Positions 1-64,000 of a DNA stretch of 64,000 nt are shown here, piece after piece (positions within the stretch are counted from its first letter, which is position 1; each line of letters opens with the position of its first letter). The notes beneath the pieces are model-generated. The model ran no database searches, was not told the origin of the DNA, and was given only the letters and a program-made list of their open reading frames with translations. Source of the stretch: Chloroflexota bacterium (GTDB lineage Bacteria; Chloroflexota; Anaerolineae; Anaerolineales; Anaerolineaceae); NCBI GenBank assembly GCA_016887485.1, contig CP069394.1, forward strand, positions 1,674,001 through 1,738,000, written 5' to 3'. The position numbers were made by a program, and so were the translations under genes.

Positions 1-961
1 GTCTGGTTGAGCCCACAGCACCGAAGATCTTCAATGCATACAGGCTGGCATCCGGTGCAACACCGCTGCCGAAACCAGCATCATATCCAGCAGCAATAGA
101 AGCGACATGAGTACCATGCCCAGCTTCATCCAAAGGATCATCATCCGGAACAGGAACATTCCTACCAGTATAGGCTGTACCCGCAAAATCATACCCGCCA
201 ATCACTTTAGCGGTTGGGAAGGTTCCTTCTTCAATAATATCGGGATCGTTTGCAGCATAATCCGCTGGATCGCCAGAGCCACCAAACATGGCGTGGTTAT
301 AGTCGATACCAGTATCGATCACTGCAATGGTAACGCCTGCACCAGTGTAACCTGAAAAGGCCCACACATCAGTAGCTCCGATTACTTCAGTGCTGGCAGC
401 CAGATTAATTTTATATTCAGGTGCCTGACTAACGGATTTTACGCCAGGAATCGCTCGGATTTCATTGACGATCTTAGCAGGTACCATCAGCATAAAGCCA
501 TTCAGGACTTTAGTGAAGCTGTCACCAATTTGCTGCACATCACCAGACCGACCGGCAGAGATCTCACTCAGAATGGCGGACTGATCGCTCTTTAGTTCAG
601 TGACATAATCCACCTGAGCGTCTGTGCCACTCGCCCGGTCCATGCCATGTTCATTTACATATTCAATCAGAGAAGGTTTATCTAATTGCACCACAACCGT
701 AACAGGCATATCCGCATAATCAATCAGTGCATTTGGGATTGGCCCTTGATTGCGAATCAGGAACTCTTCAATGGTCATGCCATCAGCAAACTCATCTAAT
801 ATTTCCTGGGGAAGCAATTCGGGCTCAGGGCGTACCGGCTCATCGACTTCCGGTACGATCGGACCTGCAGCGTCAATTGGATTAATTGCCGCTGTCACTG
901 GCGTTATTACTACAGAAGCTAATAACACAGTTGTTAAAACAATTCCAAGTATCTTTTTCAT
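1..961 (-). CDS. Secreted subtilisin-like serine protease (S8), partial
   Basis: I translated this by hand because the gene leaves the left edge; 320 residues are visible from an ATG at 961. Residues 1-24 form a signal peptide (charged start, hydrophobic core, VTA end). Residues 85-185 resemble an inhibitor I9-type propeptide. The peptidase domain follows, with the catalytic Asp in VIDTGID (214-220) and the catalytic His in GHGTHVA (281-287). The catalytic Ser and any C-terminal domain lie outside the window. A GAGGAG ribosome site sits 8 bases upstream of the ATG. The protein is expected to be exported and to degrade extracellular protein. Family assignment is firm; substrate is unknown. Confidence 0.93.
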   Translation of the reverse strand, partial: MKKILGIVLTTVLLASVVITPVTAAINPIDAAGPIVPEVDEPVRPEPELLPQEILDEFADGMTIEEFLIRNQGPIPNALIDYADMPVTVVVQLDKPSLIEYVNEHGMDRASGTDAQVDYVTELKSDQSAILSEISAGRSGDVQQIGDSFTKVLNGFMLMVPAKIVNEIRAIPGVKSVSQAPEYKINLAASTEVIGATDVWAFSGYTGAGVTIAVIDTGIDYNHAMFGGSGDPADYAANDPDIIEEGTFPTAKVIGGYDFAGTAYTGRNVPVPDDDPLDEAGHGTHVASIAAGYDAGFGSGVAPDASLYALKIFGAVGSTR

Positions 962-1372
962 AGAATTTTCTCCTCGAAATCCTAATTCAGTTTGACCAAG
1001 TTTTTTACTGTATTTTTATTATTGATCTGTAGGTCACCTCCTCAAAATGCTTAGTAAAAACCCCTTATATAGAGATCGATTATTTATTTTCAATCACTAC
1101 GACCCAAATAATTAATATTAAAATTTATTTTTTTGCACTGAATAAAACTAAATTATTTTATAATAATTTTTCGAATTTAATTATTATATATTATCATGAT
1201 TTTCTGGCTTTTGAAACGCAATTTACTCATGATAAATTAATTATAAGATATTCTGGGTAATACCCGCAACAACTAAACCGGGTTTGTGTGTAATTTTAGA
1301 AAATGGTTGCATGTAATCATTCAAAAAGAGAATAATTCACAAGTGTGGTATTCCTAATTATCAGGGATACTT
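962..1372. other. AT-rich intergenic region between divergent genes
   Basis: About 410 bases, clearly richer in A and T than the flanking genes, between the protease (minus) and the PadR regulator (plus). It must hold the protease promoter, but several AT-rich candidates exist and none stands out. I see no ORF, tRNA or convincing hairpin. Confidence 0.5.
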
Positions 1373-1403
1373 CATAACCTATTCCATGATAGAATAGGTT
1401 ATG
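1373..1403. promoter_or_regulatory. Probable PadR operator: 12-bp perfect inverted repeat over the start codon
   Basis: CATAACCTATTC (1373-1384) and its exact complement GAATAGGTTATG (1392-1403) flank a 7-base centre. The right arm ends on the ATG of the PadR gene, and a -10-like TAGAAT (1390-1395) lies inside the palindrome. PadR proteins are dimers that usually repress their own operon from such palindromes, so this is the likely autoregulatory operator. Binding is inferred. Confidence 0.75.
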
Positions 1404-1967
1404 TCACGATTATCTCCCGACGAAGTAATCCTTGGCCTGCTACTGGCCGCTCCCTCCTATGGCTATGAACTCCTCGACCGCTTTCGAGACTCAGACCATC
1501 TGGGCCGAATCTGGAACATGAGCACCAGCCAAATCTATGCCGTGCTCAAGCGTTTAGAGAGTGAGGGCGCAATCACAGGCCATCCCATTCCCCAGCCGGA
1601 GGCACCGCCCCGCATGGTGTATCACCTCACGTCCAAAGGCGAGGGCCGCCTGATGGCCTGGCTGGCTGAAACAAATCCCCCTGTAAGCATTCATCGCATC
1701 CGGATCGTCTTCCTCTCCAGGCTCTATATTGCCACCCTGCTGGACCTGCCCACGGAAGAAATCATCCAGCGCCAAATCTCCGTTTGTGAACGTCAATTAG
1801 TGAAAATTCAGGCCAATATCGGCTCCTCCAGCTCTTCAGTTGAAATCATGACCTTACAATTCGTGGCCGGACAGTTGGAAGCAGCACTTGATTGGCTGAA
1901 CCACTGCAAAGCGTTTCCCCTAGTCATTCCACCGAAGAAAATCCCAGATGGCGAAAAGGCCACCTGA
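1401..1967 (+). CDS. PadR-family transcriptional regulator
   Basis: A 188-residue protein with a PadR-type winged helix at residues 1-85 (start resembling the family pattern LGLLxxxPxYGYEL) and a helical dimerisation tail, the usual two-part layout. No Shine-Dalgarno site precedes the ATG. A TAGAAT -10-like hexamer ends 5 bases before it, so the mRNA may be leaderless. The start codon lies inside a 12-bp inverted repeat that is probably its operator. It is the first gene of a presumed operon with the import genes downstream (33 bases to the next start) and most likely controls them. The inducer cannot be read from the sequence. Confidence 0.9.
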   Translation: MSRLSPDEVILGLLLAAPSYGYELLDRFRDSDHLGRIWNMSTSQIYAVLKRLESEGAITGHPIPQPEAPPRMVYHLTSKGEGRLMAWLAETNPPVSIHRIRIVFLSRLYIATLLDLPTEEIIQRQISVCERQLVKIQANIGSSSSSVEIMTLQFVAGQLEAALDWLNHCKAFPLVIPPKKIPDGEKAT

Positions 1968-2000
1968 ACAATGCACTACCACTCTAATAAAGGACACATC

Positions 2001-3377
2001 ATGAAGAAGATCACAACAAAATTTGCCCTCCTATTTCTGGTTGTCATGCTGGGCACTGCTGCCTGCGCACCAGCCATAACCCCACCCACCGAGGCCGCGA
2101 CAGAAGCACCTGTTGCCTTAACGGAAGAGGCTACTGAAAGCCCATTCACCATTCAGGCTGATCCAAAACTGACGGAAGCGGTTACCGCTCTCTACCAGGC
2201 TTACACCTCTAACGAATCACCTGTTTTTGTTGAAGCAGATGCTGATTTGCTGGTGACAGCTGCTAGTGAAGGTGATGTCCCTGGCGATATCCCCGCCACT
2301 TTCCTGCCGGATGCAGTTCTCATTCCCCAAACCGATTCCATTGATGCCGCTGATTTTATTGACTTTGCCATCTCAATTGACGGTCAGCAAGCGCTGATTG
2401 ATGCCGGTTTGCTCTCTGCTTCCATTACCATGACCGATCAGGCCGGAAACACCGTTGAGATCACTCAACCCGTCCGGCGGGTTCTCTCCGCTTATGGCCC
2501 CGCCACCGCCATGATCTATATTGTGGATGGGGAAGATCCCCTGGTTGCTGCATCCTATCTCGGCGCTCGCGATCCTGCGGGTGCAGCCGCTATGGAAGCC
2601 ATCGACCCGCGTTTCCAGAATCTCATCGGTGACAGCTATTTCAGCCAAAGTGATTTCAATGTTGAAGAAGCTGCCCGCCTGGACCCTGACCTGATCATAG
2701 CCAGTTCTCGAACCGCCTGGCTGGATACCGCAAGCGAACTGGGTATTCCCTACGTGCTTTATGACGCTGAAACCCCCGAGCGTTTAATCGAAGCCATCCT
2801 GATGACCGGTGAGGTATTCGGCCCCCATTCCACCGCACAGGCGCAAGCCTGGGTGACCTATTACGATTGGCTCACTGGTGAAATCCTGGCGCAGACCGAA
2901 ACAATCGCTGATGAAGATCGTCCAAAAGTCCTCTTCACCGGGACAGACCCCTTACGTGTGGCCAGCGGCGATATGTTCCAGACCAGTCTGATTGAAATCG
3001 CCGGCGGCGTATCCGTCAGCGCAGAGCTGACAGGCTACTGGAACGATGTCAACCTTGAACAGATCGCAGCCTGGAACCCGGACGTGATCATTGTCCCCCC
3101 TTATGGCGGTGCCACCGTTGAAGCTATCACCGAGAATCCCGATTGGCAGATCCTGACCGCCGTCCAGGAAGGCCGCGTTTACCAAATGCCCAAGTTGGTG
3201 ATCCCCTGGGATACCCCCTCCCCCGATTCGGTCTTAGGGATCATCTGGCTTGCCCAGCACCTCTTCCCTGAATTGGAGACACCGGATTGCGCCCAACAAG
3301 CTAATTTCTTCTATAATACATTCTATAATTACGCGATTACACCAGAAGAAATCGACTCGATCTGTGCCATCAACTGA
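2001..3377 (+). CDS. Lipoprotein substrate-binding protein of a FecCD-type ABC importer
   Basis: 458 residues from the ATG at 2001, chosen over an in-frame start at 1971 because AAAGGA precedes it and the signal sequence begins there. A hydrophobic signal ends in GTAAC, a lipobox-like site with the acceptor Cys at about residue 23. A Thr/Glu-rich linker follows. Residues about 40-125 resemble the end of a ModA-type binding protein (FIDFAISIDGQQALIDAGLL). The remainder is a class III (TroA/BtuF/FepB-like) binding domain. It should deliver ligand to the permease encoded next, whose start overlaps its 3' end. The ligand is unknown: iron-siderophore, cobalamin, heme or oxyanion are all possible. 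Confidence 0.87.
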   Translation: MKKITTKFALLFLVVMLGTAACAPAITPPTEAATEAPVALTEEATESPFTIQADPKLTEAVTALYQAYTSNESPVFVEADADLLVTAASEGDVPGDIPATFLPDAVLIPQTDSIDAADFIDFAISIDGQQALIDAGLLSASITMTDQAGNTVEITQPVRRVLSAYGPATAMIYIVDGEDPLVAASYLGARDPAGAAAMEAIDPRFQNLIGDSYFSQSDFNVEEAARLDPDLIIASSRTAWLDTASELGIPYVLYDAETPERLIEAILMTGEVFGPHSTAQAQAWVTYYDWLTGEILAQTETIADEDRPKVLFTGTDPLRVASGDMFQTSLIEIAGGVSVSAELTGYWNDVNLEQIAAWNPDVIIVPPYGGATVEAITENPDWQILTAVQEGRVYQMPKLVIPWDTPSPDSVLGIIWLAQHLFPELETPDCAQQANFFYNTFYNYAITPEEIDSICAIN

Positions 3378-4395
3378 AGCACCAACCCGACCAAATAAGA
3401 CGATCTCGGGCCTGGCACTGGCTGCTCTGCCGGTGATCCTTTTCATCCTGGCCCTGATGCTGGGACGATACCCGATTAGCCCATTGGATGTGGGCCGTTC
3501 CCTGCTTTCACCAATTTTCCCCAAACTCGGGGCAGATATCCCCGAAGTCGCCCGCCGACTGGTCCTGCGGGTACGTCTACCACGTGCCCTGGCGGCCCTG
3601 CTGATCGGTGCGTCCTATGGCAGCACAGGGACCGCCTTCCAGGCGATCTTCAAAAACCCGATGGTAGATTCCAACATCCTTGGCGTCACTTCCGGGGCCG
3701 GCTTTGGAGCTGCCCTGGCGCTCCTGCTGATGCGGAGCAACTGGGAGATCCAGCTTTTCGCCTTCGCCTTTGGTCTGCTGGCCGTGGGGCTGGCGTTCTT
3801 TGGCAGCAGGCTCTATAAGTCCTCCCCGCTGTTGGTGCTAACCCTGATGGGAATCCTGGTTGGATCGCTCTTTGGCTCCCTGACCGCCTTACTAAAATAC
3901 ATGGCCGATCCATTGGATAATCTCCCGGCAATCACTTTCTGGCTGTTGGGAAGCCTTTCATCCATCACCTGGGCAGATTTGCCCATCCTGGCCGTCATCT
4001 CAGTCCTGGGGTTGGCTTTCCTCTGGCTGATCCGTTGGCGGCTCAATGTGCTCTCTCTGGGTGATGCAGAAGCGCGTGCCCTAGGCATCAACCCCACCCG
4101 TGCCAAACTCTGGCTGATTATCACATCAACCCTGATGACTGCTGCGGCTGTTTCGGTCAGCGGCGTAATCGGCTGGGTGGGTCTGGTCATCCCCCATGCC
4201 GGGCGATTACTGGTTGGGCCGGATCATAAACGGCTTGTGCCCGCCTCCATCCTGCTGGGGGCGTCCTTCCTCCTTTTAATTGACAACATCGCCCGCACCC
4301 TGCTGCCCGGTGAAATACCGCTGGGCGTGCTGACTGGTCTGGTCGGCGCACCGGTGCTGGCTTTCTTATTACGCCGCAGTCGGACGGGATGGTGA
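3364..4395 (+). CDS. FecCD/BtuC-family ABC transporter permease
   Basis: Hydrophobic multi-pass protein of the FecCD family, which imports iron complexes, heme or cobalamin as a dimer. The open frame extends to 3250, but the first 38 residues there are a hydrophilic out-of-frame reading of the upstream gene. The GTG at 3364 gives 343 residues, the normal family length, and overlaps the binding-protein gene by 14 bases. Family hallmarks are RVRLPRALAALLIGASYGSTG near the N terminus, the segment around GDAEARALGIN that contacts the ATPase, and GVIGWVGLVIPHAGRLLVG near the C-terminal third. Its stop overlaps the start of the ATPase gene, so the operon is translationally coupled. Confidence 0.9.
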   Translation: MPSTEAPTRPNKTISGLALAALPVILFILALMLGRYPISPLDVGRSLLSPIFPKLGADIPEVARRLVLRVRLPRALAALLIGASYGSTGTAFQAIFKNPMVDSNILGVTSGAGFGAALALLLMRSNWEIQLFAFAFGLLAVGLAFFGSRLYKSSPLLVLTLMGILVGSLFGSLTALLKYMADPLDNLPAITFWLLGSLSSITWADLPILAVISVLGLAFLWLIRWRLNVLSLGDAEARALGINPTRAKLWLIITSTLMTAAAVSVSGVIGWVGLVIPHAGRLLVGPDHKRLVPASILLGASFLLLIDNIARTLLPGEIPLGVLTGLVGAPVLAFLLRRSRTGW

Positions 4396-5735
4396 CGATG
4401 CAGCTGCATGCCAACCACCTCCATTTCGCCTATCTGCCGGAAAAGACCGTGCTGGATGATGTCTCACTCCAAATCGGTCCCAGTGAGACCCTCTACATCC
4501 TTGGCCGCAACGGCAGCGGCAAAACTACCCTGCTCTCCTGCCTGGCTGGCTTGCTGGAACCTGCCTCAGGTGAGGTCCTGCTGGATGGACACAACCTGCA
4601 ATCCTTCACCCCCGCCGAACGCTCACGCATGGTCGGCCTGATCCCCCAGATGCACACCCCCGCCTTTGGCTACACCGTTAACGAAATGGTCATGATGGGC
4701 CGCGCGCCCTATCTCGGCTGGCTGGGCTCCCCCAACCGTGAAGACCAGGCCATCGTGGATGAAGCGCTGGCGCAGTTGGGGCTCTTTGAACTGCGGGATC
4801 GGCCCTATACCGAGATCAGCGGCGGTGAACAGCAATTGGTGCTGATCGCCCGCGGCCTGGCGCAGAAATGCCAGCTGCTCCTCATGGATGAGCCCACTGC
4901 TCACCTCGACCTTTCCAATCAGCATCGCATCCTCGAAATCGTCAGTCAGCTGACCGACCGGGGATTGTCCTTCATCATCAGCTCCCACTCTCCCAATAAC
5001 GCCCTATCCTATGCCGACCGGGTACTTTTGCTCGCTTCCGGCAAGGTCACCGCCTATGGCTCGCCGCAGGAAACCCTCAACGAGCCAATGCTCTCCGCTA
5101 TTTATGGCATCCGCACCGAAGTGCTCGCCAATGGCGACGGCAAGCCGCTGGCCGTGATCACCCAGCGTCCGATCGCGCTGGAACCTGCCGCCCTGCAGGA
5201 CCCCCAAAGCCCCCTGGGGCGGATCTTTGCCCGAAGCCAACAGGAGCCGCAGTTGATCCTCGTGACCGGGTTGAGCGGCGTCGGCAAGACCACCTGGTGC
5301 ACCCAGTTGATCGGCCTGGCTCGTGATGCCGGGCTTTCTGTCAGTGGACTGCTCTCACCCAGCATCTTCAAGGATGGGCGCAAGGTGGGCATTGAAGTGG
5401 TGGACTTGCACTCCAGTGACCATCGTCAACTGGCCCGGCTGCGTGAAGAGGGTTCCGCCAATATGCAGACCCCACGCTGGGCTTTTAACGAAGAAGCAAT
5501 GGACTGGGCCAATCAAACCCTGGCTCAATCCGGTAAAAGTGACCTGCTTGTAATTGACGAGTTGGGACCCCTGGAATTCTTCCAAAATAAAGGCCTGACC
5601 GCGGGGATGGCAAAGCTCGATGCGGGGGACTACAAGGTTGCCGCAGTTGTGATCCGCTCCGCCCTCCTGCCGCAAGCACTTCAACGCTGGCCCAATGCCA
5701 TTATTGTGAACGGCAGCGCCAAGACCCTAACCTGA
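4389..5735 (+). CDS. ABC transporter ATPase fused to a THEP1-like nucleoside triphosphatase
   Basis: 448 residues, far longer than the roughly 260 of a FecE/BtuD ATPase. Residues 1-245 are a complete ABC domain: Walker A GRNGSGKTT (39-47), signature SGGEQQ (144-149), Walker B LLLMDEPTAHLD (163-174) and H-loop His200. After a linker, residues 288-448 form a second P-loop domain with Walker A GLSGVGKTT (294-302) and Walker B LLVIDELGPLE (386-396), the pattern of THEP1/NTPase_1 proteins. No stop or frameshift separates the halves, so the fusion is real in this sequence. The first half powers the importer. The role of the second half is unknown. Confidence 0.9.
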   Translation: MVTMQLHANHLHFAYLPEKTVLDDVSLQIGPSETLYILGRNGSGKTTLLSCLAGLLEPASGEVLLDGHNLQSFTPAERSRMVGLIPQMHTPAFGYTVNEMVMMGRAPYLGWLGSPNREDQAIVDEALAQLGLFELRDRPYTEISGGEQQLVLIARGLAQKCQLLLMDEPTAHLDLSNQHRILEIVSQLTDRGLSFIISSHSPNNALSYADRVLLLASGKVTAYGSPQETLNEPMLSAIYGIRTEVLANGDGKPLAVITQRPIALEPAALQDPQSPLGRIFARSQQEPQLILVTGLSGVGKTTWCTQLIGLARDAGLSVSGLLSPSIFKDGRKVGIEVVDLHSSDHRQLARLREEGSANMQTPRWAFNEEAMDWANQTLAQSGKSDLLVIDELGPLEFFQNKGLTAGMAKLDAGDYKVAAVVIRSALLPQALQRWPNAIIVNGSAKTLT

Positions 5736-5766
5736 CATTCCCCCTTGCCCCTGAGAGTATACTCAT

Positions 5767-5803
5767 ATGGTGATGAGTGCTGACCACTTCGTCACCATTT
5801 TAT
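5767..5803 (+). terminator. Probable intrinsic terminator or attenuator
   Basis: Arms 5767-5777 and 5788-5798 pair over 11 positions including two G-T pairs, followed by TTTTAT. It lies between the ATPase fusion gene and the AhpD-like gene and may reduce read-through. Confidence 0.5.
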
Positions 5804-5832
5804 CTGTGGGTCAATGGAGCGAGACAATCAAC

Positions 5833-6399
5833 ATGACGGAACTCTTCACTCGCAATATCTACACCTTCAAATCCTTACGTGAGGATCTGAAGTTCATGCT
5901 CTCGCATCGCAAACTCGTCAAAAAGACCATGCAGGACCTCGATCACGCCTTTGTGGAAAAGATCATGACCGTGGTCACAGCCGTGAATGGCTGTCGTTAC
6001 TGCGCCTGGTTCCACGCCCGGCAGGCTGTCTCCAGTGGCATCTCCCCGGAAGAGGTCCAGCGGATGATGAAGCTCCAATTCCAGGCCGACGCCAATGAAG
6101 AGGAGCTGATGGCCCTGCTCTATGCCCAACACTACGCGGAAACCCGGTGCAATCCCTCCCCAGAGATGACTGAGAAATTGATTGACGCCTATGGGGCAGA
6201 AAAAGCAGAAGAAATCCAGATCGTGATCCGCATGATCACCTTTGGCAACCTCTCGGGGAACACCTTCGATGCCTTTCTCAGCCGTTTCAAAGGGGTCAAG
6301 GCCGAGGACAGCAGTCCCTTCTTTGAATTTGTGTTTTTCTTCTTCGGCGCGCCCTTCCTGCTCCCCCTTCTGCCAAAGTTACGCTCAGAATTAAATTAA
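5833..6399 (+). CDS. AhpD-like carboxymuconolactone decarboxylase-family protein
   Basis: 188 residues from the ATG at 5833. An earlier in-frame ATG at 5767 lies in a terminator-like hairpin and adds no family sequence. Residues 54-61 carry the redox motif CRYCAWFH (Cys54, Cys57, His61), the Cys-x-x-Cys-x-x-x-His pattern of AhpD/CMD proteins that reduce peroxides or thiols. The C terminus is unusually hydrophobic (FFEFVFFFFGAPFLLPLLP) and may associate with the membrane. It lies 97 bases after the importer ATPase on the same strand. A redox step on the imported ligand is possible but inferred. Confidence 0.82.
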   Translation: MTELFTRNIYTFKSLREDLKFMLSHRKLVKKTMQDLDHAFVEKIMTVVTAVNGCRYCAWFHARQAVSSGISPEEVQRMMKLQFQADANEEELMALLYAQHYAETRCNPSPEMTEKLIDAYGAEKAEEIQIVIRMITFGNLSGNTFDAFLSRFKGVKAEDSSPFFEFVFFFFGAPFLLPLLPKLRSELN

Positions 6400-6665
6400 T
6401 TTGTCATTGCGAGGGAGCCATAGGCGGACGAAGCAATCCCATCTCTTATTCTCTTCGACCCAATGATCATAATCCGCACCAATTTATTCAACTTTACCTA
6501 GTTCGTAGGGTGTGTTCCACCTTTGAAGCCACCACAATTCCTTTATCAAGACTATTCTCATGGCAGGTTGTGTTCCACCCTACTACTAGATTGCTTCGCA
6601 AGCTCGCAATGACAAGACATTTTGATTGTCATTGCGAGGGAGCCGAAGGCGAACGAAGCAATCCC
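6400..6665. repeat. REP-like dispersed hairpin repeats (three units)
   Basis: Three copies of a repeat with core TGTCATTGCGAGGGAGCC and end GACGAAGCAATCCC: forward at 6402-6439, reverse at 6588-6619 and forward at 6626-6665. The last two face each other and can fold into a long hairpin. The same family recurs near 13419-13617, 31783-31852 and 40574-40600. A short motif TGTGTTCCACC is repeated at about 6510 and 6568. No gene is visible here. Confidence 0.8.
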
Positions 6666-6761
6666 CAACTTCTACCAACGTGTTCTTAATCACAAAAAAC
6701 AAACCCTCCACCCGCGGGAACTCGGGCAGAGGGTCTCTCACATACGCGCCTGTTATTTAAA

Positions 6762-7109
6762 TCACATCGCGGCGCGGATCTCGGCCAAATTCGCCTGGGC
6801 TGATGGGATATTCACAATGAATCCCTGCAAGGTCTCACAGGTCTCATACTCACTGCAATGCGCGCAATTGCGCACACCCCTGGCAGTAGCGCATGCCCTC
6901 ACCTCGCAAAATGCACAATACCCACCCAGCCGGCCTTCACTGGTGCACCCATCACAGGTCACCGCCGATTCCGGCATATCGGGCGAATCGTATTCCGTCC
7001 GCCACTTTTCCAATAACGCCGCCTTTGCTGCCTCATCATTGGCCTGGGTCGCGATGTAGGCTTCGCATCCTGCACAATCCAAGCCGCAAAATGCGATCAA
7101 CTTCTCCAT
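6762..7109 (-). CDS. DUF3795-family cysteine-rich protein
   Basis: 115 residues starting MEKLIAFCGLDCAGCEAYIA, the typical opening of DUF3795 proteins. Twelve cysteines are arranged in pairs and near-pairs (CGLDCAGC, CDGC, CAFC, CAHC), suggesting a metal or iron-sulfur site. The biochemical function of the family is not established. An excellent AGGAGGTG site precedes the ATG. The gene diverges from the WYL regulator, and its upstream region carries a palindrome shared with the uvrA promoter, which suggests co-regulation with DNA repair. Confidence 0.85.
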   Translation of the reverse strand: MEKLIAFCGLDCAGCEAYIATQANDEAAKAALLEKWRTEYDSPDMPESAVTCDGCTSEGRLGGYCAFCEVRACATARGVRNCAHCSEYETCETLQGFIVNIPSAQANLAEIRAAM

Positions 7110-7172
7110 ATTCCACCTCCTGGTTTTCTATATATAGCGCCCCCGCTCACTCGGTAACCCTAGCATACTCCG

Positions 7173-7196
7173 CTTATATGTCAGTTCATGTCATAT
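7173..7196 (-). promoter_or_regulatory. Imperfect palindrome shared with the uvrA promoter
   Basis: Read on the minus strand, this site begins ATATGACAT and ends CTGACATATAAG. The uvrA upstream site (13335-13358) has the same layout, and 19 of 24 positions are identical. In both, the TATAA at the end could serve as a -10 element for the minus-strand gene. It lies between DUF3795 (minus) and the WYL regulator (plus) and is the best candidate operator of that regulator. Confidence 0.65.
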
Positions 7197-7203
7197 TCCG
7201 CTG

Positions 7204-7209
7204 TATAAT
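7204..7209 (+). promoter_or_regulatory. -10 box of a probably leaderless WYL regulator transcript
   Basis: A perfect TATAAT followed by exactly six bases and then the ATG at 7216. With normal spacing, transcription would start on the A of the ATG. No Shine-Dalgarno sequence is present, consistent with a leaderless mRNA. Confidence 0.65.
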
Positions 7210-7215
7210 GGATTT

Positions 7216-8172
7216 ATGGCTAATGTCGCAACCCGATTGCTCTCAATGCTTTTCCTCTTTCAGTCCCGGCGCCAGTGGACGGTCTCGGAGCTATCCAAAG
7301 AACTGGATGTCTCGGACCGCACCATCCACCGCTATATCGGGATGCTGGAAGAAATGGGAATCCCGCTCTATTCCGAGCGCGGACCCTATGGCGGTTTCTC
7401 ACTATTACGCAGCTACAAACTCCCCCCGCTGATCTTCACTCCTGAGGAAGCCACAGTGCTCTATATGGGTGCGCGGCTGATCGATGATATCTGGGGCAAG
7501 ACCTTCCAGGATGCCGTCACAGGGGTGACCGCCAAGCTGGATAACGTCCTACCTGATGACATCCGGCAGGAAGCGGGCCGGGCCCAGCGCAGCCTGGTGG
7601 TGGTCACCGGCACCTCCCGCGACTACGCCCCCTATCACGACCTGATGACCACCCTGCGGGACTGCATGGCCAAGAGCCAGCAGGTCAGCCTGAACTACCA
7701 ATCCTTCTCACGGGTGAAAACCGACCGGATCGTAGATCCCTACGCGCTCAGCCTGCGCTGGGGCAACTGGTACCTAGTGGGCTATTGTCACCTGCGCCAG
7801 GAGCTGCGCACTTTCCGGATTGACCGGATCAGCAACCTGGTTCCGCTTGATACGACCTTTGAGCTCCCCCGGGATTTTGACGCCAAAGCCTATCTCGAAT
7901 CCAGTATGCAATTCGAAAACCGCTACAAGGTGGTACTGTGGGCCTCCCCGATCATTTCATCTGAGATGAACGAGCGCGCAGGTGACTGGATTCGCGTCGA
8001 AAATCACCCGGACGGGTCCTCCACCGTGCGTTTTGAAGCCGATAACCTCAATTGGGCCACCGGTTGGGTGCTGAGTTGGGGCCGGACGGTCAGGGTACTG
8101 GAGCCGCCGGAGCTGGTTGAGAGGGTGAAAGAAGATGCTCAGGAAATACTCAAGATTTATCAAGCACAGTGA
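7216..8172 (+). CDS. YafY-type HTH/WYL-domain transcriptional regulator
   Basis: 318 residues. An HTH_11 winged helix occupies residues 5-60 (SELSKELDVSDRTIHRYIGML). A WYL domain follows, with the name-giving triad in NWYLVGY (Trp185-Tyr186-Leu187) and the conserved arginines in RTFRIDRI (198-205). A C-terminal extension domain completes the layout. WYL proteins sense nucleic acid or other ligands; actinobacterial PafBC, with the same domains, activates DNA-damage genes. Here the gene diverges from DUF3795 and is followed by GyrI-like genes and uvrA. It probably binds the palindrome at 7173-7196 and its copy ahead of uvrA. Confidence 0.92.
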   Translation: MANVATRLLSMLFLFQSRRQWTVSELSKELDVSDRTIHRYIGMLEEMGIPLYSERGPYGGFSLLRSYKLPPLIFTPEEATVLYMGARLIDDIWGKTFQDAVTGVTAKLDNVLPDDIRQEAGRAQRSLVVVTGTSRDYAPYHDLMTTLRDCMAKSQQVSLNYQSFSRVKTDRIVDPYALSLRWGNWYLVGYCHLRQELRTFRIDRISNLVPLDTTFELPRDFDAKAYLESSMQFENRYKVVLWASPIISSEMNERAGDWIRVENHPDGSSTVRFEADNLNWATGWVLSWGRTVRVLEPPELVERVKEDAQEILKIYQAQ

Positions 8173-8210
8173 TCGTTAATCCCAATCGCCAATTCAGATT
8201 TGTATATACT

Positions 8211-8411
8211 TTACTCCCTGTGACATGGGAAACAACAATAAAAACAGCCATCCACATGCCCAAAGTGATCTTTTGCCTTTTCTAAAGCTTCCCAACAATC
8301 TTTGCAATAGCCAAGAGGCAATGGGTGATCCGGCATATAGGAACATCCCTCTTGGTGAACCTCATGTTCACTGCCGGATTGCGCATTTGAGTTCACATAA
8401 TACTTTTCCAT
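8211..8411 (-). CDS. Small conserved Cys/His-rich protein
   Basis: 66 residues with a strong ribosome site (AAGGAGGGA, 4 bases before the ATG). The sequence matches a small protein family I recall from many bacteria, with the pattern YYVNxNAQ...HEVHxEGC near the N terminus and a C-terminal cysteine-rich CFYCCFPCH. The paired cysteines and histidines suggest metal binding. No function is known to me. It is convergent with the WYL regulator and may be monocistronic. Confidence 0.75.
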   Translation of the reverse strand: MEKYYVNSNAQSGSEHEVHQEGCSYMPDHPLPLGYCKDCWEALEKAKDHFGHVDGCFYCCFPCHRE

Positions 8412-8554
8412 CGGTCCCTCCTTGAAAACCAGTTCACCATTCCACCCTTTCCATAGTTATATCTTAACTAGTGTGGGGCTTTAAATTATCAAGAAGAGAC
8501 TATTCTTTATTAAATTTAATGCTTATTAATTCGCTTTTGGAATGGTTGAAATAC

Positions 8555-9247
8555 TCACCAAATCCCCGGGATTAACCGCCAGGGGGTCTGCTTGGTGAAC
8601 TCGTCATAACCAGTCAGATTCTCCCAAAGAAATCTGTCTTCCCTGGCCGTGCGCCAGACAAGGATGACCAGGAAGAAGCCCACCCCGGCGAAACCCCAGG
8701 CCGAGGTCAGCACCACGGGCAGCAGGGCGTTATAGAGCAGCAAGCCCAGATAACCGGGGTGCCGAACAATTTTATACGGACCGGTGGTGATGACCTTATG
8801 TCCAAATTCTTCCTGAATGCGGACACTGCCCTCAAAATAGTCGTTTTGGCGCATGGATTGAATCGTAATGATATGTCCTGTGGTCATACACAGGAACGCG
8901 ACTAATAGCAGCCAGGCAGGCACCGGCATCATGCCGGTGAAGCGGACCCCCACTGCCGAAGCCAGGCTGATGATCAGGGTGCTGAACGCCATCAGAGGGG
9001 CCAATACCTTATCCCACTTGGGCGTACCCTCTCCCATCGCCTCACGCCGGATCAACAGGTTCGGTCGATCCAAATAGAGCATGCAATAGGTCAGAACTGT
9101 ATTCACCACCTGGAGGGCCACATAAAGCCACCCGCCCGTCCAGGTCCAATCCCCCGCAATCCAAAATAGAATCGCCGAACTGACGGCCAAATACACCGTC
9201 ATCCGGATCACCCAGCGCCATAAGGCTTTACTTTGTTCTGTGGTCAT
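8555..9247 (-). CDS. Isoprenylcysteine carboxyl methyltransferase-like membrane protein
   Basis: 230 residues with about five membrane segments. The C-terminal half carries the ICMT/PEMT signature: GPYKIVRHPGYLG (about 155-167) and a RTAREDRFL segment near the end, which bind S-adenosylmethionine at the membrane surface. Bacterial members methylate unknown small hydrophobic or lipid substrates. GGAGGG precedes the ATG. A second member of the family lies at 26141-26839. It is on the same strand as the GyrI-like genes and uvrA but separated by gaps, so operon membership is uncertain. Confidence 0.85.
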   Translation of the reverse strand: MTTEQSKALWRWVIRMTVYLAVSSAILFWIAGDWTWTGGWLYVALQVVNTVLTYCMLYLDRPNLLIRREAMGEGTPKWDKVLAPLMAFSTLIISLASAVGVRFTGMMPVPAWLLLVAFLCMTTGHIITIQSMRQNDYFEGSVRIQEEFGHKVITTGPYKIVRHPGYLGLLLYNALLPVVLTSAWGFAGVGFFLVILVWRTAREDRFLWENLTGYDEFTKQTPWRLIPGIW

Positions 9248-9334
9248 GGTCAGCCCTCCCGAATTCTTTTGAGTCCACTTTAGCGGCAGACTTCAAATTG
9301 AACCCTAAGATAATCTAAGGTTCTCCAGAATTAA

Positions 9335-9805
9335 TCAGGAGATTTCAGGGCTTTTGGGTTTAACGGGAATCCAGATGAAGAGTGTTGAGAGGGGTGAATC
9401 CGGCTGGAAGTGGTCGTCGTAGAATTCAAAATAGAAATCTGCACAAGCCGTGTAATTTGCCCCCGGCAGCCAGTCATGATTAATGCTATCCAGCGTCTCA
9501 CCCAAGTCTGCCATGTGCCCGGTATGGGTAAAGACAGCATAAGTGTGCGGGTCAATCCGGTAATCGGCCATGTCCGCCGGAGCTGCTACACCCGGTCGGG
9601 TCACGCCCAGCCCCGCCAGATAGCGATGGTTTTCTGGCGTGATGATGTGAACCCCGTATCCCACATCCGGATCTACAAATGGGATCTCCTGATAGCGCGC
9701 AGCCAGCCGATCCCAAAGGACATCCTCAGCGCCTTCAGCCCCATCGAGTTCCTGGGCAAATCCCACAATTGTGAAAGCCGATTTATAAATGATCCGGGGT
9801 TCCAT
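9335..9805 (-). CDS. GyrI-like effector-binding domain protein
   Basis: 156 residues from the ATG at 9805 (a GTG three bases earlier is also possible). It is a free-standing GyrI-like/AraC effector-binding domain: N-terminal strand EPRIIYKSAFTIVGF, central YAVFTHTGHMADLGETLDSINHDWL and C-terminal FYFEFYDD...LFIWIPV. Known members bind drugs, protect gyrase, or hydrolyse cyclopropanoid DNA-alkylating toxins. The conserved acidic residues near the C terminus are present. It follows a second GyrI-like gene 23 bases away, so the two form a pair. Confidence 0.87.
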   Translation of the reverse strand: MEPRIIYKSAFTIVGFAQELDGAEGAEDVLWDRLAARYQEIPFVDPDVGYGVHIITPENHRYLAGLGVTRPGVAAPADMADYRIDPHTYAVFTHTGHMADLGETLDSINHDWLPGANYTACADFYFEFYDDHFQPDSPLSTLFIWIPVKPKSPEIS

Positions 9806-9828
9806 CACCTGTTCCTGACTATTTTCCT

Positions 9829-10314
9829 TTATTTTTTCGCCACGGGCAGATAAATATAGAACTTTTCAGACCCGGCTGGTGGATTAAATTCCTCTCCATA
9901 GAGCTCAAAGCAGAAATTGCCAAAGGATAGGTCCAGCTGATAGTCCGAATCCGGCAGCCAGCGGTTGTAGATGGCATCATAAGCCTCAGCCAGGCTGGCA
10001 AGGTTCGGGCAGGTGATAACAGCAAATTGGCCTTCAGGGATTTCAAACTGCCCCATCCCCTCTGGCAAGTCATCCATCGTGTCCGTCACGGGATACCCCG
10101 CGATATAGTCAAACATATGGTTGGCTTCCCATTCAGGCCCCATGATACTGATCCCAAACGCTATCGGGGCGGAAGTGTCACGCCGGGCGACCTCCGCCTC
10201 ACGCTGCATCAGGATATCCCACAATCCGGGGATTTCATTTTCTTCATTCTTTCCGTGGTATAGCATCCCAACTACATAGGTCATTGGAAAATCCACAACT
10301 TCAATCTTTGGCAT
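9829..10314 (-). CDS. GyrI-like effector-binding domain protein
   Basis: 161 residues from the ATG at 10314, chosen because AGGAGA lies 7 bases upstream; the frame extends to 10374 without a ribosome site. It has the same fold signature as its neighbour: VVDFPMTYVVGM at the start, a central FAVITCPNLASLAEAYDAIYNRWLP and a terminal FELYGEEFNPP...FYIYLPV. The two paralogs are clearly diverged, suggesting different ligands. Their position between a WYL regulator and uvrA suggests a role against DNA-active compounds, which is inference. Confidence 0.86.
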   Translation of the reverse strand: MPKIEVVDFPMTYVVGMLYHGKNEENEIPGLWDILMQREAEVARRDTSAPIAFGISIMGPEWEANHMFDYIAGYPVTDTMDDLPEGMGQFEIPEGQFAVITCPNLASLAEAYDAIYNRWLPDSDYQLDLSFGNFCFELYGEEFNPPAGSEKFYIYLPVAKK

Positions 10315-10418
10315 GGTTTGTCTCCTATATAATTCGTGAGTTGTTATTAGTGAATGGTCTTTAGTCTGTTTCATTTCAAATCAATTCTTATCCGGCCAAA
10401 GACCAATTGAATTTCAAC

Positions 10419-13277
10419 TTAGGTTGGCATATCCAATATCTCCCGGAGGAAGGCGCCGGTATAACTTTTCTCATTCTCAGCGACGTCTTCCGGCGTCCCC
10501 TCCGCCACAATCTGGCCGCCCTCATCGCCGCCTTCCGGGCCGAGGTCAATCAACCAATCTGCGGTTTTGACCACATCCAGGTTATGCTCAATCACAATCA
10601 CCGTATTCCCGGCATCCGTCAGCCGGTGCAGCACGTCCAGCAGCTTTTGGATATCCGCGAAGTGCAGGCCGGTGGTTGGTTCATCCAAGATATATACCGT
10701 ATCACCAGTGCTGACCCGGGCCAGCTCCTTCGCCAGTTTGACCCGCTGCGCCTCACCCCCTGAGAGCGTCGTCGCGCTTTGGCCCAGCTTGATGTAGCCC
10801 AAACCAACATCGGAGAGGGTCTGGAGGATGCGTTTGATCTTGGGAACATTCTCGAAAAACTCCAGTCCCTCATCCACATCCATATCCAACACATCGGCGA
10901 TCGACTTGCCCTTATATTTGATCTGCAGGGTTTCCCGATTGAAGCGCCGTCCCTTGCAGACATTGCAGGTCACCCAGACATCCGGCAGGAAATGCATCTC
11001 TACCTTTTTGCGCCCGTAACCCTGACAGGCCTCACAGCGGCCGCCCTTGACGTTGAAACTGAACCGTCCGCCGGCATAGCCGCGCAGTTTGGCTTCAGGT
11101 GTCAGCGCAAAAAGCGAGCGGATGTCGGTCCAAACGTTGACATAGGTTGCCGGGTTGGAGCGCGGTGTCCGGCCAATGGGGTCTTGCGTGATATTAACCA
11201 CCTTATGGACATGTTCCAGCCCTTCGAGATGGTCAAATTTACCGGGTTTACTCTGTGCCCGGTGCAGTTCCCTGGCCAGTAAGGGTTGGAGGGTCTGCGC
11301 CACCAGGGAGGACTTCCCGCTGCCGCTCACCCCGGTCACGCAGGTGAACAGGCCCAGCGGGAAGCGGACAGTGATGTCCTTGAGGTTATTCTGTTGGGCA
11401 CCATAAAGTGCCAGCCATTTGCCATTCACCGGGCGGCGTTTTTCATGCGGGGAGTGCACGATCAGGTCGTGGTTGAGATATTGGCCGGTCAGGGAAGCTG
11501 GATTACTCAGGATATCCTCGAGGGGTCCGGCAGCCACCACTTCCCCGCCCTTGATCCCCGCGCCAGGGCCGAGGTCCACAATGAAATCTGCGGTGCGCAT
11601 GGTCTCTTCATCATGCTCAACCACCACCACGGTATTGCCCATATCCCGCAGGCTTTCCAGCGTTTCCAGCAGGCGCTGATTGTCCCTCTGGTGCAGGCCA
11701 ATTGTTGGCTCATCTAGCACATACAGCACGCCCACCAGCCCGCAGCCGATCTGACTCGCCAGGCGAATCCGCTGGCCTTCACCACCCGAAAGGGTTGGGG
11801 CGGATCGGCTGAGGGTCAAATAGTGCAAGCCGACATTCAACAGGAAGGTCAGCCGCCCCTGAATCTCCTTGAGCACTTCTTCCGCAATCACCATCTGTTC
11901 GGGCGTGAGGACTTCGCTGATCTCCTGCGCCCACCTGCCTGCCTCACGGATGTTGAGGTGCATCACATCATCAATGTTCTTTCCGCCAATGGTCACAGCC
12001 AGACTCTCGGGCCTTAGGCGCTTTCCATGACAAACCGGGCAGGGCTGCTGGCTCATGAAGCTCTGATACCAGCGGCGCGCCCCCTCAGAGGTCGTCTGCC
12101 GGTAGCGGCGCTTGATGACTTTAAAAACGCCCTCGGTCACATATTCATATTCACCTGAACCCCGGTCGCTCTCCCAGGTGCTCTTCACCTGGACCCCGCC
12201 GTGCAGAATCGCATTCCGACCCTCTTCCGAAATCTCAGTCCAGGGTGTATTAAAATCCGCACCATACTTGCCCAAAATCTGGGTGGCTGCCTGGTGCAGG
12301 TAGGATTTCTTTTTCTTATTCAGCTCACCCCAGGTGCGCACAGCGCCCTCACCCACCGTCCGGGTCGGGTCGATGATCATTTCCGGGTCAAATTCATACA
12401 ACTCGCCCAAGCCGTTGCAGGTCGGGCAAAAACCCAGGGGTGAGTTAAAGCTGAACATGGTCGGTTCCAGTTCCGGGAAGCTCACACCGCAATCTGGGCA
12501 GGATAGACTCTCTGAGAGCAGCCAATCGCCGTCCTCTTCCCCCCGGTCGATTACCAACACACCCTCACCCATTTTGAGCGCCGTTTCAACCGAATCGGTC
12601 AGGCGGGTGATGTAATCACCGTAGCCTTCCGTGTCGCGTTCATGCGCCGCCAGCCGGTCCACGACCAGATCAATGACGTGTTTCTTATTCTTATCCAGCT
12701 TGATCTTCTCGCTCAGGTCGAGCGTTTCGCCATCCACCCGCACGCGGTTGAAGCCATCCGCCTTGGCCTGGGCAAAGACATCCTTGAAAGTTCCCTTCCG
12801 CTGCCGTGCCAGTGGGGCCAGCACCTGAAAACGGACCCCCGCTGCCAGATTCGCCACCTGTTCCACAATTTCCTGCGCCGATTGGGCATGCAATTCACGC
12901 CCGCAGACCGGGCAGTGTGGCGTCCCCACCCGCGCAAAGAGCACCCGCAGGTAGTCCGCCACCTCGGTCACAGTCGCCACGGTCGAGCGCGGGTTGCGGG
13001 AGACCGGCTTCTGCTCAATGGCGATGGCCGGACTGAGGCCGCCGATATAGTCCACTTTTGGCTTTTCCATCTGGCCGATGAACTGGCGGGCGAAGGCGGA
13101 AAGCGATTCCACATAGCGGCGCTGACCTTCGGCATAGAGGGTATCAAAAGCCAAGGAGGATTTCCCACTGCCCGAGACTCCCGTCAGGACGATTAATTTA
13201 TGACGCGGCAGAGTGATATCCACATCCTTCAGGTTATGTTCCTTTGCGCCGCGGATGACGATGACTTCAGGGTTCAT
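10419..13277 (-). CDS. uvrA: Excinuclease ABC subunit A
   Basis: 952 residues from the ATG at 13277 (MNPEVIVIRGAKEHNLKD). A TTG at 13289 is in frame but has no usable ribosome site. It has two ABC cassettes, each split by insertions, with Walker A GVSGSGKSS in both halves, signatures LSGGEGQR and LSGGEAQR, and zinc-binding cysteine sets (CPVCG, CPDCG...CPTC, CEACQGYG...CNVC). Length and features match the housekeeping UvrA that finds bulky DNA lesions with UvrB. uvrB and uvrC are not in the window. The promoter lacks a LexA box and carries the palindrome shared with DUF3795. Confidence 0.98.
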   Translation of the reverse strand: MNPEVIVIRGAKEHNLKDVDITLPRHKLIVLTGVSGSGKSSLAFDTLYAEGQRRYVESLSAFARQFIGQMEKPKVDYIGGLSPAIAIEQKPVSRNPRSTVATVTEVADYLRVLFARVGTPHCPVCGRELHAQSAQEIVEQVANLAAGVRFQVLAPLARQRKGTFKDVFAQAKADGFNRVRVDGETLDLSEKIKLDKNKKHVIDLVVDRLAAHERDTEGYGDYITRLTDSVETALKMGEGVLVIDRGEEDGDWLLSESLSCPDCGVSFPELEPTMFSFNSPLGFCPTCNGLGELYEFDPEMIIDPTRTVGEGAVRTWGELNKKKKSYLHQAATQILGKYGADFNTPWTEISEEGRNAILHGGVQVKSTWESDRGSGEYEYVTEGVFKVIKRRYRQTTSEGARRWYQSFMSQQPCPVCHGKRLRPESLAVTIGGKNIDDVMHLNIREAGRWAQEISEVLTPEQMVIAEEVLKEIQGRLTFLLNVGLHYLTLSRSAPTLSGGEGQRIRLASQIGCGLVGVLYVLDEPTIGLHQRDNQRLLETLESLRDMGNTVVVVEHDEETMRTADFIVDLGPGAGIKGGEVVAAGPLEDILSNPASLTGQYLNHDLIVHSPHEKRRPVNGKWLALYGAQQNNLKDITVRFPLGLFTCVTGVSGSGKSSLVAQTLQPLLARELHRAQSKPGKFDHLEGLEHVHKVVNITQDPIGRTPRSNPATYVNVWTDIRSLFALTPEAKLRGYAGGRFSFNVKGGRCEACQGYGRKKVEMHFLPDVWVTCNVCKGRRFNRETLQIKYKGKSIADVLDMDVDEGLEFFENVPKIKRILQTLSDVGLGYIKLGQSATTLSGGEAQRVKLAKELARVSTGDTVYILDEPTTGLHFADIQKLLDVLHRLTDAGNTVIVIEHNLDVVKTADWLIDLGPEGGDEGGQIVAEGTPEDVAENEKSYTGAFLREILDMPT

Positions 13278-13334
13278 TTGAATTGACAACCTTTTTCTTG
13301 TTGATTTGGATCATTCTGGATTCAGTATAAGGTC

Positions 13335-13358
13335 ATTATATGTCAGGAAACGTCATAT
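13335..13358 (-). promoter_or_regulatory. uvrA promoter with shared palindrome
   Basis: On the minus strand the site starts ATATGACGT and ends CTGACATATAAT. The final TATAAT (13335-13340) is a perfect -10. The -35 position 17 bases upstream reads GTAATA, which is poor, so an activator is plausible. Direct TGTCA/CGTCA half-sites lie one helical turn apart. The same arrangement is found upstream of DUF3795. Confidence 0.65.
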
Positions 13359-13727
13359 ATTACCTCAACACTCATAATCCGTACTTAGTCATTCCGTTTA
13401 TCCATCCAACCCATCCTAAGATTGCTTCGCAAGCTCGCAATGACAAGATAATTTGATTGTCATTACAAGAAGGCTGACGAAACAAATTCCACCTTATTAC
13501 TACCCATTCTTAGATTGATCCCCTCTCTACTTCGCTTCGGAGGCCATGTCACTACATTCGCAATGAAACGACACTTTGATTGTCATTGCGAGGAAGCCGG
13601 AGGCGGACGAAGCAACCAAGCTTTTATTCTCCACAACCCGATACTTCAATATCCCTGGCGTTTTGTCTATTATTACTCACTTAATATCTCTCGCTTCATT
13701 TAATAGAAAGCATATTAAACTGCGGTT
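13359..13727. repeat. Intergenic region with REP-like repeats
   Basis: The gap between uvrA and gyrA holds members of the dispersed REP-like family: a reverse unit at 13419-13447, a degenerate forward unit at about 13457-13489, and a good forward unit at 13578-13617. Reverse and forward units can pair into hairpins. No gene is seen. Confidence 0.75.
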
Positions 13728-13758
13728 TTGACCAAAAAATCCCCTTCTGGGGTATAAT
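13728..13758 (+). promoter_or_regulatory. Probable gyrA promoter
   Basis: TTGACC (13728-13733) and a perfect TATAAT (13753-13758), separated by 19 bases rather than the optimal 17. A small CCCC-TTCT-GGGG hairpin fills the spacer. Suboptimal spacing is known for supercoiling-sensitive gyrase promoters, so this may matter for control; that link is inference. Confidence 0.6.
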
Positions 13759-13818
13759 TAACGCTGTTGAAACTGAACACCAATCGCCTCCTGAGAAGGT
13801 CTTTTGGAGGTGATTATT

Positions 13819-13908
13819 TTGTCAGAAACCATCGAAAAACCCATTGAAGGAAGAAACATATGCCCGAAAGAGACAGCATCCAACAGGTGGATATTGACAG
13901 TCAGATGA
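13819..13908 (+). CDS. Possible 29-codon leader peptide overlapping gyrA
   Basis: A TTG at 13819 lies 7 bases after a perfect GGAGG (in GGAGGTGAT) and opens a 29-codon frame beginning [13 protein letters not shown]. It ends at a TGA at 13908, 49 bases inside gyrA and in a different frame. Either it is a translationally coupled leader or it is the remnant of a longer gyrA N terminus displaced by a frameshift at about 13859. Confidence 0.4.
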
Positions 13909-16331
13909 GGGAAGCCTACCTCGATTACGCCATGAGCGTGATCGTGGCCCGGGCCCTGCCCGATGTGCGTGACGGCCTCAAGCCCGTCCATCGCCGCATC
14001 CTTTACGCCATGCGAGATATGGGCATCCGGGCAAACTCCCCCCACAAGAAATCCGCCAGGATCGTCGGTGAAGTCCTCGGTAAATACCACCCGCACGGCG
14101 ATCAGGCCGTTTATGACGCCATGGCCCGTATGGCGCAGGATTTCTCCATGCGCTACATGATGGTCGATGGTCAGGGTAACTTCGGGTCAGTCGATGGCGA
14201 CTCCCCAGCGGCGATGCGTTACACCGAGGCCCGTCTTTCCAAGATCGCCGAGGAAATGCTGGTCGATCTGGACAAGGAAACCGTCGATTTCATCGAGAAC
14301 TTTGACGGCTCTCTGATGGAACCGGAGGTACTGCCATCCCGCTTGCCCAACCTGCTGCTCAACGGCTCCTCCGGGATCGCCGTGGGGATGGCAACCAACG
14401 TTCCACCCCACAATCTACGAGAACTGGTGGCCGCGGTCGATCACATGATTGACCGGTATGATGAAATGGATGACATCAGCGTCGAAGAGTTGATGGAGTT
14501 CCTGCCCGGGCCGGATTTCCCCACCGGCGGCATCATCGTTGGCGATGAAGGTATTCGGCAGGCCTACAGTACCGGCCGCGGCCGCATCATCATGCGCGGC
14601 AAAGCCATCATCGAAGAGATGCGCGGCGGTAAATATAAAATCACAATCACTGAGATCCCTTATCAGCTTAATAAGACCACGCTGATCGAACGGATCGCTG
14701 AACTGGCCCGCGAGGGTCGGCTCGATTCCGTTGTGGACCTGCGTGATGAATCCGACCGGACCGGTATGCGGATCATGGTGGAACTAAAGCGCGGCGCTCA
14801 GCCCAAACGGGTGCTGAATCAGCTTTATAAATACACCCCCCTCCAATCCACATTTGGGGCGCAGATCCTGGCTCTGGTCAATAACGAACCCCGCCTACTG
14901 ACCCTCAAACGGGCGCTCCAGCTCTATCTGGAACACCGCCAGAACGTGATCACCCGCAAAGCGGAATATGAACTAAGGAAGGCCAAAGCCCGGGCACATA
15001 TCCTGGACGGCTTATTGATCGCACTGGCGAACCTGGATGATGTCATCAAGACCATCCGCGAATCGAAAGACGCTGATGTCGCCAAACAAAACCTGATGTC
15101 CCGCTTCAAGCTCAGTGACCTTCAGGCGCAGGCGATCCTTGACATGCAGTTACGCCGTCTGGCAGCCCTCGAGCGTCAGAAGATCATGGATGAGCATAAA
15201 GAGGTCATGGCGACCATCGCCTATTTGGAAGATCTGCTCTCCCACCCCAAGAAGATCCTCGAAATCATCAGGGAAGACCTCAACGAAGTGGCTGAAAAAT
15301 TCGGCGACGAACGCCGCACCGTGATTTCTCCTGATGCCGACAATGACCTCTCGGAAGAAGCACTGGTAAAAAAGGAAGAAGTGTTCGTCAGCATCACCCA
15401 GAAGGGTTACATCAAGCGGGTCTCCGAATCCACCTACCGCTCCCAGGGGCGCGGCGGCCGGGGCGTGATCGGCCAATCCATGAAGGATGACGAGGACGAA
15501 GTGAAGTTCTTCCTCCGCTGCCACACCCTGAGCATCCTGCTGTTCTTCACGGACAAAGGGAAGGTCTATTCCGAGAAGGTCTGGCAGCTGCCGGACGAAG
15601 GGCGCACGGGGCGTGGGATTCCGATGTTCAATATCATTAATATTGATGCCGATGAACAGGTGACTGCAGTAGTGCCCGTGGCTGATTTCGCCGGTGCAAA
15701 TTACTGCACCCTGGCAACCACCAAAGGTCGAGTGAAACGGGTGCATATGTCCGAATTTGAATCCGTCCGGCCCTCAGGTCTGATCGCCATGAACCTGGAC
15801 GACGATGACAATCTGGGCTGGGCCTGTCTGACCGGCGGTGAGGACGAGATCATGCTGGTCACTCGGGACGGTCAAGCGCTGCGATTCGCCGAATCCGAGA
15901 TCCGTCCGATGGGCCGCCAGGCATCCGGTGTGATCGGGATCCGCATGCGCGGCAACGATGAACTAGCCTCGATGGAAGTAGTCGAACCGAAGGGCTTCCT
16001 GCTGGTCGTGACCGAACGTGGTCTGGGTAAACGCACCCCGCTGGATGAATATTCCCCCAAGGGACGGGCCACCATGGGCATCGCTACCATTGATAAACGA
16101 GCACTCAAGACGATTGGGTTGATCGCAGAAGCCAGAGTCGTGCAGGAAGTAGATGAGATTTCCCTGATCTCCAGCGGCGGAATTGTGATCCGGTTAGCTG
16201 TCAAGGATATCTCCATCCAGGGCCGCGCCACCCGCGGGGTCACGATCATGAACCTTGAGAAAGGTGATACAGTCGCTGCAATGGCCCGGATCCCCGAGAT
16301 AAAGCCCGGCGAAACTGAAGAAGAACAATAA
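13860..16331 (+). CDS. gyrA: DNA gyrase subunit A
   Basis: 823 residues. The breakage-reunion domain has the catalytic tyrosine at residue 121 in [10 protein letters not shown]. The C-terminal beta-propeller holds a GyrA box-like QGRGGRG, marking it as gyrase rather than topoisomerase IV. With GyrB (not in the window) it introduces negative supercoils. GAAGGAAG precedes the ATG. At the quinolone-contact position (Ser83 in E. coli) this protein has Gln82, while the second contact Asp86 is kept. A strong terminator follows the stop codon. Confidence 0.97.
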
Positions 16332-16339
16332 ACGCAAAG

Positions 16340-16373
16340 CCCCCTGAGAAAAAAATCAGGGGGTTCTTTTTAT
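16340..16373 (+). terminator. Intrinsic terminator of gyrA
   Basis: Perfect 8-bp stem CCCCCTGA (16340-16347) with TCAGGGGG (16356-16363), an A-rich loop and the tail TTCTTTTTAT, 8 bases after the gyrA stop codon. Confidence 0.92.
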
Positions 16374-16538
16374 CTTACTAGTTCTGAGATTTTTCACTCC
16401 TACACTTTGGTAGCTCACACTTCCAGCGAGACCATAAGTCAGGTTATTTGTAACAAAAACCCATATATTTTATAGTTAACATAATTTCAAAACGCCTTCA
16501 TAATAAAATTATATATATCTAATACAAGGAGATAAAAG

Positions 16539-17465
16539 ATGTTTATAAGAAGACGTAATACGGTACAACTTTTCTTACGGACTCTGATCCGTCTGGTGGT
16601 GGTTATTCCACTGTTATTACTTTTTCTGATTCCAGATTATAGAAATATTGTAAGCATCATTGCTGGTGGTCCTGGCAATCCAATTACCAGAATTCTATTG
16701 ATGATCGTCAAGATTACAGTGATCTTTTGGATTGGGAATCTATTAGCGAAGATGGTGTATGTCCTTCCCCAATGGGAACGGTTGATCCTGTTAAGATTGG
16801 GCAAATCAGTCGGAACTCGTGGGCCTGGTGTGTTCCTGATCCCACCGTTTATTTATGAGGTAGCAGACATCATTGACGTGCGGATTTCAACTTACGAGGT
16901 CAAGGCAACCAAGACATTGACCAGAGACAATATTCCTGTAGATGTGACGGCCGCGGTTGAATTGGATATTGAAGACCCTGAGAAAGCCGCCATAAATGTC
17001 AAGGATTTCTGGAAAACAACCGAATGGGCCTCGATGGAAGCCCTGAAGAGCACGATTGGAAGAAACGATTTGCGCCCCTTGCTTTCAGAGACTGAGAAAA
17101 TTGCCAAAAGTTTGAAAGCTGAGATAGATACGGTCGCTCAGGATTATGGTGTCAACGTGCGAGCTGTACGCATCACAGATGTTGGCACTCCTCCAGCTCT
17201 CATTGAAGAATTGGCGGTTATCGCCAGAGCAGAGCGGAGCGCAAAGGCAAAGAAAATTCAGGCAGATGCGGAAATTACTGTAGCAAAATCCTTGGCTGAT
17301 GCAAGCAAGATTCTAACCAGTTCGGAAGGCACAATGCAGCTCCGGCAGATCCAGGCTCTTCTGGAAATGTCCAAGGAAGAGAGCTCAACGATAATCATCT
17401 ACCCAATGGATGGGTTGGCGGGAAGTGAAATTGCAGCTTCAACCGCAGCCGTTCAAAGCAAATAG
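16539..17465 (+). CDS. SPFH/slipin (stomatin-like) membrane protein
   Basis: 308 residues with two hydrophobic N-terminal segments (about 12-32 and 50-75). An SPFH domain follows (VLPQWERLILLRLGKS...GPGVFLIPPF...DVRISTYEV), then a helical tail rich in Ala, Lys and Glu typical of coiled-coil oligomerisation. Stomatin-like proteins form ring-shaped membrane scaffolds and often work with NfeD-type partners or proteases; none is adjacent here. AAGGAG precedes the ATG. Base composition is more AT-rich than that of gyrA, and the gene has its own leader after the gyrA terminator, so it is independently expressed. Confidence 0.9.
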   Translation: MFIRRRNTVQLFLRTLIRLVVVIPLLLLFLIPDYRNIVSIIAGGPGNPITRILLMIVKITVIFWIGNLLAKMVYVLPQWERLILLRLGKSVGTRGPGVFLIPPFIYEVADIIDVRISTYEVKATKTLTRDNIPVDVTAAVELDIEDPEKAAINVKDFWKTTEWASMEALKSTIGRNDLRPLLSETEKIAKSLKAEIDTVAQDYGVNVRAVRITDVGTPPALIEELAVIARAERSAKAKKIQADAEITVAKSLADASKILTSSEGTMQLRQIQALLEMSKEESSTIIIYPMDGLAGSEIAASTAAVQSK

Positions 17466-17545
17466 TATGAAGATGAGCTTATAGAGAAAGTAATTGGAAT
17501 CTAACATAAGTCAAACTTACAGCGCGACAAGATTTCAGGGACAAA

Positions 17546-17582
17546 AAAGACAGATAGACGGCTTTGCCGTCTATCTGTCTTT
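17546..17582. terminator. Bidirectional terminator hairpin
   Basis: A 17-bp perfect stem (17546-17562 with 17566-17582) and a 3-base loop, preceded by six A residues and with T residues at the 3' end. It lies between the convergent slipin and membrane-protein genes and can serve both. Confidence 0.85.
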
Positions 17583-17624
17583 AAAGGAACCAATAAGTTT
17601 CACAACTAGTATGGTCCGATATGA

Positions 17625-18143
17625 CTATTTAATTGCTGAAATCAGGCTCAGCCCTTTCTCAATCGTATCCAGCACCACCTCGGGCATGTCAATTCTGTCC
17701 GTGATATATAGATAAACCGTTGCCAAAATCAGAACGACCGCCACTTCCAGGAGAATGACGATCCACTGCTGGAATGTCGTCAGTTTCCGCCGTTTGCGTT
17801 CGGGGGCTGCTTCAACTTCGACCTCATCTACCTCGACCGTCTCACCCACGAACTGTGCGGGCTGGGCTGCGACATTCTGCTGGGCTGCCAGTTCAGCATA
17901 ATAAATATTATCTTTTGCGGGGGTATTCACTGCCAGGATAGGTTCTTCCACCAGGACCGGTGCGGTTTCCACCTGGACCTGCGCAACCACCGGTGTGGGG
18001 ATCACAGTCTGATGGGTCGGCATGGCAACCGTCTGCCTGCCACAGTCAATGTCCAGCGGCTCATCCAAAACGGGTTTACGGGGCTGCATATATCTGGGGG
18101 CGGTCATCCGACCACTGCGGTTTATCGCAACATATTCTGACAT
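17625..18143 (-). CDS. Hypothetical single-pass membrane protein
   Basis: 172 residues with no family I recognise. Residues 1-120 are polar and rich in Pro, Val and Glu (low complexity, probably disordered). A basic stretch ERKRRK precedes one transmembrane helix (WIVILLEVAVVLILATVYLYI, about 127-147), which places the long N-terminal part in the cytoplasm. A short outward tail follows. A TAACGAGGAGTC site precedes the ATG, and codon use resembles the neighbours, so I treat it as real. It lies directly downstream of birA on the same strand. Confidence 0.65.
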   Translation of the reverse strand: MSEYVAINRSGRMTAPRYMQPRKPVLDEPLDIDCGRQTVAMPTHQTVIPTPVVAQVQVETAPVLVEEPILAVNTPAKDNIYYAELAAQQNVAAQPAQFVGETVEVDEVEVEAAPERKRRKLTTFQQWIVILLEVAVVLILATVYLYITDRIDMPEVVLDTIEKGLSLISAIK

Positions 18144-18174
18144 GGCATGACTCCTCGTTAGTCCTAACTTTCAG

Positions 18175-18951
18175 CTAACCGTCACGACCTGCCATTTCAA
18201 TTTCTCCAGCAGCTGCCAGGAATGGCTCTGTTTGTCCTTCAACCTGGAGGGCCAGTCTGCCATCCGGTTGGACTTTGAGCACCTTGGCGTGTTTTGCCTG
18301 TCCATTGGCTAAGCGAAAAGCGATCTGCTCTCCTTTGAAGGCCAATTTCTCATTCCAGGCCGCCATAAAGGCATCCGTGGTCAGGTTCGTGCGGTAGGTA
18401 AATATACTATGCAAGATTCCTGCCAGAATTTCCCAACGGTCTACCGATTCCCCCCTTTCGTCCTCAATGGTTGTCGCCGGATAGCGGCATTCCTCCGCTG
18501 GGGGCAGCGCACCTCGAGACACATTCACCCCCATCCCCACAACCAGCGCTTCCAGGTTCTCCCCCTGCCAAAAAGCCTCTACCAGCACCCCGGCGACCTT
18601 CCGGCCTGCCAGCAGCACATCATTCGGCCACTTGATCTCAGCATTCAGACCCTTTGAAGCCAGGGCACTCACCAGCCCGAGAGTGGCCAAAGCCGTGAAC
18701 CGGGGAATATAGGCTAATTCAGCCTCTGCCGGCCGCAGCACCAAACTCATCGCGATGGCGGCCCCCGATTTCGTCATCCAATGGCGGCCCGCCCGCCCCC
18801 TGCCAGCGGTCTGCCGGTCAGCCAGCACCAGAGAGCCATCGGCAGCGCCCTCCCCTGCCCAGGCCAGCGCCAGGTCGTTGGTCGAACCGGTCTCGGAGAG
18901 ATAGCGCCAATCCGGCAGATTGAGAGAGGCCAGGTACTCGGAAAGTTCCAT
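18175..18951 (-). CDS. birA: Biotin--[acetyl-CoA-carboxylase] ligase
   Basis: About 258 residues. It has the biotin-ligase motif GRGRAGRHW (about 51-59) that closes over biotinyl-AMP, KWPNDV (about 108-113), and a small C-terminal SH3-like domain. It lacks the N-terminal DNA-binding domain of E. coli BirA, so it should be a ligase only, attaching biotin to carboxyl carrier proteins. The start codon overlaps the stop of the HAD gene upstream (TGATG), so the two are translationally coupled. Confidence 0.93.
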   Translation of the reverse strand: MELSEYLASLNLPDWRYLSETGSTNDLALAWAGEGAADGSLVLADRQTAGRGRAGRHWMTKSGAAIAMSLVLRPAEAELAYIPRFTALATLGLVSALASKGLNAEIKWPNDVLLAGRKVAGVLVEAFWQGENLEALVVGMGVNVSRGALPPAEECRYPATTIEDERGESVDRWEILAGILHSIFTYRTNLTTDAFMAAWNEKLAFKGEQIAFRLANGQAKHAKVLKVQPDGRLALQVEGQTEPFLAAAGEIEMAGRDG

Positions 18952-19766
18952 CACGCCGCCAATGCCCTCAGCAACAGATCCCCCATCTCCGCAATATCTT
19001 TCGCCACAAAATCGGGCTTATAGTGGGAAACAGCCAGATCTTCTGCGCTCGATTCCCCGCTGAGTACCAACGCCGTGGCAATTCCCCATTGACCCAGGGC
19101 GATATCGGTGTATAACCGGTCGCCAATCATGCAATGGGTGTGAATTGGGAAACCGGTCTTGGCGGCAAGGGCCTCCACAATCGGCCAATTGGGTTTGCCC
19201 ACGATCTCATCCGGACGGCGGCCCGTCGAGGAAGCCACCAAAGCCATCATCGCACCAATATCAGGTTTATAGCCGGTCTCGGTTGGGCAATTGATATCCG
19301 GGTGCGTGGCGATATATGGTTTTCCGGCCACCACCAAATCACACAGCTTCCATAGCTTCTCATAGGTCAGGGTCGTATCAAAACCCAGCACCACCACATC
19401 CGGGTCCTCATCGGTGAGCGTAAAGCCATGCCGCTCAAATTCCTCCAACAGCGGCGGTGTTCCAAACACTTTCATCGTCGCACCAGGGTAATTCTTCTCA
19501 AGATAGATCGCAGTGGCCTCACCGGAGGTGAATATCTTTTCTTCCGGCACAGGCAGCCCCAGCCGCTGCAGCTTTTGGGCATATTCCACGCGGGAGCGCG
19601 AGGAATTATTGGTCAGGAAAGTATAGGCAATACAATTGGAATCAAGTAATTCCAGCCATTCCCGTGCGCCGGGCAGCAACTGGTCCCCCAGATAGATCGT
19701 GCCGTCCATATCCATCAGGAAGCACTGGATATCTTCCAATCGGCGTTCTTGCTTCTCTTCGCGCAT
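18951..19766 (-). CDS. HAD-superfamily (subclass IIA) phosphatase
   Basis: 271 residues from the ATG at 19766, preceded by AAAAAGGAGTG; a TTG further upstream has no ribosome site. Motif I is DMDGTIYLGD (19-28), motif II lies in FLTNNSSR, and the C-terminal GDRLYTDI carries motif IV. This is the NagD/pNPPase-like class IIA family, which dephosphorylates sugar phosphates or nucleotides. The substrate cannot be told from sequence. It is the first gene of a two-gene unit with birA. Confidence 0.9.
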   Translation of the reverse strand: MREEKQERRLEDIQCFLMDMDGTIYLGDQLLPGAREWLELLDSNCIAYTFLTNNSSRSRVEYAQKLQRLGLPVPEEKIFTSGEATAIYLEKNYPGATMKVFGTPPLLEEFERHGFTLTDEDPDVVVLGFDTTLTYEKLWKLCDLVVAGKPYIATHPDINCPTETGYKPDIGAMMALVASSTGRRPDEIVGKPNWPIVEALAAKTGFPIHTHCMIGDRLYTDIALGQWGIATALVLSGESSAEDLAVSHYKPDFVAKDIAEMGDLLLRALAA

Positions 19767-20154
19767 CAATTCACTCCTTTTTCCCGCCAACCGTTTCGAA
19801 GCATGTCGCCTGGCAGGGCTTATCGTCCTAAATATACCATTGAGCCCAATACTTCGGGGGTTACTTGAAATAACAATACTTATTAATCAACTGATCGAGG
19901 GGACTAATTTAACATGATACACATTGCCCATACAGAGGTGAGAACCCCATCCTCGTTCCTTCCCCTGAGCTCAGGGGAAGGATGCCTGCTTCACTTAGTT
20001 TGCAGGCAGGAAGGGGCAGGTTCTAAAGTTTTCTTTTTCGATATATCGATTACTTCCACCCAGTCTCCAGGAGCGCTGTTTAGCCGAAATAATAATCGTT
20101 TATAATAGAAACCTGACTAATAACCAAGTACTTTTTACGGATAGAAGGACCATT
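19767..20154. repeat. Intergenic region with palindrome and hairpin, ahead of trpS
   Basis: The gap holds a perfect palindrome at 19957-19982 (half-site CCTTCCCCTGAGC) and, directly after it, a hairpin with arms TGCCTGC (19983-19989) and GCAGGCA (20002-20008). The second hairpin has a close relative at 36572-36613. A TATAAT at 20101-20106 probably serves trpS. Confidence 0.75.
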
Positions 20155-21147
20155 ATGAAACCCATCGCATTGACCGGAATCAAACCCACCGGCAATCCCC
20201 ACATCGGCAACTACCTCGGCATGTATCGCCCTGCGTTGAACCTGATGGAAAATTACCAGGGGATGTATTTTGTCGCCGATTACCACGCGCTGACCACCAT
20301 GCGCGACGCCCAGACCCTGCGAGATCTGGTCTATGAGGTCGCAGCCAGCTGGCTGGCCCTGGGGCTCGATCCCGACAAGGCTATCTTCTTCCGCCAATCC
20401 GACGTCCCTGAGATCCCAGAATTTGCCTGGATTCTCGCCTGCTTCACCTCCAAAGGACTGCTCAACCGTGCCCATGCCTACAAGGACGCCGTGGATACCA
20501 ACCTCGGCAACAATCATGACCCCGATGAGGGCATCAACAGCGGCCTGTTTTACTACCCTGTGCTGATGGCAGCCGACATCCTGCTCTATGGCTCCGCCGT
20601 CGTGCCTGTAGGCCTGGATCAAAAACAGCATATTGAGATCACCCGTGATATCGCCGAAGCTTTCAACCGAACCTATGGCGAGGTGCTGACTGTTCCCGAA
20701 GGCATCATCCAGGAAGCAGTCAAGAAGGTGCCCGGCTTGGATGGCCGCAAGATGAGCAAGAGCTATGACAACGTCATCCCGATCTTTGCCACCGAGAAAA
20801 AGGTGCGCAAACAGGTGATGCGGATCGTCACGGACAGCAAACGCCCCGAAGATCCCAAGGACCCCGAGGGTGACAACCTCTTCTCCCTGCTACAGTTCTT
20901 CGCCACCCCCGACCGACTGGAAGAAATCCGCCAACTCTATATCAACGGCGGCGCAGCTTATGGTGATCTAAAGAAGGAACTGGCTAACCTGATTCTTGAT
21001 GAATTTGCGGAACCCCGCGAGAAATTCAATGCCCTAATCGCCGACAAAGCCAACATTGACAAGATTCTGAATGAAGGCGCAGAGAAAGCCCGGGCAATTG
21101 CCAAACCGATCCTCGCCAAAGCCCGTAAGGCCACCGGTATCGATTAA
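20155..21147 (+). CDS. trpS: Tryptophanyl-tRNA synthetase
   Basis: 330 residues, the usual length of the bacterial enzyme. Class I signatures are present: the HIGH-equivalent PTGNPHIGNYLG (11-22) and KMSKS (199-203) in GRKMSKSYDN. It charges tRNA-Trp, one copy of which lies at 46199-46272. AGAAGGA precedes the ATG, and a TATAAT lies about 50 bases upstream. I see no T-box in its leader, unlike pheS. The PfkB-type kinase starts 23 bases after its stop and is probably co-transcribed. Confidence 0.97.
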   Translation: MKPIALTGIKPTGNPHIGNYLGMYRPALNLMENYQGMYFVADYHALTTMRDAQTLRDLVYEVAASWLALGLDPDKAIFFRQSDVPEIPEFAWILACFTSKGLLNRAHAYKDAVDTNLGNNHDPDEGINSGLFYYPVLMAADILLYGSAVVPVGLDQKQHIEITRDIAEAFNRTYGEVLTVPEGIIQEAVKKVPGLDGRKMSKSYDNVIPIFATEKKVRKQVMRIVTDSKRPEDPKDPEGDNLFSLLQFFATPDRLEEIRQLYINGGAAYGDLKKELANLILDEFAEPREKFNALIADKANIDKILNEGAEKARAIAKPILAKARKATGID

Positions 21148-21170
21148 ATTCAAGACAAAAGACCCCAACC

Positions 21171-22142
21171 ATGACCGAACCACTCAAGGCCATTGTCATT
21201 GGTGCGTTGAATATTGACCTGGTCATCCAGGGCCTGCCGCATTTTGCCCAGTCCGATGAACAGGTCAACGGTCAATCCGTGCGGCTCTCGCCAGGCGGCA
21301 AGGGCCGTAACATCGCAACTATGCTGGCCCCCTGGCTGGCTCCCGGTCAGGTTGGGATGATCAGCAAACTCGTCCAGGATGCACGCGGGCTATATAAAAT
21401 CCCGCTTGATTCTCTGGAATCTGCAGGGATCAGCCTGGAAGGCATCCAGCTCGAAACGGACCGCCCCGATGAGCTGCCCACCCTCTCCATTTTCCTCAAC
21501 CAGACCAACGGCCAGCGCGCCAGCTATTACCTGCCAGGGCGCAACGAGACCCTGACCCCCGCTGAGATCACCCAGGCCCGGCCGCTGCTGGAAAAGCTCG
21601 CTGCCAACAACGGCATCCTCCTGATGACGCTGGAAATGCCGCTTGAGACGGCTGCCTTTGTCCTGGCAATGGCCCATGAACTGGACCTGCCCGTGATGCT
21701 GGACCCCGGCGGACAGCCCCCGGAAGCCCAAGTTGATTTCGCCCCTCTTTTCGTTCACCCGCCTAAATGGATCAAGCCCAACGCAGAGGAAGCTGAAAGG
21801 ATCACAGATGTCGGTGTGCAGGGCTATAAAGATGCAAAATTAGCGGCTGAGAAACTGCTGGATCAAGGGGTTGAGTATGTGCTGATCACCGATGGCGCGA
21901 AGGGCGCCTACGGGTTCACCAAGGAAAGCGCTTTCCATCTCCCCCCACCCGAGCTATCCATCCCACCGCACTCTGAATCAACCGGCTGCGGCGATCAGGT
22001 GTTGGCCGTGCTCTGTTCCCAAACTTTGGCAGGCAAGGACTTCCGTCCCGCCGCTGAACTCGCAGTCCGGGCTGGCACACTCCAATTCATCCAGGTCGGC
22101 ATGCTCCCCATCCGGCCGGATAATCCCCTTCTGATAGCTTGA
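21171..22142 (+). CDS. PfkB/ribokinase-family carbohydrate kinase
   Basis: 323 residues. N-terminal signature VIGALNIDLVIQGLP, substrate-side SPGGKGRNIATML (about 40-52), and the C-terminal anion hole and catalytic base in STGCGDQVLA, where the usual GAGD reads GCGD. The family phosphorylates sugars or nucleosides; the N-terminal pattern is closest to ribokinase or fructokinase types. No ribosome site is obvious, so translation may be coupled to trpS. No sugar transporter is adjacent, so the substrate is open. Confidence 0.87.
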   Translation: MTEPLKAIVIGALNIDLVIQGLPHFAQSDEQVNGQSVRLSPGGKGRNIATMLAPWLAPGQVGMISKLVQDARGLYKIPLDSLESAGISLEGIQLETDRPDELPTLSIFLNQTNGQRASYYLPGRNETLTPAEITQARPLLEKLAANNGILLMTLEMPLETAAFVLAMAHELDLPVMLDPGGQPPEAQVDFAPLFVHPPKWIKPNAEEAERITDVGVQGYKDAKLAAEKLLDQGVEYVLITDGAKGAYGFTKESAFHLPPPELSIPPHSESTGCGDQVLAVLCSQTLAGKDFRPAAELAVRAGTLQFIQVGMLPIRPDNPLLIA

Positions 22143-22146
22143 ACCC

Positions 22147-23982
22147 TCAGGGGCGGATTCCTGTCACCTTGTCCACATAATTGTTGACCACAGTCTCCAG
22201 CAGCGTCAACGGTAAGCCCCCATTATTGATAATGACATCATGAAAATCCTGCAAGCTGAAAGCCTCGCCCAGGGTGGATTCGACCTTTTGGCGCAGCGCT
22301 AACAGCTTAAGATAGCCGATGTAATAAGCGCAGGCCTGGCCGGGCATCACCACGTAGCGCTCAACCTCCGAGATCACATCCTGCTCCGGCAGCCCCGTGA
22401 CAGCCACCATGTAGTCAATCGCTTCCTGGCGACTCCAACGCTTGGCATGGATGCCGGTATCCACCACCAAACGGGCGGCCCGCCAAAGCAGTGCCTGCAA
22501 CCGGCCCAAATTACTGACAGGGTCTTCCAGGCCCATTTCCCAACCCAGCCGCTCTGCATAAAGAGCCCAACCTTCACTATACGCATTGAAGAAAAACGCC
22601 CGGCGGAAAGTTGGCAGACCTTTTATCTTCTGCGTCTGGGCCATCTGGTAGACATGGCCGGGAATCCCTTCATGGTAGGCCAATGTACGCATACCCCAGC
22701 GATAAACGTTATCTGGATCTCTCAGGTTGATCCACATCGTCCCCGGCCGGCTGCCATTCATAGCAGGCGCCTCGGCATAGGCAATCGGTGAATCCAGCTC
22801 CTTATATTCAGGCAGGCGTTTCACCACAATCTCATCCAGTGGACCAAAGGAAAATTGTTCCAGCATGCGGGCATTGATTTCATCTAAAATGGCCTGGTAA
22901 TCCTCAAGGATCTCCTGACCGGCCTTCTCCCCCTGGTAATGATATTTGGAGTCAACCCTCAACTCTTTAAGCTGAGCGTTGGGATAATCGGTCGGCAATC
23001 CCAGTTCCACCAGCACACTCCGGACCTCATCCATCAGGCGGGCCACTTCGGCAATACCCAATTCATGGATCTCGTCGGCTGTCAGGTCTGTGGTCGTGTG
23101 GTTGCGCAGCAGGAAAGCATAATATTCCTCCCCGCCCGGCAGCCGCCAAACGCCGTCCCCCTCCCCAACCTGCTCCAGTTGGGTTTCCAGTTCGGCTGCC
23201 AGCATGCGATAGGCTGGCTGAACAGTGTGTTCAATGATCTGGGCAGCTTTCCCAGCCCAGCGAGCCTGTGCTCGGATGCTAAAGCGCCCCGACTGCTGCA
23301 TTCGCTCAATCAAACTGGTATAGAGCGGACTCCCCTTGATAGGCATTTCAAGCAGGACTTTAATTTGATCCAGAGATTTCTCCAGAACAAATTTGGGCGG
23401 GATCACGCCATTCTCGGCCCGGCTCTGCAGGCTCTGGATCAACCCCTCCAATTTCCACCTCACTTCTTCCAGCCGCTGCAAATAGCGTCGGACACTGCGG
23501 CGGCCCTTGATGGTGTGAATCGTGCTGAGGAAGTTGATCAGGTCCACCTGAACGCCAAAAACCTGATTCACCGGGTAAGGACCCATGAAAACCGGATTGG
23601 CCACCCAGTGATAATCAAACCGGTGCCCCCGTAGGTTTTGTTCGTAATACCAGCGCATCAAATGATAGGTGACCCACTTCTGTCCGGATAGCTTTTCCGG
23701 TTTAAACCGCCGAATCAACCGCAGACCTTCCCGATCCAGGTGCTGACTGCGCACCATTTGGGCTGGTGAGGCATCGGTCAGGTTGCCACTGTGAAAATCG
23801 AGCAGCGTGTTATCCAACAAGCCAAGGGAACTGAACAATTCTGGATCCATCCCCAACAAGCGCAGCCCCATCCGCTCCACCGCCAGATTGATGGTGGGCG
23901 GAGTCCCCCAAAAAAGGCTATAGATCAGCCAGATCAGGGCAAATCCGAGGAGGACAAGGATCACAATTACAGCCAGTGGCAT
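22147..23982 (-). CDS. DUF885-family metallopeptidase-like protein
   Basis: 611 residues. One N-terminal membrane helix (residues 2-24) anchors a large domain of the DUF885 family. The zinc-site pattern HEGIPGH lies near residue 436 and a second family motif EGWALYAERLG about 35 residues later. Members are thought to be carboxypeptidase-like enzymes, but few are characterised. The predicted topology puts the catalytic domain outside the membrane. AGGAG precedes the ATG. It is convergent with the PfkB gene. Confidence 0.88.
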   Translation of the reverse strand: MPLAVIVILVLLGFALIWLIYSLFWGTPPTINLAVERMGLRLLGMDPELFSSLGLLDNTLLDFHSGNLTDASPAQMVRSQHLDREGLRLIRRFKPEKLSGQKWVTYHLMRWYYEQNLRGHRFDYHWVANPVFMGPYPVNQVFGVQVDLINFLSTIHTIKGRRSVRRYLQRLEEVRWKLEGLIQSLQSRAENGVIPPKFVLEKSLDQIKVLLEMPIKGSPLYTSLIERMQQSGRFSIRAQARWAGKAAQIIEHTVQPAYRMLAAELETQLEQVGEGDGVWRLPGGEEYYAFLLRNHTTTDLTADEIHELGIAEVARLMDEVRSVLVELGLPTDYPNAQLKELRVDSKYHYQGEKAGQEILEDYQAILDEINARMLEQFSFGPLDEIVVKRLPEYKELDSPIAYAEAPAMNGSRPGTMWINLRDPDNVYRWGMRTLAYHEGIPGHVYQMAQTQKIKGLPTFRRAFFFNAYSEGWALYAERLGWEMGLEDPVSNLGRLQALLWRAARLVVDTGIHAKRWSRQEAIDYMVAVTGLPEQDVISEVERYVVMPGQACAYYIGYLKLLALRQKVESTLGEAFSLQDFHDVIINNGGLPLTLLETVVNNYVDKVTGIRP

Positions 23983-23991
23983 AAGAACTCC

Positions 23992-24519
23992 TTAGGTGCT
24001 ACCAATATTCTTCCAGGCTTTGGCAGCTTCAATCGTCTTTTGGATAAAATCCGCCTTGCCATCGGTATATCGAACAGGTTCAAACTTGTAGATTTCAGCT
24101 ATATCATGCTTCAATGCGGCGTATTCGCTGCAGCGCTCCGGATGAGATCGCAAGTAATCTCGGAAGATCAGATGCTCTTCAATCGCCGGATGGTTTTCCT
24201 GAAATGCGTGGAGGTGGAAAAGATGGACATCGCCATCTTTTTTATCAAAATAGCGCCTTCCAGCAATCCCGTTTTCACCTCTGGGTTGATATCCCAGGTC
24301 TGCCAGCCGAAGGTTCAGCACGTCCATTTGCTCCAAATCTTTGACTACTGCCAGGATATCAATTGTCGGTTTAGCCGCCAAGCCCGGCACGCTGGTGGAA
24401 CCGATATGGTGCAATGCAATTAAGTTCTCACCAAGGATAGGCGCGATTTTATCTGCCTCGGCTTGATAAAACCCAGGCCATTCGCGGTCATAAGGTAAAA
24501 CTTCAATGGTACGTGTCAT
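23992..24519 (-). CDS. GrpB-family protein (nucleotidyltransferase fold)
   Basis: 175 residues from the ATG at 24519. GrpB/UPF0157 signature: VLPYDREWPGFYQAEADKI, then HHIGSTSVPGLAAKPTIDIL (about 37-56), where the GSTS and DIL residues mark a minimal nucleotidyltransferase fold. The role of the family is poorly defined. There is no ribosome site; a TATAAT on the minus strand (24528-24533) ends 8 bases before the ATG, so the transcript is probably leaderless. The gene is followed closely by the DUF885 gene. Confidence 0.87.
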   Translation of the reverse strand: MTRTIEVLPYDREWPGFYQAEADKIAPILGENLIALHHIGSTSVPGLAAKPTIDILAVVKDLEQMDVLNLRLADLGYQPRGENGIAGRRYFDKKDGDVHLFHLHAFQENHPAIEEHLIFRDYLRSHPERCSEYAALKHDIAEIYKFEPVRYTDGKADFIQKTIEAAKAWKNIGST

Positions 24520-24594
24520 CAAAACCAATTATAGCCGGAATAAGCTGAGAAAGCCTTGAGTGGGTGAAATGTTATAATCAAAACCGGAGTGAAA

Positions 24595-26001
24595 ATGAAA
24601 TTATCTGTTCTGATCCCCGTCTATAATGAACGCCGCACCTTGCGAGAGATCGTCAGCCGTGTCATGGCGCAGGAAATCCCCGGCATCGACACACTTGAAC
24701 TGGTCATCGTGGATGACTGCTCCACGGATGGCACCCATGAGATCCTGGCTGAACTGGCAACCGAACACCCGGATACGATCCAGGTGATTCTGCTGGAACA
24801 GAACCAGGGCAAGGGCAACGCGATCAGCACTGCGATCCAGGCCGCCACCGGTGACCTCGGCATCATTCAGGATGCTGACCTCGAATATGACCCCGGTGAA
24901 TATGCCGCGGTCCTGCAGCCCATCCTGGAAGGCGCGGCCGATGTGGTCTATGGCTCCCGTTTTGCCGACCATCAGGAGCGGCGGGTGCTCTATTTCCGCC
25001 ACACCATCGCCAACCAGTTTCTGACCCTGCTCAGCAACTTCTTCACCGACCTGAACCTGACCGACATGGAGACCTGCTATAAGGCCTTCCGGATGCAGAT
25101 CGCCAAGACCATCCCAATCCGCTCCAAACGCTTCGGGATCGAGCCGGAGCTGACCGCCAAATTTGCCAAACGCAAGCTGCGGATCTATGAAGTGCCGATC
25201 AGCTATCACGGCCGCACCTATGCCGAGGGGAAGAAAATCGGCTGGAAAGACGGCCTGCAGGCCATCTGGACCATCTTCAAATATTGGGTGATCGACGACA
25301 TGTTCCAGGGCTCCTATGGTCACAAAGACCTGATCGATATGGAAGCCGCCCCCAAATACACGGAATGGACCCTGGCGCGCACCCGCCCTTATGTCGGCCA
25401 GCTGCTGCTGGAGATCGGCTCAGGGATCGGCAATGACGTACGCATCCTGATGCAATACACGGATGTGATCGCCACCGAGATTGACCCGGTCTATTTGGAA
25501 ATCCTGCGCAACGCCTACCTCAACACCCCCGGCGTGGACGTGCGCGAATGGGATGCCACCCTTCTGCCACCCACAGACCTACCCCAGCCGGATTCGATCC
25601 TCTGCTCGAATGTCATTGAGCATATCGAGGATGACCGCGCGGTGGTGGCCCATGCCGACCAGGTGCTGAAACCCGGTGGGCGGATGATCTTCATCGTGCC
25701 GCGGGGACAAAAGCTCTATTGCAGCCTGGACGAGGCTATCGGTCACTATCGGCGCTATGACCGTGAGCAGTTGCGAGTCCTGTTTGAGGAGTTGAATTAC
25801 GATGTGGAAGAACTCTTCACGCTGAACAAGATCGGCGTGATCGGCTGGTGGTGGCGGGGCAAGATCGCCAAACAAAAAGCCATCGGTCGCCTGGGACTGA
25901 AAGTCTTCAATGTGATGGTCCCCCTCTTTCGCCTGATCGACCGCATCCTGCCCTGGGAGGGGTTGTCATTGGTGATTGTAGCGAGGAAGCCGGAAGAATA
26001 G
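24595..26001 (+). CDS. Family 2 glycosyltransferase fused to SAM-dependent methyltransferase
   Basis: 468 residues from the ATG at 24595 (GGAG 5 bases upstream; GTG at 24589 is an alternative). Residues 1-240 are a DPM1-like GT-A domain: VLIPVYNERRTL, the nucleotide-binding VIVDDCSTDGT and the metal site QDADLEYDP. Residues 255-468 are a class I methyltransferase with LLLEIGSGIGNDV as motif I and SNVIEHIEDD as the next motif, ending in a hydrophobic, possibly membrane-bound tail. The two activities probably act on one lipid- or polyprenol-linked acceptor. A terminator follows. Confidence 0.9.
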   Translation: MKLSVLIPVYNERRTLREIVSRVMAQEIPGIDTLELVIVDDCSTDGTHEILAELATEHPDTIQVILLEQNQGKGNAISTAIQAATGDLGIIQDADLEYDPGEYAAVLQPILEGAADVVYGSRFADHQERRVLYFRHTIANQFLTLLSNFFTDLNLTDMETCYKAFRMQIAKTIPIRSKRFGIEPELTAKFAKRKLRIYEVPISYHGRTYAEGKKIGWKDGLQAIWTIFKYWVIDDMFQGSYGHKDLIDMEAAPKYTEWTLARTRPYVGQLLLEIGSGIGNDVRILMQYTDVIATEIDPVYLEILRNAYLNTPGVDVREWDATLLPPTDLPQPDSILCSNVIEHIEDDRAVVAHADQVLKPGGRMIFIVPRGQKLYCSLDEAIGHYRRYDREQLRVLFEELNYDVEELFTLNKIGVIGWWWRGKIAKQKAIGRLGLKVFNVMVPLFRLIDRILPWEGLSLVIVARKPEE

Positions 26002-26029
26002 TCCATTTTTTATAATTATCGGAAAGTTG

Positions 26030-26067
26030 CAGATCGCCAGATGGATTACGTTGACGATCTGTTTTTT
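26030..26067 (+). terminator. Intrinsic terminator after the GT2-methyltransferase gene
   Basis: CAGATCG (26030-26036) pairs with CGATCTG (26055-26061), followed directly by six T residues. The loop is long (18 bases), so strength is uncertain. Confidence 0.7.
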
Positions 26068-26140
26068 ATCCAGTCGGAAAATGTATAATGGAAGTTGAGA
26101 TAGACCTTTCTTCTGTCCCCATTCTAAAGGCAGGTGTGTG

Positions 26141-26839
26141 ATGACAGAAAAAGAACGCATCTTTACCCCAAGCCTGATCCTTCAACTCCTACTCTTCATC
26201 CTCCTCGTGCCCATGCTGCCCTTGCTGATCTCCTGGCGCTGGGACTGGTGGGAGGGCTGGGTTTTCGCTCTGGGCATGATCCTCAGCTTCGTCATCAGCC
26301 GCACCCTGGCCGCCAAACGTAACCCCGACATCATCGCCGAACGCGGCAAAATCACCAAACACGAGAATATCGAACCCTGGGACAAGACCCTCACCACCCT
26401 GCTGGGGATTGCCGGCTTGTTGCTGCCCCTCACGGCCGGGCTGGATGCGCGCTTTGGCTCTCCTGCGGGCTTCCCCCTCTGGGCGCATCTAACCGCCGCC
26501 ACCCTCTACCTCGCCGGGATGGTAGTCGCCTCCTGGGCACTGATCGCCAACCGCTTTTTCTCCGGTGTGGTCCGAATTCAGGAAGATCGCGGGCAAGTAG
26601 TGGTCAGCAGCGGCCCTTATCGCTGGCTGCGGCACCCCGGTTACAGCGGCGCGCTGCTCAGCTATCTGGCAACACCCTTCCTGCTGGATTCATGGTGGGC
26701 CTGCCTCCCCGCCCTCCTGCTGACGGTCATCATGCTCACCCGGACCGCGCTGGAAGACCGGACGCTGCAGGAGAAGCTGCCGGGATACGTTGAATACACT
26801 CACCGGGTCCGCTATCGTCTCTTCCCCTGGATCTGGTAA
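26141..26839 (+). CDS. Isoprenylcysteine carboxyl methyltransferase-like membrane protein
   Basis: 232 residues with about five membrane helices and the family signature GPYRWLRHPGYSG (about 158-170), followed by RTALEDRTLQEKLPGYVEY. It is a paralog of the protein at 8555-9247, with the same C-terminal ending pattern PWIW. The substrate is unknown; such proteins methylate lipids or small hydrophobic molecules. A TATAAT at about 26084 is a likely promoter, so it is transcribed independently of the terminator-ended gene upstream. Confidence 0.87.
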   Translation: MTEKERIFTPSLILQLLLFILLVPMLPLLISWRWDWWEGWVFALGMILSFVISRTLAAKRNPDIIAERGKITKHENIEPWDKTLTTLLGIAGLLLPLTAGLDARFGSPAGFPLWAHLTAATLYLAGMVVASWALIANRFFSGVVRIQEDRGQVVVSSGPYRWLRHPGYSGALLSYLATPFLLDSWWACLPALLLTVIMLTRTALEDRTLQEKLPGYVEYTHRVRYRLFPWIW

Positions 26840-26872
26840 GCTCCCAAATCTTTTCAAATCTGAAATCAGCTC

Positions 26873-27847
26873 CTAAGCTGGCCAGATCTTGCGGCCGCCG
26901 CCGGGACGCGTGATGGTGTCGATATAATCCAGCTCGTAAGCGTCCAATTCCGGCAGAAGAGCAGCTTTTACGTTCTCCTTGAGCTGGGAAATCCGCTTCG
27001 CTCCGGGAATCGCCACCGTGACGGCCGGATTCTGCATCACGAACTGGATCGCAATATGCGCCAGCGTGCGGTCTTCGGCCAGAGCTCGCAGTCGCTGCAC
27101 CTTCTCCAGGTCGCTCAGGAAGATTTCACGTTCCTCAGGGTTCTTAACCCAATTCTGCCGGAAGTCACCGGAGCCGAAAGTGGACTCGGCGGTAAATTTC
27201 CCGGTCAATATCCCCATAGCCAGCGGTCCGCGGGTCAGCACGCCCAGGCGATGATCCTTGATATAGGGGAAGATTTCCGCTTCGGGGGTTCGGTTGAGGA
27301 TCGAATAGTCAATTTGCAGGGCGGCTGCCCGGTTATCAGCGTTGAAGGCCTGCAGGTAATCAAAGTCACTGGTGCTGAGGCCATAGGCGCGCACCTTGCC
27401 CTGTTTTTGCAGTTTCTGGAAGCCTTCCACAAAGATTTCCATGTGCGGTTCCCGGTAGTCAATGTGGCACTGGATCAGGTCAAGATAATCCGTCTGGAGC
27501 CGGTCCAGGCTGGTCTCCACCCCGGCGATCAATTGCTCCACCGTCGCATATTTGCTGACCCACTTGTCATAATCAAAGCCATCCCAGCCAATCTTGCTGG
27601 CGATGACGAAATCCTTTCGCCGCCCCTTCAAGGCCTGCCCCAAAAGGGTCTCACTATGTCCGTCACCGTAGATATCCGCCGTATCAAAGAAATTGATACC
27701 CAGATCCGCTGCGGCCGAGATCATCTCCAGCGATTCCTTGTCATCCGTCGCTCCCCACTCCGTTCCGCCGATCGCCCAGAGCCCCACGCCCAGCTTGGTG
27801 ACCTCAATGCCGCTTTTGCCTAATATGCGCTTTTCAATCTGTGCCAT
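26873..27847 (-). CDS. Aldo/keto reductase
   Basis: 324 residues from the ATG at 27847 with GGAGGAG upstream. TIM-barrel NADPH-dependent reductase: the catalytic set Asp, Tyr, Lys, His is visible as NFFDTADIYGDG, ASKIGW and QCHIDY. C-terminal cofactor-binding IPGAKRISQLKENV is present. It belongs to the broad Tas/IolS-like group that reduces aldehydes and ketones; the physiological substrate cannot be told. It is convergent with the ICMT-like gene and follows the MltR-like gene on the same strand. Confidence 0.93.
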   Translation of the reverse strand: MAQIEKRILGKSGIEVTKLGVGLWAIGGTEWGATDDKESLEMISAAADLGINFFDTADIYGDGHSETLLGQALKGRRKDFVIASKIGWDGFDYDKWVSKYATVEQLIAGVETSLDRLQTDYLDLIQCHIDYREPHMEIFVEGFQKLQKQGKVRAYGLSTSDFDYLQAFNADNRAAALQIDYSILNRTPEAEIFPYIKDHRLGVLTRGPLAMGILTGKFTAESTFGSGDFRQNWVKNPEEREIFLSDLEKVQRLRALAEDRTLAHIAIQFVMQNPAVTVAIPGAKRISQLKENVKAALLPELDAYELDYIDTITRPGGGRKIWPA

Positions 27848-27883
27848 CTTCTCCTCCAAAAGAGATTTTTTATGGTCCTCTAT

Positions 27884-28399
27884 CTATCTTTCATAAATAA
27901 TGCGCTTTGGATTATTAACATCAGGATAATCTTCAGAAGTACGCATACTTATGAAAGCCGCAACCATACTTGATCCATTAATAAAATTCTTCCTTGGAAC
28001 TTCTGAATAACTATATTCTGAAAGCCTAGGAATTCGCAATTCATTAATTTTATTTTTTATATCTTCATCGGCAAAGTATTTTTCTTTAATTGAGTGAGCA
28101 AGACTGTTCCTAATCTTCCGAATAATCGTTAAATCATGGTATTCATCATTACTAATTAAACCCATTCCATATGCTAATTCGATTCTCGAACTAAAAGTTG
28201 AAACTGGAGATCCAACGTTTGTTAAAATCTTATTTCTTGTTTTTGGATCCGGAAGTAATTTCTTTCCAATCAAACCCTTAAGTAACTGACTCAACATTTC
28301 TGAGCCTACTAAAGCCACACCGCGATCTGATTCTATGTTTAATTGGTATGTAAATGCTATCCAATCTTCATTCGTGACTTCCCATTGGTTACTATCCAT
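27884..28399 (-). CDS. MltR-like protein in an AT-rich segment
   Basis: 171 residues from the ATG at 28399 (GGAGG 6 bases upstream). The pattern ESDRGVALVGSEMLSQLLK...STFSSRIELAYGMGLI...IIRKIRNSLAH matches MltR/DUF4145-like helical proteins. E. coli MltR represses mannitol genes, but most homologs sit in unrelated contexts, and no mannitol gene is nearby. The coding sequence is much richer in A and T than both neighbours and uses different codons, suggesting recent acquisition. Many homologs accompany mobile or defence regions. Confidence 0.75.
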   Translation of the reverse strand: MDSNQWEVTNEDWIAFTYQLNIESDRGVALVGSEMLSQLLKGLIGKKLLPDPKTRNKILTNVGSPVSTFSSRIELAYGMGLISNDEYHDLTIIRKIRNSLAHSIKEKYFADEDIKNKINELRIPRLSEYSYSEVPRKNFINGSSMVAAFISMRTSEDYPDVNNPKRIIYER

Positions 28400-28423
28400 A
28401 ATCACCCTCCTGTAAATAATAAA

Positions 28424-29239
28424 TCAATTGAATTCCATCACCAGCCCGGTGTGCAGCCGGTGCAGCCGCTCTCCCAGCACCTCGGCCAGGATATCGGTCT
28501 GCAGCTCACCGGTGCAATGACCGGTGTAAATTTCGGGGATATCCATTTCCAGCAGTTCCTTGCCCACGCCAAAGACTGTCGGCTGGGTCTCTGCGTTCAG
28601 GTGAAATCCGCCCACCACCGCCCTGATCGGCTTGCCGGGCAGCGCCGTACGGGCAGCCTCAATCATGTTCAGCACGCCGTTATGCGCGCAGCCGGTCAGC
28701 ACCACCAATTCCCGCTCCCCTTCCAAAACCGTCACCAGTTCGTGCTCGAAGGTGTCCGGCAGCACTTCATCCCTCCGCTGCATCTTCAGCCGAATGTCAC
28801 CGGTGGGTTTCGGATAGCTGCTGGGAATCTCTGTTATCAAATGCAGCCCGGGAAGCACTTCCGAGTCACCATCAACATACCGAATCCGGTCGGCGAATGC
28901 CGCCAGCACAGCCTTATCCAGGCCGACATAAGGCGGCAGTTCCGGGTCTTCAATGACCAAGTCCATCTCCGGTGCTTTACGCAAGTAGACAATCCCTTTT
29001 TCGTTTACCTCGAAGAACAGCTTCAGCCCGCCCCCGTGGTCAAAATGATGATGCGAAATCACCAGCGCGTCCACCTGCGCCAGGTCCACGCCCAGCTTGC
29101 GGGCATTCTCCACAAACAATCCCGTTTTGCCCACATCGGAAAGGTAAACCTGTCCCTCATGCTCAATGTAGAAGCAGAGACCATGTTCACCCTGTAGGCC
29201 ATCCCCGGCGTGATTTTCGACCACCGTTGTAATGCGCAT
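28424..29239 (-). CDS. Metallo-beta-lactamase-fold hydrolase, dihydropteroate-synthesis-like subfamily
   Basis: 271 residues. Metal-binding motif HHHFDHGGG (63-71), further ligands in LTGCAHNGVLN and GGFHL, and a C-terminal TGHCTGE. This is the pattern of the subfamily annotated after methanogen beta-RFAP synthase, which in bacteria has uncertain function and often sits near metal or redox genes. The first residues (MRITTVVENHAGDGLQGEHG) are typical. AAAGGAA precedes the ATG. Confidence 0.87.
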   Translation of the reverse strand: MRITTVVENHAGDGLQGEHGLCFYIEHEGQVYLSDVGKTGLFVENARKLGVDLAQVDALVISHHHFDHGGGLKLFFEVNEKGIVYLRKAPEMDLVIEDPELPPYVGLDKAVLAAFADRIRYVDGDSEVLPGLHLITEIPSSYPKPTGDIRLKMQRRDEVLPDTFEHELVTVLEGERELVVLTGCAHNGVLNMIEAARTALPGKPIRAVVGGFHLNAETQPTVFGVGKELLEMDIPEIYTGHCTGELQTDILAEVLGERLHRLHTGLVMEFN

Positions 29240-29583
29240 CAGCCATTCCTTTCACTGGTTAGTGTCTGATGATTTATTATATCCGGCCTGACAGTCGAAT
29301 CTGAAGTTATTCATTGAAAGCCCCAATGATTTCGAAGGTCTTTTCCCTTATATAGGTCGGGAGAAGTGTCTCAAAATGGGTTTTTATAAGTAAATTGGAC
29401 CTCGATAAATGCCGTGAACTAGCGAAGTCTGAGCACTATCCAAAAACCATCTCTCCCCACATAATGCCAGTATTCAAACTACCGATAATAATGTACTATT
29501 GGAACAAACCAAAATACAAAAGGTGTTGTTGCTATTCGGTTATCCTGTCCGATCGGTTAATTATCGAGAAAGTGAAGGATGCT
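29240..29583. other. Intergenic region with no recognised gene
   Basis: About 340 bases between the divergent metallo-hydrolase and UbiA genes. An open frame from 29395 is continuous with UbiA, but its translation is Cys/Tyr-rich and unlike any UbiA N terminus. It should hold both promoters; I could not assign them with confidence. No hairpin or repeat stands out. Confidence 0.5.
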
Positions 29584-30441
29584 ATGCTCCGAAAGCTGCA
29601 TGGTTTACTAATTCTCGTCCGGTTTGAGCTACCCTTGGCTGCCGGAATATGCACTGTCATCGGTGAATTGGTGGCTTTGGACCACCTGCCACCTCTTCGG
29701 ATCATTCTTTTGGGCTTTTCGTCTGTATTTCTCCTTTCTGCCGCCGCGTTGATCCTGAATGACGTCTTCGACGTTGAAAGTGATCGAATCAATGCCCCAC
29801 ACCGTCCCATCCCCTCCGGGATGGTATCCATCCGGGAAGTGGTCATTTTTTTCATTCTGGTCACATTGACAGGTTTGGCCCTGGCCACATTAATCACCTT
29901 CCAGGCATTCCTGGTAGCCTTTTTCGTGTGGGTGATCGGTTTCCTGTATAACTGGAAATTCAAGAAACTTGGCCTTGTCGGCAATATGATGGTCAGCTTT
30001 TCTGTGGGAATGACATTCTTTTTCGGCGGTATCGCCGTAAATAATCCATTCTCCACCCCAGTTATATTTTTCTCGTTGTGGTCTTTTTTCTTTAATCTTG
30101 GAGAAGAGATATCAGCGGATGCGATGGATATGGAAGGGGATAACGAAGCTGGTTCGAAATCGCTGGCAATCAAGTTTGGCCGTGAAGCCGCTATCCGAGT
30201 CGGCGCATCTATCTTCTTTTTCGTGATCGCAGCCAGCAGCCTGCCATTCATCTTTGGCTGGTTTGAACTGGTTTTTCTGCCACCCATTCTCTTTGCCGAT
30301 GCAATCACCCTTATCTCTGCGATCCAACTATTAAACCCAAATACAGCAAATCGCAGGAAATGGATCCGCTGGATATACCTGAGCGGATTGGTTGCCATGA
30401 TAGGTTTTCTGATAATCCACATCTACCGAGTAATTTCTTAG
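29584..30441 (+). CDS. UbiA-family prenyltransferase, resembling geranylgeranylglycerol-phosphate geranylgeranyltransferase
   Basis: 285 residues from the ATG at 29584 with AAGGA upstream; the longer frame adds non-family sequence. About eight membrane helices. The first Asp-rich motif is NDVFDVESDRIN (59-70), followed by RPIPSG; the second is DAMDMEGD (179-186), followed by GSKSLAIKFG. These motifs, and VSFSVGMTFFFGGIAV, look closer to the archaeal DGGGP-synthase subfamily than to MenA or UbiA proper, from memory of those families. It would transfer a prenyl group to a glycerol phosphate or quinone precursor. Menaquinone or another acceptor cannot be excluded. Confidence 0.85.
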   Translation: MLRKLHGLLILVRFELPLAAGICTVIGELVALDHLPPLRIILLGFSSVFLLSAAALILNDVFDVESDRINAPHRPIPSGMVSIREVVIFFILVTLTGLALATLITFQAFLVAFFVWVIGFLYNWKFKKLGLVGNMMVSFSVGMTFFFGGIAVNNPFSTPVIFFSLWSFFFNLGEEISADAMDMEGDNEAGSKSLAIKFGREAAIRVGASIFFFVIAASSLPFIFGWFELVFLPPILFADAITLISAIQLLNPNTANRRKWIRWIYLSGLVAMIGFLIIHIYRVIS

Positions 30442-30461
30442 CGCTAATTCAACGTTAAATG

Positions 30462-30496
30462 AAACACGCCTAACAAATACTCAGTCAGGCGTGTTT
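30462..30496. terminator. Bidirectional terminator between UbiA and aminopeptidase genes
   Basis: AAACACGCCT (30462-30471) pairs perfectly with AGGCGTGTTT (30487-30496) between convergent genes. T residues flank on both strands. Confidence 0.7.
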
Positions 30497-30513
30497 ATTC
30501 ATCCTGTAATCGC

Positions 30514-31617
30514 TTATATCTGGAATTCGCCGTCCTTATAGAGCAGCTCGCCATCCACGCGGATCTCGCTGTCGTGTTTCACATCACAGAGCATATCCCA
30601 GTGGATCGCCGATTCGTTCTTCCCAAGTGTCTCCTGGATGCTGGCGCCAAGGGCCAGGTGCACCGTGCCGCCCATTTTCTCATCAAAGAGCATGTTCTTG
30701 GTGAAGGTCTGGATGCCATAGTTGGTCCCGATGGCAAATTCACCCACATAACGCGCTCCGGCATCAATGTCAAGCTGGCTGAGAAGCGTTTCCTCGTTCT
30801 TCGAGGCCGAAGCCTCCACCACCTTACCATCCTTGAACACCAGCCGCACATCTTCAACTTCGCGTCCAAGTTCGATGGCCGGATAGGTAAATTCAATCCA
30901 CCCATTCACACTGTCCTCCACCGGCCCGGTGAAGACCTCGCCATCCGGCATATTTTTCTTGCCATCCGAATTCACAAACAGCCGCCCCTCAATTGACATC
31001 GAGAGATCAAGGTTCGGCCCCTTGGCAGTGAGGTGCTTTTTACCCTTCAGCCAATCCACCACCACCTGCTGGCGGTGATAGAATTTTTGCCATTCCGCCA
31101 CCGGGTCATCCTTGTCGGCAAAGGTTGCACCGTAAACAAAATCCTCATATTCGCTCAGGCTCATCTCCGCTTCCTGCGCATGGGCGTTATTGGGGAACAT
31201 CGATCCCACCCAGCGCACGGTGTTTTCCGCAGAGCGCTTCATAAAGGTCTGGAAAAGGTGCCGCTTAGCGCCCTGGACCTTCCCAATCCGCGCCGGGTCC
31301 ACATGGGTGAGGTGGCGGGTGTTTCCCGTCCCCATCAGGCTGATCAGCACATCGGCTTTGGTCACCGCCAGATCAGTGAAAGGCGAGATCCATTCCAGTT
31401 GTTCGTCACTGGCTTCCTTATAAAAGGTTTCAGTCATCCCATTCGACCCGATCTGGGTATTAGGATGGCCGCCGGCTCGTAGAACCTGACGATAAATCTC
31501 TTCAATCATAGGGGCTGTCAGCAGGTCACCCTGAATCAGCACCCAATCACCGGGCTTGACCGCCACGGAATAATTGACCAGAACATCTGCCAGTTTTGCG
31601 CATCTCGGATCGATCAT
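30514..31617 (-). CDS. M29-family aminopeptidase
   Basis: 367 residues from the ATG at 31617 (MIDPRCAKLADVLVNYS), preceded by GAGGAAA. It has the thermophilic aminopeptidase layout: an N-terminal domain with VLIQGD, then a metal-binding C-terminal domain with conserved acidic and histidine residues, including GEFAIGTN...LFDEKMGGTVHLALG...AIHWDML. M29 enzymes are dimeric cytoplasmic metallo-aminopeptidases with broad specificity. It is probably monocistronic. Confidence 0.92.
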   Translation of the reverse strand: MIDPRCAKLADVLVNYSVAVKPGDWVLIQGDLLTAPMIEEIYRQVLRAGGHPNTQIGSNGMTETFYKEASDEQLEWISPFTDLAVTKADVLISLMGTGNTRHLTHVDPARIGKVQGAKRHLFQTFMKRSAENTVRWVGSMFPNNAHAQEAEMSLSEYEDFVYGATFADKDDPVAEWQKFYHRQQVVVDWLKGKKHLTAKGPNLDLSMSIEGRLFVNSDGKKNMPDGEVFTGPVEDSVNGWIEFTYPAIELGREVEDVRLVFKDGKVVEASASKNEETLLSQLDIDAGARYVGEFAIGTNYGIQTFTKNMLFDEKMGGTVHLALGASIQETLGKNESAIHWDMLCDVKHDSEIRVDGELLYKDGEFQI

Positions 31618-31890
31618 GTTATTTTTCCTCTTTCTGGGATAGGGAGGTTTTTCCATTAAAGATTTTACAATAATGTCACTAATTTGAACCTACCCATTCG
31701 GGTAAGTAAGCACCATTCCAAATGATTGAACTCATCTAAGGAATACTCAGCGGATAAATAGTCGACCCCAAAAATAAACTTTTAGATTGCTTCGCAAGCT
31801 CGCAATGACAAAAAAATTCTTGTCATTGCGAACGGAGTGAAGCAATCTCAGATTCAATCTTTGTAAGATAGGTCGCTAACCCACCAAAAC
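31618..31890. repeat. Intergenic region with REP-like hairpin
   Basis: A reverse and a forward unit of the dispersed REP-like family (31783-31810 and 31820-31852) face each other and form a long hairpin with arms reading AGATTGCTTCGC and GAAGCAATCT. No gene is seen in the rest of the gap. Confidence 0.8.
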
Positions 31891-31920
31891 GAAAAAAGAG
31901 GTGCTAAAAAGCACCTCTTT
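31891..31920 (-). terminator. Intrinsic terminator of the pheST operon
   Basis: AAAGAGGTGC (31895-31904) pairs with GCACCTCTTT (31911-31920); on the minus strand the stem is followed by a run of T. It lies 25 bases after the pheT stop codon. Confidence 0.9.
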
Positions 31921-31945
31921 CTCTTCTATTAAATATCCTACTAAC

Positions 31946-34480
31946 CTAACTGCGCAATTCCGCGTTCAGTTCCTTACCCAGCAGGAAGATCACCTTCTGC
32001 CGGAGCTTACTCACTTCCTTGTCCGTCAGGGTGCGATCCGGAGCGATATAGGTCAGGCTGAAAGCGAGGCTCTTCTTCCCCTCGCCCACCTGCTTGCCCC
32101 TGAAGATATCAAAGAGTTGCAGCTTCGCCAAATATTCCCCGCCGCCCATTCGGATCACTTCTTCCACCTGAGCAGCCGTGACCGTTTCATCCACAACCAC
32201 GGCCAAGTCTTCCAGCACAGGCGGGTAGGTCGGGACGGGCTCTACGTCAAACAGGATCCGGGCCGCCGCCAACAGCGGGACCAGGTCAAATTCTGCCAGA
32301 TAGACCGGGGCGTCACCCAGTTCGTAATTGGCCTTTGCCAGCGGGTGAAGCTCACCCATTGCGCCGACTTTCTTCCCGTTCACCAGCACATCCGCTGACT
32401 TCCCGGGGTGCAGGCTGGGGTGTTCGGCGGCCACATAGGCCACATCATCAATATGCAGCCCGGCCATCATGCCCTCAATCACACCCTTCAGGTCATAGAA
32501 ATCCATCACCTCTGTGGCGTCATTCTGCCAATCGGCAGTGGTCCGCAGGCCGGTCAGGCCAATCGAAAGCATCATCTTTTCATTCGGGAGCTGCTGTCCC
32601 TCTACCGGGAGGAACACCGGCCCGATTTCAAAGAATGCCAGCCGGTCACTCAGCGTGGCGTTATATTCCATGATCTCCAACAGGGTCGCCACCGCGCTGC
32701 GGCGCATCACCCTGCGGTCCACGGTGATCGGGTTCTGAATTTCAACATAAGGCACTTCCGGCGCCGTATATTCGGGCGGGAACCGGCGGGCTTCACGTTC
32801 AGGCGCTGTCATCCGGTAAGCAATCAACTCCTGCATTCCCAGATTGACCAGCAAATCCCGCAGAACCTCTTCCATCGCCATCTCATAGTCCACCCGCTGC
32901 GGCGGCAGGGGTTGGTTCAGAGAGCGGGAAGGAATCTTATCATAACCATAGATCCGGCTGATCTCTTCCAATAAATCCGCCCGGCCAATCAGTCCGTCAT
33001 GGATGTCCAATCGGTGCGGCGGGGTCTTGGCGGTGACGATATCACCTTTCACGCTGCACTCAAACTCAAGCCGGCCCAGAATCTCAGCGATGGCGTCGGG
33101 GCTGATCGCCACGCCCAGGTTATTGTCCACCCATTCCGCAGAAATCTCCACCACGGGGTCTTCCGGCGGGTTGGGATAATTATCAATCACGCCCTTGGCA
33201 ATCGTGCCACCGCCCCATTCCTGCATGCGCTTAAGGCAGAGCCGCAGGCCCAGTTCGGCTAATGCCGGATGGATCCCCCGGCTGAAGCGATAGGCGGCTT
33301 CCGAGTTAATCTTCAGCTTGCTGACGGTCTTGCGGATATTGATAAAGTTCCAGGAAGCGCCTTCGAGCAAAACGTTGCAGGTCTGGCCGTTCACTTCGCT
33401 TTCCTGACCACCCATCACACCGGCCAGCGAGAGAGCACCGGCATTATCGGTCACCAGCTCCATCCCGGCATCCAGAGTGTGTTCCACATCATCCAGAGTT
33501 GTTAGCTTCTCGCCCTCTTCCGCCGTGCGGGTGATGATCTTGGGTGTCTTACCGGCCACACGATCCACAAGAATGTCATAGTCAAAGGCATGGAGCGGCT
33601 CACCAATCTCTAGCATCACATAATTGGTCGCATCCACGATCGCGTTGATCGGCCGCATACCGGCCATGTTCAAGCGCCGACGTACCCAATATGGGCTGGG
33701 GCAGGTAGCAACGCCCTCCAACATCCCCAGCATGAAGCGGGGGTTGAGTTCGGGGTCCTTGATTTCAAGCGAAACCCGTCCTTCCAGCGCCGGACCGGCC
33801 ATCTCAAAGGAATCATCCGGGTATTTCAGTTCTTTGCTGGTGGCTGCGGCAATCTCGCGGGCCGTCCCCAACACAGAAGCATCACGCACCATATTAGGCA
33901 GGGTGTCCACATCAAACACAGCATCACCCATATAATCCACCAGGGGCATCCCGGTTGGCGCATCGGCATCCAACAGGATCACGCCTTCGTGAGCTTCTGA
34001 AATGCCCAATTCCTTCTCGGAACAGATCATCGAGAAGGATTCCACGCCGCGGATCTTCATCCGCTTGAGCGTGGTCAGTTCGTGGCCGGGTTGGTGCCCG
34101 TCATAAAGCTCTGCACCCTCTCGGGCGTAAGCCACCTTCAACGGTTCATCCAGGGGACCCTTGCCTTTATAGTCATAGAGGTTCGGCGCGCCGGTGAGTA
34201 CGATGATCTCTTCCTCGCCATCATTCAAACGGCACAGAACGAGCCGATCCGCGTTCGGATGAGGCAGCACCTCATCCACTCGGGCAACAATGAACTTATC
34301 CTTTGGCCAGGAGAAGCCGGTGTACTTAAACTCATGTCGCTCAGCCTCGGGCATAGGCAAGCCTACCAGATGGATTTCTTCAACTTCCAAGCCGACCATC
34401 GTCATGACTTTTGCCAGGTCTTCAACGTCCAGGTCGGACAAATCTACATAATCATTCAACCAAGTTAACGGTACTTTCAT
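31946..34480 (-). CDS. pheT: Phenylalanyl-tRNA synthetase beta subunit
   Basis: 844 residues, full length. Domains in order: N-terminal domain and tRNA-binding OB fold (about 40-155), B3/B4 editing region (RSVSLEIKDPELNPRF through the middle), B5 domain, catalytic-like core and the C-terminal FDX anticodon-binding domain (PTYPPVLEDLAVVVDETV). With PheS it forms the tetrameric PheRS. GAGGT precedes the ATG. It is the last gene of the operon led by a T-box, separated from pheS by an unrelated four-helix-bundle gene. Confidence 0.97.
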   Translation of the reverse strand: MKVPLTWLNDYVDLSDLDVEDLAKVMTMVGLEVEEIHLVGLPMPEAERHEFKYTGFSWPKDKFIVARVDEVLPHPNADRLVLCRLNDGEEEIIVLTGAPNLYDYKGKGPLDEPLKVAYAREGAELYDGHQPGHELTTLKRMKIRGVESFSMICSEKELGISEAHEGVILLDADAPTGMPLVDYMGDAVFDVDTLPNMVRDASVLGTAREIAAATSKELKYPDDSFEMAGPALEGRVSLEIKDPELNPRFMLGMLEGVATCPSPYWVRRRLNMAGMRPINAIVDATNYVMLEIGEPLHAFDYDILVDRVAGKTPKIITRTAEEGEKLTTLDDVEHTLDAGMELVTDNAGALSLAGVMGGQESEVNGQTCNVLLEGASWNFINIRKTVSKLKINSEAAYRFSRGIHPALAELGLRLCLKRMQEWGGGTIAKGVIDNYPNPPEDPVVEISAEWVDNNLGVAISPDAIAEILGRLEFECSVKGDIVTAKTPPHRLDIHDGLIGRADLLEEISRIYGYDKIPSRSLNQPLPPQRVDYEMAMEEVLRDLLVNLGMQELIAYRMTAPEREARRFPPEYTAPEVPYVEIQNPITVDRRVMRRSAVATLLEIMEYNATLSDRLAFFEIGPVFLPVEGQQLPNEKMMLSIGLTGLRTTADWQNDATEVMDFYDLKGVIEGMMAGLHIDDVAYVAAEHPSLHPGKSADVLVNGKKVGAMGELHPLAKANYELGDAPVYLAEFDLVPLLAAARILFDVEPVPTYPPVLEDLAVVVDETVTAAQVEEVIRMGGGEYLAKLQLFDIFRGKQVGEGKKSLAFSLTYIAPDRTLTDKEVSKLRQKVIFLLGKELNAELRS

Positions 34481-34568
34481 GTCTTCAACCTCGTGTTTTA
34501 TCTAATTACGCCAAAATTCCTTTTAATTTCGTGTGAATGGTGAAATGAGAATTGGGAATGGGAATACA

Positions 34569-35027
34569 TCAATCGCTCACTTCCACATGGTCGTCATCAA
34601 CTACAAAATAGTCTCCAGGCGCTTCTGAAATTGAATGGCTTCCAGGCTCATTCATTCCGCGCTTAGTCTGTTTAAGGTATTTGATGAATCCATGAATCAG
34701 CTTTAATAAGGTATTCATCTCATTATCAAGCTGGTGGTAAAGTTCTTCAGAAATGAAACCCTGTTCTCGCGCTAGATCAAAATGGCTGGAAAGTTCCATT
34801 AACGATCCTCTCGCAATATAGCAAAAGCGAATTGTCTCCTGATAATAATATCGGCCATAACCTTCAGCGATATTAGCGGGGACACTAGCGACGGCTCGAC
34901 GGATTTGCGAACTGAGCCCCCATTTTTCCTCAGAAGGCAAAAGAGGAACCACAGAAGAATAAACCCTCTGGGCAAGGCTTTGCGCGGCAATATATACTTG
35001 CAGGCGATTTAAACCTTCCAAAGCCAT
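34569..35027 (-). CDS. Four-helix-bundle protein (S23/IVS-type) inserted between pheS and pheT
   Basis: 152 residues. Family pattern of the four-helix-bundle proteins first found in 23S rRNA intervening sequences: LQVYIAAQSLAQRVYS, WGLSSQIRRAVASVPANIAEGYGR and FCYIARGSLMELSSHFDLA. These small proteins are widespread, possibly nucleic-acid-binding, and have no firm function. The C-terminal tail is acidic. GAGGGAAT precedes the ATG. Base composition is more AT-rich than in the pheS and pheT genes on either side, suggesting insertion into the operon. Confidence 0.88.
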   Translation of the reverse strand: MALEGLNRLQVYIAAQSLAQRVYSSVVPLLPSEEKWGLSSQIRRAVASVPANIAEGYGRYYYQETIRFCYIARGSLMELSSHFDLAREQGFISEELYHQLDNEMNTLLKLIHGFIKYLKQTKRGMNEPGSHSISEAPGDYFVVDDDHVEVSD

Positions 35028-35112
35028 ATTCCCTCACTTCCATTTCTCCACCGCAGAACTTCCACCAGTCTCCATTCACCAAATACTACTCACCAATTTC
35101 GATTCACCATTC

Positions 35113-36156
35113 TTAAAATTGCTTGAGGAACCGAATATCATTATTGCGGAAATGGCGGATGTCATCGATCCGATAGCGCATCAGGGTGCTGCGGTCAATG
35201 CCCATCCCAGCCGCAAAGCCGGAATATTTTTTGGGGTCATAGCCGCCATATTCCAGCACCACCGGGTGGACCATCCCACAACCGAGGATCTCCAGCCAAC
35301 CGGTTTCCTTGCAAACGCCGCAGCCTTTGCCACCGCAGACAAAACATTCCACATCCATCTCAGCGCTGGGCTCCGTGAAGGGGAAGTGCGAAGGCCGCAA
35401 ACGGGTGCGGGCTTCTTCACCAAACAGCCGTTTGGCAAAATCTTCCAGGGTGCCTTTCAACTCAGCAAAGGTCACTTTTTCACCGATCACCAGAACTTCC
35501 ACCTGTGCGAATTCAATCTCGCTGCGTGCGGAAAGCTGTTCATAGCGCATGGTCGTGCCAGGCAGGATCACCCGAATCGGTTCAGGTGCGCGTTCTCGCA
35601 TCACATGGATCTGGCCGCCGGAGGTGTGGGTGCGTAACAGAACGCCTTCGTCCTTGGTATAGAAGGTATCCCACATATCGCGCGCCGGGTGATAGGGCGG
35701 CATGTTGAGATAAGTGAAGTTATAGTCATCCGTCTCCACTTCAGTGGAACGATAGACCTGAAAGCCCATATCGCCAAATGTACGCACGATCCGGCGCAGC
35801 ACCTGGGTCAACGGGTGCAGGCGGCCGCGTTCCACGGGACGCCCGGGCATGGTCACATCCAAAAATTCGGTTTCGAGTTCCTTTGCCAATGCGGCGGCTT
35901 CAATAACCTCCCGCTTGGCTTCAAAAGCGGTTTCCAGAGCAGTGCGGACTTCATTGGCCGCTTTACCCATCACAGGCCGCAGTTCCTTATCCATTGTGCC
36001 CATGCTGCTGAAGACGCCCATCACAGGTGAGCTGCGTCCCAGGTTGGAAACACGCCAGGCTTCCAGTTCTTCCTTTTCGGCAACGGCTTCCAGAGTCGCC
36101 AGACCTTCCGCCTGGATCGTCTGCAGTTTTGCCAGTTCTGCTGCTTTATCTGCCAT
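35113..36156 (-). CDS. pheS: Phenylalanyl-tRNA synthetase alpha subunit
   Basis: 347 residues. N-terminal coiled coil (about 1-85), then the class II catalytic core with motif 2 in TMRYEQLSARSEIEFAQVE and motif 3 in GFAAGMGIDRSTLMRYRIDD. The insert CFVCGGKGCGVCKETG carries four cysteines and may bind zinc. Partner is PheT, encoded downstream. AGGAGGAAGG precedes the ATG. Expression is controlled by the T-box leader immediately upstream. Confidence 0.97.
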   Translation of the reverse strand: MADKAAELAKLQTIQAEGLATLEAVAEKEELEAWRVSNLGRSSPVMGVFSSMGTMDKELRPVMGKAANEVRTALETAFEAKREVIEAAALAKELETEFLDVTMPGRPVERGRLHPLTQVLRRIVRTFGDMGFQVYRSTEVETDDYNFTYLNMPPYHPARDMWDTFYTKDEGVLLRTHTSGGQIHVMRERAPEPIRVILPGTTMRYEQLSARSEIEFAQVEVLVIGEKVTFAELKGTLEDFAKRLFGEEARTRLRPSHFPFTEPSAEMDVECFVCGGKGCGVCKETGWLEILGCGMVHPVVLEYGGYDPKKYSGFAAGMGIDRSTLMRYRIDDIRHFRNNDIRFLKQF

Positions 36157-36214
36157 TTAAACCTTCCTCCTAAAAATAAGTCATTTATGGGCTGTCATCT
36201 GCAACCCGAACGTT

Positions 36215-36504
36215 TAAATAAAAACGCCCATCCTTCACCAAAGGACGGGGTTGACCGCGGTACCACCTTCATTAGCCGCACAGGCGCACTGCACGACCCA
36301 CTCATTGCCAACAGCTACAGCAATTGGCTGCCCGGGTAACGTCGGACGGGACGGCTCAGACTACGCACCTGCGGCTTCACCTGAGCGGCTCGAGAGGGAA
36401 CTTCGGTTGGGTTCAGCAGGGTGTGGGTCTCAGTCTTGCCCGCACCGCCCTGTCAACTTCCGCCAGCCTACTTTCCTCTGTCTTGGCCGATGACATATTT
36501 CAAT
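36215..36504 (-). promoter_or_regulatory. T-box riboswitch leader of pheS
   Basis: On the minus strand the leader contains the canonical T-box AAGGTGGTACCGCGG (36255-36269). It is followed by a terminator stem CCCGTCCTT / AAGGATGGG and a TTTTT run (36215-36250). About 230 bases upstream are structured, as expected for Stem I. A UUC (Phe) triplet at 36398-36400 lies in a plausible specifier region (GAAGTTCCC), though I did not fold it. Uncharged tRNA-Phe should favour antitermination and raise PheST expression. T-boxes are known in Chloroflexota. Confidence 0.9.
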
Positions 36505-36510
36505 GCATAT

Positions 36511-36539
36511 ATTATCACTAAAAATGAAGGGGGTGTCAA
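36511..36539 (-). promoter_or_regulatory. Promoter of the T-box-pheS operon
   Basis: On the minus strand TTGACA (36534-36539) and GATAAT (36511-36516) are separated by exactly 17 bases. Transcription would start near 36504, at the beginning of the T-box leader. Confidence 0.88.
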
Positions 36540-36571
36540 GGAAGGAAGCCAAAAGGAATCGGATACTATAA

Positions 36572-36613
36572 CCCCTACCTGCCTGCTGCGCTTTGTTTGC
36601 AGGCAGGTAGGGG
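36572..36613. repeat. 15-bp perfect hairpin, dispersed family
   Basis: CCCCTACCTGCCTGC (36572-36586) pairs perfectly with GCAGGCAGGTAGGGG (36599-36613) around a 12-base loop. The arm and loop resemble the hairpin at 19983-20008, so this is a dispersed repeat family. Confidence 0.8.
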
Positions 36614-36739
36614 GCGTACTCCCCAAAAAATAAACTACACCCTTGAAATTTACTACCACAATTGTCTAATATAGAAGAGTAGCACCTTATCACCCCATTC
36701 GGGTTATATAGTTAACTGTCCCAACAAGAAAAGGATGAA

Positions 36740-37858
36740 ATGATGCGTAAATCCGAGAAAATTGTTAGGGATCTCCTCCAAACTGCTGACATTCAAGCCA
36801 ATGGCGATCGACCCTGGGATATCCAGGTGCGCGATGACCGCCTCTATGACCAGATTTTGCGGGATGCTTCCCTGGGCCTCGGCGAAGCCTATATGGATGG
36901 CTGGTGGGATTGTCAGGCCATTGACCAATTCATTGACCGTGCCCTGCGGGCTGACCTGCGGACTGAAGTGGAGAAAAACCTTCGCCTGGTCTTCCAGGTG
37001 GCACGCGCCAAGCTGACCAACCGCCAGTCCCGCCAACGCGCCCATGTGGTCGGTGAACAGCATTATGACCTCGGTAATGACCTTTACAACGCCATGTTGG
37101 ATAAACGCCTGAACTACACCTGCGCCTATTGGCGCGATGCCGACAATCTGGATGACGCCCAGGAAGCCAAACTCGAGCTGGTCTGCCGCAAGATCGGGGC
37201 CCACCCCGGTATGCGAATCCTGGAGCTGGGCTGCGGCTGGGGCAGCTTCGCCAAATATGCCGCCGAAAAACATGGCTGCCAGGTCCTCGGCGTGACCATC
37301 TCCAAAGAGCAGGTCGCGCTTGGCAATGAACTCTGCGAGGGGCTGCCAGTGGAATTGCGGCTGCAGGATTACCGCGAGGTCACCGGGGAATTTGACGCCG
37401 TGATCTCGATTGGTGTCATGGAGCATGTCGGCTATAAGAATTACCCCACCTATATGGATGTGGTGGAGCGAACCCTTAAACCTGGCGGGGTCGCCTTCAT
37501 CCACACCATCGGCGGCAACCACAGCATTACTACCGGGGATCCCTGGACGGATAAATACATCTTTCCCAACGGTATGCTGCCCTCCATCACCCAGCTAGGT
37601 AGGGCGATGGAAGACCGTTTCGTGATGGAAGACTGGCACAATTTTGGCCCCTATTACGATCAGACCCTGATGGCCTGGCATGCCAACTTCAACGCTGCCT
37701 GGCCGGAGCTGAAAGAGAAATATGGCGAGCGCTTCCGGCGGATGTGGAATTATTACCTGCTCAGCAGCGCCGGCGGCTTCCGCTCCCGTTCAACGCAGCT
37801 TTGGCAGATCGTGATGACCCGCCCCGGCACCCCCCAACCCGACTGCCGGTTAGTCTGA
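36740..37858 (+). CDS. cfa: Cyclopropane-fatty-acyl-phospholipid synthase
   Basis: 372 residues (a second ATG at 36743 is equally possible; AAGGATG lies just upstream). It has the N-terminal lipid-binding domain and a SAM-dependent methyltransferase core with LELGCGWGSF (161-170), ISIGVMEHVGYKNY and the bicarbonate/active-site region IHTIGGNHS, as in E. coli Cfa. It adds a methylene group from S-adenosylmethionine across double bonds of membrane lipids. A reductase-like flavoprotein gene starts 8 bases after its stop, so the two are co-transcribed. Confidence 0.95.
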   Translation: MMRKSEKIVRDLLQTADIQANGDRPWDIQVRDDRLYDQILRDASLGLGEAYMDGWWDCQAIDQFIDRALRADLRTEVEKNLRLVFQVARAKLTNRQSRQRAHVVGEQHYDLGNDLYNAMLDKRLNYTCAYWRDADNLDDAQEAKLELVCRKIGAHPGMRILELGCGWGSFAKYAAEKHGCQVLGVTISKEQVALGNELCEGLPVELRLQDYREVTGEFDAVISIGVMEHVGYKNYPTYMDVVERTLKPGGVAFIHTIGGNHSITTGDPWTDKYIFPNGMLPSITQLGRAMEDRFVMEDWHNFGPYYDQTLMAWHANFNAAWPELKEKYGERFRRMWNYYLLSSAGGFRSRSTQLWQIVMTRPGTPQPDCRLV

Positions 37859-37866
37859 GGCAGCCT

Positions 37867-38817
37867 ATGATCCAAAAAGATGTGCTGATTGTGGGCGGCG
37901 GTCCGGCCGGATCGGCCTGTGCCCAGCGGCTCATCCGGCATGGGCTGGATGTGCTTATCCTGGATAAGGCCGATTTCCCCCGCCAGAAACCCTGTGCCGG
38001 CTGGGTCACGCCTTCTCTTTTCCGCTTGCTGGAGATATCGCCCGGTGACTATCCACTGGGCCTGACCCACTTCACCTCCTTTGAAATCTCCCTCAAGGGT
38101 CTCCATTTCCGCATGCGTACCGATCAGTATGCCATTCGCCGGCTGGAATTTGACAACTGGTTCCTGACCAGGTCTGGGGCGCCGGTCGTGAATCATCGGG
38201 TAGCTGAGATTGAACAGCGTGGGGAAAAATTCATAATTGATGGGCAATATGAATCGCGCTACCTGGTCGGGGCGGGTGGCACCCACTGCCCGGTCAAAGC
38301 GAAATTCTTTCCGATGGCGAAAGAAGACCGGGAAAATGGATTAATCCTCGCTAAAGAAGAGGAATTCTCCTATCCGGTCAACGACCCCCGCTGCCATCTT
38401 TGGTTTTTTGAAGATGGTTTGCCCGGCTATGCCTGGTTTGTACCCAAAACGGGCGGCTATATCAATGTTGGTATTGGCGGTGCGGCTGCTGGGCTGAAAA
38501 AGCGGGGAACAAGCCTCGATCAGCACTGGCAGCGCCTGATTTGCAAGCTTGCGGAGTTGAATTTGGTAAGAAACCACGATTTTCATCCCCTGGGTTACAG
38601 CTACTACCTGCGGCCGCGGAACCTCACCCCCCGCCAGGGCAACGTGCTGCTAATCGGCGATTCGCTGGGGCTGGCCACCCGTGACATGGGTGAGGGTATC
38701 GGCCCCGCCATTCAAAGCGGTATCCTGGCAGCCGATTCGATTGCCACAGGATCCACGTATTCTCCCAAAGCCATCCCGCGGTTCTCATTGCCCTCTCTCC
38801 TACGCCTTAGAAAATAA
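37867..38817 (+). CDS. Geranylgeranyl-reductase-family FAD-dependent oxidoreductase
   Basis: 316 residues from the ATG at 37867 (GAGG upstream). The longer frame runs back into cfa. FAD-binding GGGPAGSA (10-17), the family motif FPRQKPCAGWV (37-47) and a second FAD motif near LLIGDSLGLATRDMGEGIGPAI are all present. The family saturates isoprenoid chains of chlorophyll, menaquinone or archaeal lipids, and has relatives acting on other lipids. Tight coupling to cfa suggests a membrane-lipid substrate. The exact reaction is unknown. Confidence 0.85.
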   Translation: MIQKDVLIVGGGPAGSACAQRLIRHGLDVLILDKADFPRQKPCAGWVTPSLFRLLEISPGDYPLGLTHFTSFEISLKGLHFRMRTDQYAIRRLEFDNWFLTRSGAPVVNHRVAEIEQRGEKFIIDGQYESRYLVGAGGTHCPVKAKFFPMAKEDRENGLILAKEEEFSYPVNDPRCHLWFFEDGLPGYAWFVPKTGGYINVGIGGAAAGLKKRGTSLDQHWQRLICKLAELNLVRNHDFHPLGYSYYLRPRNLTPRQGNVLLIGDSLGLATRDMGEGIGPAIQSGILAADSIATGSTYSPKAIPRFSLPSLLRLRK

Positions 38818-38832
38818 TTCACATATCTTAAG

Positions 38833-39404
38833 CCTTCCCTCTGGGGGGGAAGGTGGCGCGCAGTGCCGGATGAGGGGGAAACACATCACCTCATCAGCGT
38901 GTGGCGCAGCAAGCTTCTCAACAAGGAGAAGCCTTAATTAGGACTCACAATAAATTTGCATCTGAATAATCTCATCGGGAAAATAGGGATTCAACTATCT
39001 TCTGCCTTCCCCCCGGGGGGAAGGTGGCACAAAGTGCCTGATAAGGGAAAAACCATGCCCCACCTCATCAGCCTGCTATGCAGCCAGCTTCTCCTCAAGG
39101 AGAAGCCTTAATTAGGACTGATAAAAATAGATACTCCTGAATAATCTCATTGGGGAAATAGGGATTCAACTATCTTCTGCCTTCCCCTCGGGGGGAAGGT
39201 GGCACAAAGTGCCGGATGAGGGGAAAAACCATGCCCCACCTCACCAGCCTGCTGTTCAGCCAGCTTCTCCTCAAGGAAAAGCCTTAATTAGGACTCACAA
39301 TAAATTTACATCTGAATAATCTCATCGGGAAAATAGGGATTCAACTATCTTCTGCCTTCCCCTCGGGGGGAAGGTGGCACAAAGTGCCGGATGAGGGGAA
39401 ACCC
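38833..39404. repeat. Tandem array of 172-175-bp repeats, 3.3 copies
   Basis: Units start at 38833, 39005, 39180 and 39355 (the last partial). Each opens with a hairpin CCTTCCCC...GGGGGGAAGG, followed by GTGCCGGATGAGGGG. A second hairpin CTTCTCCTCAAGGAGAAG follows, then TTAATTAGGACT and an AT-rich tail ending CAACTATCTTCTG. Copies differ by scattered substitutions. There are no unique spacers, so it is not a CRISPR array, and no ORF runs through it. Confidence 0.92.
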
Positions 39405-39418
39405 AATCCAACTTTCAA

Positions 39419-39461
39419 TTGACAATTCATAGGTATACGAATATACTATACCCCAGTATAG
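39419..39461 (+). promoter_or_regulatory. Promoter with overlapping CsoR/CstR-type operator
   Basis: TTGACA (39419-39424) and TATACT (39442-39447) are separated by 17 bases. An inverted repeat CTATAC-CCCA-GTATAG (39446-39461) overlaps the -10 and start site, and a further GGTATA/TATACC pair overlaps it. A CsoR-family repressor is encoded two genes downstream, so this is its likely operator. Confidence 0.75.
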
Positions 39462-39482
39462 CATTTGGAGGTGCTTTTATTA

Positions 39483-39692
39483 ATGCCCATTTATGAGTAT
39501 GCTTGCGAGGATTGTAGAGAAGAATTCGAGAAACTGATGCGCTTCTCCGATCCCAATATCAATTCACCTGAATGCCCTGGTTGCAAGTCAAACCAGACCC
39601 ACCGGCTCATCTCACGGGTTGCCGCTCATGGCACCAGCTCCGGAAGCGGATCTTCCGGTTCTTCCTGTGGCTCCTCCGGTGGCTTTTCCTGA
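39483..39692 (+). CDS. FmdB-family zinc-ribbon protein
   Basis: 69 residues from the ATG at 39483 (MPIYEYACEDC). Four cysteines in two pairs (CEDC and CPGC) form a zinc ribbon, followed by a Gly/Ser-rich tail. This is the FmdB/CxxC_CxxC_SSSS family of putative regulatory proteins, named from methylotroph operons; function is not established. GGAGGTG precedes the start. It is the first gene of a likely operon with a CsoR-family repressor and OsmC. Confidence 0.9.
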   Translation: MPIYEYACEDCREEFEKLMRFSDPNINSPECPGCKSNQTHRLISRVAAHGTSSGSGSSGSSCGSSGGFS

Positions 39693-39738
39693 GCAGGTTA
39701 GTCATTGGTCAGGCCGGCGGCCTGACGAAGGATTGTAA

Positions 39739-40026
39739 ATGATCATAAAAACTGAAAACCCAGAGGTCAAAGGGCAGATCCATAAACGGCTTTCCCGGAT
39801 TGAGGGTCAGCTGCGTGGCGTCCAGAAGATGATCGACGAGAATCGCGATTGCCGCGAGATCCTCCAGCAACTGATAGCCATCCGTTCAGCCGTGCAGTCG
39901 GCCAGCCTGAACTTCATGCAGGATGTTGCCAGTGATTGCCTGATGAACCCGACCGACCAAAACGACCCGGAGGCCCAACGGGCTCTGATGATGGATCTGG
40001 TCAAACTGCTGGGCAAAGTCTCATAG
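39739..40026 (+). CDS. CsoR/FrmR-family repressor, CstR-like
   Basis: 95 residues of the DUF156 all-helical repressor family (GQIHKRLSRIEGQLRGVQKMI). Aligned to copper-sensing CsoR by spacing, the two cysteines are kept (Cys38 and Cys67), but the copper-ligand histidine between them is Val63. A Cys-Cys pair without the histidine is the pattern of CstR, which senses persulfides, so a thiol or sulfur signal is more likely than copper. It lies between fmdB-like and osmC-like genes and probably binds the operator at 39446-39461. Confidence 0.88.
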   Translation: MIIKTENPEVKGQIHKRLSRIEGQLRGVQKMIDENRDCREILQQLIAIRSAVQSASLNFMQDVASDCLMNPTDQNDPEAQRALMMDLVKLLGKVS

Positions 40027-40050
40027 CGAAAACTTAAGGAGTAATCATAA

Positions 40051-40464
40051 ATGTCTGGTCAAACCACCCTGCGCTGGATTCCCGGCGGTAACCGTTTCGT
40101 TTCAACCGATTCCACCGGACATTCCGTCGTGATGTCCACCCCCAAAGAGAACAGCGGGATGAAACCCTCCGAGCTGATCCTATCCGCCCTGGCGGGCTGC
40201 GCCTCGGTGGATGTTGTGGATATCCTTGCCAAAAAGCGCACTCCCCTCTCCCACCTGGAAGTTCAGGTCACTGCTGAACAGGATGCCGACCCACCCTGGA
40301 CCTTCCGCAAGATCTACATCAAATTCCTGGTCAAAGGCGATGGGCTGACAGAGAAAAATGTGGAGCAGGCCATTGAGCTTTCGGAGGAGAAATATTGTTC
40401 CGTTGCCGCCACGCTGCGCGGTAAAGCCGAGATCATCACCAGCTTTGAGATTCTGGAAGATTAA
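40051..40464 (+). CDS. OsmC-family protein
   Basis: 137 residues. OsmC/YhfA-like fold with a catalytic-type cysteine in ALAGCASVDVVDIL (about 46-59) and a second in SEEKYCSVAATL (about 111-122), the pair used by OsmC and Ohr to reduce organic hydroperoxides or handle sulfane sulfur. It starts 24 bases after the repressor, with AAGGAG upstream, and is followed by a strong terminator, so it closes the operon. The context with a CstR-like repressor favours thiol or persulfide stress. Confidence 0.9.
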   Translation: MSGQTTLRWIPGGNRFVSTDSTGHSVVMSTPKENSGMKPSELILSALAGCASVDVVDILAKKRTPLSHLEVQVTAEQDADPPWTFRKIYIKFLVKGDGLTEKNVEQAIELSEEKYCSVAATLRGKAEIITSFEILED

Positions 40465-40485
40465 TCCCCGCTAATAAGAGAGACG

Positions 40486-40511
40486 AAAAGACGCCCAATT
40501 GGGCGTCTTTT
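40486..40511 (+). terminator. Intrinsic terminator of the fmdB-cstR-osmC operon
   Basis: Perfect 11-bp stem AAAAGACGCCC (40486-40496) with GGGCGTCTTTT (40501-40511) around AATT, ending in T residues. Confidence 0.93.
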
Positions 40512-40573
40512 GTTTCAGTAAACCGATGACTTTGAGCTTTTGTTAAGTTCTTATACTTAAATACTCAATTTCA

Positions 40574-40600
40574 GAGATTGCTTCGTTCCTCGGAATGACA
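40574..40600. repeat. REP-like half unit
   Basis: AGAGATTGCTTCGTTCC followed by GGAATGACA resembles the reverse unit of the dispersed REP-like family seen at 6588, 13419 and 31783, but without a facing partner. Confidence 0.6.
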
Positions 40601-40634
40601 AAAAGTAGGTCACGTGCGCTCCGCGGCACGTGAC
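40601..40634 (-). terminator. Probable terminator of the adenosine deaminase gene
   Basis: GTCACGTGC (40609-40617) pairs with GCACGTGAC (40626-40634). On the minus strand the stem is followed by CTACTTTTT, about 20 bases after the stop codon. Confidence 0.75.
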
Positions 40635-40654
40635 ACCAAAGAAACCACAATCTG

Positions 40655-41689
40655 CTATCCTAAATGAATCCCCGCCAGGCGCTCATTCTCCACCTCAAAC
40701 ATCGTCAATAAATCCTGCTGCTCCGCCTCCCCGAGCACGGAAGCCTTAATGCCATTCCGCACCATCTGTTGTAACTGCTCAAGGTCCATTCCCATCACCT
40801 CCACGGCGTTGAGATATTCCTGTGTCAGGGTTGTATTAAACATCGGCGGATCATCAGAATTCAACGTCACATTCAAGCCAAGGTCAAACATCCTGGGCAG
40901 CGGATGTTCTGCCAATGAAGGATAAACCTTTAGGCAGATATTGCTGGTCGGACAGACATCCAATGGTATCTGGCTCTCCAGGAGAATATCCACAAGCGCC
41001 GGGTCTTCCATAGCGCGCACGCCATGCTCCAGCCGCACGGGATGCACCCATTTCAGCGCGCCGCGTACCGATTCCGAGCCGACCGTCTCCCCGGCATGCG
41101 GCATAGCAGGCAGCCCGGCCTCAAAAGCCATCTCAAAGGCTGATTTGAATTTCTCCGGGGGATTGCCAATCTCCGGGCCACCCAATCCCAGCCCGCAAAC
41201 ACCCTGCCCCATCCCGCCAATCGCCCAACCGGCCACAATCTCACCTTGCTCCGGCGTGGTCTCCCGGGAGATGTCCATAATGAATTGGCAATGGACGCCA
41301 TGTTCACGTTCCGCCCAGCTCCGCGCCCGGTTGAGCGCATCCAGCTGCTCATCAAAGGGAATCCCGTTGGCCAAAAACTGGTTATAGGGCGAATAGATCA
41401 CCTCAGAATAACGCACATTTTGTTCCGCTTGCCCACTGAGGAATTCCCTGGCGATCAATTCGATATCTTCGGGGGTCTTCAGCGAGGCAGCGATCTTCAG
41501 ATAAACCTCGATGAAATGATTAAAATCGGTAAACTGGTACCAGCGCCGCAGTCCTTCCAGATCATGCGCAGGCAGTTCAATCTTATGCCGTCCAGCCAGC
41601 TTCAAAAAGGTTTCCGGCCGGATGGAACCCTCCAGATGGACGTGTAATTCGACCTTTGGCATTGCTTTAATATACGATTGAACTGTCAT
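40655..41689 (-). CDS. add: Adenosine deaminase
   Basis: 344 residues. Zinc and catalytic motifs of the adenosine/AMP deaminase family: HVHLEGS (17-23) with the first two His ligands, HAGET with the third His and the catalytic Glu region, and SLNSDDPPMF-like NSDDPPMF near the C terminus with the metal Asp. It converts adenosine to inosine in purine salvage, although some members act on adenine or other purines. GAGAGGTGC precedes the ATG, with a TATAAT about 35 bases upstream. Confidence 0.9.
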   Translation of the reverse strand: MTVQSYIKAMPKVELHVHLEGSIRPETFLKLAGRHKIELPAHDLEGLRRWYQFTDFNHFIEVYLKIAASLKTPEDIELIAREFLSGQAEQNVRYSEVIYSPYNQFLANGIPFDEQLDALNRARSWAEREHGVHCQFIMDISRETTPEQGEIVAGWAIGGMGQGVCGLGLGGPEIGNPPEKFKSAFEMAFEAGLPAMPHAGETVGSESVRGALKWVHPVRLEHGVRAMEDPALVDILLESQIPLDVCPTSNICLKVYPSLAEHPLPRMFDLGLNVTLNSDDPPMFNTTLTQEYLNAVEVMGMDLEQLQQMVRNGIKASVLGEAEQQDLLTMFEVENERLAGIHLG

Positions 41690-41815
41690 TCTGCACCTCT
41701 CAACATCAGTAATTGAATTTTCATTATAACCGCATCATTCAGTATCCATTCGCAGCCTTCTGCTGGGTATGATAGAGTCATAATATTGAGATATTTTAAC
41801 AATTTGACCGCCATC

Positions 41816-41844
41816 TTGACACCGAACGTATGTTCGTGTATTAT
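41816..41844 (+). promoter_or_regulatory. lexA promoter with SOS box
   Basis: TTGACA (41816-41821) and TATTAT (41839-41844) are 17 bases apart. The spacer holds CGAACGTATGTTCG (41823-41836), an exact match to the Gram-positive (DinR/Cheo-type) LexA box GAAC-N4-GTTC. LexA bound here would block its own promoter. Confidence 0.95.
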
Positions 41845-41894
41845 TAGAAATAATAATTAGCACAAATGAGCGGGTTTACTAAAAGGAGCCTGAC

Positions 41895-42590
41895 ATGATG
41901 GCACGTAAGAAAGCAGGTCTGGGAGAACGACATAAAAGGATCCTCAAATTCCTGGAAAGCTTCCAAAACGAAAACGGATTTCCCCCATCGATCCGCGAGA
42001 TCGGTGAAAACACCAATATCAGCTCCACTTCCGTCGTGAATTATTACCTCAATCAACTTGAGGAGATGAACTACATTGAACGGGAGAGCAATGTCTCCCG
42101 CGGGATTCGTCTGGTGCGCACTCTGGAAGGCAACCTGATTCAAGCTGCCCAGGCCATCTCAGATATGTTCCAGATTCCGGTTGTCGGACGGATCGTCGCC
42201 GGTGAGCCGGTTCCCGTCCCCACCTCCGATTTTAACTATTACGACCAGGAGACCGGGATCGAAATTGCACGCAGCCTCCTCCCACCACGCGAAAAAACCG
42301 CCGACCTCTTTGCTCTTGAAGTGCAGGGTGATTCCATGATTGATGCAATGGTCAATGACGGCGATATCGTCGTTATGCGCCCGGTAAACCGGGCTGACAA
42401 TGGCGAAATGGTCGCTGTTTGGCTGACGGATCGGGACGAGACAACTCTGAAGTACTTCTATCAGGAAAACGGTCGAGTGCGGCTGCAGCCTGCCAACCCA
42501 TTGATGGACCCCATCATCATTGACAACCCCGCCCAGGTCAAAGTTCAGGGCAAGGTCGTCCTGGTGATCCGACGACTCCAGGGCGGCTAA
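41895..42590 (+). CDS. lexA: LexA repressor
   Basis: 231 residues (ATG at 41895 or 41898; AAAGGAG upstream). An N-terminal winged helix (about 10-72, with PSIREIGENTNISSTSVVNYYL) precedes an S24 autoprotease domain. The self-cleavage site is Ala102-Gly103 in RIVAGEP, with the nucleophile Ser147 in QGDSMI and the base Lys186 in TLKYFY. On RecA activation it cleaves itself and releases SOS genes. It has its own SOS box and a strong terminator, so it is autoregulated and monocistronic. Confidence 0.97.
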   Translation: MMARKKAGLGERHKRILKFLESFQNENGFPPSIREIGENTNISSTSVVNYYLNQLEEMNYIERESNVSRGIRLVRTLEGNLIQAAQAISDMFQIPVVGRIVAGEPVPVPTSDFNYYDQETGIEIARSLLPPREKTADLFALEVQGDSMIDAMVNDGDIVVMRPVNRADNGEMVAVWLTDRDETTLKYFYQENGRVRLQPANPLMDPIIIDNPAQVKVQGKVVLVIRRLQGG

Positions 42591-42611
42591 ACTTCCCCCA
42601 ATAAAGCCCAA

Positions 42612-42645
42612 CCCCGGCCTTTCAAAGCGCCGGGGTTTTCTTTTA
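42612..42645 (+). terminator. Intrinsic terminator of lexA
   Basis: CCCCGGC (42612-42618) pairs with GCCGGGG (42629-42635), followed by TTTTCTTTTAT. Confidence 0.92.
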
Positions 42646-42649
42646 TGAA

Positions 42650-42679
42650 AAAACCCCTGTCTTTATGGACAGGGGTTTT
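42650..42679 (-). terminator. Intrinsic terminator after rplL
   Basis: Perfect 12-bp stem AAAACCCCTGTC (42650-42661) with GACAGGGGTTTT (42668-42679). On the minus strand a T run follows. It ends the ribosomal protein operon. Confidence 0.93.
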
Positions 42680-42701
42680 GTTCACTAAAACTGGGTACTT
42701 C

Positions 42702-43076
42702 TTATTTGAGTTCGACTTCTGCGCCAGCAGCTTCCAGTTTTTCCTTGGCGTCATTGGCAATATCTTTGCCAACAGCTTCGAGGATTTTGCTGTCTGCGGA
42801 TTCAGCCATATTCTTGGCATCAACCAGGCCCAGGTTGGTGAGCTGGCGAATAACCTTAATGGTTTCGATCTTCTTGGGGCCAGCGCTCTTGAGGATAACA
42901 TCAAATTCAGTCTTTTCCTCAACTTCTTCAGCGGCAGCAGCAGGTGCAGCAGCAACGGCGGCGACAGGAGCAGCGGCGGAAACGCCCCATTTTTCTTCCA
43001 ACAATTTAACCAGTTCAGCAGCTTCCAAAACGGTAAGCTCGCTCAATTGATCCATCAATTTTTCTAAATCAGCCAT
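42702..43076 (-). CDS. rplL: Ribosomal protein L7/L12
   Basis: 124 residues from the ATG at 43076 with AGGAGA upstream. N-terminal dimerisation domain ([29 protein letters not shown]), an Ala-rich hinge (about 37-52) and the conserved C-terminal domain ([24 protein letters not shown]...[25 protein letters not shown]). It forms the ribosomal stalk that recruits translation GTPases, anchored by L10, whose gene is directly upstream. Confidence 0.98.
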
Positions 43077-43153
43077 TTTCAATTCTCCTAAAAATGTGTA
43101 TTTTCTAATAATTTCAGCACATCTGTGCCGATGGTTTGTTTTGTCTAAAATTC

Positions 43154-43690
43154 TTAGGCAGCGCTACTAGCAGCCTGAGGTTCTTCAGAGTAGGCTTTGA
43201 CAACCGCAGCCATAGAACGTGCGGGTTCGGCCAGAGTGCGTACCAGTTTGGTGGCAGAAGCCATGATGGTGCCCAGCAAAATACCGCGCATAACGGGTTG
43301 GGATGGTAGATCGGCAAGTGCCTTCACCTGATCTGCAGTTAGCAGATTGTTATCCATATAGCCCATGCGCACATCAAAGGTATTAGCCTTTGTGAGCTCG
43401 TTGAGTGCTTTCGCAGCGGCAGGAGCCTCGCCAAAAGCGAAGCCAACCAAATTGTTTTGCTCCCAGAAATTCTCATCAAACTCGATGCCCATCTCATTCA
43501 TCACAAGACGGAACAGCCGGTTCTTGACGACATGGATCTCGCTATTGACATCACGCATCTTTGCGCGTGCATCATCAATCGCCGACATACCCATGTTCTG
43601 GTAGGAAACCACAAAAAATGCCGTGCTATTGTCCACCCACTCTTTATATTGAGCGACCATAGCTTCTTTTTCATTACGAGTAAACGCCAA
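43154..43690 (-). CDS. rplJ: Ribosomal protein L10
   Basis: About 178 residues. The likely start is TTG at 43690, 7 bases after GGAGG; a GTG at 43699 overlaps the ribosome site and is less likely. The N-terminal domain that binds 23S rRNA ([28 protein letters not shown]) is followed by a C-terminal helix that carries L7/L12 dimers. An unusually stable hairpin precedes the gene and may be part of the autoregulatory L10 leader. Confidence 0.96.
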
Positions 43691-43921
43691 AGTGTTCACC
43701 TCCTTCCAGTTTTAGTGTTTTAATCGTCAAAGTCTTTGCCTCAATTTTCGCTGAGGCAAAGACTTTGGAACAAAATACCAACTGGTATCCGTTATTTCTG
43801 GTCTGCCTTCACCTCGGCGGGATATTAAGCTCCGGATGGAGCACCTGCTTTCTTCAGCGAAGAAATCTTCAGTATTGACTTTTCAGATTTGCATTACGGA
43901 TTATAGCACAATCCGTACAAC
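43691..43921 (-). promoter_or_regulatory. Candidate L10 leader with 16-bp hairpin
   Basis: The 230-base gap between rplA and rplJ holds a perfect 16-bp stem (43728-43743 with 43752-43767) close to the rplJ start. L10 or its complex with L12 usually represses this operon by binding such a leader. I could not verify the kink-turn consensus by eye. Confidence 0.5.
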
Positions 43922-44632
43922 TTACAAAGTTAATGTTGAAGCGTAAGGATCCACCTTGATGCCAGGGCCCATTGTTGAGGTCAGGGTCACACGGCGGATG
44001 AAGTTACCGCTGGCGGCTGCAGGACGAGCCTGCCGCAGGGCACGCATGAAAGCCTGAAGGTTTTCATCCAATTGCTCAGCAGTAAACGACAATTTCCCAA
44101 TCGGAACATGAATGTTCGCGGTTTTATCCAAACGAAATTCAATCCGACCGGCTTTCGCTTCTTTGATGGCACCAGCCATCTGGTCCAATTGGACAACGGT
44201 GCCAGCTTTCGGGTTCGGCATCAAGCCGCGGGGACCAAGAACACGGCCCAAGCGACCCACGGTGCCCATCATATCAGGGGTGGCGATGGCGACATCAAAA
44301 TCAGTCCATCCACCCTGGATCTTATTTACAATTTCTTCAGAGTCAGCAACGTAATCCGCACCGGCTGCGCGAGCTGCATCAGCAGCTTCACCCTGAGCAA
44401 AGACCATCACCTTGACGGATTTACCCAAGCCATTGGGCATAACAACTACGTCGCGGATCTGCTGATCTGCCTGGCGGGGGTCCAAGCTGGTTCGAATATG
44501 AACCTCAACTGTTTCATCAAAACTGGCGAAGCCAACTTCTTTCAACAAGTTAATCGCTGCCAAAGGCTCATACAAAGTATCCTTATCGATCTTTTCGCGA
44601 GCACTTAGATATTTTTTACCATGACTAGCCAT
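43922..44632 (-). CDS. rplA: Ribosomal protein L1
   Basis: 236 residues, full length. Family motifs include [30 protein letters not shown] near the N terminus and the central [21 protein letters not shown] that contacts 23S rRNA and its own mRNA. L1 forms the mobile stalk near the ribosomal E site and often represses the rplK-rplA mRNA. AAAGGAG precedes the ATG. It follows rplK by 55 bases. Confidence 0.98.
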
Positions 44633-44687
44633 GAAAACTCCTTTGTGGTTCCAACGGGCTGAATGAGCCCTCCCACATCATTAATAA

Positions 44688-45116
44688 TTAATCTTCAACA
44701 ACTGTGATTCCCATATTGTGGGCGGTGCCTTCGATCTGACGCATAGCACCTTCAATATCCACAGCATTCATATCATTGAACTTCTGTTCCGCAATTTCAC
44801 GAACCTGTGAGCGGGTGACTGAACCAACCATAGTACGATTGGGTTCACCGGACCCTTTTTCAATCCCAGCTGCCTTACAGAGCAGGATAGCTGCAGGTGA
44901 TGATTTTAATTTAAAACGGAAAGAACCGTCCTGAAAAATGGTGATCTCAGCAGGGACAATCTCGCCAGCCCGCGCAGCGGTACGGCCGTTGTAGTCCTTG
45001 CAAAACGCCATAATGTTCACACCATGCTGAGCCAAAGCCGGGCCAATCGGGGGCGCCGGGTTTGCCTTACCAGCCTGGATCTGCAGGGTAATTATTGCCT
45101 TTACTTTCTTTGCCAC
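44688..45116 (-). CDS. rplK: Ribosomal protein L11
   Basis: 142 residues from a GTG at 45116 ([29 protein letters not shown]) with AAAGGAG upstream; the frame extends further but only the GTG gives the normal length. N-terminal domain with the conserved proline-rich strand and C-terminal rRNA-binding domain ([25 protein letters not shown]). It forms the GTPase-associated centre with 23S rRNA. nusG lies 65 bases upstream. Confidence 0.98.
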
Positions 45117-45181
45117 TTGTATACTCCTTTGTGGTTCTAACGGGTTCGAAAACCCTCCCACATTTAACTAAAACGTAGTCG

Positions 45182-45892
45182 TTAGATTTTTTCGACTTGC
45201 AAAAAGTCCAGTTCAACTGGGGTTGAACGTCCGAAGAAGTTCACCATCACCCGGACTTTTGAGCGTTCCATATCAATTTCGTCCACAGTGCCATGGAAGT
45301 CGTTGAACGGTCCATCCACAATGCGGACGGTCTCGCCAGGCTTGTAGGTAACTTTGATGGTTGGTGCTTCAGCTTCCATCCTGCGAAGAATTTGGGAGAC
45401 TTCCTCAGGCCGGAGCGGAATGGGGTCATTACCCATACCAACAAACCCAGTTACGCCGGGAGTATTGCGAACCACATACCAGGATTCTTCGCTCATGATC
45501 ATATTGACCAGAACATAACCCGGGAAAACGTGGCGCTCAATAGATCGCCGTTTGCCATCTTTAACTTCGATTTCCTCCTGAGTGGGAATGACCACATCGA
45601 ATATCTGGTCCTTCATACCCATGGATTCAATCCGCTGTTCCAGATTGTGCCTGACTTTATTTTCGTAACCGGAATAACAATGAACCACAAACCAACCGCG
45701 GTCATCATCCGGTTCTTCCATATCTTCCGAATCGGAAGCGGGTTGTTCTTCAGCGTTATCTGCCGTTTCGATCACAGTGTCAGGTTGTTCGGCAGCATCG
45801 TCGGCTGGCGCGAGTGTTTCTTCCGCTTCAATGGCGGATTCTTCGCGTTCTTCTTCTGGAACCTGTCCTTCTAGATTTTCTGCTGCCATCAT
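45182..45892 (-). CDS. nusG: Transcription elongation/termination factor NusG with acidic extension
   Basis: 236 residues, longer than the usual 175-185. Residues 1-65 are a strongly acidic, low-complexity extension rich in Glu, Asp and Ala. The NGN domain follows (GWFVVHCYSGYENKV to MSEESWYVVRNTPGVTGFVG) and then the KOW domain (GETVRIVDGPFNDFHGTVDEID). NusG binds RNA polymerase and links it to the ribosome or Rho. The extension begins with a tandem ATG pair. secE is 29 bases upstream in the same operon. Confidence 0.97.
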   Translation of the reverse strand: MMAAENLEGQVPEEEREESAIEAEETLAPADDAAEQPDTVIETADNAEEQPASDSEDMEEPDDDRGWFVVHCYSGYENKVRHNLEQRIESMGMKDQIFDVVIPTQEEIEVKDGKRRSIERHVFPGYVLVNMIMSEESWYVVRNTPGVTGFVGMGNDPIPLRPEEVSQILRRMEAEAPTIKVTYKPGETVRIVDGPFNDFHGTVDEIDMERSKVRVMVNFFGRSTPVELDFLQVEKI

Positions 45893-45921
45893 TGCACACC
45901 TATCTCTTCTTAGTTTAAAGC

Positions 45922-46137
45922 CTAAAGGTTAACCAGGAAGGAGATCGTCTTTGCAAATACAAAATCCAATGCACCTAACACGACCGCCATGACAACCATT
46001 ACAACCAGCACGATGCGTGTCATCTTCCATGCTTCTTCGGGCGTGGGCCAGGTGACCTTACGCAGCTCACCAACTGTCTCTCGTAAAAAGCGTTGGAACC
46101 TTTGACCTAAACTAACTTTCTTCTTTTTCGGCGTCAC
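45922..46137 (-). CDS. secE: Preprotein translocase subunit SecE
   Basis: 71 residues with a GTG start at 46137 and AGGAG upstream. Short form with one membrane helix (about 42-64), preceded by the conserved amphipathic ETVGELRKVTWPTPEEA. It stabilises SecY in the protein export channel. Position between tRNA-Trp and nusG is the standard bacterial order. Confidence 0.96.
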   Translation of the reverse strand: MTPKKKKVSLGQRFQRFLRETVGELRKVTWPTPEEAWKMTRIVLVVMVVMAVVLGALDFVFAKTISFLVNL

Positions 46138-46198
46138 AAGTCACTCCTTGCTTACGTCCAAAACGCCGCCCATAATAGACGGCGTTGAAAAATTCAGG

Positions 46199-46272
46199 CA
46201 GGCCAGGTAGGAATCGAACCCACAACCCCCGCTTTTGGAGAGCGGTGCTCTGCCAAATTGAGCTACTGGCCT
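46199..46272 (-). tRNA. tRNA-Trp (CCA)
   Basis: Acceptor arms AGGCCAG and CTGGCCT pair fully, the anticodon arm CCGCT-CTCCAAA-AGCGG gives anticodon CCA, and the T-arm is GTGGG-TTCGATT-CCTAC. The 3' CCA is not encoded (the next bases read CCT). It lies between rpmG and secE, the usual place for this tRNA. Confidence 0.96.
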
Positions 46273-46311
46273 GTGCATGCTGTAAAGTAAGAGTTCTCCT
46301 ACCTCGTCAGC

Positions 46312-46479
46312 TTATTTTACCTCACGATGCAGGGTATGTTCCTTACATCGCGGACAATACTTTTTCAACTCCATCCGGCTCGGATCATTACGCCGATTTT
46401 TCTCAGTCGTATAGTTCCGTTCCTGGCATTGCGTGCATTCCAGTGTAATAACCGGGCGGATACCCTTCTTTTTTGCCAT
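46312..46479 (-). CDS. rpmG: Ribosomal protein L33
   Basis: 55 residues translated by hand: [18 protein letters not shown] at the start and [17 protein letters not shown] at the end. Both CxxC pairs are present, so this is the zinc-binding form. It lies between tuf and tRNA-Trp as in many bacteria. The gene is short enough to be missed by length filters. Confidence 0.96.
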
Positions 46480-46490
46480 GTGTATTTTAC

Positions 46491-46521
46491 CATGGCTGCC
46501 TCTTTGACCGAGGCAGCCATG
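46491..46521 (-). terminator. Stable hairpin between tuf and rpmG
   Basis: CATGGCTGCCTC (46491-46502) pairs perfectly with GAGGCAGCCATG (46510-46521). The tail on the minus strand (GTAAAATAC) is not a strong T run, so it may be an mRNA-processing or stabilising hairpin rather than a full terminator. Confidence 0.6.
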
Positions 46522-46543
46522 CTATCCTTCCTAAATAGTTTTA

Positions 46544-47746
46544 TTACTCAATGATCTTGGAGATCACACCGGCACCCACGGTCAGGCCACCCTCACGGAT
46601 AGCGAACTGGGAACCGTTCTCCAACGCCACAGGCACGATCAATTCAACTTCCATGTTCACACGGTCGCCAGGCAGCACCATCTCGGTACCTTCGGGCAGG
46701 GTCACCGTGCCGGTAACATCCATTGTCCGGATGAAGAACTGCGGACGATAGCCAGTGAAGAATGCACTGTGCCGTCCACCCTCTTCACGGGTCAGGATGT
46801 AGACTTCACCTTCAAACTTCGTGTGGGGGGTAATGCTGCCGGGTTTGGCAATAACCATACCACGTTCCACATCTTCACGACCGATACCACGAAGCAACAA
46901 ACCAACGTTATCACCCGCCATACCTTCGTCCAGAAGTTTGTGGAACATTTCCACACCGGTCACGACCGAGCTCATGCTCTTTTCCTGCAGACCGACGATC
47001 TCAACTGGGTCACTGGTATGAACAATACCGCGTTCAATACGGCCGGTCACCACAGTACCACGGCCCTTGATCGAGAAGACGTCTTCCACGGGCATCATGA
47101 ACGGTTTGTCAACGTCACGTTCCGGCAGCGGAATGTAGTTATCAACGGCATCCATCAGTTCGTTGATGCAGGCATATTCGGGAGCGTTCGGATCGGTGGA
47201 TTCGCATTCCAGAGCCTGGAGTGCACTACCCTGGATGATCGGAATGTCGTCTCCAGGGAAACCGTAGCTGCTCAGCATTTCACGGAGTTCCATTTCAACC
47301 AGTTCCAACAGCTCAGGATCGTCCATCATGTCAACCTTGTTCAGGAAGACTACGATGCTGGGAACCTCAACCTGGTGGGCCAATAGAACGTGCTCACGGG
47401 TCTGGGGCATCGCTCCATCAGGAGCTGCCACTACCAGAATTGCGCCATCAACCTGCGCCGCACCAGTGATCATGTTCTTGATGTAGTCACGGTGACCCGG
47501 CATATCCACGTGAGCGTAATGCCGTTTTTCAGACTCATATTCAACGTGTGAAATGTTAATCGTGATACCGCGATCTTTTTCTTCCGGCGCATTGTCGATT
47601 GTGTCAAAGGCCCGATAATCTGCGTAGCCCTTCAGTCCCTGTACTTTTGTGATCGCCGCTGTCAACGTGGTTTTACCATGGTCAATGTGCCCCATCGTGC
47701 CTACGTTCATATGCGGTTTTGATCGATCAAATTTTTCCTTGGCCAT
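46544..47746 (-). CDS. tuf: Elongation factor Tu
   Basis: 400 residues from the ATG at 47746 (AGAAAGG upstream); the frame extends further into a tRNA region and is not used. G-domain motifs: GHIDHGKT (19-26), DMPGH and NKVD. Domains 2 and 3 are complete ([13 protein letters not shown], and the C-terminal [15 protein letters not shown]). It delivers aminoacyl-tRNA to the ribosome. It is preceded by three tRNA genes and followed by rpmG. Confidence 0.98.
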
Positions 47747-47809
47747 CTTAACCTTTCTCCTTAGTAAAAAAGCCTCAACCTTAATTCTCTTAATTGTCTT
47801 TCGGCAGAA

Positions 47810-47882
47810 AGCCCTCAATGGGATTCGAACCCATGACCTCATTCTTACCAAGAATGCGCTCTACCGACTGAGCTATGAGGGC
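47810..47882 (-). tRNA. tRNA-Thr (GGT)
   Basis: Acceptor arms GCCCTCA and TGAGGGC pair fully, the anticodon arm CATTC-TTGGTAA-GAATG gives anticodon GGT (reads ACC/ACT), and the T-arm is CATGG-GTTCGAA-TCCCATG-like. The 3' CCA is not encoded. Confidence 0.96.
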
Positions 47883-47920
47883 AGCCGATCCGACTGCACG
47901 CCGTATTAAGCGTTCAGTAG

Positions 47921-48003
47921 TGGACGGTGTTGGATTCGAACCAACGAAGGCCTGTGCCAGCTGATTTACAGTCAGCCCCCTTTGACCACTTGGGTAACCG
48001 TCC
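47921..48003 (-). tRNA. tRNA-Tyr (GTA)
   Basis: 83 bases with a long variable arm (class II tRNA). Acceptor arms GGACGGT and ACCGTCC pair, the anticodon arm GCTGA-CTGTAAA-TCAGC gives GTA, and the T-loop is GTTCGAAT. CCA is not encoded. Confidence 0.95.
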
Positions 48004-48083
48004 AGGATCAAGCGAGTGTGTTACCCGCTCGAGATCGGGATCGTTTCAGAATAAATCAATCCCGGTCGCAAACGTGTAACCTG

Positions 48084-48155
48084 AGCCGATGATGGGAATC
48101 GAACCCATAACCTATCACTTACAAGGCGATTGCTCTACCATTGAGCTACATCGGC
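48084..48155 (-). tRNA. tRNA-Thr (TGT)
   Basis: Acceptor arms GCCGATG and CATCGGC pair, and the anticodon arm ATCGC-CTTGTAA-GTGAT gives anticodon TGT (reads ACA/ACG). The T-loop GTTCGATT is normal. CCA is not encoded. It is the first tRNA of the block leading to tuf. Confidence 0.95.
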
Positions 48156-48416
48156 AAAATTCGCACTTTTTAATGTTCAGTAAGCGCAAAGACTGCACGA
48201 TTATACCAAAGCCTATATCTAAGCGCAAGGCTCACTAGCCACACAATTCAAGTCCAGTGCGATTTATGAGTCTATCCGATTTACCGCTAAAGGTCAAGAT
48301 AATTCCAGCATTAAATTATTCAATTTTCACCATCGAAAGGCTCATCAAACACCATTATAATCCGTTCGATAGACATGCGCGGAAAGTCGGCATTTCTTTA
48401 ACCTAACTTGCATTAT

Positions 48417-49811
48417 TCACGTCAAAGGTTGGGTTGGCACGTCCGCCTGAGAGATCGGCAGCCAGACAGAAAAAGTGGTTCCAACACCCTCAGTAGATTC
48501 CACGTCAATCCGTCCGCCGTGGTTTCGCACGATCCAGTAGGCAATTGGCAAACCTAATCCAAAACCACTATCGGCTCTGGAACGGGTTCGGGATTTATCC
48601 CCACGATAAAAACGCTCAAAAAGATAACGAAGCTCTTCCTTGGGAATCCCAGAACCATGATCAATCATATCAACCTCGACCCAATTCCCACTCACTGAGA
48701 GATTGAAGGTGATTTGGCCGCCAGCTTCAGTAAACTTGATCGCATTGCTGCCCAGATTTAGAAAAACCTGCTTCAACCGGTCCCGGTCGCCTGTCACCAT
48801 TACAGGGCGGATATCATCAATTTGGATGACATGCTTGCCGCCAGAGAGCACCTTCATTTGCTCAAACACCTCAAAAACCAGCTCATCCAGCTCAACGGGT
48901 TCAAACATCAGGGGGAGCCGCCCGGTTTCAGCCTGCGCCATCATCAGGAGGTCACCCACCAGCCGGGTCAGCCGGTCCACTTCGGACTCAATGCTGAGGA
49001 GCGATTCCTCATCCAGCTCTCGCATCATCCGCATCAACCCCACGTTCCCCTTGATCACCGTCAAGGGAGTTCGCAGCTCATGGCTGACATCTGCCAGGAA
49101 ACGGCGTTGAGCCGTGAATAGCCTCTCCAAACGGACCAGAGTCTGGTTAAAGGTCAGCACGACTTCGCCGATTTCATCATTCCGGCTAGGTGAAAGGGGA
49201 ATCCGTTGCGAGAGATCGTTCGTGCCGGTAATGCGCGTGGCAACCTGAGCCATTGTCTCAAGCGGTTCAAGTGCCTGAGCCGTCACCAGCCAGCCAACAA
49301 TACCCGCGACGATGATCGCGAATAACGCTGAGATAACAAAGACAATCTGGAGGAGTTGTTGCGTATAATGCAACTCGGTCTGGACAGCCCCAACTTGTAG
49401 CCATCCTGAAAGCATGCTCTCCACCATAAGCGGAACAGTCAGCACCCTGAGAGGGGTCGTTTGAATGATTGCATTCTGAAATATCGGTTCTTGGCTATCC
49501 AGTGCAGCGGGGTCCAGTGCGGATGTGAAACTGACAGCATTATCCGAATATGCCACAAGCTGGCCGGAGCGCGACCAAACCTGATAGTAGATGTTTCCCG
49601 AAATATTGACCACGCCTGGCGGAATAGCCATATCCCCCAACGAATCCGCCCGAAGATTGGTGATGACCTGATCAGCGGCATGCTGGATATTAGTATCCAT
49701 TTCGTTGATCATCACCACACTGACCATTGTATAAACGACAATGCTGAGCAGGATAACCACACCGCTCAGCAAGCCGGAATATATCAATGTCAGACGAAGA
49801 CGCAGCGACAT
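48417..49811 (-). CDS. Sensor histidine kinase (HAMP, HisKA, HATPase)
   Basis: 464 residues. Membrane helices at about 10-33 and 153-176 enclose an extracellular sensor region of about 120 residues. A HAMP linker follows (LVTAQALEPLETMAQV), then HisKA with phospho-acceptor His244 in DVSHELRTPL. The ATPase domain has the N box NLGSNAIKFTEAG, G1 DHGSGIP and G2 GFGLGLPIAY. It lies 8 bases after the response regulator, so the pair is co-transcribed. The stimulus is unknown. Confidence 0.95.
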   Translation of the reverse strand: MSLRLRLTLIYSGLLSGVVILLSIVVYTMVSVVMINEMDTNIQHAADQVITNLRADSLGDMAIPPGVVNISGNIYYQVWSRSGQLVAYSDNAVSFTSALDPAALDSQEPIFQNAIIQTTPLRVLTVPLMVESMLSGWLQVGAVQTELHYTQQLLQIVFVISALFAIIVAGIVGWLVTAQALEPLETMAQVATRITGTNDLSQRIPLSPSRNDEIGEVVLTFNQTLVRLERLFTAQRRFLADVSHELRTPLTVIKGNVGLMRMMRELDEESLLSIESEVDRLTRLVGDLLMMAQAETGRLPLMFEPVELDELVFEVFEQMKVLSGGKHVIQIDDIRPVMVTGDRDRLKQVFLNLGSNAIKFTEAGGQITFNLSVSGNWVEVDMIDHGSGIPKEELRYLFERFYRGDKSRTRSRADSGFGLGLPIAYWIVRNHGGRIDVESTEGVGTTFSVWLPISQADVPTQPLT

Positions 49812-49819
49812 GCCAGATA

Positions 49820-50500
49820 TTACTCTTCAGAATCCCGCATTACATAGCCCACACCCCTGACCGTGTAGATCAGCCGGGATTCATTATTTTCCTCAAGTTT
49901 TTGCCGGAGATAGCGGATATAAACATCCAAAACGTTGCTCTCACCGCCAAAATCATAATCCCAGACCTGGTCGAAGATCACCTCACGGGTCATCACCTGC
50001 CTGGGGTGCCGCATGAACAGCTCTAAAAGATCATACTCTTTGGCGGTCAGCTCAATTTCACGATCGCCACGAATAGCCTGCCGGGTACTGCTATCCAGTT
50101 TCAGGTCAGCGAATTCAAGGACCTTCACCCGATCAGCAGCGGTACGGCGTAATAATGCCCGAATCCGGGCTAAAAGTTCTTCGATTTCAAAAGGTTTCAC
50201 CACATAATCATCAGCGCCCGCATCCAAACCCTGAACCCGATCCTGGGTAGTGTCTTTTGCGGTCAGCATCATGATGGGTTGATTACCAAGTTTTTGGAGG
50301 CGACGGCAAACTTCCAAACCATCCATTTTGGGCAGCATCCAGTCCAAGACAACGAGGTCCGGTACTTGTTCCTGCGCCAGAGTCAGGCCGGCCTGGCCTG
50401 TCAGTGCGGTATCGACAACATAGCCTTCATACGTCAGTACTCTTTTAAGTACCCGTAAAATTTCTTCATCATCTTCGATTATGAGAATTCGCTCATCCAT
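49820..50500 (-). CDS. OmpR-family response regulator
   Basis: 226 residues from the ATG at 50500 with AAAGGA upstream. Receiver domain with acidic pocket EDDEE, phospho-acceptor Asp53 in VLDWMLP and the conserved Lys in VKPF. The C-terminal winged-helix DNA-binding domain contains [24 protein letters not shown]-type sequence and [10 protein letters not shown]. It should act with the histidine kinase encoded directly downstream. The gene diverges from the sugar transferase. Confidence 0.95.
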
Positions 50501-50586
50501 CTTCGGTCCTTTCGTGAACACAACCCTTTTATCAAACCCAATCCGTAAAGTTATTTTAACCTTAATTTGGTAAAATTAATCTAATA

Positions 50587-51219
50587 ATGACTTTTAAATT
50601 ATTGCCGAAAGGCACTCCCTTTGTCAAACGGTTATTTGATCTCTTGCTGGCATCTCTGGCGTTGATCCTGCTATCGCCGGTGATGCTCTTTGTGAGTATT
50701 CTGGTTGCAATTAAGCTTGGGTTTCCAATCCTCTTCCGCCAGTCACGGCCAGGCCTACAGGGACAGATTTTCACCATTTACAAGTTCCGTACGATGAAAG
50801 ACGCCACCGATTCAAAAGGGAATGCTCTGCCCGATGACCAACGTCTGACTAAATTCGGAAAATTCCTCAGGTCAACCAGCCTCGACGAATTACCAGAACT
50901 GTTCAACGTCATCAAAGGGGATCTGAGCATTGTCGGACCTCGGCCATTATTGATCCAGTATCTCCCGCTGTATAACACCGAACAGGCCAGGCGGCATGAT
51001 GTGTTGCCCGGGATCACCGGCTGGGCGCAGGTCAACGGCCGAAACGCCATCACCTGGCAGGAGAAATTCAAATTTGATGTCTGGTATGTGGATCACTGGA
51101 CGTTCTGGCTCGACCTGAAAATCCTCGCTCTTTCGCTTGTAAAGGTGCTGAAAAGGGAGGGTATATCCCAACCCGGTCAGGCCACTGCGGAGCCATTCCG
51201 CGGAAATCCTTCTCAATAA
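50587..51219 (+). CDS. Bacterial sugar transferase (polyprenyl-phosphate phosphosugar transferase)
   Basis: 210 residues. One N-terminal membrane segment or re-entrant helix (about 15-40), then the catalytic region with FRQSRPGLQGQIFTIYKFRTM, STSLDELPELFNVIKGDLSIVGPRP and PGITGWAQVNGRN. This is the PglC/WcaJ-like family that puts the first sugar phosphate on undecaprenyl phosphate. It may prime the polysaccharide made by the cluster at the right end of the window, although it is 9 kb away. It diverges from the two-component genes. Confidence 0.93.
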   Translation: MTFKLLPKGTPFVKRLFDLLLASLALILLSPVMLFVSILVAIKLGFPILFRQSRPGLQGQIFTIYKFRTMKDATDSKGNALPDDQRLTKFGKFLRSTSLDELPELFNVIKGDLSIVGPRPLLIQYLPLYNTEQARRHDVLPGITGWAQVNGRNAITWQEKFKFDVWYVDHWTFWLDLKILALSLVKVLKREGISQPGQATAEPFRGNPSQ

Positions 51220-51252
51220 TCCTCCCCGATTATTAATAATATTATATTAATG

Positions 51253-52281
51253 TTAAGTCTCAGGCAATACTAAGTTGTTCTCTAAGTCCGTTTTTATTTC
51301 ATCAAACAGTCGCATTCGGCCTTCAGAAAGCAATCCAGACTCCAAATCCAATAGCACAACAGCGCCAGGCACCTGTTGTCCACCGATCCCAGCCATCACA
51401 TCACCCCAAATTGCTGTTAATGCTGGTGAGGGGTCAATCGCCACCGTCCCCACCCAATTACTGCGGGCCATATCGGGGCTCTTCCCGCCAACCACTTCAA
51501 TACCATAATCCGCCAAATTACCCAGCAGGTCCGGGGTGACTAGATCACCGTGCACATAAACCACCTGCACGCCCAGGTTTGTCAACGATTCGGCTGCATT
51601 TTTGAGAGTAATGGCATCGCTATTCAAAGGTAAAGTCATCAGCTGCGGGTAGGAGTTATAAGGCGGATATTGCGACTTACAGAGGCCGCAATAGAAACGA
51701 GCACCGACCTCATAGGCGTTTTGGGCTTCCGCTGTGAGCGGAATATCCGATGGAATCAGACCAGCGACCTTATAATCCGATGTCACCAGGGCAGCCAGAT
51801 AGCCGCCCATGAAGGACTGCCGCTCTTCTTCCACCAGGGGGTCACCAATCACGCTCAGGTTTCCGCCTGCCACAGCATTTGGCTGGTCGATCGCGATAAA
51901 CTGGATGGCCGGTGAAGAAGGCGCCAGCGCGGCCAAATCAATCCCAGCACCCAGGCCCACCACAACTTTGACATTTTCAGTCAGTTGGTCAGGCGTCAGG
52001 TTATCCACAACCGTCAGGGTCAGCAAGGATTCCGTGGCGAGCGCTTGGAGGGTGGTCTGTAGCTGCTGCAGGGTTAACGCGTCGGCATCCCCTGATACAG
52101 CCAGCAGAACCGTTGGCGCACCAAGAGTCGGCGTGGGAGTAGATTGAGGTACAGTTGGGATAACAGTCTCCGATCCAACCACCTCAGTCGGGTTGCCATT
52201 CGGCTTACAAGCCGAAATTAGACTGGCGAGAAGGATCAAGAGAACGATAAAGACATGCGTATTTCGATTCATTTTATACAT
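51253..52281 (-). CDS. BMP/Med-like lipoprotein substrate-binding protein
   Basis: 342 residues. The lipoprotein signal ends in LISAC (acceptor Cys about residue 25), followed by a Thr/Pro/Ser linker. The body resembles the BMP/PnrA family of class I periplasmic binding proteins, which bind nucleosides or other small molecules (LSVIGDPLVEEERQSFMGGYLAALVT, then VHGDLVTPDLL). No permease or ATPase gene is adjacent, so it may be an orphan receptor. Start at 52281 or 52272 is uncertain. It is convergent with the sugar transferase. Confidence 0.8.
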   Translation of the reverse strand: MYKMNRNTHVFIVLLILLASLISACKPNGNPTEVVGSETVIPTVPQSTPTPTLGAPTVLLAVSGDADALTLQQLQTTLQALATESLLTLTVVDNLTPDQLTENVKVVVGLGAGIDLAALAPSSPAIQFIAIDQPNAVAGGNLSVIGDPLVEEERQSFMGGYLAALVTSDYKVAGLIPSDIPLTAEAQNAYEVGARFYCGLCKSQYPPYNSYPQLMTLPLNSDAITLKNAAESLTNLGVQVVYVHGDLVTPDLLGNLADYGIEVVGGKSPDMARSNWVGTVAIDPSPALTAIWGDVMAGIGGQQVPGAVVLLDLESGLLSEGRMRLFDEIKTDLENNLVLPET

Positions 52282-52445
52282 TGTCCCTATTTTACCTTAT
52301 TCATCAATTTTGGATTATTCTATTTGCGTTTCTGCGTTTCTACCACCCCCAGGCCATAGCTTTATGAGTCAGGCGTGTATTATAATGAAAACAAGCAATC
52401 AAAAGCATCACAAACTAACCAATCTAATCCTGGAGTTGACAGTCC

Positions 52446-53666
52446 ATGAGCCTGCCCAGCAGCGAACCCCTTCCAGATGATATTCACGAACTTCCCCCCG
52501 CCCGTCAGCGCCATCTCCGGCGGATGCCTCGGGCTGCTTCTCCTGCTGAGTGGGAAATCCTATTGGAATCCCTCCTCAACCTGACCCGCCCAACGCTTGA
52601 ATTCTTCCTTCTGGCCCTCCTGGGGACGGTCGTCAGCGGTGCCGCGCTTTATTTCAACGAACCATTGCTACTAATTGTAGCCTTAGTCCTCCTGCCCTTT
52701 ACTAATCCCGTTTTCAACCTGGCGCTCTACCCCGCCAGTCGTAAACTGGGCTTTGCTTTGAAATCACTGATCAGCCTGATCGTTCCCATCATCCTATCCC
52801 TGGGTGCTGGCATGTTGGTCGGCTGGTTTGCACCCGAAACGGCCTTTGACCAGCTCGCCCTGACCACCTTCAACGTACCCTGGTGGCCCAACCTGGCCGC
52901 AGTGGCCGGCAGTGCCTTTTTCTGCAGCCTGATCCTGATCCGGCAAGACCGTCTCCCCCGTCTGGCTGGGGCAATCCTCTCCTATGAAATCTTCCTCCCG
53001 CTCACCTTGGCTGGCTTTGGCCTGATCGTTGGGGCACCGGCTTTCTGGCCGGGCGCTTCACTGACCGCCCTGCTCCACCTGGCTGTCGCCCTCCTGGCAG
53101 CCACCCTGGCCTTCATCGTGATCGGCTTTGCACCTAAAACCCTCTTTGGCTGGTCACTCAGTCTGTTTCCTGTGGTGCTCACGTTGCTGTTCCTGACAGC
53201 AGCCACCCTCCTGTCCGGTCAGATCGTGCTGCCTTGGGAATCCAAAGCCCTCACGCCCACCCCGACCGAAGCAATCGCGCTTGTGGAAGAAACCGACCTG
53301 CCCACAGCCACTCTGGCCCCAACCGAGACACCACCGATCTCCACCGCCACCCTGCAGCCCACCGTGACCCAAACCGTCACACCGGAATGGACCGCCACCC
53401 CATCCGCCACACCTACCCTGGAGCCAACCGTTGTTTATGGCGTGATCGTTGCCGAAAATGGCGCTATCGTGCGGGAAGAGCCCAGCACGACAGCCCTTGT
53501 GGTCTCATACGTGAATGATGGTGATCTGGTCACGTTGATCGGGCAGTACCTCTCCGGGAACACCCTCTGGTATCAGGTGGAAACGGAATATGGTGAGGTC
53601 GGCTGGATGCTTGGATCATTGATCCAGACGCCCACTCCCACGCCGTCGCCGACCCCGGGTGAGTAA
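52446..53666 (+). CDS. Multi-pass membrane protein with C-terminal SH3b domain
   Basis: 406 residues. A basic N-terminal tail precedes about seven membrane helices (about 48-260); the segment FNEPLLLIVALVLLPFTNPVFNLAL resembles DUF389-type proteins, weakly. A Thr/Pro/Glu-rich linker (about 268-333) follows, then a bacterial SH3b domain (VIVAENGAIVREEPSTTA...GDLVTLIGQ...WYQVETEYGEVGWM) and a PTPTPSPTP tail. The SH3b domain should be outside the cell, where such domains bind cell-wall material. Function is unknown. It is convergent with the six-gene operon. Confidence 0.75.
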   Translation: MSLPSSEPLPDDIHELPPARQRHLRRMPRAASPAEWEILLESLLNLTRPTLEFFLLALLGTVVSGAALYFNEPLLLIVALVLLPFTNPVFNLALYPASRKLGFALKSLISLIVPIILSLGAGMLVGWFAPETAFDQLALTTFNVPWWPNLAAVAGSAFFCSLILIRQDRLPRLAGAILSYEIFLPLTLAGFGLIVGAPAFWPGASLTALLHLAVALLAATLAFIVIGFAPKTLFGWSLSLFPVVLTLLFLTAATLLSGQIVLPWESKALTPTPTEAIALVEETDLPTATLAPTETPPISTATLQPTVTQTVTPEWTATPSATPTLEPTVVYGVIVAENGAIVREEPSTTALVVSYVNDGDLVTLIGQYLSGNTLWYQVETEYGEVGWMLGSLIQTPTPTPSPTPGE

Positions 53667-53704
53667 TCTTATTTAGTTATTCAATCTTCGGATAATTGTC
53701 TACA

Positions 53705-54757
53705 TTAAACCCCGAGGATCACCAGATCCTGCTGGGGCACCTGGACCTGCGCGCCGGAAGCTAGTTCCACGGTCGTCGTGGGGAAGGCAAAACCACTTTC
53801 AAACATCAGTGGTTCTTCCAAAGCTCGCACCCGCCCGATCTGGCCCATAGCGGCACCGGTCAGAATACGAACCCGCTGCCCAACAGCTAAACACGCCTGT
53901 GGAGCCATTGCACTCTCAGGTTTCTCCCCCTCGCCAGGGATGACCAATTCCGGCCGCTCCCCAAATCGATCCAGTGTGAAGTTTGCATTCAAACTCGCCA
54001 GTTTATCCTGGCATCCCTGCAACAGCTCCCATACCCAGGGATCAACCTCACCGGCGCCAAACCCGGAAATGACCAAGATCGGAATGCCGGCGTCCTGAGC
54101 GGATTGCTTCAAAGCCGGTGACAGCCAAAATGTGACCAATCCTGCCAGTTCATATTTGCGGATCAGGGTAAAAACCTCAGCGCTGTCAACAACGGGGATA
54201 ACGAGAATCTCACCACTGGCAAGTTCCGTTTCCTCCCCATCTTCAGTCTCAAGTGTATCAAGCACTCGCAGCGGACTCTCACAAATGCCGCCGTTACCCC
54301 ATTCACCCTGTACCAGGCTCCCCTCAGCTCTTATTTTTACGCCAAATTCAGGGTAAATATCCTCCACCACGCCCGGCATCCCCGCCTGGACGGTAACCTT
54401 TAACTCTTGGGTGGCGATCACGGCCTTGCCATGGCTGAAATCAATCAATCGGCCATCCGCTGGGGCTCGCACAACCCTCGTAAGAGTCCCCTCACACTGC
54501 GCAAGCAGGTCGCCTTCTCTGAGGGCGTCCCCCGGCTTTCGCAGGGCACATTCATCCGCTTCTTCGGCACTGACGCCCAAACCCCGGTCCACGGCCAACG
54601 TGATCACGCCCGCGGGCAAGATCGCCTCAGCGAGTACATCCCCTGCCTGGACAGCATCACCGACCGCCACTAACACCCGCCCTGCCAGCGGCAGACGACG
54701 AGTGCGTTGGATAAGTACATGGTTCGAGATCTGAAGGACATCCACCATTTTCGCCAT
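53705..54757 (-). CDS. Uncharacterised protein with lipoyl-like and KOW-like segments
   Basis: 350 residues, no family recognised with confidence. The N-terminal half has biotinyl/lipoyl-like hairpins (AGRVLVAVGDAVQAGDVLAEA and APADGRLIDF), without an obvious lysine attachment motif. The C-terminal third contains a KOW-like turn (VGQRVRILTGAAMGQIGRV). It lacks a signal peptide and is probably cytoplasmic. It is the last gene of a six-gene operon, starting 1 base after the MutL-like gene, so it probably works with that ATPase. Confidence 0.7.
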   Translation of the reverse strand: MAKMVDVLQISNHVLIQRTRRLPLAGRVLVAVGDAVQAGDVLAEAILPAGVITLAVDRGLGVSAEEADECALRKPGDALREGDLLAQCEGTLTRVVRAPADGRLIDFSHGKAVIATQELKVTVQAGMPGVVEDIYPEFGVKIRAEGSLVQGEWGNGGICESPLRVLDTLETEDGEETELASGEILVIPVVDSAEVFTLIRKYELAGLVTFWLSPALKQSAQDAGIPILVISGFGAGEVDPWVWELLQGCQDKLASLNANFTLDRFGERPELVIPGEGEKPESAMAPQACLAVGQRVRILTGAAMGQIGRVRALEEPLMFESGFAFPTTTVELASGAQVQVPQQDLVILGV

Positions 54758-54758
54758 C

Positions 54759-56507
54759 TCAGCCCCCCAATATCCACTGCCAGCGCTGGATCAGGGCAAT
54801 CCGGACTTCGTCATCCTCCGGTAATTGGATGGGCCGCCCTCTTGCGTCAACTACCAGTCCAAGTGCGCCGCCGGTCACCTTCAAGCGCCCCCCGACACCC
54901 GGCCCGCCAAAACCGACATCTGTCTGCCGTTCAGGTTTAAGGATCATCACAGCCGGCTCATTCACTTGAATCACCACCCGCTTCAACGAAGCCTGGGTGA
55001 TCTCCACATCGAAATTATTCCCGCCTTCTTTCTGCACTTCAACGGTCAGAATAAGCTCACCCGCCGGTGCGGGGCTGCGGGGCACAATTACGGTTCCCAA
55101 ATTCTGAAACACATCCGTTTCCAGCAGATGCACTGGCAAAACCGGCAGACTCGGTGCCACAGCACCCAGCAGCGGTAAAATCTGGAATTTATCCAACACG
55201 ACAGTGGTCACCCCACTGGGTTGAATGCCATCCAGCACCATCAGCAGGCTCTTACCCGGCGTGGGCGCTGCCGTAAGAAGCTCCCCGCTGGCGATGATCG
55301 GCTCAAAATGGGCTGTCAGTCCACATTCGGGATCAAATACTGCCTGCAGATAGCAGGCCGCCAGGTGTTGGGCGGTTTTATGCAAACGGTAATGACCGAG
55401 GGCATGCTCAATCGCATTTTCCTCAGCCGTGATCGGCACGGCAGCCGGATGACTTAATCGGTTCCAAAGGTAGGCCTGAGCCTGGTCTTCATTGATCTCC
55501 TCTGCCAGCCAGCGGTGAAATACATCAAAGCTCGAGGTGCCTGCTTCCGCCACCAGTTGTGACTCCGTTGGATCGGCAACAAGCAATGCCTGGCCACCCA
55601 GACCCAATGCCAGCCGTGTCCATCCCCCGCCAAGATCCACTGCAGCCACCCCACGGTTCGAATCCGTTGGGGAAGAAGCCCGACTGAGAAAGCGCATCAT
55701 CCGGTTCAGCCCGAAGCTGAGCGTGGAAACCTGACCTTCAGCGATCCGAACCAGATCCCGCCAGCCGGGAAAGGTCTCCTGCCAGCGGCGGCAGATGATC
55801 TCATCAGCCACTGCCTGCGCCGGGGTCAAATCGGTGTAGCCCGCCAGGGGCTGCAGGTTAGGCACGAACCAAACCCGGGTATAGGGCTCCAATCGGCGTT
55901 TACCAAGTTCCTGCATCTCCGGATTCCCGGCGAAAATCACATCCGGGCGGATATCTGGGGGAAGCAGCAAGCACAAGGTCCGCGCCAACTCAATCCAGGC
56001 CCCTACAGCATCCTCATTCCCAGCGTTTTCACCGCCGGTGATCAGGAGGAGTTCAGGCCGAATTTCAACAAGCTGATCCAATAGGTCAGGCTGACAAGCC
56101 AAATCCTGCACGCCATAAACGCCCGACAAAGCCAACGGCAGAGAAGCCGCCCAGGCCCTTCCGGCTGTCAGCGACCCGGCCTCGCTCAAACCCAGGATAA
56201 CCGTCCTGAGGCGTGGCCCGGCATCGGATGCCAGAATGATCTGGTCCAGCCCCTGCCCTGTTGAGGTGAAAGGCCGAATCAGGCTGCCATCTTCATTCAA
56301 CAACTTGCGGCCGGTTGTTTGCTGCAATATTTCCAGGGCATTCCCTACGCCCTCGCCAAGGTGCCGTCCCTCACCGAGGCTGGCCGGCGCGCTTGCCTGA
56401 CCCAAAAGGTGATATTTACCCTTTTGCAGCCCAAACAAAGCCGCCCGCGTGTTCACTGCACCCAGATCCAGCCCGAGGACAACCTGTGAAGGATGGGAAT
56501 AGTCCAC
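54759..56507 (-). CDS. MutL-family (glutamate mutase L-like) actin-fold ATPase
   Basis: 582 residues with a GTG start overlapping the previous stop (TAGTG). ASKHA/actin-like fold: phosphate-1 loop VLGLDLGAVNTRAALF (about 9-24), phosphate-2 loop AAVDLGGGWTRLALG and a late adenosine-side ASGELL followed by MVLDGIQPSGVTTVVLD, as in MutL proteins of glutamate mutase operons. MutL is thought to assist B12-dependent mutases, but no mutS or mutE gene and no B12 enzyme is nearby. Here it is embedded in an operon of membrane proteins, so its role may differ. Confidence 0.85.
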   Translation of the reverse strand: MDYSHPSQVVLGLDLGAVNTRAALFGLQKGKYHLLGQASAPASLGEGRHLGEGVGNALEILQQTTGRKLLNEDGSLIRPFTSTGQGLDQIILASDAGPRLRTVILGLSEAGSLTAGRAWAASLPLALSGVYGVQDLACQPDLLDQLVEIRPELLLITGGENAGNEDAVGAWIELARTLCLLLPPDIRPDVIFAGNPEMQELGKRRLEPYTRVWFVPNLQPLAGYTDLTPAQAVADEIICRRWQETFPGWRDLVRIAEGQVSTLSFGLNRMMRFLSRASSPTDSNRGVAAVDLGGGWTRLALGLGGQALLVADPTESQLVAEAGTSSFDVFHRWLAEEINEDQAQAYLWNRLSHPAAVPITAEENAIEHALGHYRLHKTAQHLAACYLQAVFDPECGLTAHFEPIIASGELLTAAPTPGKSLLMVLDGIQPSGVTTVVLDKFQILPLLGAVAPSLPVLPVHLLETDVFQNLGTVIVPRSPAPAGELILTVEVQKEGGNNFDVEITQASLKRVVIQVNEPAVMILKPERQTDVGFGGPGVGGRLKVTGGALGLVVDARGRPIQLPEDDEVRIALIQRWQWILGG

Positions 56508-57205
56508 TAGAGACCTCCCAGGAATTGACCAATCATCTCGCCAACGACTGCAATCCGATCGATAAATGCCAACAACGCGGTGGAAAACACTCCCGCAAAA
56601 ACCGCACCCAGAGTGATCCCCAGGAACACCTCACCAACCTTACTGAGAATCTGCATTGCACGTGGGCGTTTGTCTTCATCCCCGCGGTTCAACTTCTTCA
56701 GCGGTTGGCCAAAGTGGAAGTAGCTTAATGTGCCCACAACGCCTAAAATCATCACGCCTGCATCCAGAATCCGCACCCAAACGAGCTGCGGGTCGGCATA
56801 GATCCGGTAGGGGTCAAAAGCATCCAGCACGGCCTGTCCCTGCGGCACCATCGTCCCAAAGACCGCCCCACCGATGGCAATCGCGGCGGACAGCCCCGCG
56901 AGAAAAGCCAGTGGGATCCGCGAAAGCTGCGACAGGTGCGGGATTTGTCCAATCAACAACAGAGAGCCCAACACGATCGGGATCAGCAGCCACAGCCTTT
57001 CCGACCAGCTTGCGTCCGCCATCGGCCAGATCAAGTGCGGCAGCAATACCCGGTTCACCAGCAGCACCACCAGATAACCTGCCGTCAGCCCGATCAGCAG
57101 GTAGGCCGCCAAACGGAAGAAGAGGCTGTCTTTGATCAGGTAGCTCAGGACCATCACCGTCAGCAGGAAACCAATCACGCCCCAAATCACCGCGTTAAGT
57201 GTCAT
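56507..57205 (-). CDS. Hypothetical multi-pass membrane protein
   Basis: 232 residues with about seven hydrophobic helices and little else; no family recognised. A basic loop (LKKLNRGDEDKRPRAMQ) lies before the last two helices and is probably cytoplasmic. Its start overlaps the previous stop by four bases (ATGA) and its stop overlaps the next start by one, so its translation is coupled on both sides. The conserved look of the hydrophobic segments and the tight packing argue that it is real. Confidence 0.75.
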   Translation of the reverse strand: MTLNAVIWGVIGFLLTVMVLSYLIKDSLFFRLAAYLLIGLTAGYLVVLLVNRVLLPHLIWPMADASWSERLWLLIPIVLGSLLLIGQIPHLSQLSRIPLAFLAGLSAAIAIGGAVFGTMVPQGQAVLDAFDPYRIYADPQLVWVRILDAGVMILGVVGTLSYFHFGQPLKKLNRGDEDKRPRAMQILSKVGEVFLGITLGAVFAGVFSTALLAFIDRIAVVGEMIGQFLGGL

Positions 57206-58902
57206 TTGCCACCTCGCGGTCGTTTTTGGGAACGTTTATTGGGCGCAAACAAGGCACCAAGGATCATGGCAACCATCAGGATCACCACACCCACCTGGTA
57301 GGCTTGCCACCGCTGAGGCAGGTCCGAATCATTACCGGAGAGGTCTGCCAAGGCGACGGCGTCACGGAAGCCGGACACCACACCAACGATTTGGCCCGAA
57401 GCGTAATATGGCTGCAAAAGCGGGGCAGCCTGCGAAGTCGCCAGCACGCCTAAAGGCATCTCGGGCGCGCGGGCTGTGAGCTGTTCAATCCAGGTCTGAG
57501 CCCCTTCAAAATTATCAGAAAGGACCAGAATCGCATCATAGTCATAGTCAAGCATCGCCCGAACGGGTTCAGGCAACCCGGCGAAAGTTTCCCCACTGGT
57601 AAGTCCGGTGGCAACGCCATAAGCGCCGTAGCTGGCCATCGGGAAATAACCAATATCGGTGTAGTCAAAGTCCAAACCACTCAAAAGGTCATCCGCCAAT
57701 AAAGGACCGGAGGCAACCGACGACGCAACATAGATCTGCCCCGTCCTATCCGCCAAATCGGTCAAGATCGGTTCTGCCACCGCTGTCATTTCGCTGACAT
57801 AGGCTGGTTGATAGTCAAAGACCAACAGCAAGTCCGAATCTTCTGGGAGCGCATCCGCCCAATCCACCAGGGCCATTGCGCCATCAGTGGCTTGCGGCCG
57901 GGCCAGACCCAGCGTGCTGCCGCTGAATAATGCCAAACTGATCCCCACCACCAAAATCAGCAGGAACAGCATATTGATCCACTGCACGCCGACTTTATAA
58001 ATCCGTTTACCGGCGGGATGGTCCGCTTTTTCATTGTTAATGATCGTGGAGAGTAAATCCGCCTGATCGCTTTCTTCACGGGTCAGACTTAAAGACTGGG
58101 GTGTCACCCGCGGCTCTAAAACCACCTTGATCTGGCGGGTGATGTCTTCGGGCGGCAGCTTTTCCCAACCTGTTTCAATTTCCTGGGTTTTATCACTGCC
58201 ATCGCCCCCCTCTTCATCCTTAGGTGGGTTATCTTCCAGTGCCACCAACCAATCCAGCAGGCTCCGGCTGGCAGCATTGGGGCCCTCCTCGGGGTCCATG
58301 ACGCCATGCGCCTTACGAATACGGGTGAGCCAATCTGAGTGATCGGCTTCTTCCGGTTCAGGTGCAGGTTCCGGTTCAGGTTCCGACATTTCAGGTTCTG
58401 CACCGGTCTCAGCCGACTGCTCCGGGAGGATCTCATTCCCAGCCGCCTCATCACGGGCTTCATCCCGCAATTTCTGGATCCAGCTCTCAAAATCGCTGTG
58501 CTTTTCCGCACCTTCACCGGCTACAGACTCCTGGGCGGCCTCAACCCGCCTGATCAGGTCACCAACTGAGTCATCTTCCACCTGAGCGCGCTTGCGGACC
58601 GCATCCAGCCATCCGGGCGTCTGGTTGGGGGCATCAGTCATCTCAGAATCGTCATCCAAATTGATCTCGGGCAGGCCTTCCGGGTCGATCTCGTACTCGA
58701 TATCCTCCAGCTTTAAACCCTGCAAGAGGTCTGGTAAGTCATTTTGTTCTTCTGGGAGGAGGTCCATCGCCTCTTCGCCCTCATAAGGCGGCTGAGGTTC
58801 TTCAACCGGTTCCACCCCCACCAGTGAGGTCTGGCAGATCCGGCATTGTTCTTCTTCAAGGGGATTTCGGGCGCCGCATTCCGGGCAGAGCAAGTAAGCC
58901 AT
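57202..58902 (-). CDS. Zinc-ribbon membrane protein with large acidic cytoplasmic region
   Basis: 566 residues. Residues 1-25 are a zinc ribbon (CPECGARNPLEEEQCRIC). A long acidic, low-complexity region follows (about 30-300). One membrane helix (about 308-330, MLFLLILVVGISLALFSGSTL) leads to an external domain of about 200 residues, with an alpha/beta look (LLLVFDYQPAY, AILVLSDNFEGAQTW). A second helix near the C terminus and a basic tail end it. No family is recognised. It is coupled to its neighbours by overlapping codons. Confidence 0.78.
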   Translation of the reverse strand: MAYLLCPECGARNPLEEEQCRICQTSLVGVEPVEEPQPPYEGEEAMDLLPEEQNDLPDLLQGLKLEDIEYEIDPEGLPEINLDDDSEMTDAPNQTPGWLDAVRKRAQVEDDSVGDLIRRVEAAQESVAGEGAEKHSDFESWIQKLRDEARDEAAGNEILPEQSAETGAEPEMSEPEPEPAPEPEEADHSDWLTRIRKAHGVMDPEEGPNAASRSLLDWLVALEDNPPKDEEGGDGSDKTQEIETGWEKLPPEDITRQIKVVLEPRVTPQSLSLTREESDQADLLSTIINNEKADHPAGKRIYKVGVQWINMLFLLILVVGISLALFSGSTLGLARPQATDGAMALVDWADALPEDSDLLLVFDYQPAYVSEMTAVAEPILTDLADRTGQIYVASSVASGPLLADDLLSGLDFDYTDIGYFPMASYGAYGVATGLTSGETFAGLPEPVRAMLDYDYDAILVLSDNFEGAQTWIEQLTARAPEMPLGVLATSQAAPLLQPYYASGQIVGVVSGFRDAVALADLSGNDSDLPQRWQAYQVGVVILMVAMILGALFAPNKRSQKRPRGGK

Positions 58903-59519
58903 TAGCGCTCACCTCCCGGAGAGTTGATTGAAAACAGGTAGCGCAGGCCCATCAACAGCCCGCCCAATGCCATCCCGATCAGCACGCCCCGCGCGCCCAC
59001 CATCGGCAGCCGCTGGAAAAATCCCAGCACCTGCTCGCCGACCGAACCGGAAGCAGTCCGGATCAGGCCGAGATTGAATACCAACGACAAGAATGCGGAA
59101 GCCATGAAAGCAATCGTCAAAGGGGTCCAGCCGCGGGTGCGGATCAGGCGCAAACTGGTAAAAAGCAAGGTCGCAGCCAGGATCGCCAGCAGGCTGGTCT
59201 CAACCGGTATTTGGATTTTGAGGATCAGGTCCCGATATAAAGGGCTTTGAGGGGAAAGCACAAAACCGGCCACCAATGAAAGCAGGAAGGCAGCCAGCAA
59301 GACAACACTGTAAATCCAGCCTTTCTTGCGCTGGATGATATTGCGAACGTGGAAGGCGGCCAGGTAACCCATCCCGATTAGACCGCCCACAGCCACCAGT
59401 ACAAGCCCCCAATCGAAGATCAGAGTCAGCGTGGGGCCAAGCTGGTCCTGGAAGAAGAAACCAGCCAGAACGGTCAGCCCGACCAGCAGAGTAATGGCAG
59501 CAAAGATCAGTTTCTTCAC
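58902..59519 (-). CDS. Hypothetical multi-pass membrane protein
   Basis: 205 residues from a GTG at 59519; the frame extends further, but this start overlaps the previous stop (GTGA) like the other junctions of the operon. It has about six hydrophobic helices, with short basic loops (RNIIQRKKGW, LRLIRTRGW). No family is recognised. The stop codon overlaps the next start (TAATG). Confidence 0.75.
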   Translation of the reverse strand: MKKLIFAAITLLVGLTVLAGFFFQDQLGPTLTLIFDWGLVLVAVGGLIGMGYLAAFHVRNIIQRKKGWIYSVVLLAAFLLSLVAGFVLSPQSPLYRDLILKIQIPVETSLLAILAATLLFTSLRLIRTRGWTPLTIAFMASAFLSLVFNLGLIRTASGSVGEQVLGFFQRLPMVGARGVLIGMALGGLLMGLRYLFSINSPGGER

Positions 59520-60262
59520 AGCACACCCACCGCTTTCAGTATTGCGCCGATCACCAGAGCCAGGATCAGGCCAATCCGCAGCCAATCCTCCGCCTGAGCC
59601 GCTGCAAGGTTCTTGGGTTGCGGGTCCAACAAAGCCGGGGCCATGAAAACTTCTTCACCGAGAAGGATATTTTGCACATTGAGCAGAAGGGTGGCTTGCG
59701 ATGCCATCGAACCAGCCGCCGAGAAAGCCTGTCCACGCTGGTCATGGATATTCTTGACGGAAATGGCCGATTCCGGGCCAAAATCACCAAGGATCACCAA
59801 CGTGCCGTAATCCTGCATCTTGAGGTCCGACATCAAGCCGGAATTAAAGGAAAAGGTCGTCGGCCCATATACCACTGGTTGTATTTCGGAGGAAAGCAAT
59901 TGTTCTGAAAAACCGGTTTCATAACGCCCGTGAATGATCTGCCGGGCAAAAACAGCCAGGATGCCGGCATTGGCTGAAACGGTTTGCCGGCCATCCGCCA
60001 GAGTCTCCCCATCCAGCAGGGCATCATAATTTGCCAGGCCGGAAAGCCCCAGCCCGGGATAGGCCCGTGACCAGAGCGCATGGCCCAACACCACTTCCTG
60101 CCGCCTCCCCTGTTCAAGGGTAGCAGTGCGGGAGCGGTTCAAATGGCGGACAAAGTCCTGCCGCCGCAAGGCAAGCTCACGCGGCTTGACGATCCAGGTT
60201 AACGCCGCAAGAAGGATGGCTGCCAGCCCGATAATGATCCAGCCCACCATGGCCCAGGTCAT
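59516..60262 (-). CDS. Hypothetical membrane protein, first gene of six-gene operon
   Basis: 248 residues. One N-terminal membrane helix (about 5-25), a cytoplasmic-looking or external alpha/beta region (about 30-225, with GHALWSRAYPGLGLSGLANYD and LVILGDFGPES), and a C-terminal helix (about 230-247). I do not recognise the family with confidence. AGGAG precedes the ATG. It opens the operon that ends with the MutL-like ATPase and the KOW-like protein; the region upstream (60263-60473) should hold the promoter. Confidence 0.75.
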   Translation of the reverse strand: MTWAMVGWIIIGLAAILLAALTWIVKPRELALRRQDFVRHLNRSRTATLEQGRRQEVVLGHALWSRAYPGLGLSGLANYDALLDGETLADGRQTVSANAGILAVFARQIIHGRYETGFSEQLLSSEIQPVVYGPTTFSFNSGLMSDLKMQDYGTLVILGDFGPESAISVKNIHDQRGQAFSAAGSMASQATLLLNVQNILLGEEVFMAPALLDPQPKNLAAAQAEDWLRIGLILALVIGAILKAVGVL

Positions 60263-60473
60263 GCAATTGCTCCTGTTTTTTGTTCAAGGTGATTGGACAT
60301 CTGATCCTTATCCATCCTCAATGCCAAATTCGGTCCTGCTTGCCATCAAACCTATCAGCTTTTAATTTTACTGTCATTTCACCTATTCGACGGTGATATT
60401 TTTAAAAGTATAGCATACCGAGGCAAAAATTGAATCCCCGAAAAAGCCCCGGCCTCTCCCGACCAGCATATTG

Positions 60474-60479
60474 TATAAT
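60474..60479 (+). promoter_or_regulatory. -10 box of a probably leaderless wecB transcript
   Basis: TATAAT followed by six bases and then the ATG at 60486, with no ribosome site. This is the same geometry as at 7204-7216. Confidence 0.65.
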
Positions 60480-60485
60480 AGCCAC

Positions 60486-61628
60486 ATGGACTCAAAACTG
60501 CGCGTCATCACTATCTTCGGCACTCGGCCGGAAGCCGTCAAGATGGCACCCGTGGTCAAACGACTGCGGAATTTCCCTGACCAGATCGAGAGTTGTGTCT
60601 GCGTCACCGCCCAACATCGTGAAATGCTGGATCAGGTGCTGGAGGCTTTCCAGATCACACCCGACATCGACCTGAACCTGATGCGGCCCAACCAAAGCCT
60701 GCCCGAACTGACGGCCCGGATCTTCACCGAACTGCATCCCGTTCTGCTGGATTTCAAGCCGGACTGGCTGCTCGTTCAGGGCGACACAACCACCGTGATG
60801 GCAGCGGCTCTATTGGGCTTCTATGACCGGGTAAAAGTAGGACATGTCGAAGCGGGCCTGCGGACCTTTGATAAATGGCGGCCCTTCCCCGAGGAGATCA
60901 ACCGACGGCTGGCCGGCGTTGTAGCTGACCTGCATTTTGCCCCCACCGAGAACAATCGCCAGAACCTGCTGCGCGAGAACGTCCCTGACGACCTGATCCG
61001 GGTCACTGGCAACACCGCGATTGATGCCCTGCAGATCATCACCCAGCAGCCCACCCCCGCAGCCACATTGGAACTCCTGGCCCAGGCCAAAGTGGAGCCC
61101 GGCGACCGCCGTCTGGTGCTGGTCACCGCCCACCGGCGGGAGAATTTCGGCCAGCCCATCCGCGATATCTGCCAGGCCCTGAAAAAGTTAGCCAAGGCCT
61201 ACGAGAATGAGATCACGCTGATCTACCCCGTGCACCTCAACCCCAACATCCAGGGGCCGGTCCACGAGGAACTGGATGGTATTGCCAATATCATCCTCCT
61301 GCCCCCGCTGGATTACCTGCCAATGTCCCATTTAATGAAGCATGCCACCCTGATCCTGACCGATTCCGGTGGAATCCAGGAAGAAGCACCCTCTTTCGGC
61401 ATCCCTACCCTTGTGCTGCGGGAGACCACCGAACGCCAGGAAGGCGTCACCGCCGGCACTCTGAAACTGGTGGGCACCGATCCCGAGAATATCTTCACCG
61501 AAGCCCAGCGCTTGCTGGATGTTCCTGAGGCCTATGCCGCAATGGCCGGTTCGGTCAATCCTTATGGCGACGGGCATGCCGCTGAGAAGATCGTGGACGC
61601 CCTACTAGAAGTTGGAAAGGGCAGCTGA
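60486..61628 (+). CDS. wecB: UDP-N-acetylglucosamine 2-epimerase (non-hydrolysing)
   Basis: 380 residues from the ATG at 60486 (a TTG at 60471 overlaps the -10 box). WecB/MnaA signature sequences: TIFGTRPEAVKMAPV, VQGDTTTVMAAALLGFY, HVEAGLRTFDKWRPFPEEINRR, VTAHRRENFG and DSGGIQEEAPSFGIPTLVLRETTERQEG. It interconverts UDP-GlcNAc and UDP-ManNAc for surface polysaccharide. It leads a run of four genes whose starts overlap the preceding stops. Confidence 0.97.
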   Translation: MDSKLRVITIFGTRPEAVKMAPVVKRLRNFPDQIESCVCVTAQHREMLDQVLEAFQITPDIDLNLMRPNQSLPELTARIFTELHPVLLDFKPDWLLVQGDTTTVMAAALLGFYDRVKVGHVEAGLRTFDKWRPFPEEINRRLAGVVADLHFAPTENNRQNLLRENVPDDLIRVTGNTAIDALQIITQQPTPAATLELLAQAKVEPGDRRLVLVTAHRRENFGQPIRDICQALKKLAKAYENEITLIYPVHLNPNIQGPVHEELDGIANIILLPPLDYLPMSHLMKHATLILTDSGGIQEEAPSFGIPTLVLRETTERQEGVTAGTLKLVGTDPENIFTEAQRLLDVPEAYAAMAGSVNPYGDGHAAEKIVDALLEVGKGS

Positions 61629-62092
61629 TGGCCCGCCAGGATTTCTATACCCGCCTGGTCTATGCCCGTCAGAAGAAGCTGACTGGCAAACTCGCGTATT
61701 ACCTCCTGAAATTACTGGGGGCCGAGATCCCCGTTTCCGTTCCGGTTGGTCCCGGCTTCATTCTGGAACATGGCGGCCACGGCGTGGTCGTCCATTCCAA
61801 AGCCAAAATCGGCGCTAACGTACACCTCTATCAGGGTGTCACCCTCGGTCGGGCGGACATCTACCTGCCCAGTGAACAGTCCAAATTCGAGGGGATTGAA
61901 ATTGGCGATGATGTGATCCTCTCTCCCGGCTGCAAAGTACTCTGTCGAGAAGGTGTTCTCAAAGTCTCTCAGGGCACCGTGATCGGTGCGAATGCCGTCC
62001 TGCTGGAATCCACCGGCGAATATGAGATCTGGGCCGGTTCGCCCGCGCGCTGTGTCGGGCAACGGCCCCACCCTGAGGAACCTGCAGCATGA
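61628..62092 (+). CDS. Left-handed beta-helix acetyltransferase (serine acetyltransferase-like)
   Basis: 154 residues. Hexapeptide repeats (IGANVHLYQGVTLG, IEIGDDVILSPGCKVL, VIGANAVLLEST) and the catalytic His region GFILEHGGHGVVVH resemble CysE-type acetyltransferases. It is shorter than true serine acetyltransferase and lies in a glycan operon, so it more likely O- or N-acetylates a sugar. Its ATG overlaps the wecB stop. Confidence 0.87.
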   Translation: MARQDFYTRLVYARQKKLTGKLAYYLLKLLGAEIPVSVPVGPGFILEHGGHGVVVHSKAKIGANVHLYQGVTLGRADIYLPSEQSKFEGIEIGDDVILSPGCKVLCREGVLKVSQGTVIGANAVLLESTGEYEIWAGSPARCVGQRPHPEEPAA

Positions 62093-63111
62093 CCCCCAAA
62101 ATCTGCCTGGTACCCAAACTGGACGGCCTTGGCGGCATGGTCTCGTTTGAAGCCAAGTTCATCCAGGGCCTTGAAGCCCGGCAAATCCCCTTCACCTTTG
62201 ACCTCAACGACCCCGAAATCACTGCTGTACTGGTGATCGGCGGCACAAAGCACGTTTTTCCCCTTTGGGGGGCAAAACGCCTCGGCGCACGGATTGTCCA
62301 GCGGTTGAACGGCATGAACTGGTTGCATAAGGTTGAAAAGATCCCGCTGCGGGCTTCCCTGCGTGCTTCCGCCAATAACAGCCTTTTAGCTTTCATCCGG
62401 CGTAACCTGGCGGACCGGATCGTCTATCAAAGCGAATTCAGCCAATCCTGGTGGAACCGGGTATATGGCCCGCTCACTATCCCCACTCAGGTGACCCATA
62501 ACGGCGTAGACCTGACCCAATACACCCCAGACGGTCCTGGCGAAAGGCCCACGGACCGTTACCGCATCCTGCTGGTGGAAGGGCATCTCACCGGCGGCTA
62601 TGCCCGCGGTCTGGAAACAGCCGTAAAAATGTCCGCAGAGGTACAGTCCGAACATAAGCTGCCTGTTGAACTCATGGTCGTCGGCGATGTCAGCCCGGAG
62701 ATTCGATTCAAAGCCGAAGCCCTGGCACCCAACTTACCCATCACCTGGCAGGGCGTTGTCCCGCGGGAGACCATTCCCACTCTCGACCGCTCCGCGCATG
62801 TGCTCTTCAGCGCAGACCTGAACGCTGCCTGCCCCAACAGTGTGATTGAAGCCCTGGCCTGCGGGCTGCCGGTCGTCGCCTATGACACCGGTGCACTCGC
62901 TGAGCTTGTTCTAGGTGGTGCGGGCGAAGTCGTCCCCTATGGCGCGGATTACTGGCGCCTGCAGGACCCCGTCATCCCGCCGTTGGCAGCAGCCTGCGCC
63001 AAAATTCTCAAAGCGAACGATTCCTACCGTCAAAAGGCCCGTCAGTGTGCAGAAGCCTCCTTTGGGCTGGATGCGATGGTGGAAGCCTACCTGAAAGCGT
63101 TGGTGGATTGA
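62089..63111 (+). CDS. GT4-family glycosyltransferase
   Basis: 340 residues. GT-B fold with N-terminal LGGMVSFEAKFIQGLEARQI and THNGVDLTQYTPD, and a C-terminal donor-binding domain with the GT4 signature SVIEALACGLPVVAYDTGALAELV (about 254-276). It adds a sugar to the growing polysaccharide repeat. Start overlaps the previous stop by four bases (ATGA). Donor and acceptor are not predictable. Confidence 0.93.
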   Translation: MTPKICLVPKLDGLGGMVSFEAKFIQGLEARQIPFTFDLNDPEITAVLVIGGTKHVFPLWGAKRLGARIVQRLNGMNWLHKVEKIPLRASLRASANNSLLAFIRRNLADRIVYQSEFSQSWWNRVYGPLTIPTQVTHNGVDLTQYTPDGPGERPTDRYRILLVEGHLTGGYARGLETAVKMSAEVQSEHKLPVELMVVGDVSPEIRFKAEALAPNLPITWQGVVPRETIPTLDRSAHVLFSADLNAACPNSVIEALACGLPVVAYDTGALAELVLGGAGEVVPYGADYWRLQDPVIPPLAAACAKILKANDSYRQKARQCAEASFGLDAMVEAYLKALVD

Positions 63112-64000
63112 TGGACACCTTCTCCGGTAAAGTCGGACTAGTTCAGCGGGTACTGCCGGTCTATCGCGCACCGTTCTTCAACGCGCTGGGCCAGGCTTGC
63201 CCCAATGGCCTGAGCGTCTTCACCGGTCAACCCCGCGCTGAAGAAATGATCAAAACAACGTCCATCCTGGTGGATGCCGCCCTCGTACAGGGAAAGAACT
63301 GGCATTTCTTCCACGGCAACCGCTACCTCTGCTGGCAATCCTGCCTGCATGGCTGGCTGACCCACTGGGAACCGGATGTCCTGATCGTGGAAGCCAACCC
63401 CCGCTACCTGAGCACGCCCGGCGCCATCCGCTGGATGAAAAACCGCCAGCGAACCGTGATCGGCTGGGGTTTGGGCGCGCCACCGCTTTCAGGTGCACTG
63501 GCAGACCTTCGCCGCAACCGCCGCCTGGCCCTCCTGCGCCAGTTGGATGGCATGATCACCTACAGCCAAACCGGCGCGGCGGAATATGCCAGCCTGGGCT
63601 TCCCTGAGGACCGAATCTTCGTGGCCGCCAACGCCGTCACCCCTCCACCTGCCCACCCCCTGCCAATTCGCCCGCCCCTCAAAGGCGGCCAGATACCGCG
63701 CATCCTCTTTGTGGGCCGGTTGCAGGCTCGCAAGAACATCGCCAACCTGCTTCGGGCCTGTGCGGACAGACCCAAAGGGCAGCAACCCGAAGTCGTGATC
63801 GTAGGCGACGGCCCCGAGCGGAACAAACTGGAAGCTCTCGCCGCCGAGATCTACCCCGCTGCCGTTTTCACGGGTGCACTCTATGGTGACGCCCTTGAAG
63901 AACAATTCCGGGCAGCCGATCTCTTCGTCCTCCCTGGCACAGGCGGCCTGGCGATCCAGCAAGCTATGAGCTTTGGACTGCCGGTGATCGCCGCGGAAGC
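63111..64000 (+). CDS. GT4-family glycosyltransferase, partial
   Basis: The ATG overlaps the previous stop (TGATG) and the frame is open to the right edge; 296 codons are visible. The C-terminal domain starts with PRILFVGRLQARKNIANLLRAC and continues with VVIVGDGPERNKLE and the donor-site pattern QQAMSFGLPVIAAE. The gene continues beyond the window, as does the exopolysaccharide cluster. Confidence 0.92.
   Translation, partial: MDTFSGKVGLVQRVLPVYRAPFFNALGQACPNGLSVFTGQPRAEEMIKTTSILVDAALVQGKNWHFFHGNRYLCWQSCLHGWLTHWEPDVLIVEANPRYLSTPGAIRWMKNRQRTVIGWGLGAPPLSGALADLRRNRRLALLRQLDGMITYSQTGAAEYASLGFPEDRIFVAANAVTPPPAHPLPIRPPLKGGQIPRILFVGRLQARKNIANLLRACADRPKGQQPEVVIVGDGPERNKLEALAAEIYPAAVFTGALYGDALEEQFRAADLFVLPGTGGLAIQQAMSFGLPVIAAE

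Follow-up and report, generated by a model that had tools for sequence, protein, structure and literature searches.

A conserved, apparently undescribed gene set of membrane proteins and a predicted actin-like ATPase in Chloroflexota and distant bacterial phyla

Six neighbouring genes in a Chloroflexota bacterium (assembly GCA_016887485.1) belong to a conserved, apparently undescribed set encoding membrane proteins and a predicted actin-like ATPase, and this set recurs in several distant bacterial phyla, so a basic piece of the cell machinery of these bacteria seems still to be unexplained. The genes, here called A to F, lie on the minus strand of the window, i.e., the whole 64,000-nucleotide stretch that was analysed (contig CP069394.1, positions 1,674,001 to 1,738,000). 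A is a DUF6754 protein, B, C, and D are membrane proteins, E is a MutL/GlmL-family protein of the ASKHA (actin/Hsp70-like) type, and F combines barrel-sandwich-like and KOW-like regions. A seventh small protein, G, often precedes the set in relatives but was not found in the window's genome. The function of the set has not been shown.

Gene order and distribution

An earlier note, made from the sequence alone, had described six coupled genes at this locus, and this observation holds. Reading the sequence, we found that A and B overlap by 4 bases, B and C by 1, C and D by 4, and D and E by 1, while E and F are separated by 1 base, exactly as the note gave them. B starts at the GTG at 59519, and a longer ORF from a TTG at 59585 is not needed. 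The tightness is not universal, however. The A/B overlap of 4 recurs in 26 of 39 loci with both genes, but other gaps in relatives are larger, reaching 77 bases (D/E) and 101 bases (E/F); these values are rough, since the script that measured them chose start codons by model fit and put the window's own E/F gap at 10 instead of 1.

The note had named loss of gene order in relatives as an outcome that would count against it. On the contrary, 37 of 40 fetched loci from the same order carry all six genes in this order, and the other three reach a contig end. In 81 loci (the window, 40 order-level, and 40 phylum-level), the six families recur in 50 to 81 loci each, whereas the largest of the other neighbour clusters are found in 20 (this is G, part of the system) and 19, so the order is far beyond chance. 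We would like to note that the 40 order-level loci were picked from 59 positive genomes and the 40 phylum-level loci from 127, for long contigs and spread rather than at random. A-B-C-D forms a rigid block, in order for 38/39, 13/14, 35/37, and 23/24 A genes in four sets of loci, with E and F beside it or elsewhere, and the set stays syntenic at about 20 to 45% identity.

The set extends far beyond Chloroflexota. DUF6754 was detected in 90 of 101 sampled Armatimonadota, 76 of 80 WOR-3, 31 of 119 Planctomycetota, and 7 of 119 Bacillota genomes, each sample holding the centre genome, and in 0 of 14 control genomes. Within Chloroflexota, the 44 DUF6754-positive genomes of 201 are all among the 127 with an E-profile match. 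The 44 is a lower bound, because Pfam PF20539 misses divergent Chloroflexota A proteins (genome G031 is negative, yet its locus L056 has A by our own profile), and the 127 include partial matches and some short GlmL-type proteins; by hand count of the listed rows, about 116 have a match that reaches the C-terminal domain of E. Elsewhere, 38 of 39 DUF6754-positive genomes have E, with genome G307 being the miss. F was found away from E in 7 of 7 genomes with a long-tailed E, and is present in 8 of 8 Armatimonadota, beside E in two of them. Of 16 tested WOR-3-phylum genomes, picked mostly for several DUF6754 copies, 13 have one E match and 2 to 7 DUF6754 genes. In contrast, six Bacillota-type genomes carry 3 to 6 E-family matches, short ones and fragments included. 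Genes neighbouring the set across phyla, named by eye, gave no common theme (glycine dehydrogenase, TldD-like, TsaB/RimI, polysaccharide export, two-component regulators, and others).

Several sequences were left out of the protein alignments: those of loci L047, L052, L060, and L068 (truncated or split) and L035 (layout as L032), L062 from F, L063 from E, and L049, L051, L062, L065, L066, and L070 from C. L060 and L068 were left out of the C-domain alignment, and two of 22 G proteins from alignment A12. A gene set with this spread, whose ATPase family is in 59 of 61 close and order-level relatives and which has no assigned function, is likely to serve a basic envelope or cell-organisation task.

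Predicted features of the six proteins

Gene A (59516..60262, minus strand) encodes two TM helices around a Rossmann-like domain that is cytoplasmic by the positive-inside rule. It is a member of Pfam DUF6754 (PF20539; 31.5 bits, cut-off 27), a family that exists in Pfam without a function, and 50 of 50 aligned homologues match that family at E<=1; A of locus L199 scores 390.5 bits. The AF2 model has a pLDDT of 90.3, and Foldseek returned no hit at or below 1e-3. In other phyla, A has a secreted FN3-like N-terminus, as judged by eye. Gene B (58902..59519, minus strand) and gene D (56507..57205, minus strand) each encode a 6-TM protein of no known family, predicted N-in for B and N-out for D. 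B, C, and D have no family over cut-off in Pfam or NCBIfam.

Gene C (57202..58902, minus strand) encodes, in order, a zinc ribbon, a disordered acidic region, a TM helix, a predicted extracytoplasmic Rossmann-like domain, and a second TM helix. The ribbon (58834..58887, minus strand; CPEC...CRIC) gave weak hits to zinc-ribbon families, with eL40-type ribbons best in the profile search. The disordered region (58237..58617, minus strand) holds four W-[LI] motif copies, of which one is a strict PxWL; in many relatives the motif is expanded to tens of LPxWL copies. The ribbon and LPxWL arrays were gained by C in Chloroflexota, but the arrays are weak in the window itself. The domain between the two TM helices (57304..57921, minus strand) yields an AF2 model with a pLDDT of 87.0 whose nearest folds are CODH/ACS epsilon and RCK, while Foldseek gave two hits at or below 1e-3, with TM-scores near 0.3, so the fold matches of A and C are generic. 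The opposite predicted orientations of A and C rest on a charge rule that is tied or weak for some homologues (B of locus L106, A and C of L209 and L156) and that gives N-in for D in L198, L209, and L156.

Gene E (54759..56507, minus strand) matches Pfam MutL (PF13941) with 117 bits, against a cut-off of 27, and has an extra C-terminal domain with a DARGRP motif (54831..54848, minus strand). The D and R of this motif are invariant in 59 of 59 proteins of an alignment not selected by it. They are also present in 167 of 168 long E proteins, the other being a gap, although many of these were found through a pattern search that itself held DARG and returned 80 of 349 relatives. Of the same 168 proteins, the phosphate-1 Asp is kept in 149, the phosphate-2 Asp in 145, and the adenosine-motif Gly in 167, so some copies may not hydrolyse ATP. 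The structures of E residues 465-582 and of F were not predicted. Gene F (53705..54757, minus strand) has barrel-sandwich-like domains, an alpha/beta region, and a KOW/SH3-like C-terminus. The window's F has only sub-threshold barrel-sandwich and KOW hits, but 28 of 64 aligned F proteins match RnfC_N and 28 of 64 match KOW at E<=1 (best 7.6e-07 and 1.4e-06).

Solved-structure searches with profiles of A, B, C, D, E, and F, and with E and F of locus L188, found no relative beyond KOW, barrel-sandwich, zinc-ribbon, or chance hits; alignment-based listings do not exclude families that are not listed. We also asked whether the paired subunits share an origin. For A and C, order- and phylum-level profiles gave only a TM match, whereas wider profiles gave a full-length, in-register alignment with a probability of 30% and P 9.9e-5, so a common origin is only suggested. 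No homology was found between B and D.

Relationship of E to mutase accessory proteins

The second outcome that the note had set against itself was that the MutL-like gene regularly sits with mutase genes in relatives. This was not observed: no mutase was found beside the window's E or at the related loci, and glutamate mutase E is over cut-off in only 1 of 61 relatives, with 6 more weak matches below it. Of seven short MutL-family loci from the same phylum, six have a mutase or B12-binding gene beside them by Pfam (we saw none at L262), but those short GlmL/Or-4 proteins are separated from the long E by one 100/100 branch of the tree. E does share the ASKHA core of the family, as residues 11-464 of the window's E match positions 2-448 of the 450-position Pfam model. 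However, E is about 580 to 600 instead of about 450 aa long, carries the DARGRP domain, has A-D and F as neighbours instead of a mutase, and scores below the NCBIfam cut-offs for GlmL, Or-4, and the GlmL family (NF040745, NF040744, TIGR01319). The window's E reached 30.7 of 475 and 21.4 of 600 bits, with the GlmL-family model not listed, and E of L188 reached 222 of 475, 212 of 600, and 166 of 204. We therefore reject the reading of E as a mutase accessory, and a "glutamate mutase L" label on the long proteins, a likely misreading, would rest on the family alone.

With both of these outcomes absent, the note's interpretation of a possible undescribed membrane system with a cytoplasmic ATPase is supported, with two amendments. 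The note had argued that strict coupling usually means a stoichiometric complex, but this is not a good argument, since gaps vary in relatives and E-F can lie away from A-D. Additionally, E-F also occurs without A-D, so that one complex of six is probably a cytoplasmic module plus a membrane module. That it is a membrane machine remains inference.

Possible roles of the system

What our analysis demonstrates is the gene set, its co-occurrence, and the split between E and GlmL; the rest of the following is inferred, and we hold it only tentatively. In this view, the operon encodes most of a conserved envelope system of seven proteins (A-G). E would be an actin-fold ATPase that works at the cytoplasmic membrane and, with F and usually G, forms an ATP-dependent cytoplasmic module that assembles, gates, or drives the membrane unit A-B-C-D. 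As A and C are both TM-Rossmann-TM proteins of opposite predicted orientation (A domain inside, C domain outside), the unit would carry a state or force across the membrane between an inner and an outer alpha/beta domain, with B and D as the polytopic core. The zinc ribbon and, in many members, the long LPxWL array of Chloroflexota C would be a likely multivalent cytoplasmic scaffold. The physiological role is unknown, and we favour a structural or assembly role of the FtsA/PilM type over metabolism. The synteny, spread, co-occurrence, conserved ATPase motifs, and topology described above support this reading, as does the single E match in most of the tested WOR-3-phylum genomes, where one ATPase appears to serve several membrane units. 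Nevertheless, there is no biochemical or genetic datum, and 22 of 40 phylum loci hold E-F or C'-E-F without A, B, or D, so E-F has a role that does not need A-D beside it. The multiple E-family matches in the six Bacillota-type genomes are also unlike the one-energiser pattern. In its boldest form, which is unlikely but not excluded, this would be a seven-component trans-membrane machine, core to whole bacterial phyla, in which a GlmL-related actin-like ATPase with a new C-terminal domain acts through two Rossmann-type domains placed on opposite sides of the membrane by an inverted pair of 2-TM and 6-TM subunits, i.e., a new class of ATP-driven membrane complex that is neither ABC, AAA+, nor a known actin-like system.

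The comparison with FtsA and PilM rests on the actin-like fold, the membrane partner proteins, and a possible membrane-targeting tail. The 9 of 162 E proteins with a tail over 60 aa all end in a basic-aromatic stretch (GFFRRK type) that resembles a membrane-targeting sequence, as do 8 of 9 listed soluble C' proteins. The window's E has no membrane-binding tail, and 153 of 162 E proteins lack one of that length, so these data do not settle whether a membrane-targeting C-terminus belongs to E, and neither filament formation nor ATP-dependent recruitment of partners was assayed. No FtsA or PilM family match over cut-off was found for the window's E or for E of L198 (FtsA 12.2 bits for the latter), and B, C, D, F, and G match no divisome or pilus family over cut-off in the proteins scanned. 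An anti-phage defence island is rejected, given the core-gene distribution and the absence of any PADLOC model match for the six proteins at E<=0.1.

Searches limited to open PMC papers found no description of the system: no paper names DUF6754 or PF13941, and for MutL/GlmL, Chloroflexi, and Armatimonadota no title or abstract opening names the system. The MutL of one retrieved paper (PMC5167688) is the DNA-repair protein, which is unrelated.

A possible but unlikely alternative is that A-B-C-D is a transporter or exporter, with B and D as the pore and A and C as the inner and outer gates or substrate-binding domains, and that E-F is its shared ATP-driven energiser, as one energising module serves several transport units in ECF systems. 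The two 6-TM and two 2-TM subunits, the opposite predicted orientations of A and C, and the resemblance of their folds to ligand-binding RCK and NAD/FAD-type domains are in line with this, as are the tandem A-B-C-D copies (three in a row, locus L247) in one WOR-3-phylum genome with a single E match (G337). However, we know of no transporter energised by an ASKHA ATPase, and there is no ABC ATPase and no homologous ECF subunit among the six. B and D of the window and of L188, and B of L199, match no family over cut-off and no solved structure (chance-level hits only in one search), and E-F persists without A-D at many Chloroflexota loci.

Less likely still, E could be a chaperone or reactivase, as proposed for its GlmL relatives and established for EutA/DdrA-type ASKHA proteins, with A-D and F as client subunits of an unknown, perhaps cofactor-dependent, membrane enzyme. 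E shares the GlmL family profile, though below its cut-off as given above, E of L198 also passes the Hydantoinase_A cut-off (24.3 of 22.9 bits), and F resembles NqrA/RnfC-type and A NAD/FAD-type folds. In contrast, besides the lack of a mutase at these loci, the single relative with mutase E over cut-off, and the 100/100 branch, the DARGRP domain is at least as conserved as the ATP motifs, which a mere reactivase would not predict. The weakest reading, for which no nucleotide-binding motif was shown and which rests on common Rossmann-like arrangements at Z near or a few units above the background quoted by the search program, is that A-D with F is a redox or nucleotide-sensing membrane complex in which A binds NAD(H) or a nucleotide in the cytoplasm and signals to the outside, the nearest folds of A including Sir2 (Z 11.7), phosphoheptose isomerase GmhA (Z 10.4), CODH/ACS epsilon, transhydrogenase domain III, and RCK, and those of C likewise CODH/ACS epsilon and RCK.

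Conservation of the six-gene set

The six minus-strand genes and their junctions, with consecutive overlaps of 4, 1, 4 and 1 bases and a gap of one base, are as the earlier note had described, and its observation is confirmed. In transcription order we call them A (60262-59516), B (59519-58902), C (58902-57202), D (57205-56507), E (56507-54759) and F (54757-53705). A belongs to Pfam DUF6754 and E to Pfam MutL, B, C and D match no family over cut-off, and F has weak barrel-sandwich and KOW similarity that is clearer in some homologues.

Conserved gene order in relatives had been named in advance as a test of whether the six genes form a system, and it was found. E has a match in 59 of 61 genomes of the genus, family and order (the window's own included), of which 54 have one match and five have two, by fragments or a weak second match. 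In 30 short loci retrieved from these genomes, the window's among them, C, D and E stand together in 30 and F follows in 27. In 40 longer loci that we picked from the positive genomes, all six genes are in order in 37; the exceptions (loci L047, L060 and L068) each reach a contig end, and in L060 C and D are also split. Identity to the window is about 20 to 45% for most proteins of A and E, so this is not recent inheritance. As an internal control, in 81 loci the six families are each found in 50 to 81 loci, whereas the largest other gene family, apart from a small protein G discussed below (20 loci), is in 19. An SH3/DUF389-like protein convergent with F (52446-53666, plus strand) and a lipoprotein-like protein with a weak PnrA-type hit (51253-52281, minus strand) also recur near the operon, in 19 and 16 of the 81 loci, respectively (clusters c7 and c8).

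Beyond the order, DUF6754 was found in 44 and a profile of E in 127 of an even sample of 201 Chloroflexota genomes, and a comparison by hand showed that the 44 are all among the 127. Both numbers need care, since the Pfam model PF20539 misses divergent Chloroflexota A proteins and the 127 include partial matches and some short GlmL-type proteins. Of 40 loci fetched at phylum level, 14 hold A-B-C-D-E (7 of them with F next to it), 13 hold a zinc-ribbon protein, C', with E and F, 9 hold E-F, 2 hold C'-E, 1 holds B-C-D-E and 1 holds E alone. A scan of named genomes with an E alignment led by the protein of locus L106 found 349 relatives, and the best 80 of these include Armatimonadota, Bacillota, Planctomycetota, WOR-3, Latescibacterota, Neomarinimicrobiota, Poribacteria and two MAGs titled Thermoproteota, at 34 to 45% identity in the best segment apart from L106's own record. 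Their loci hold the same families, often in the order G-E-F-A-B-C-D. In the two Thermoproteota MAGs (loci L171, L176 and L266, the last from the genome of L171), E, F and parts of A-D occur, although a binning error is not excluded. DUF6754 was then found in 76 of 80 genomes of the phylum of locus L199 (WOR-3), 31 of 119 of that of L198 (Planctomycetota), 7 of 119 of that of L156 (Bacillota) and 90 of 101 of that of L168 (Armatimonadota), and in none of 14 control genomes. Across four sets of loci, with contig ends counted as misses, A is followed by B, C and D in order in 38 of 39, 13 of 14, 35 of 37 and 23 of 24 cases, and E by F in 39 of 40, 28 of 40, 67 of 84 and 4 of 4.

Linkage without adjacency was also examined. 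In the 7 phylum genomes whose E has a long tail and no F beside it, F lies elsewhere in all 7. The E proteins of loci L108 and L110-L115, whose F lies elsewhere in the genome, carry a tail of 87 to 154 aa, and that of L115 holds LPDWL-type motif copies like those of C. F is also present in 8 of 8 Armatimonadota tested, beside E in genomes G607 and G661. In all, 17 of 21 genomes tested have F, the misses being G185, G231, G165 and G213. Of 39 DUF6754-positive genomes of other phyla, 38 have E. So A-D, E and F travel together as a gene set, but E and F also occur without A-D. The seventh small protein, G (about 80 to 130 aa), precedes A or E in many loci and is in 46 of 61 relatives at E<=0.001, but was not found in the window's genome. 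An eighth, a small membrane protein with a PH-like look by eye, precedes G (in L240, L241, L243 and L245) or A (in L156, L205 and L215) in Armatimonadota and some Bacillota-type loci; of the two scanned, the one from L240 matched no Pfam family and the one from L205 none over cut-off.

Relation of E to GlmL

The other test set beforehand was whether the MutL-like gene regularly sits with mutase genes. Short MutL-family proteins of 443 to 483 aa do occur in the same phylum and even the same genus. Of seven such loci, six have a mutase or B12-binding gene beside them by Pfam, namely ornithine aminomutase in genomes G004 and G007, MutE in G031 and twice in G123, and a B12-binding protein in G111, while for G225 we saw none. 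Two members of the window's genus (L263 and L264) carry ornithine 4,5-aminomutase subunit genes with their own short MutL-family gene. These short proteins are, however, not E: in a tree of 43 proteins the 36 long E proteins and the 7 short ones fall on two sides of one branch with 100/100 support, though several long branches make finer placing unsure. In addition, glutamate mutase E is over cut-off in 1 of 61 relatives, with six weaker matches below it. We conclude that E is not GlmL.

In 168 long E proteins, the phosphate-1 Asp is kept in 149, the phosphate-2 Asp in 145 and the adenosine-motif Gly in 167, and D and R of the C-terminal DARGRP motif are kept in 167. Many of these proteins were found through a pattern that holds DARG, but in an alignment of 59 order- and phylum-level proteins found by profile, the same D and R are the only invariant residues. 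The added domain is thus at least as constrained as the ATP site.

Predicted membrane components

To investigate the membrane part, we applied hydropathy and the positive-inside rule, which in the window give A two TM helices around a cytoplasmic domain, C two TM helices around an external domain, B six TM helices with N-in and D six with N-out. Some homologues are tied, and D comes out N-in in L198, L209 and L156, where the helix count also differs. In other phyla A begins with a signal peptide and an FN3-like region (by eye), which agrees with the prediction for A. The AlphaFold2 models of A and of the C-terminal part of C are good (pLDDT 90.3 and 87.0), and both are Rossmann-like. They share nearest folds such as CODH/ACS epsilon and RCK domains (for A, Sir2 at Z 11.7, rmsd 3.3, 141 aligned, then GmhA at Z 10.4; for C, CODH epsilon at Z 9.2, rmsd 3.6, 145 aligned), which shows no function. 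That A and C are distant paralogues in inverted orientation is only suggested.

In Chloroflexota, the cytoplasmic part of C holds a zinc ribbon and a disordered region with copies of P-[DAPSEG]-W-[LM], of which there are 476 in 62 C proteins of at least 400 aa against 7.1 expected from shuffles, with up to 41 in one protein. The commonest form is [LV]-P-[DA]-W-L-[RQ]. The window's own C has one strict copy and three looser W-[LI] copies, so the array is weak here. Such arrays usually mean multivalent binding, which for C is an inference. Eight of nine listed soluble C' proteins and the nine long-tailed E proteins end in basic-aromatic stretches such as GFFRRK or FLDVIRSWF, which suggests membrane attachment.

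Possible mode of action and neighboring genes

The earlier note had read the operon as a possible undescribed system, perhaps a membrane machine with a cytoplasmic ATPase, and this interpretation is supported, although that it is a membrane machine remains an inference. What the analysis itself shows is the gene set, its co-occurrence and the separation of E from GlmL, while the working of the system is inferred and no activity was demonstrated. We think it most likely, though tentatively, that E, F and G are an ATP-dependent cytoplasmic module at the membrane and that A-D is the unit on which it acts. A single E match beside 2 to 7 DUF6754 genes in 13 of 16 tested WOR-3-phylum genomes, picked mostly for several copies, fits a shared energiser or organiser; genomes of that phylum's sample have up to 7 DUF6754 genes, and in one (L247) three A-B-C-D blocks stand in tandem. 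Bacillota-type genomes with 3 to 6 E-family matches fit it less. Transport, a reactivase for an unknown enzyme and, least likely, a nucleotide sensor are rivals that our data do not exclude. Pfam knows two of the families, but no described system that we could find among open PMC papers holds them together, and we regard the set as categorically new by its genes and architecture.

In some order-level genomes the gene after F encodes a protein with an N-terminal TM helix, a Thr/Pro-rich linker and a C-terminal LPxTG-like end (LPNTG, LPATG, LPDTG; also LPQSG and LPTAG) followed by a TM helix and a basic tail. Seven members were looked at, those of L036, L037, L051, L053 and L054 (cluster c11, in 12 of 81 loci) and of L059 and L063 (cluster c55). 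This gene does not follow F in the window.
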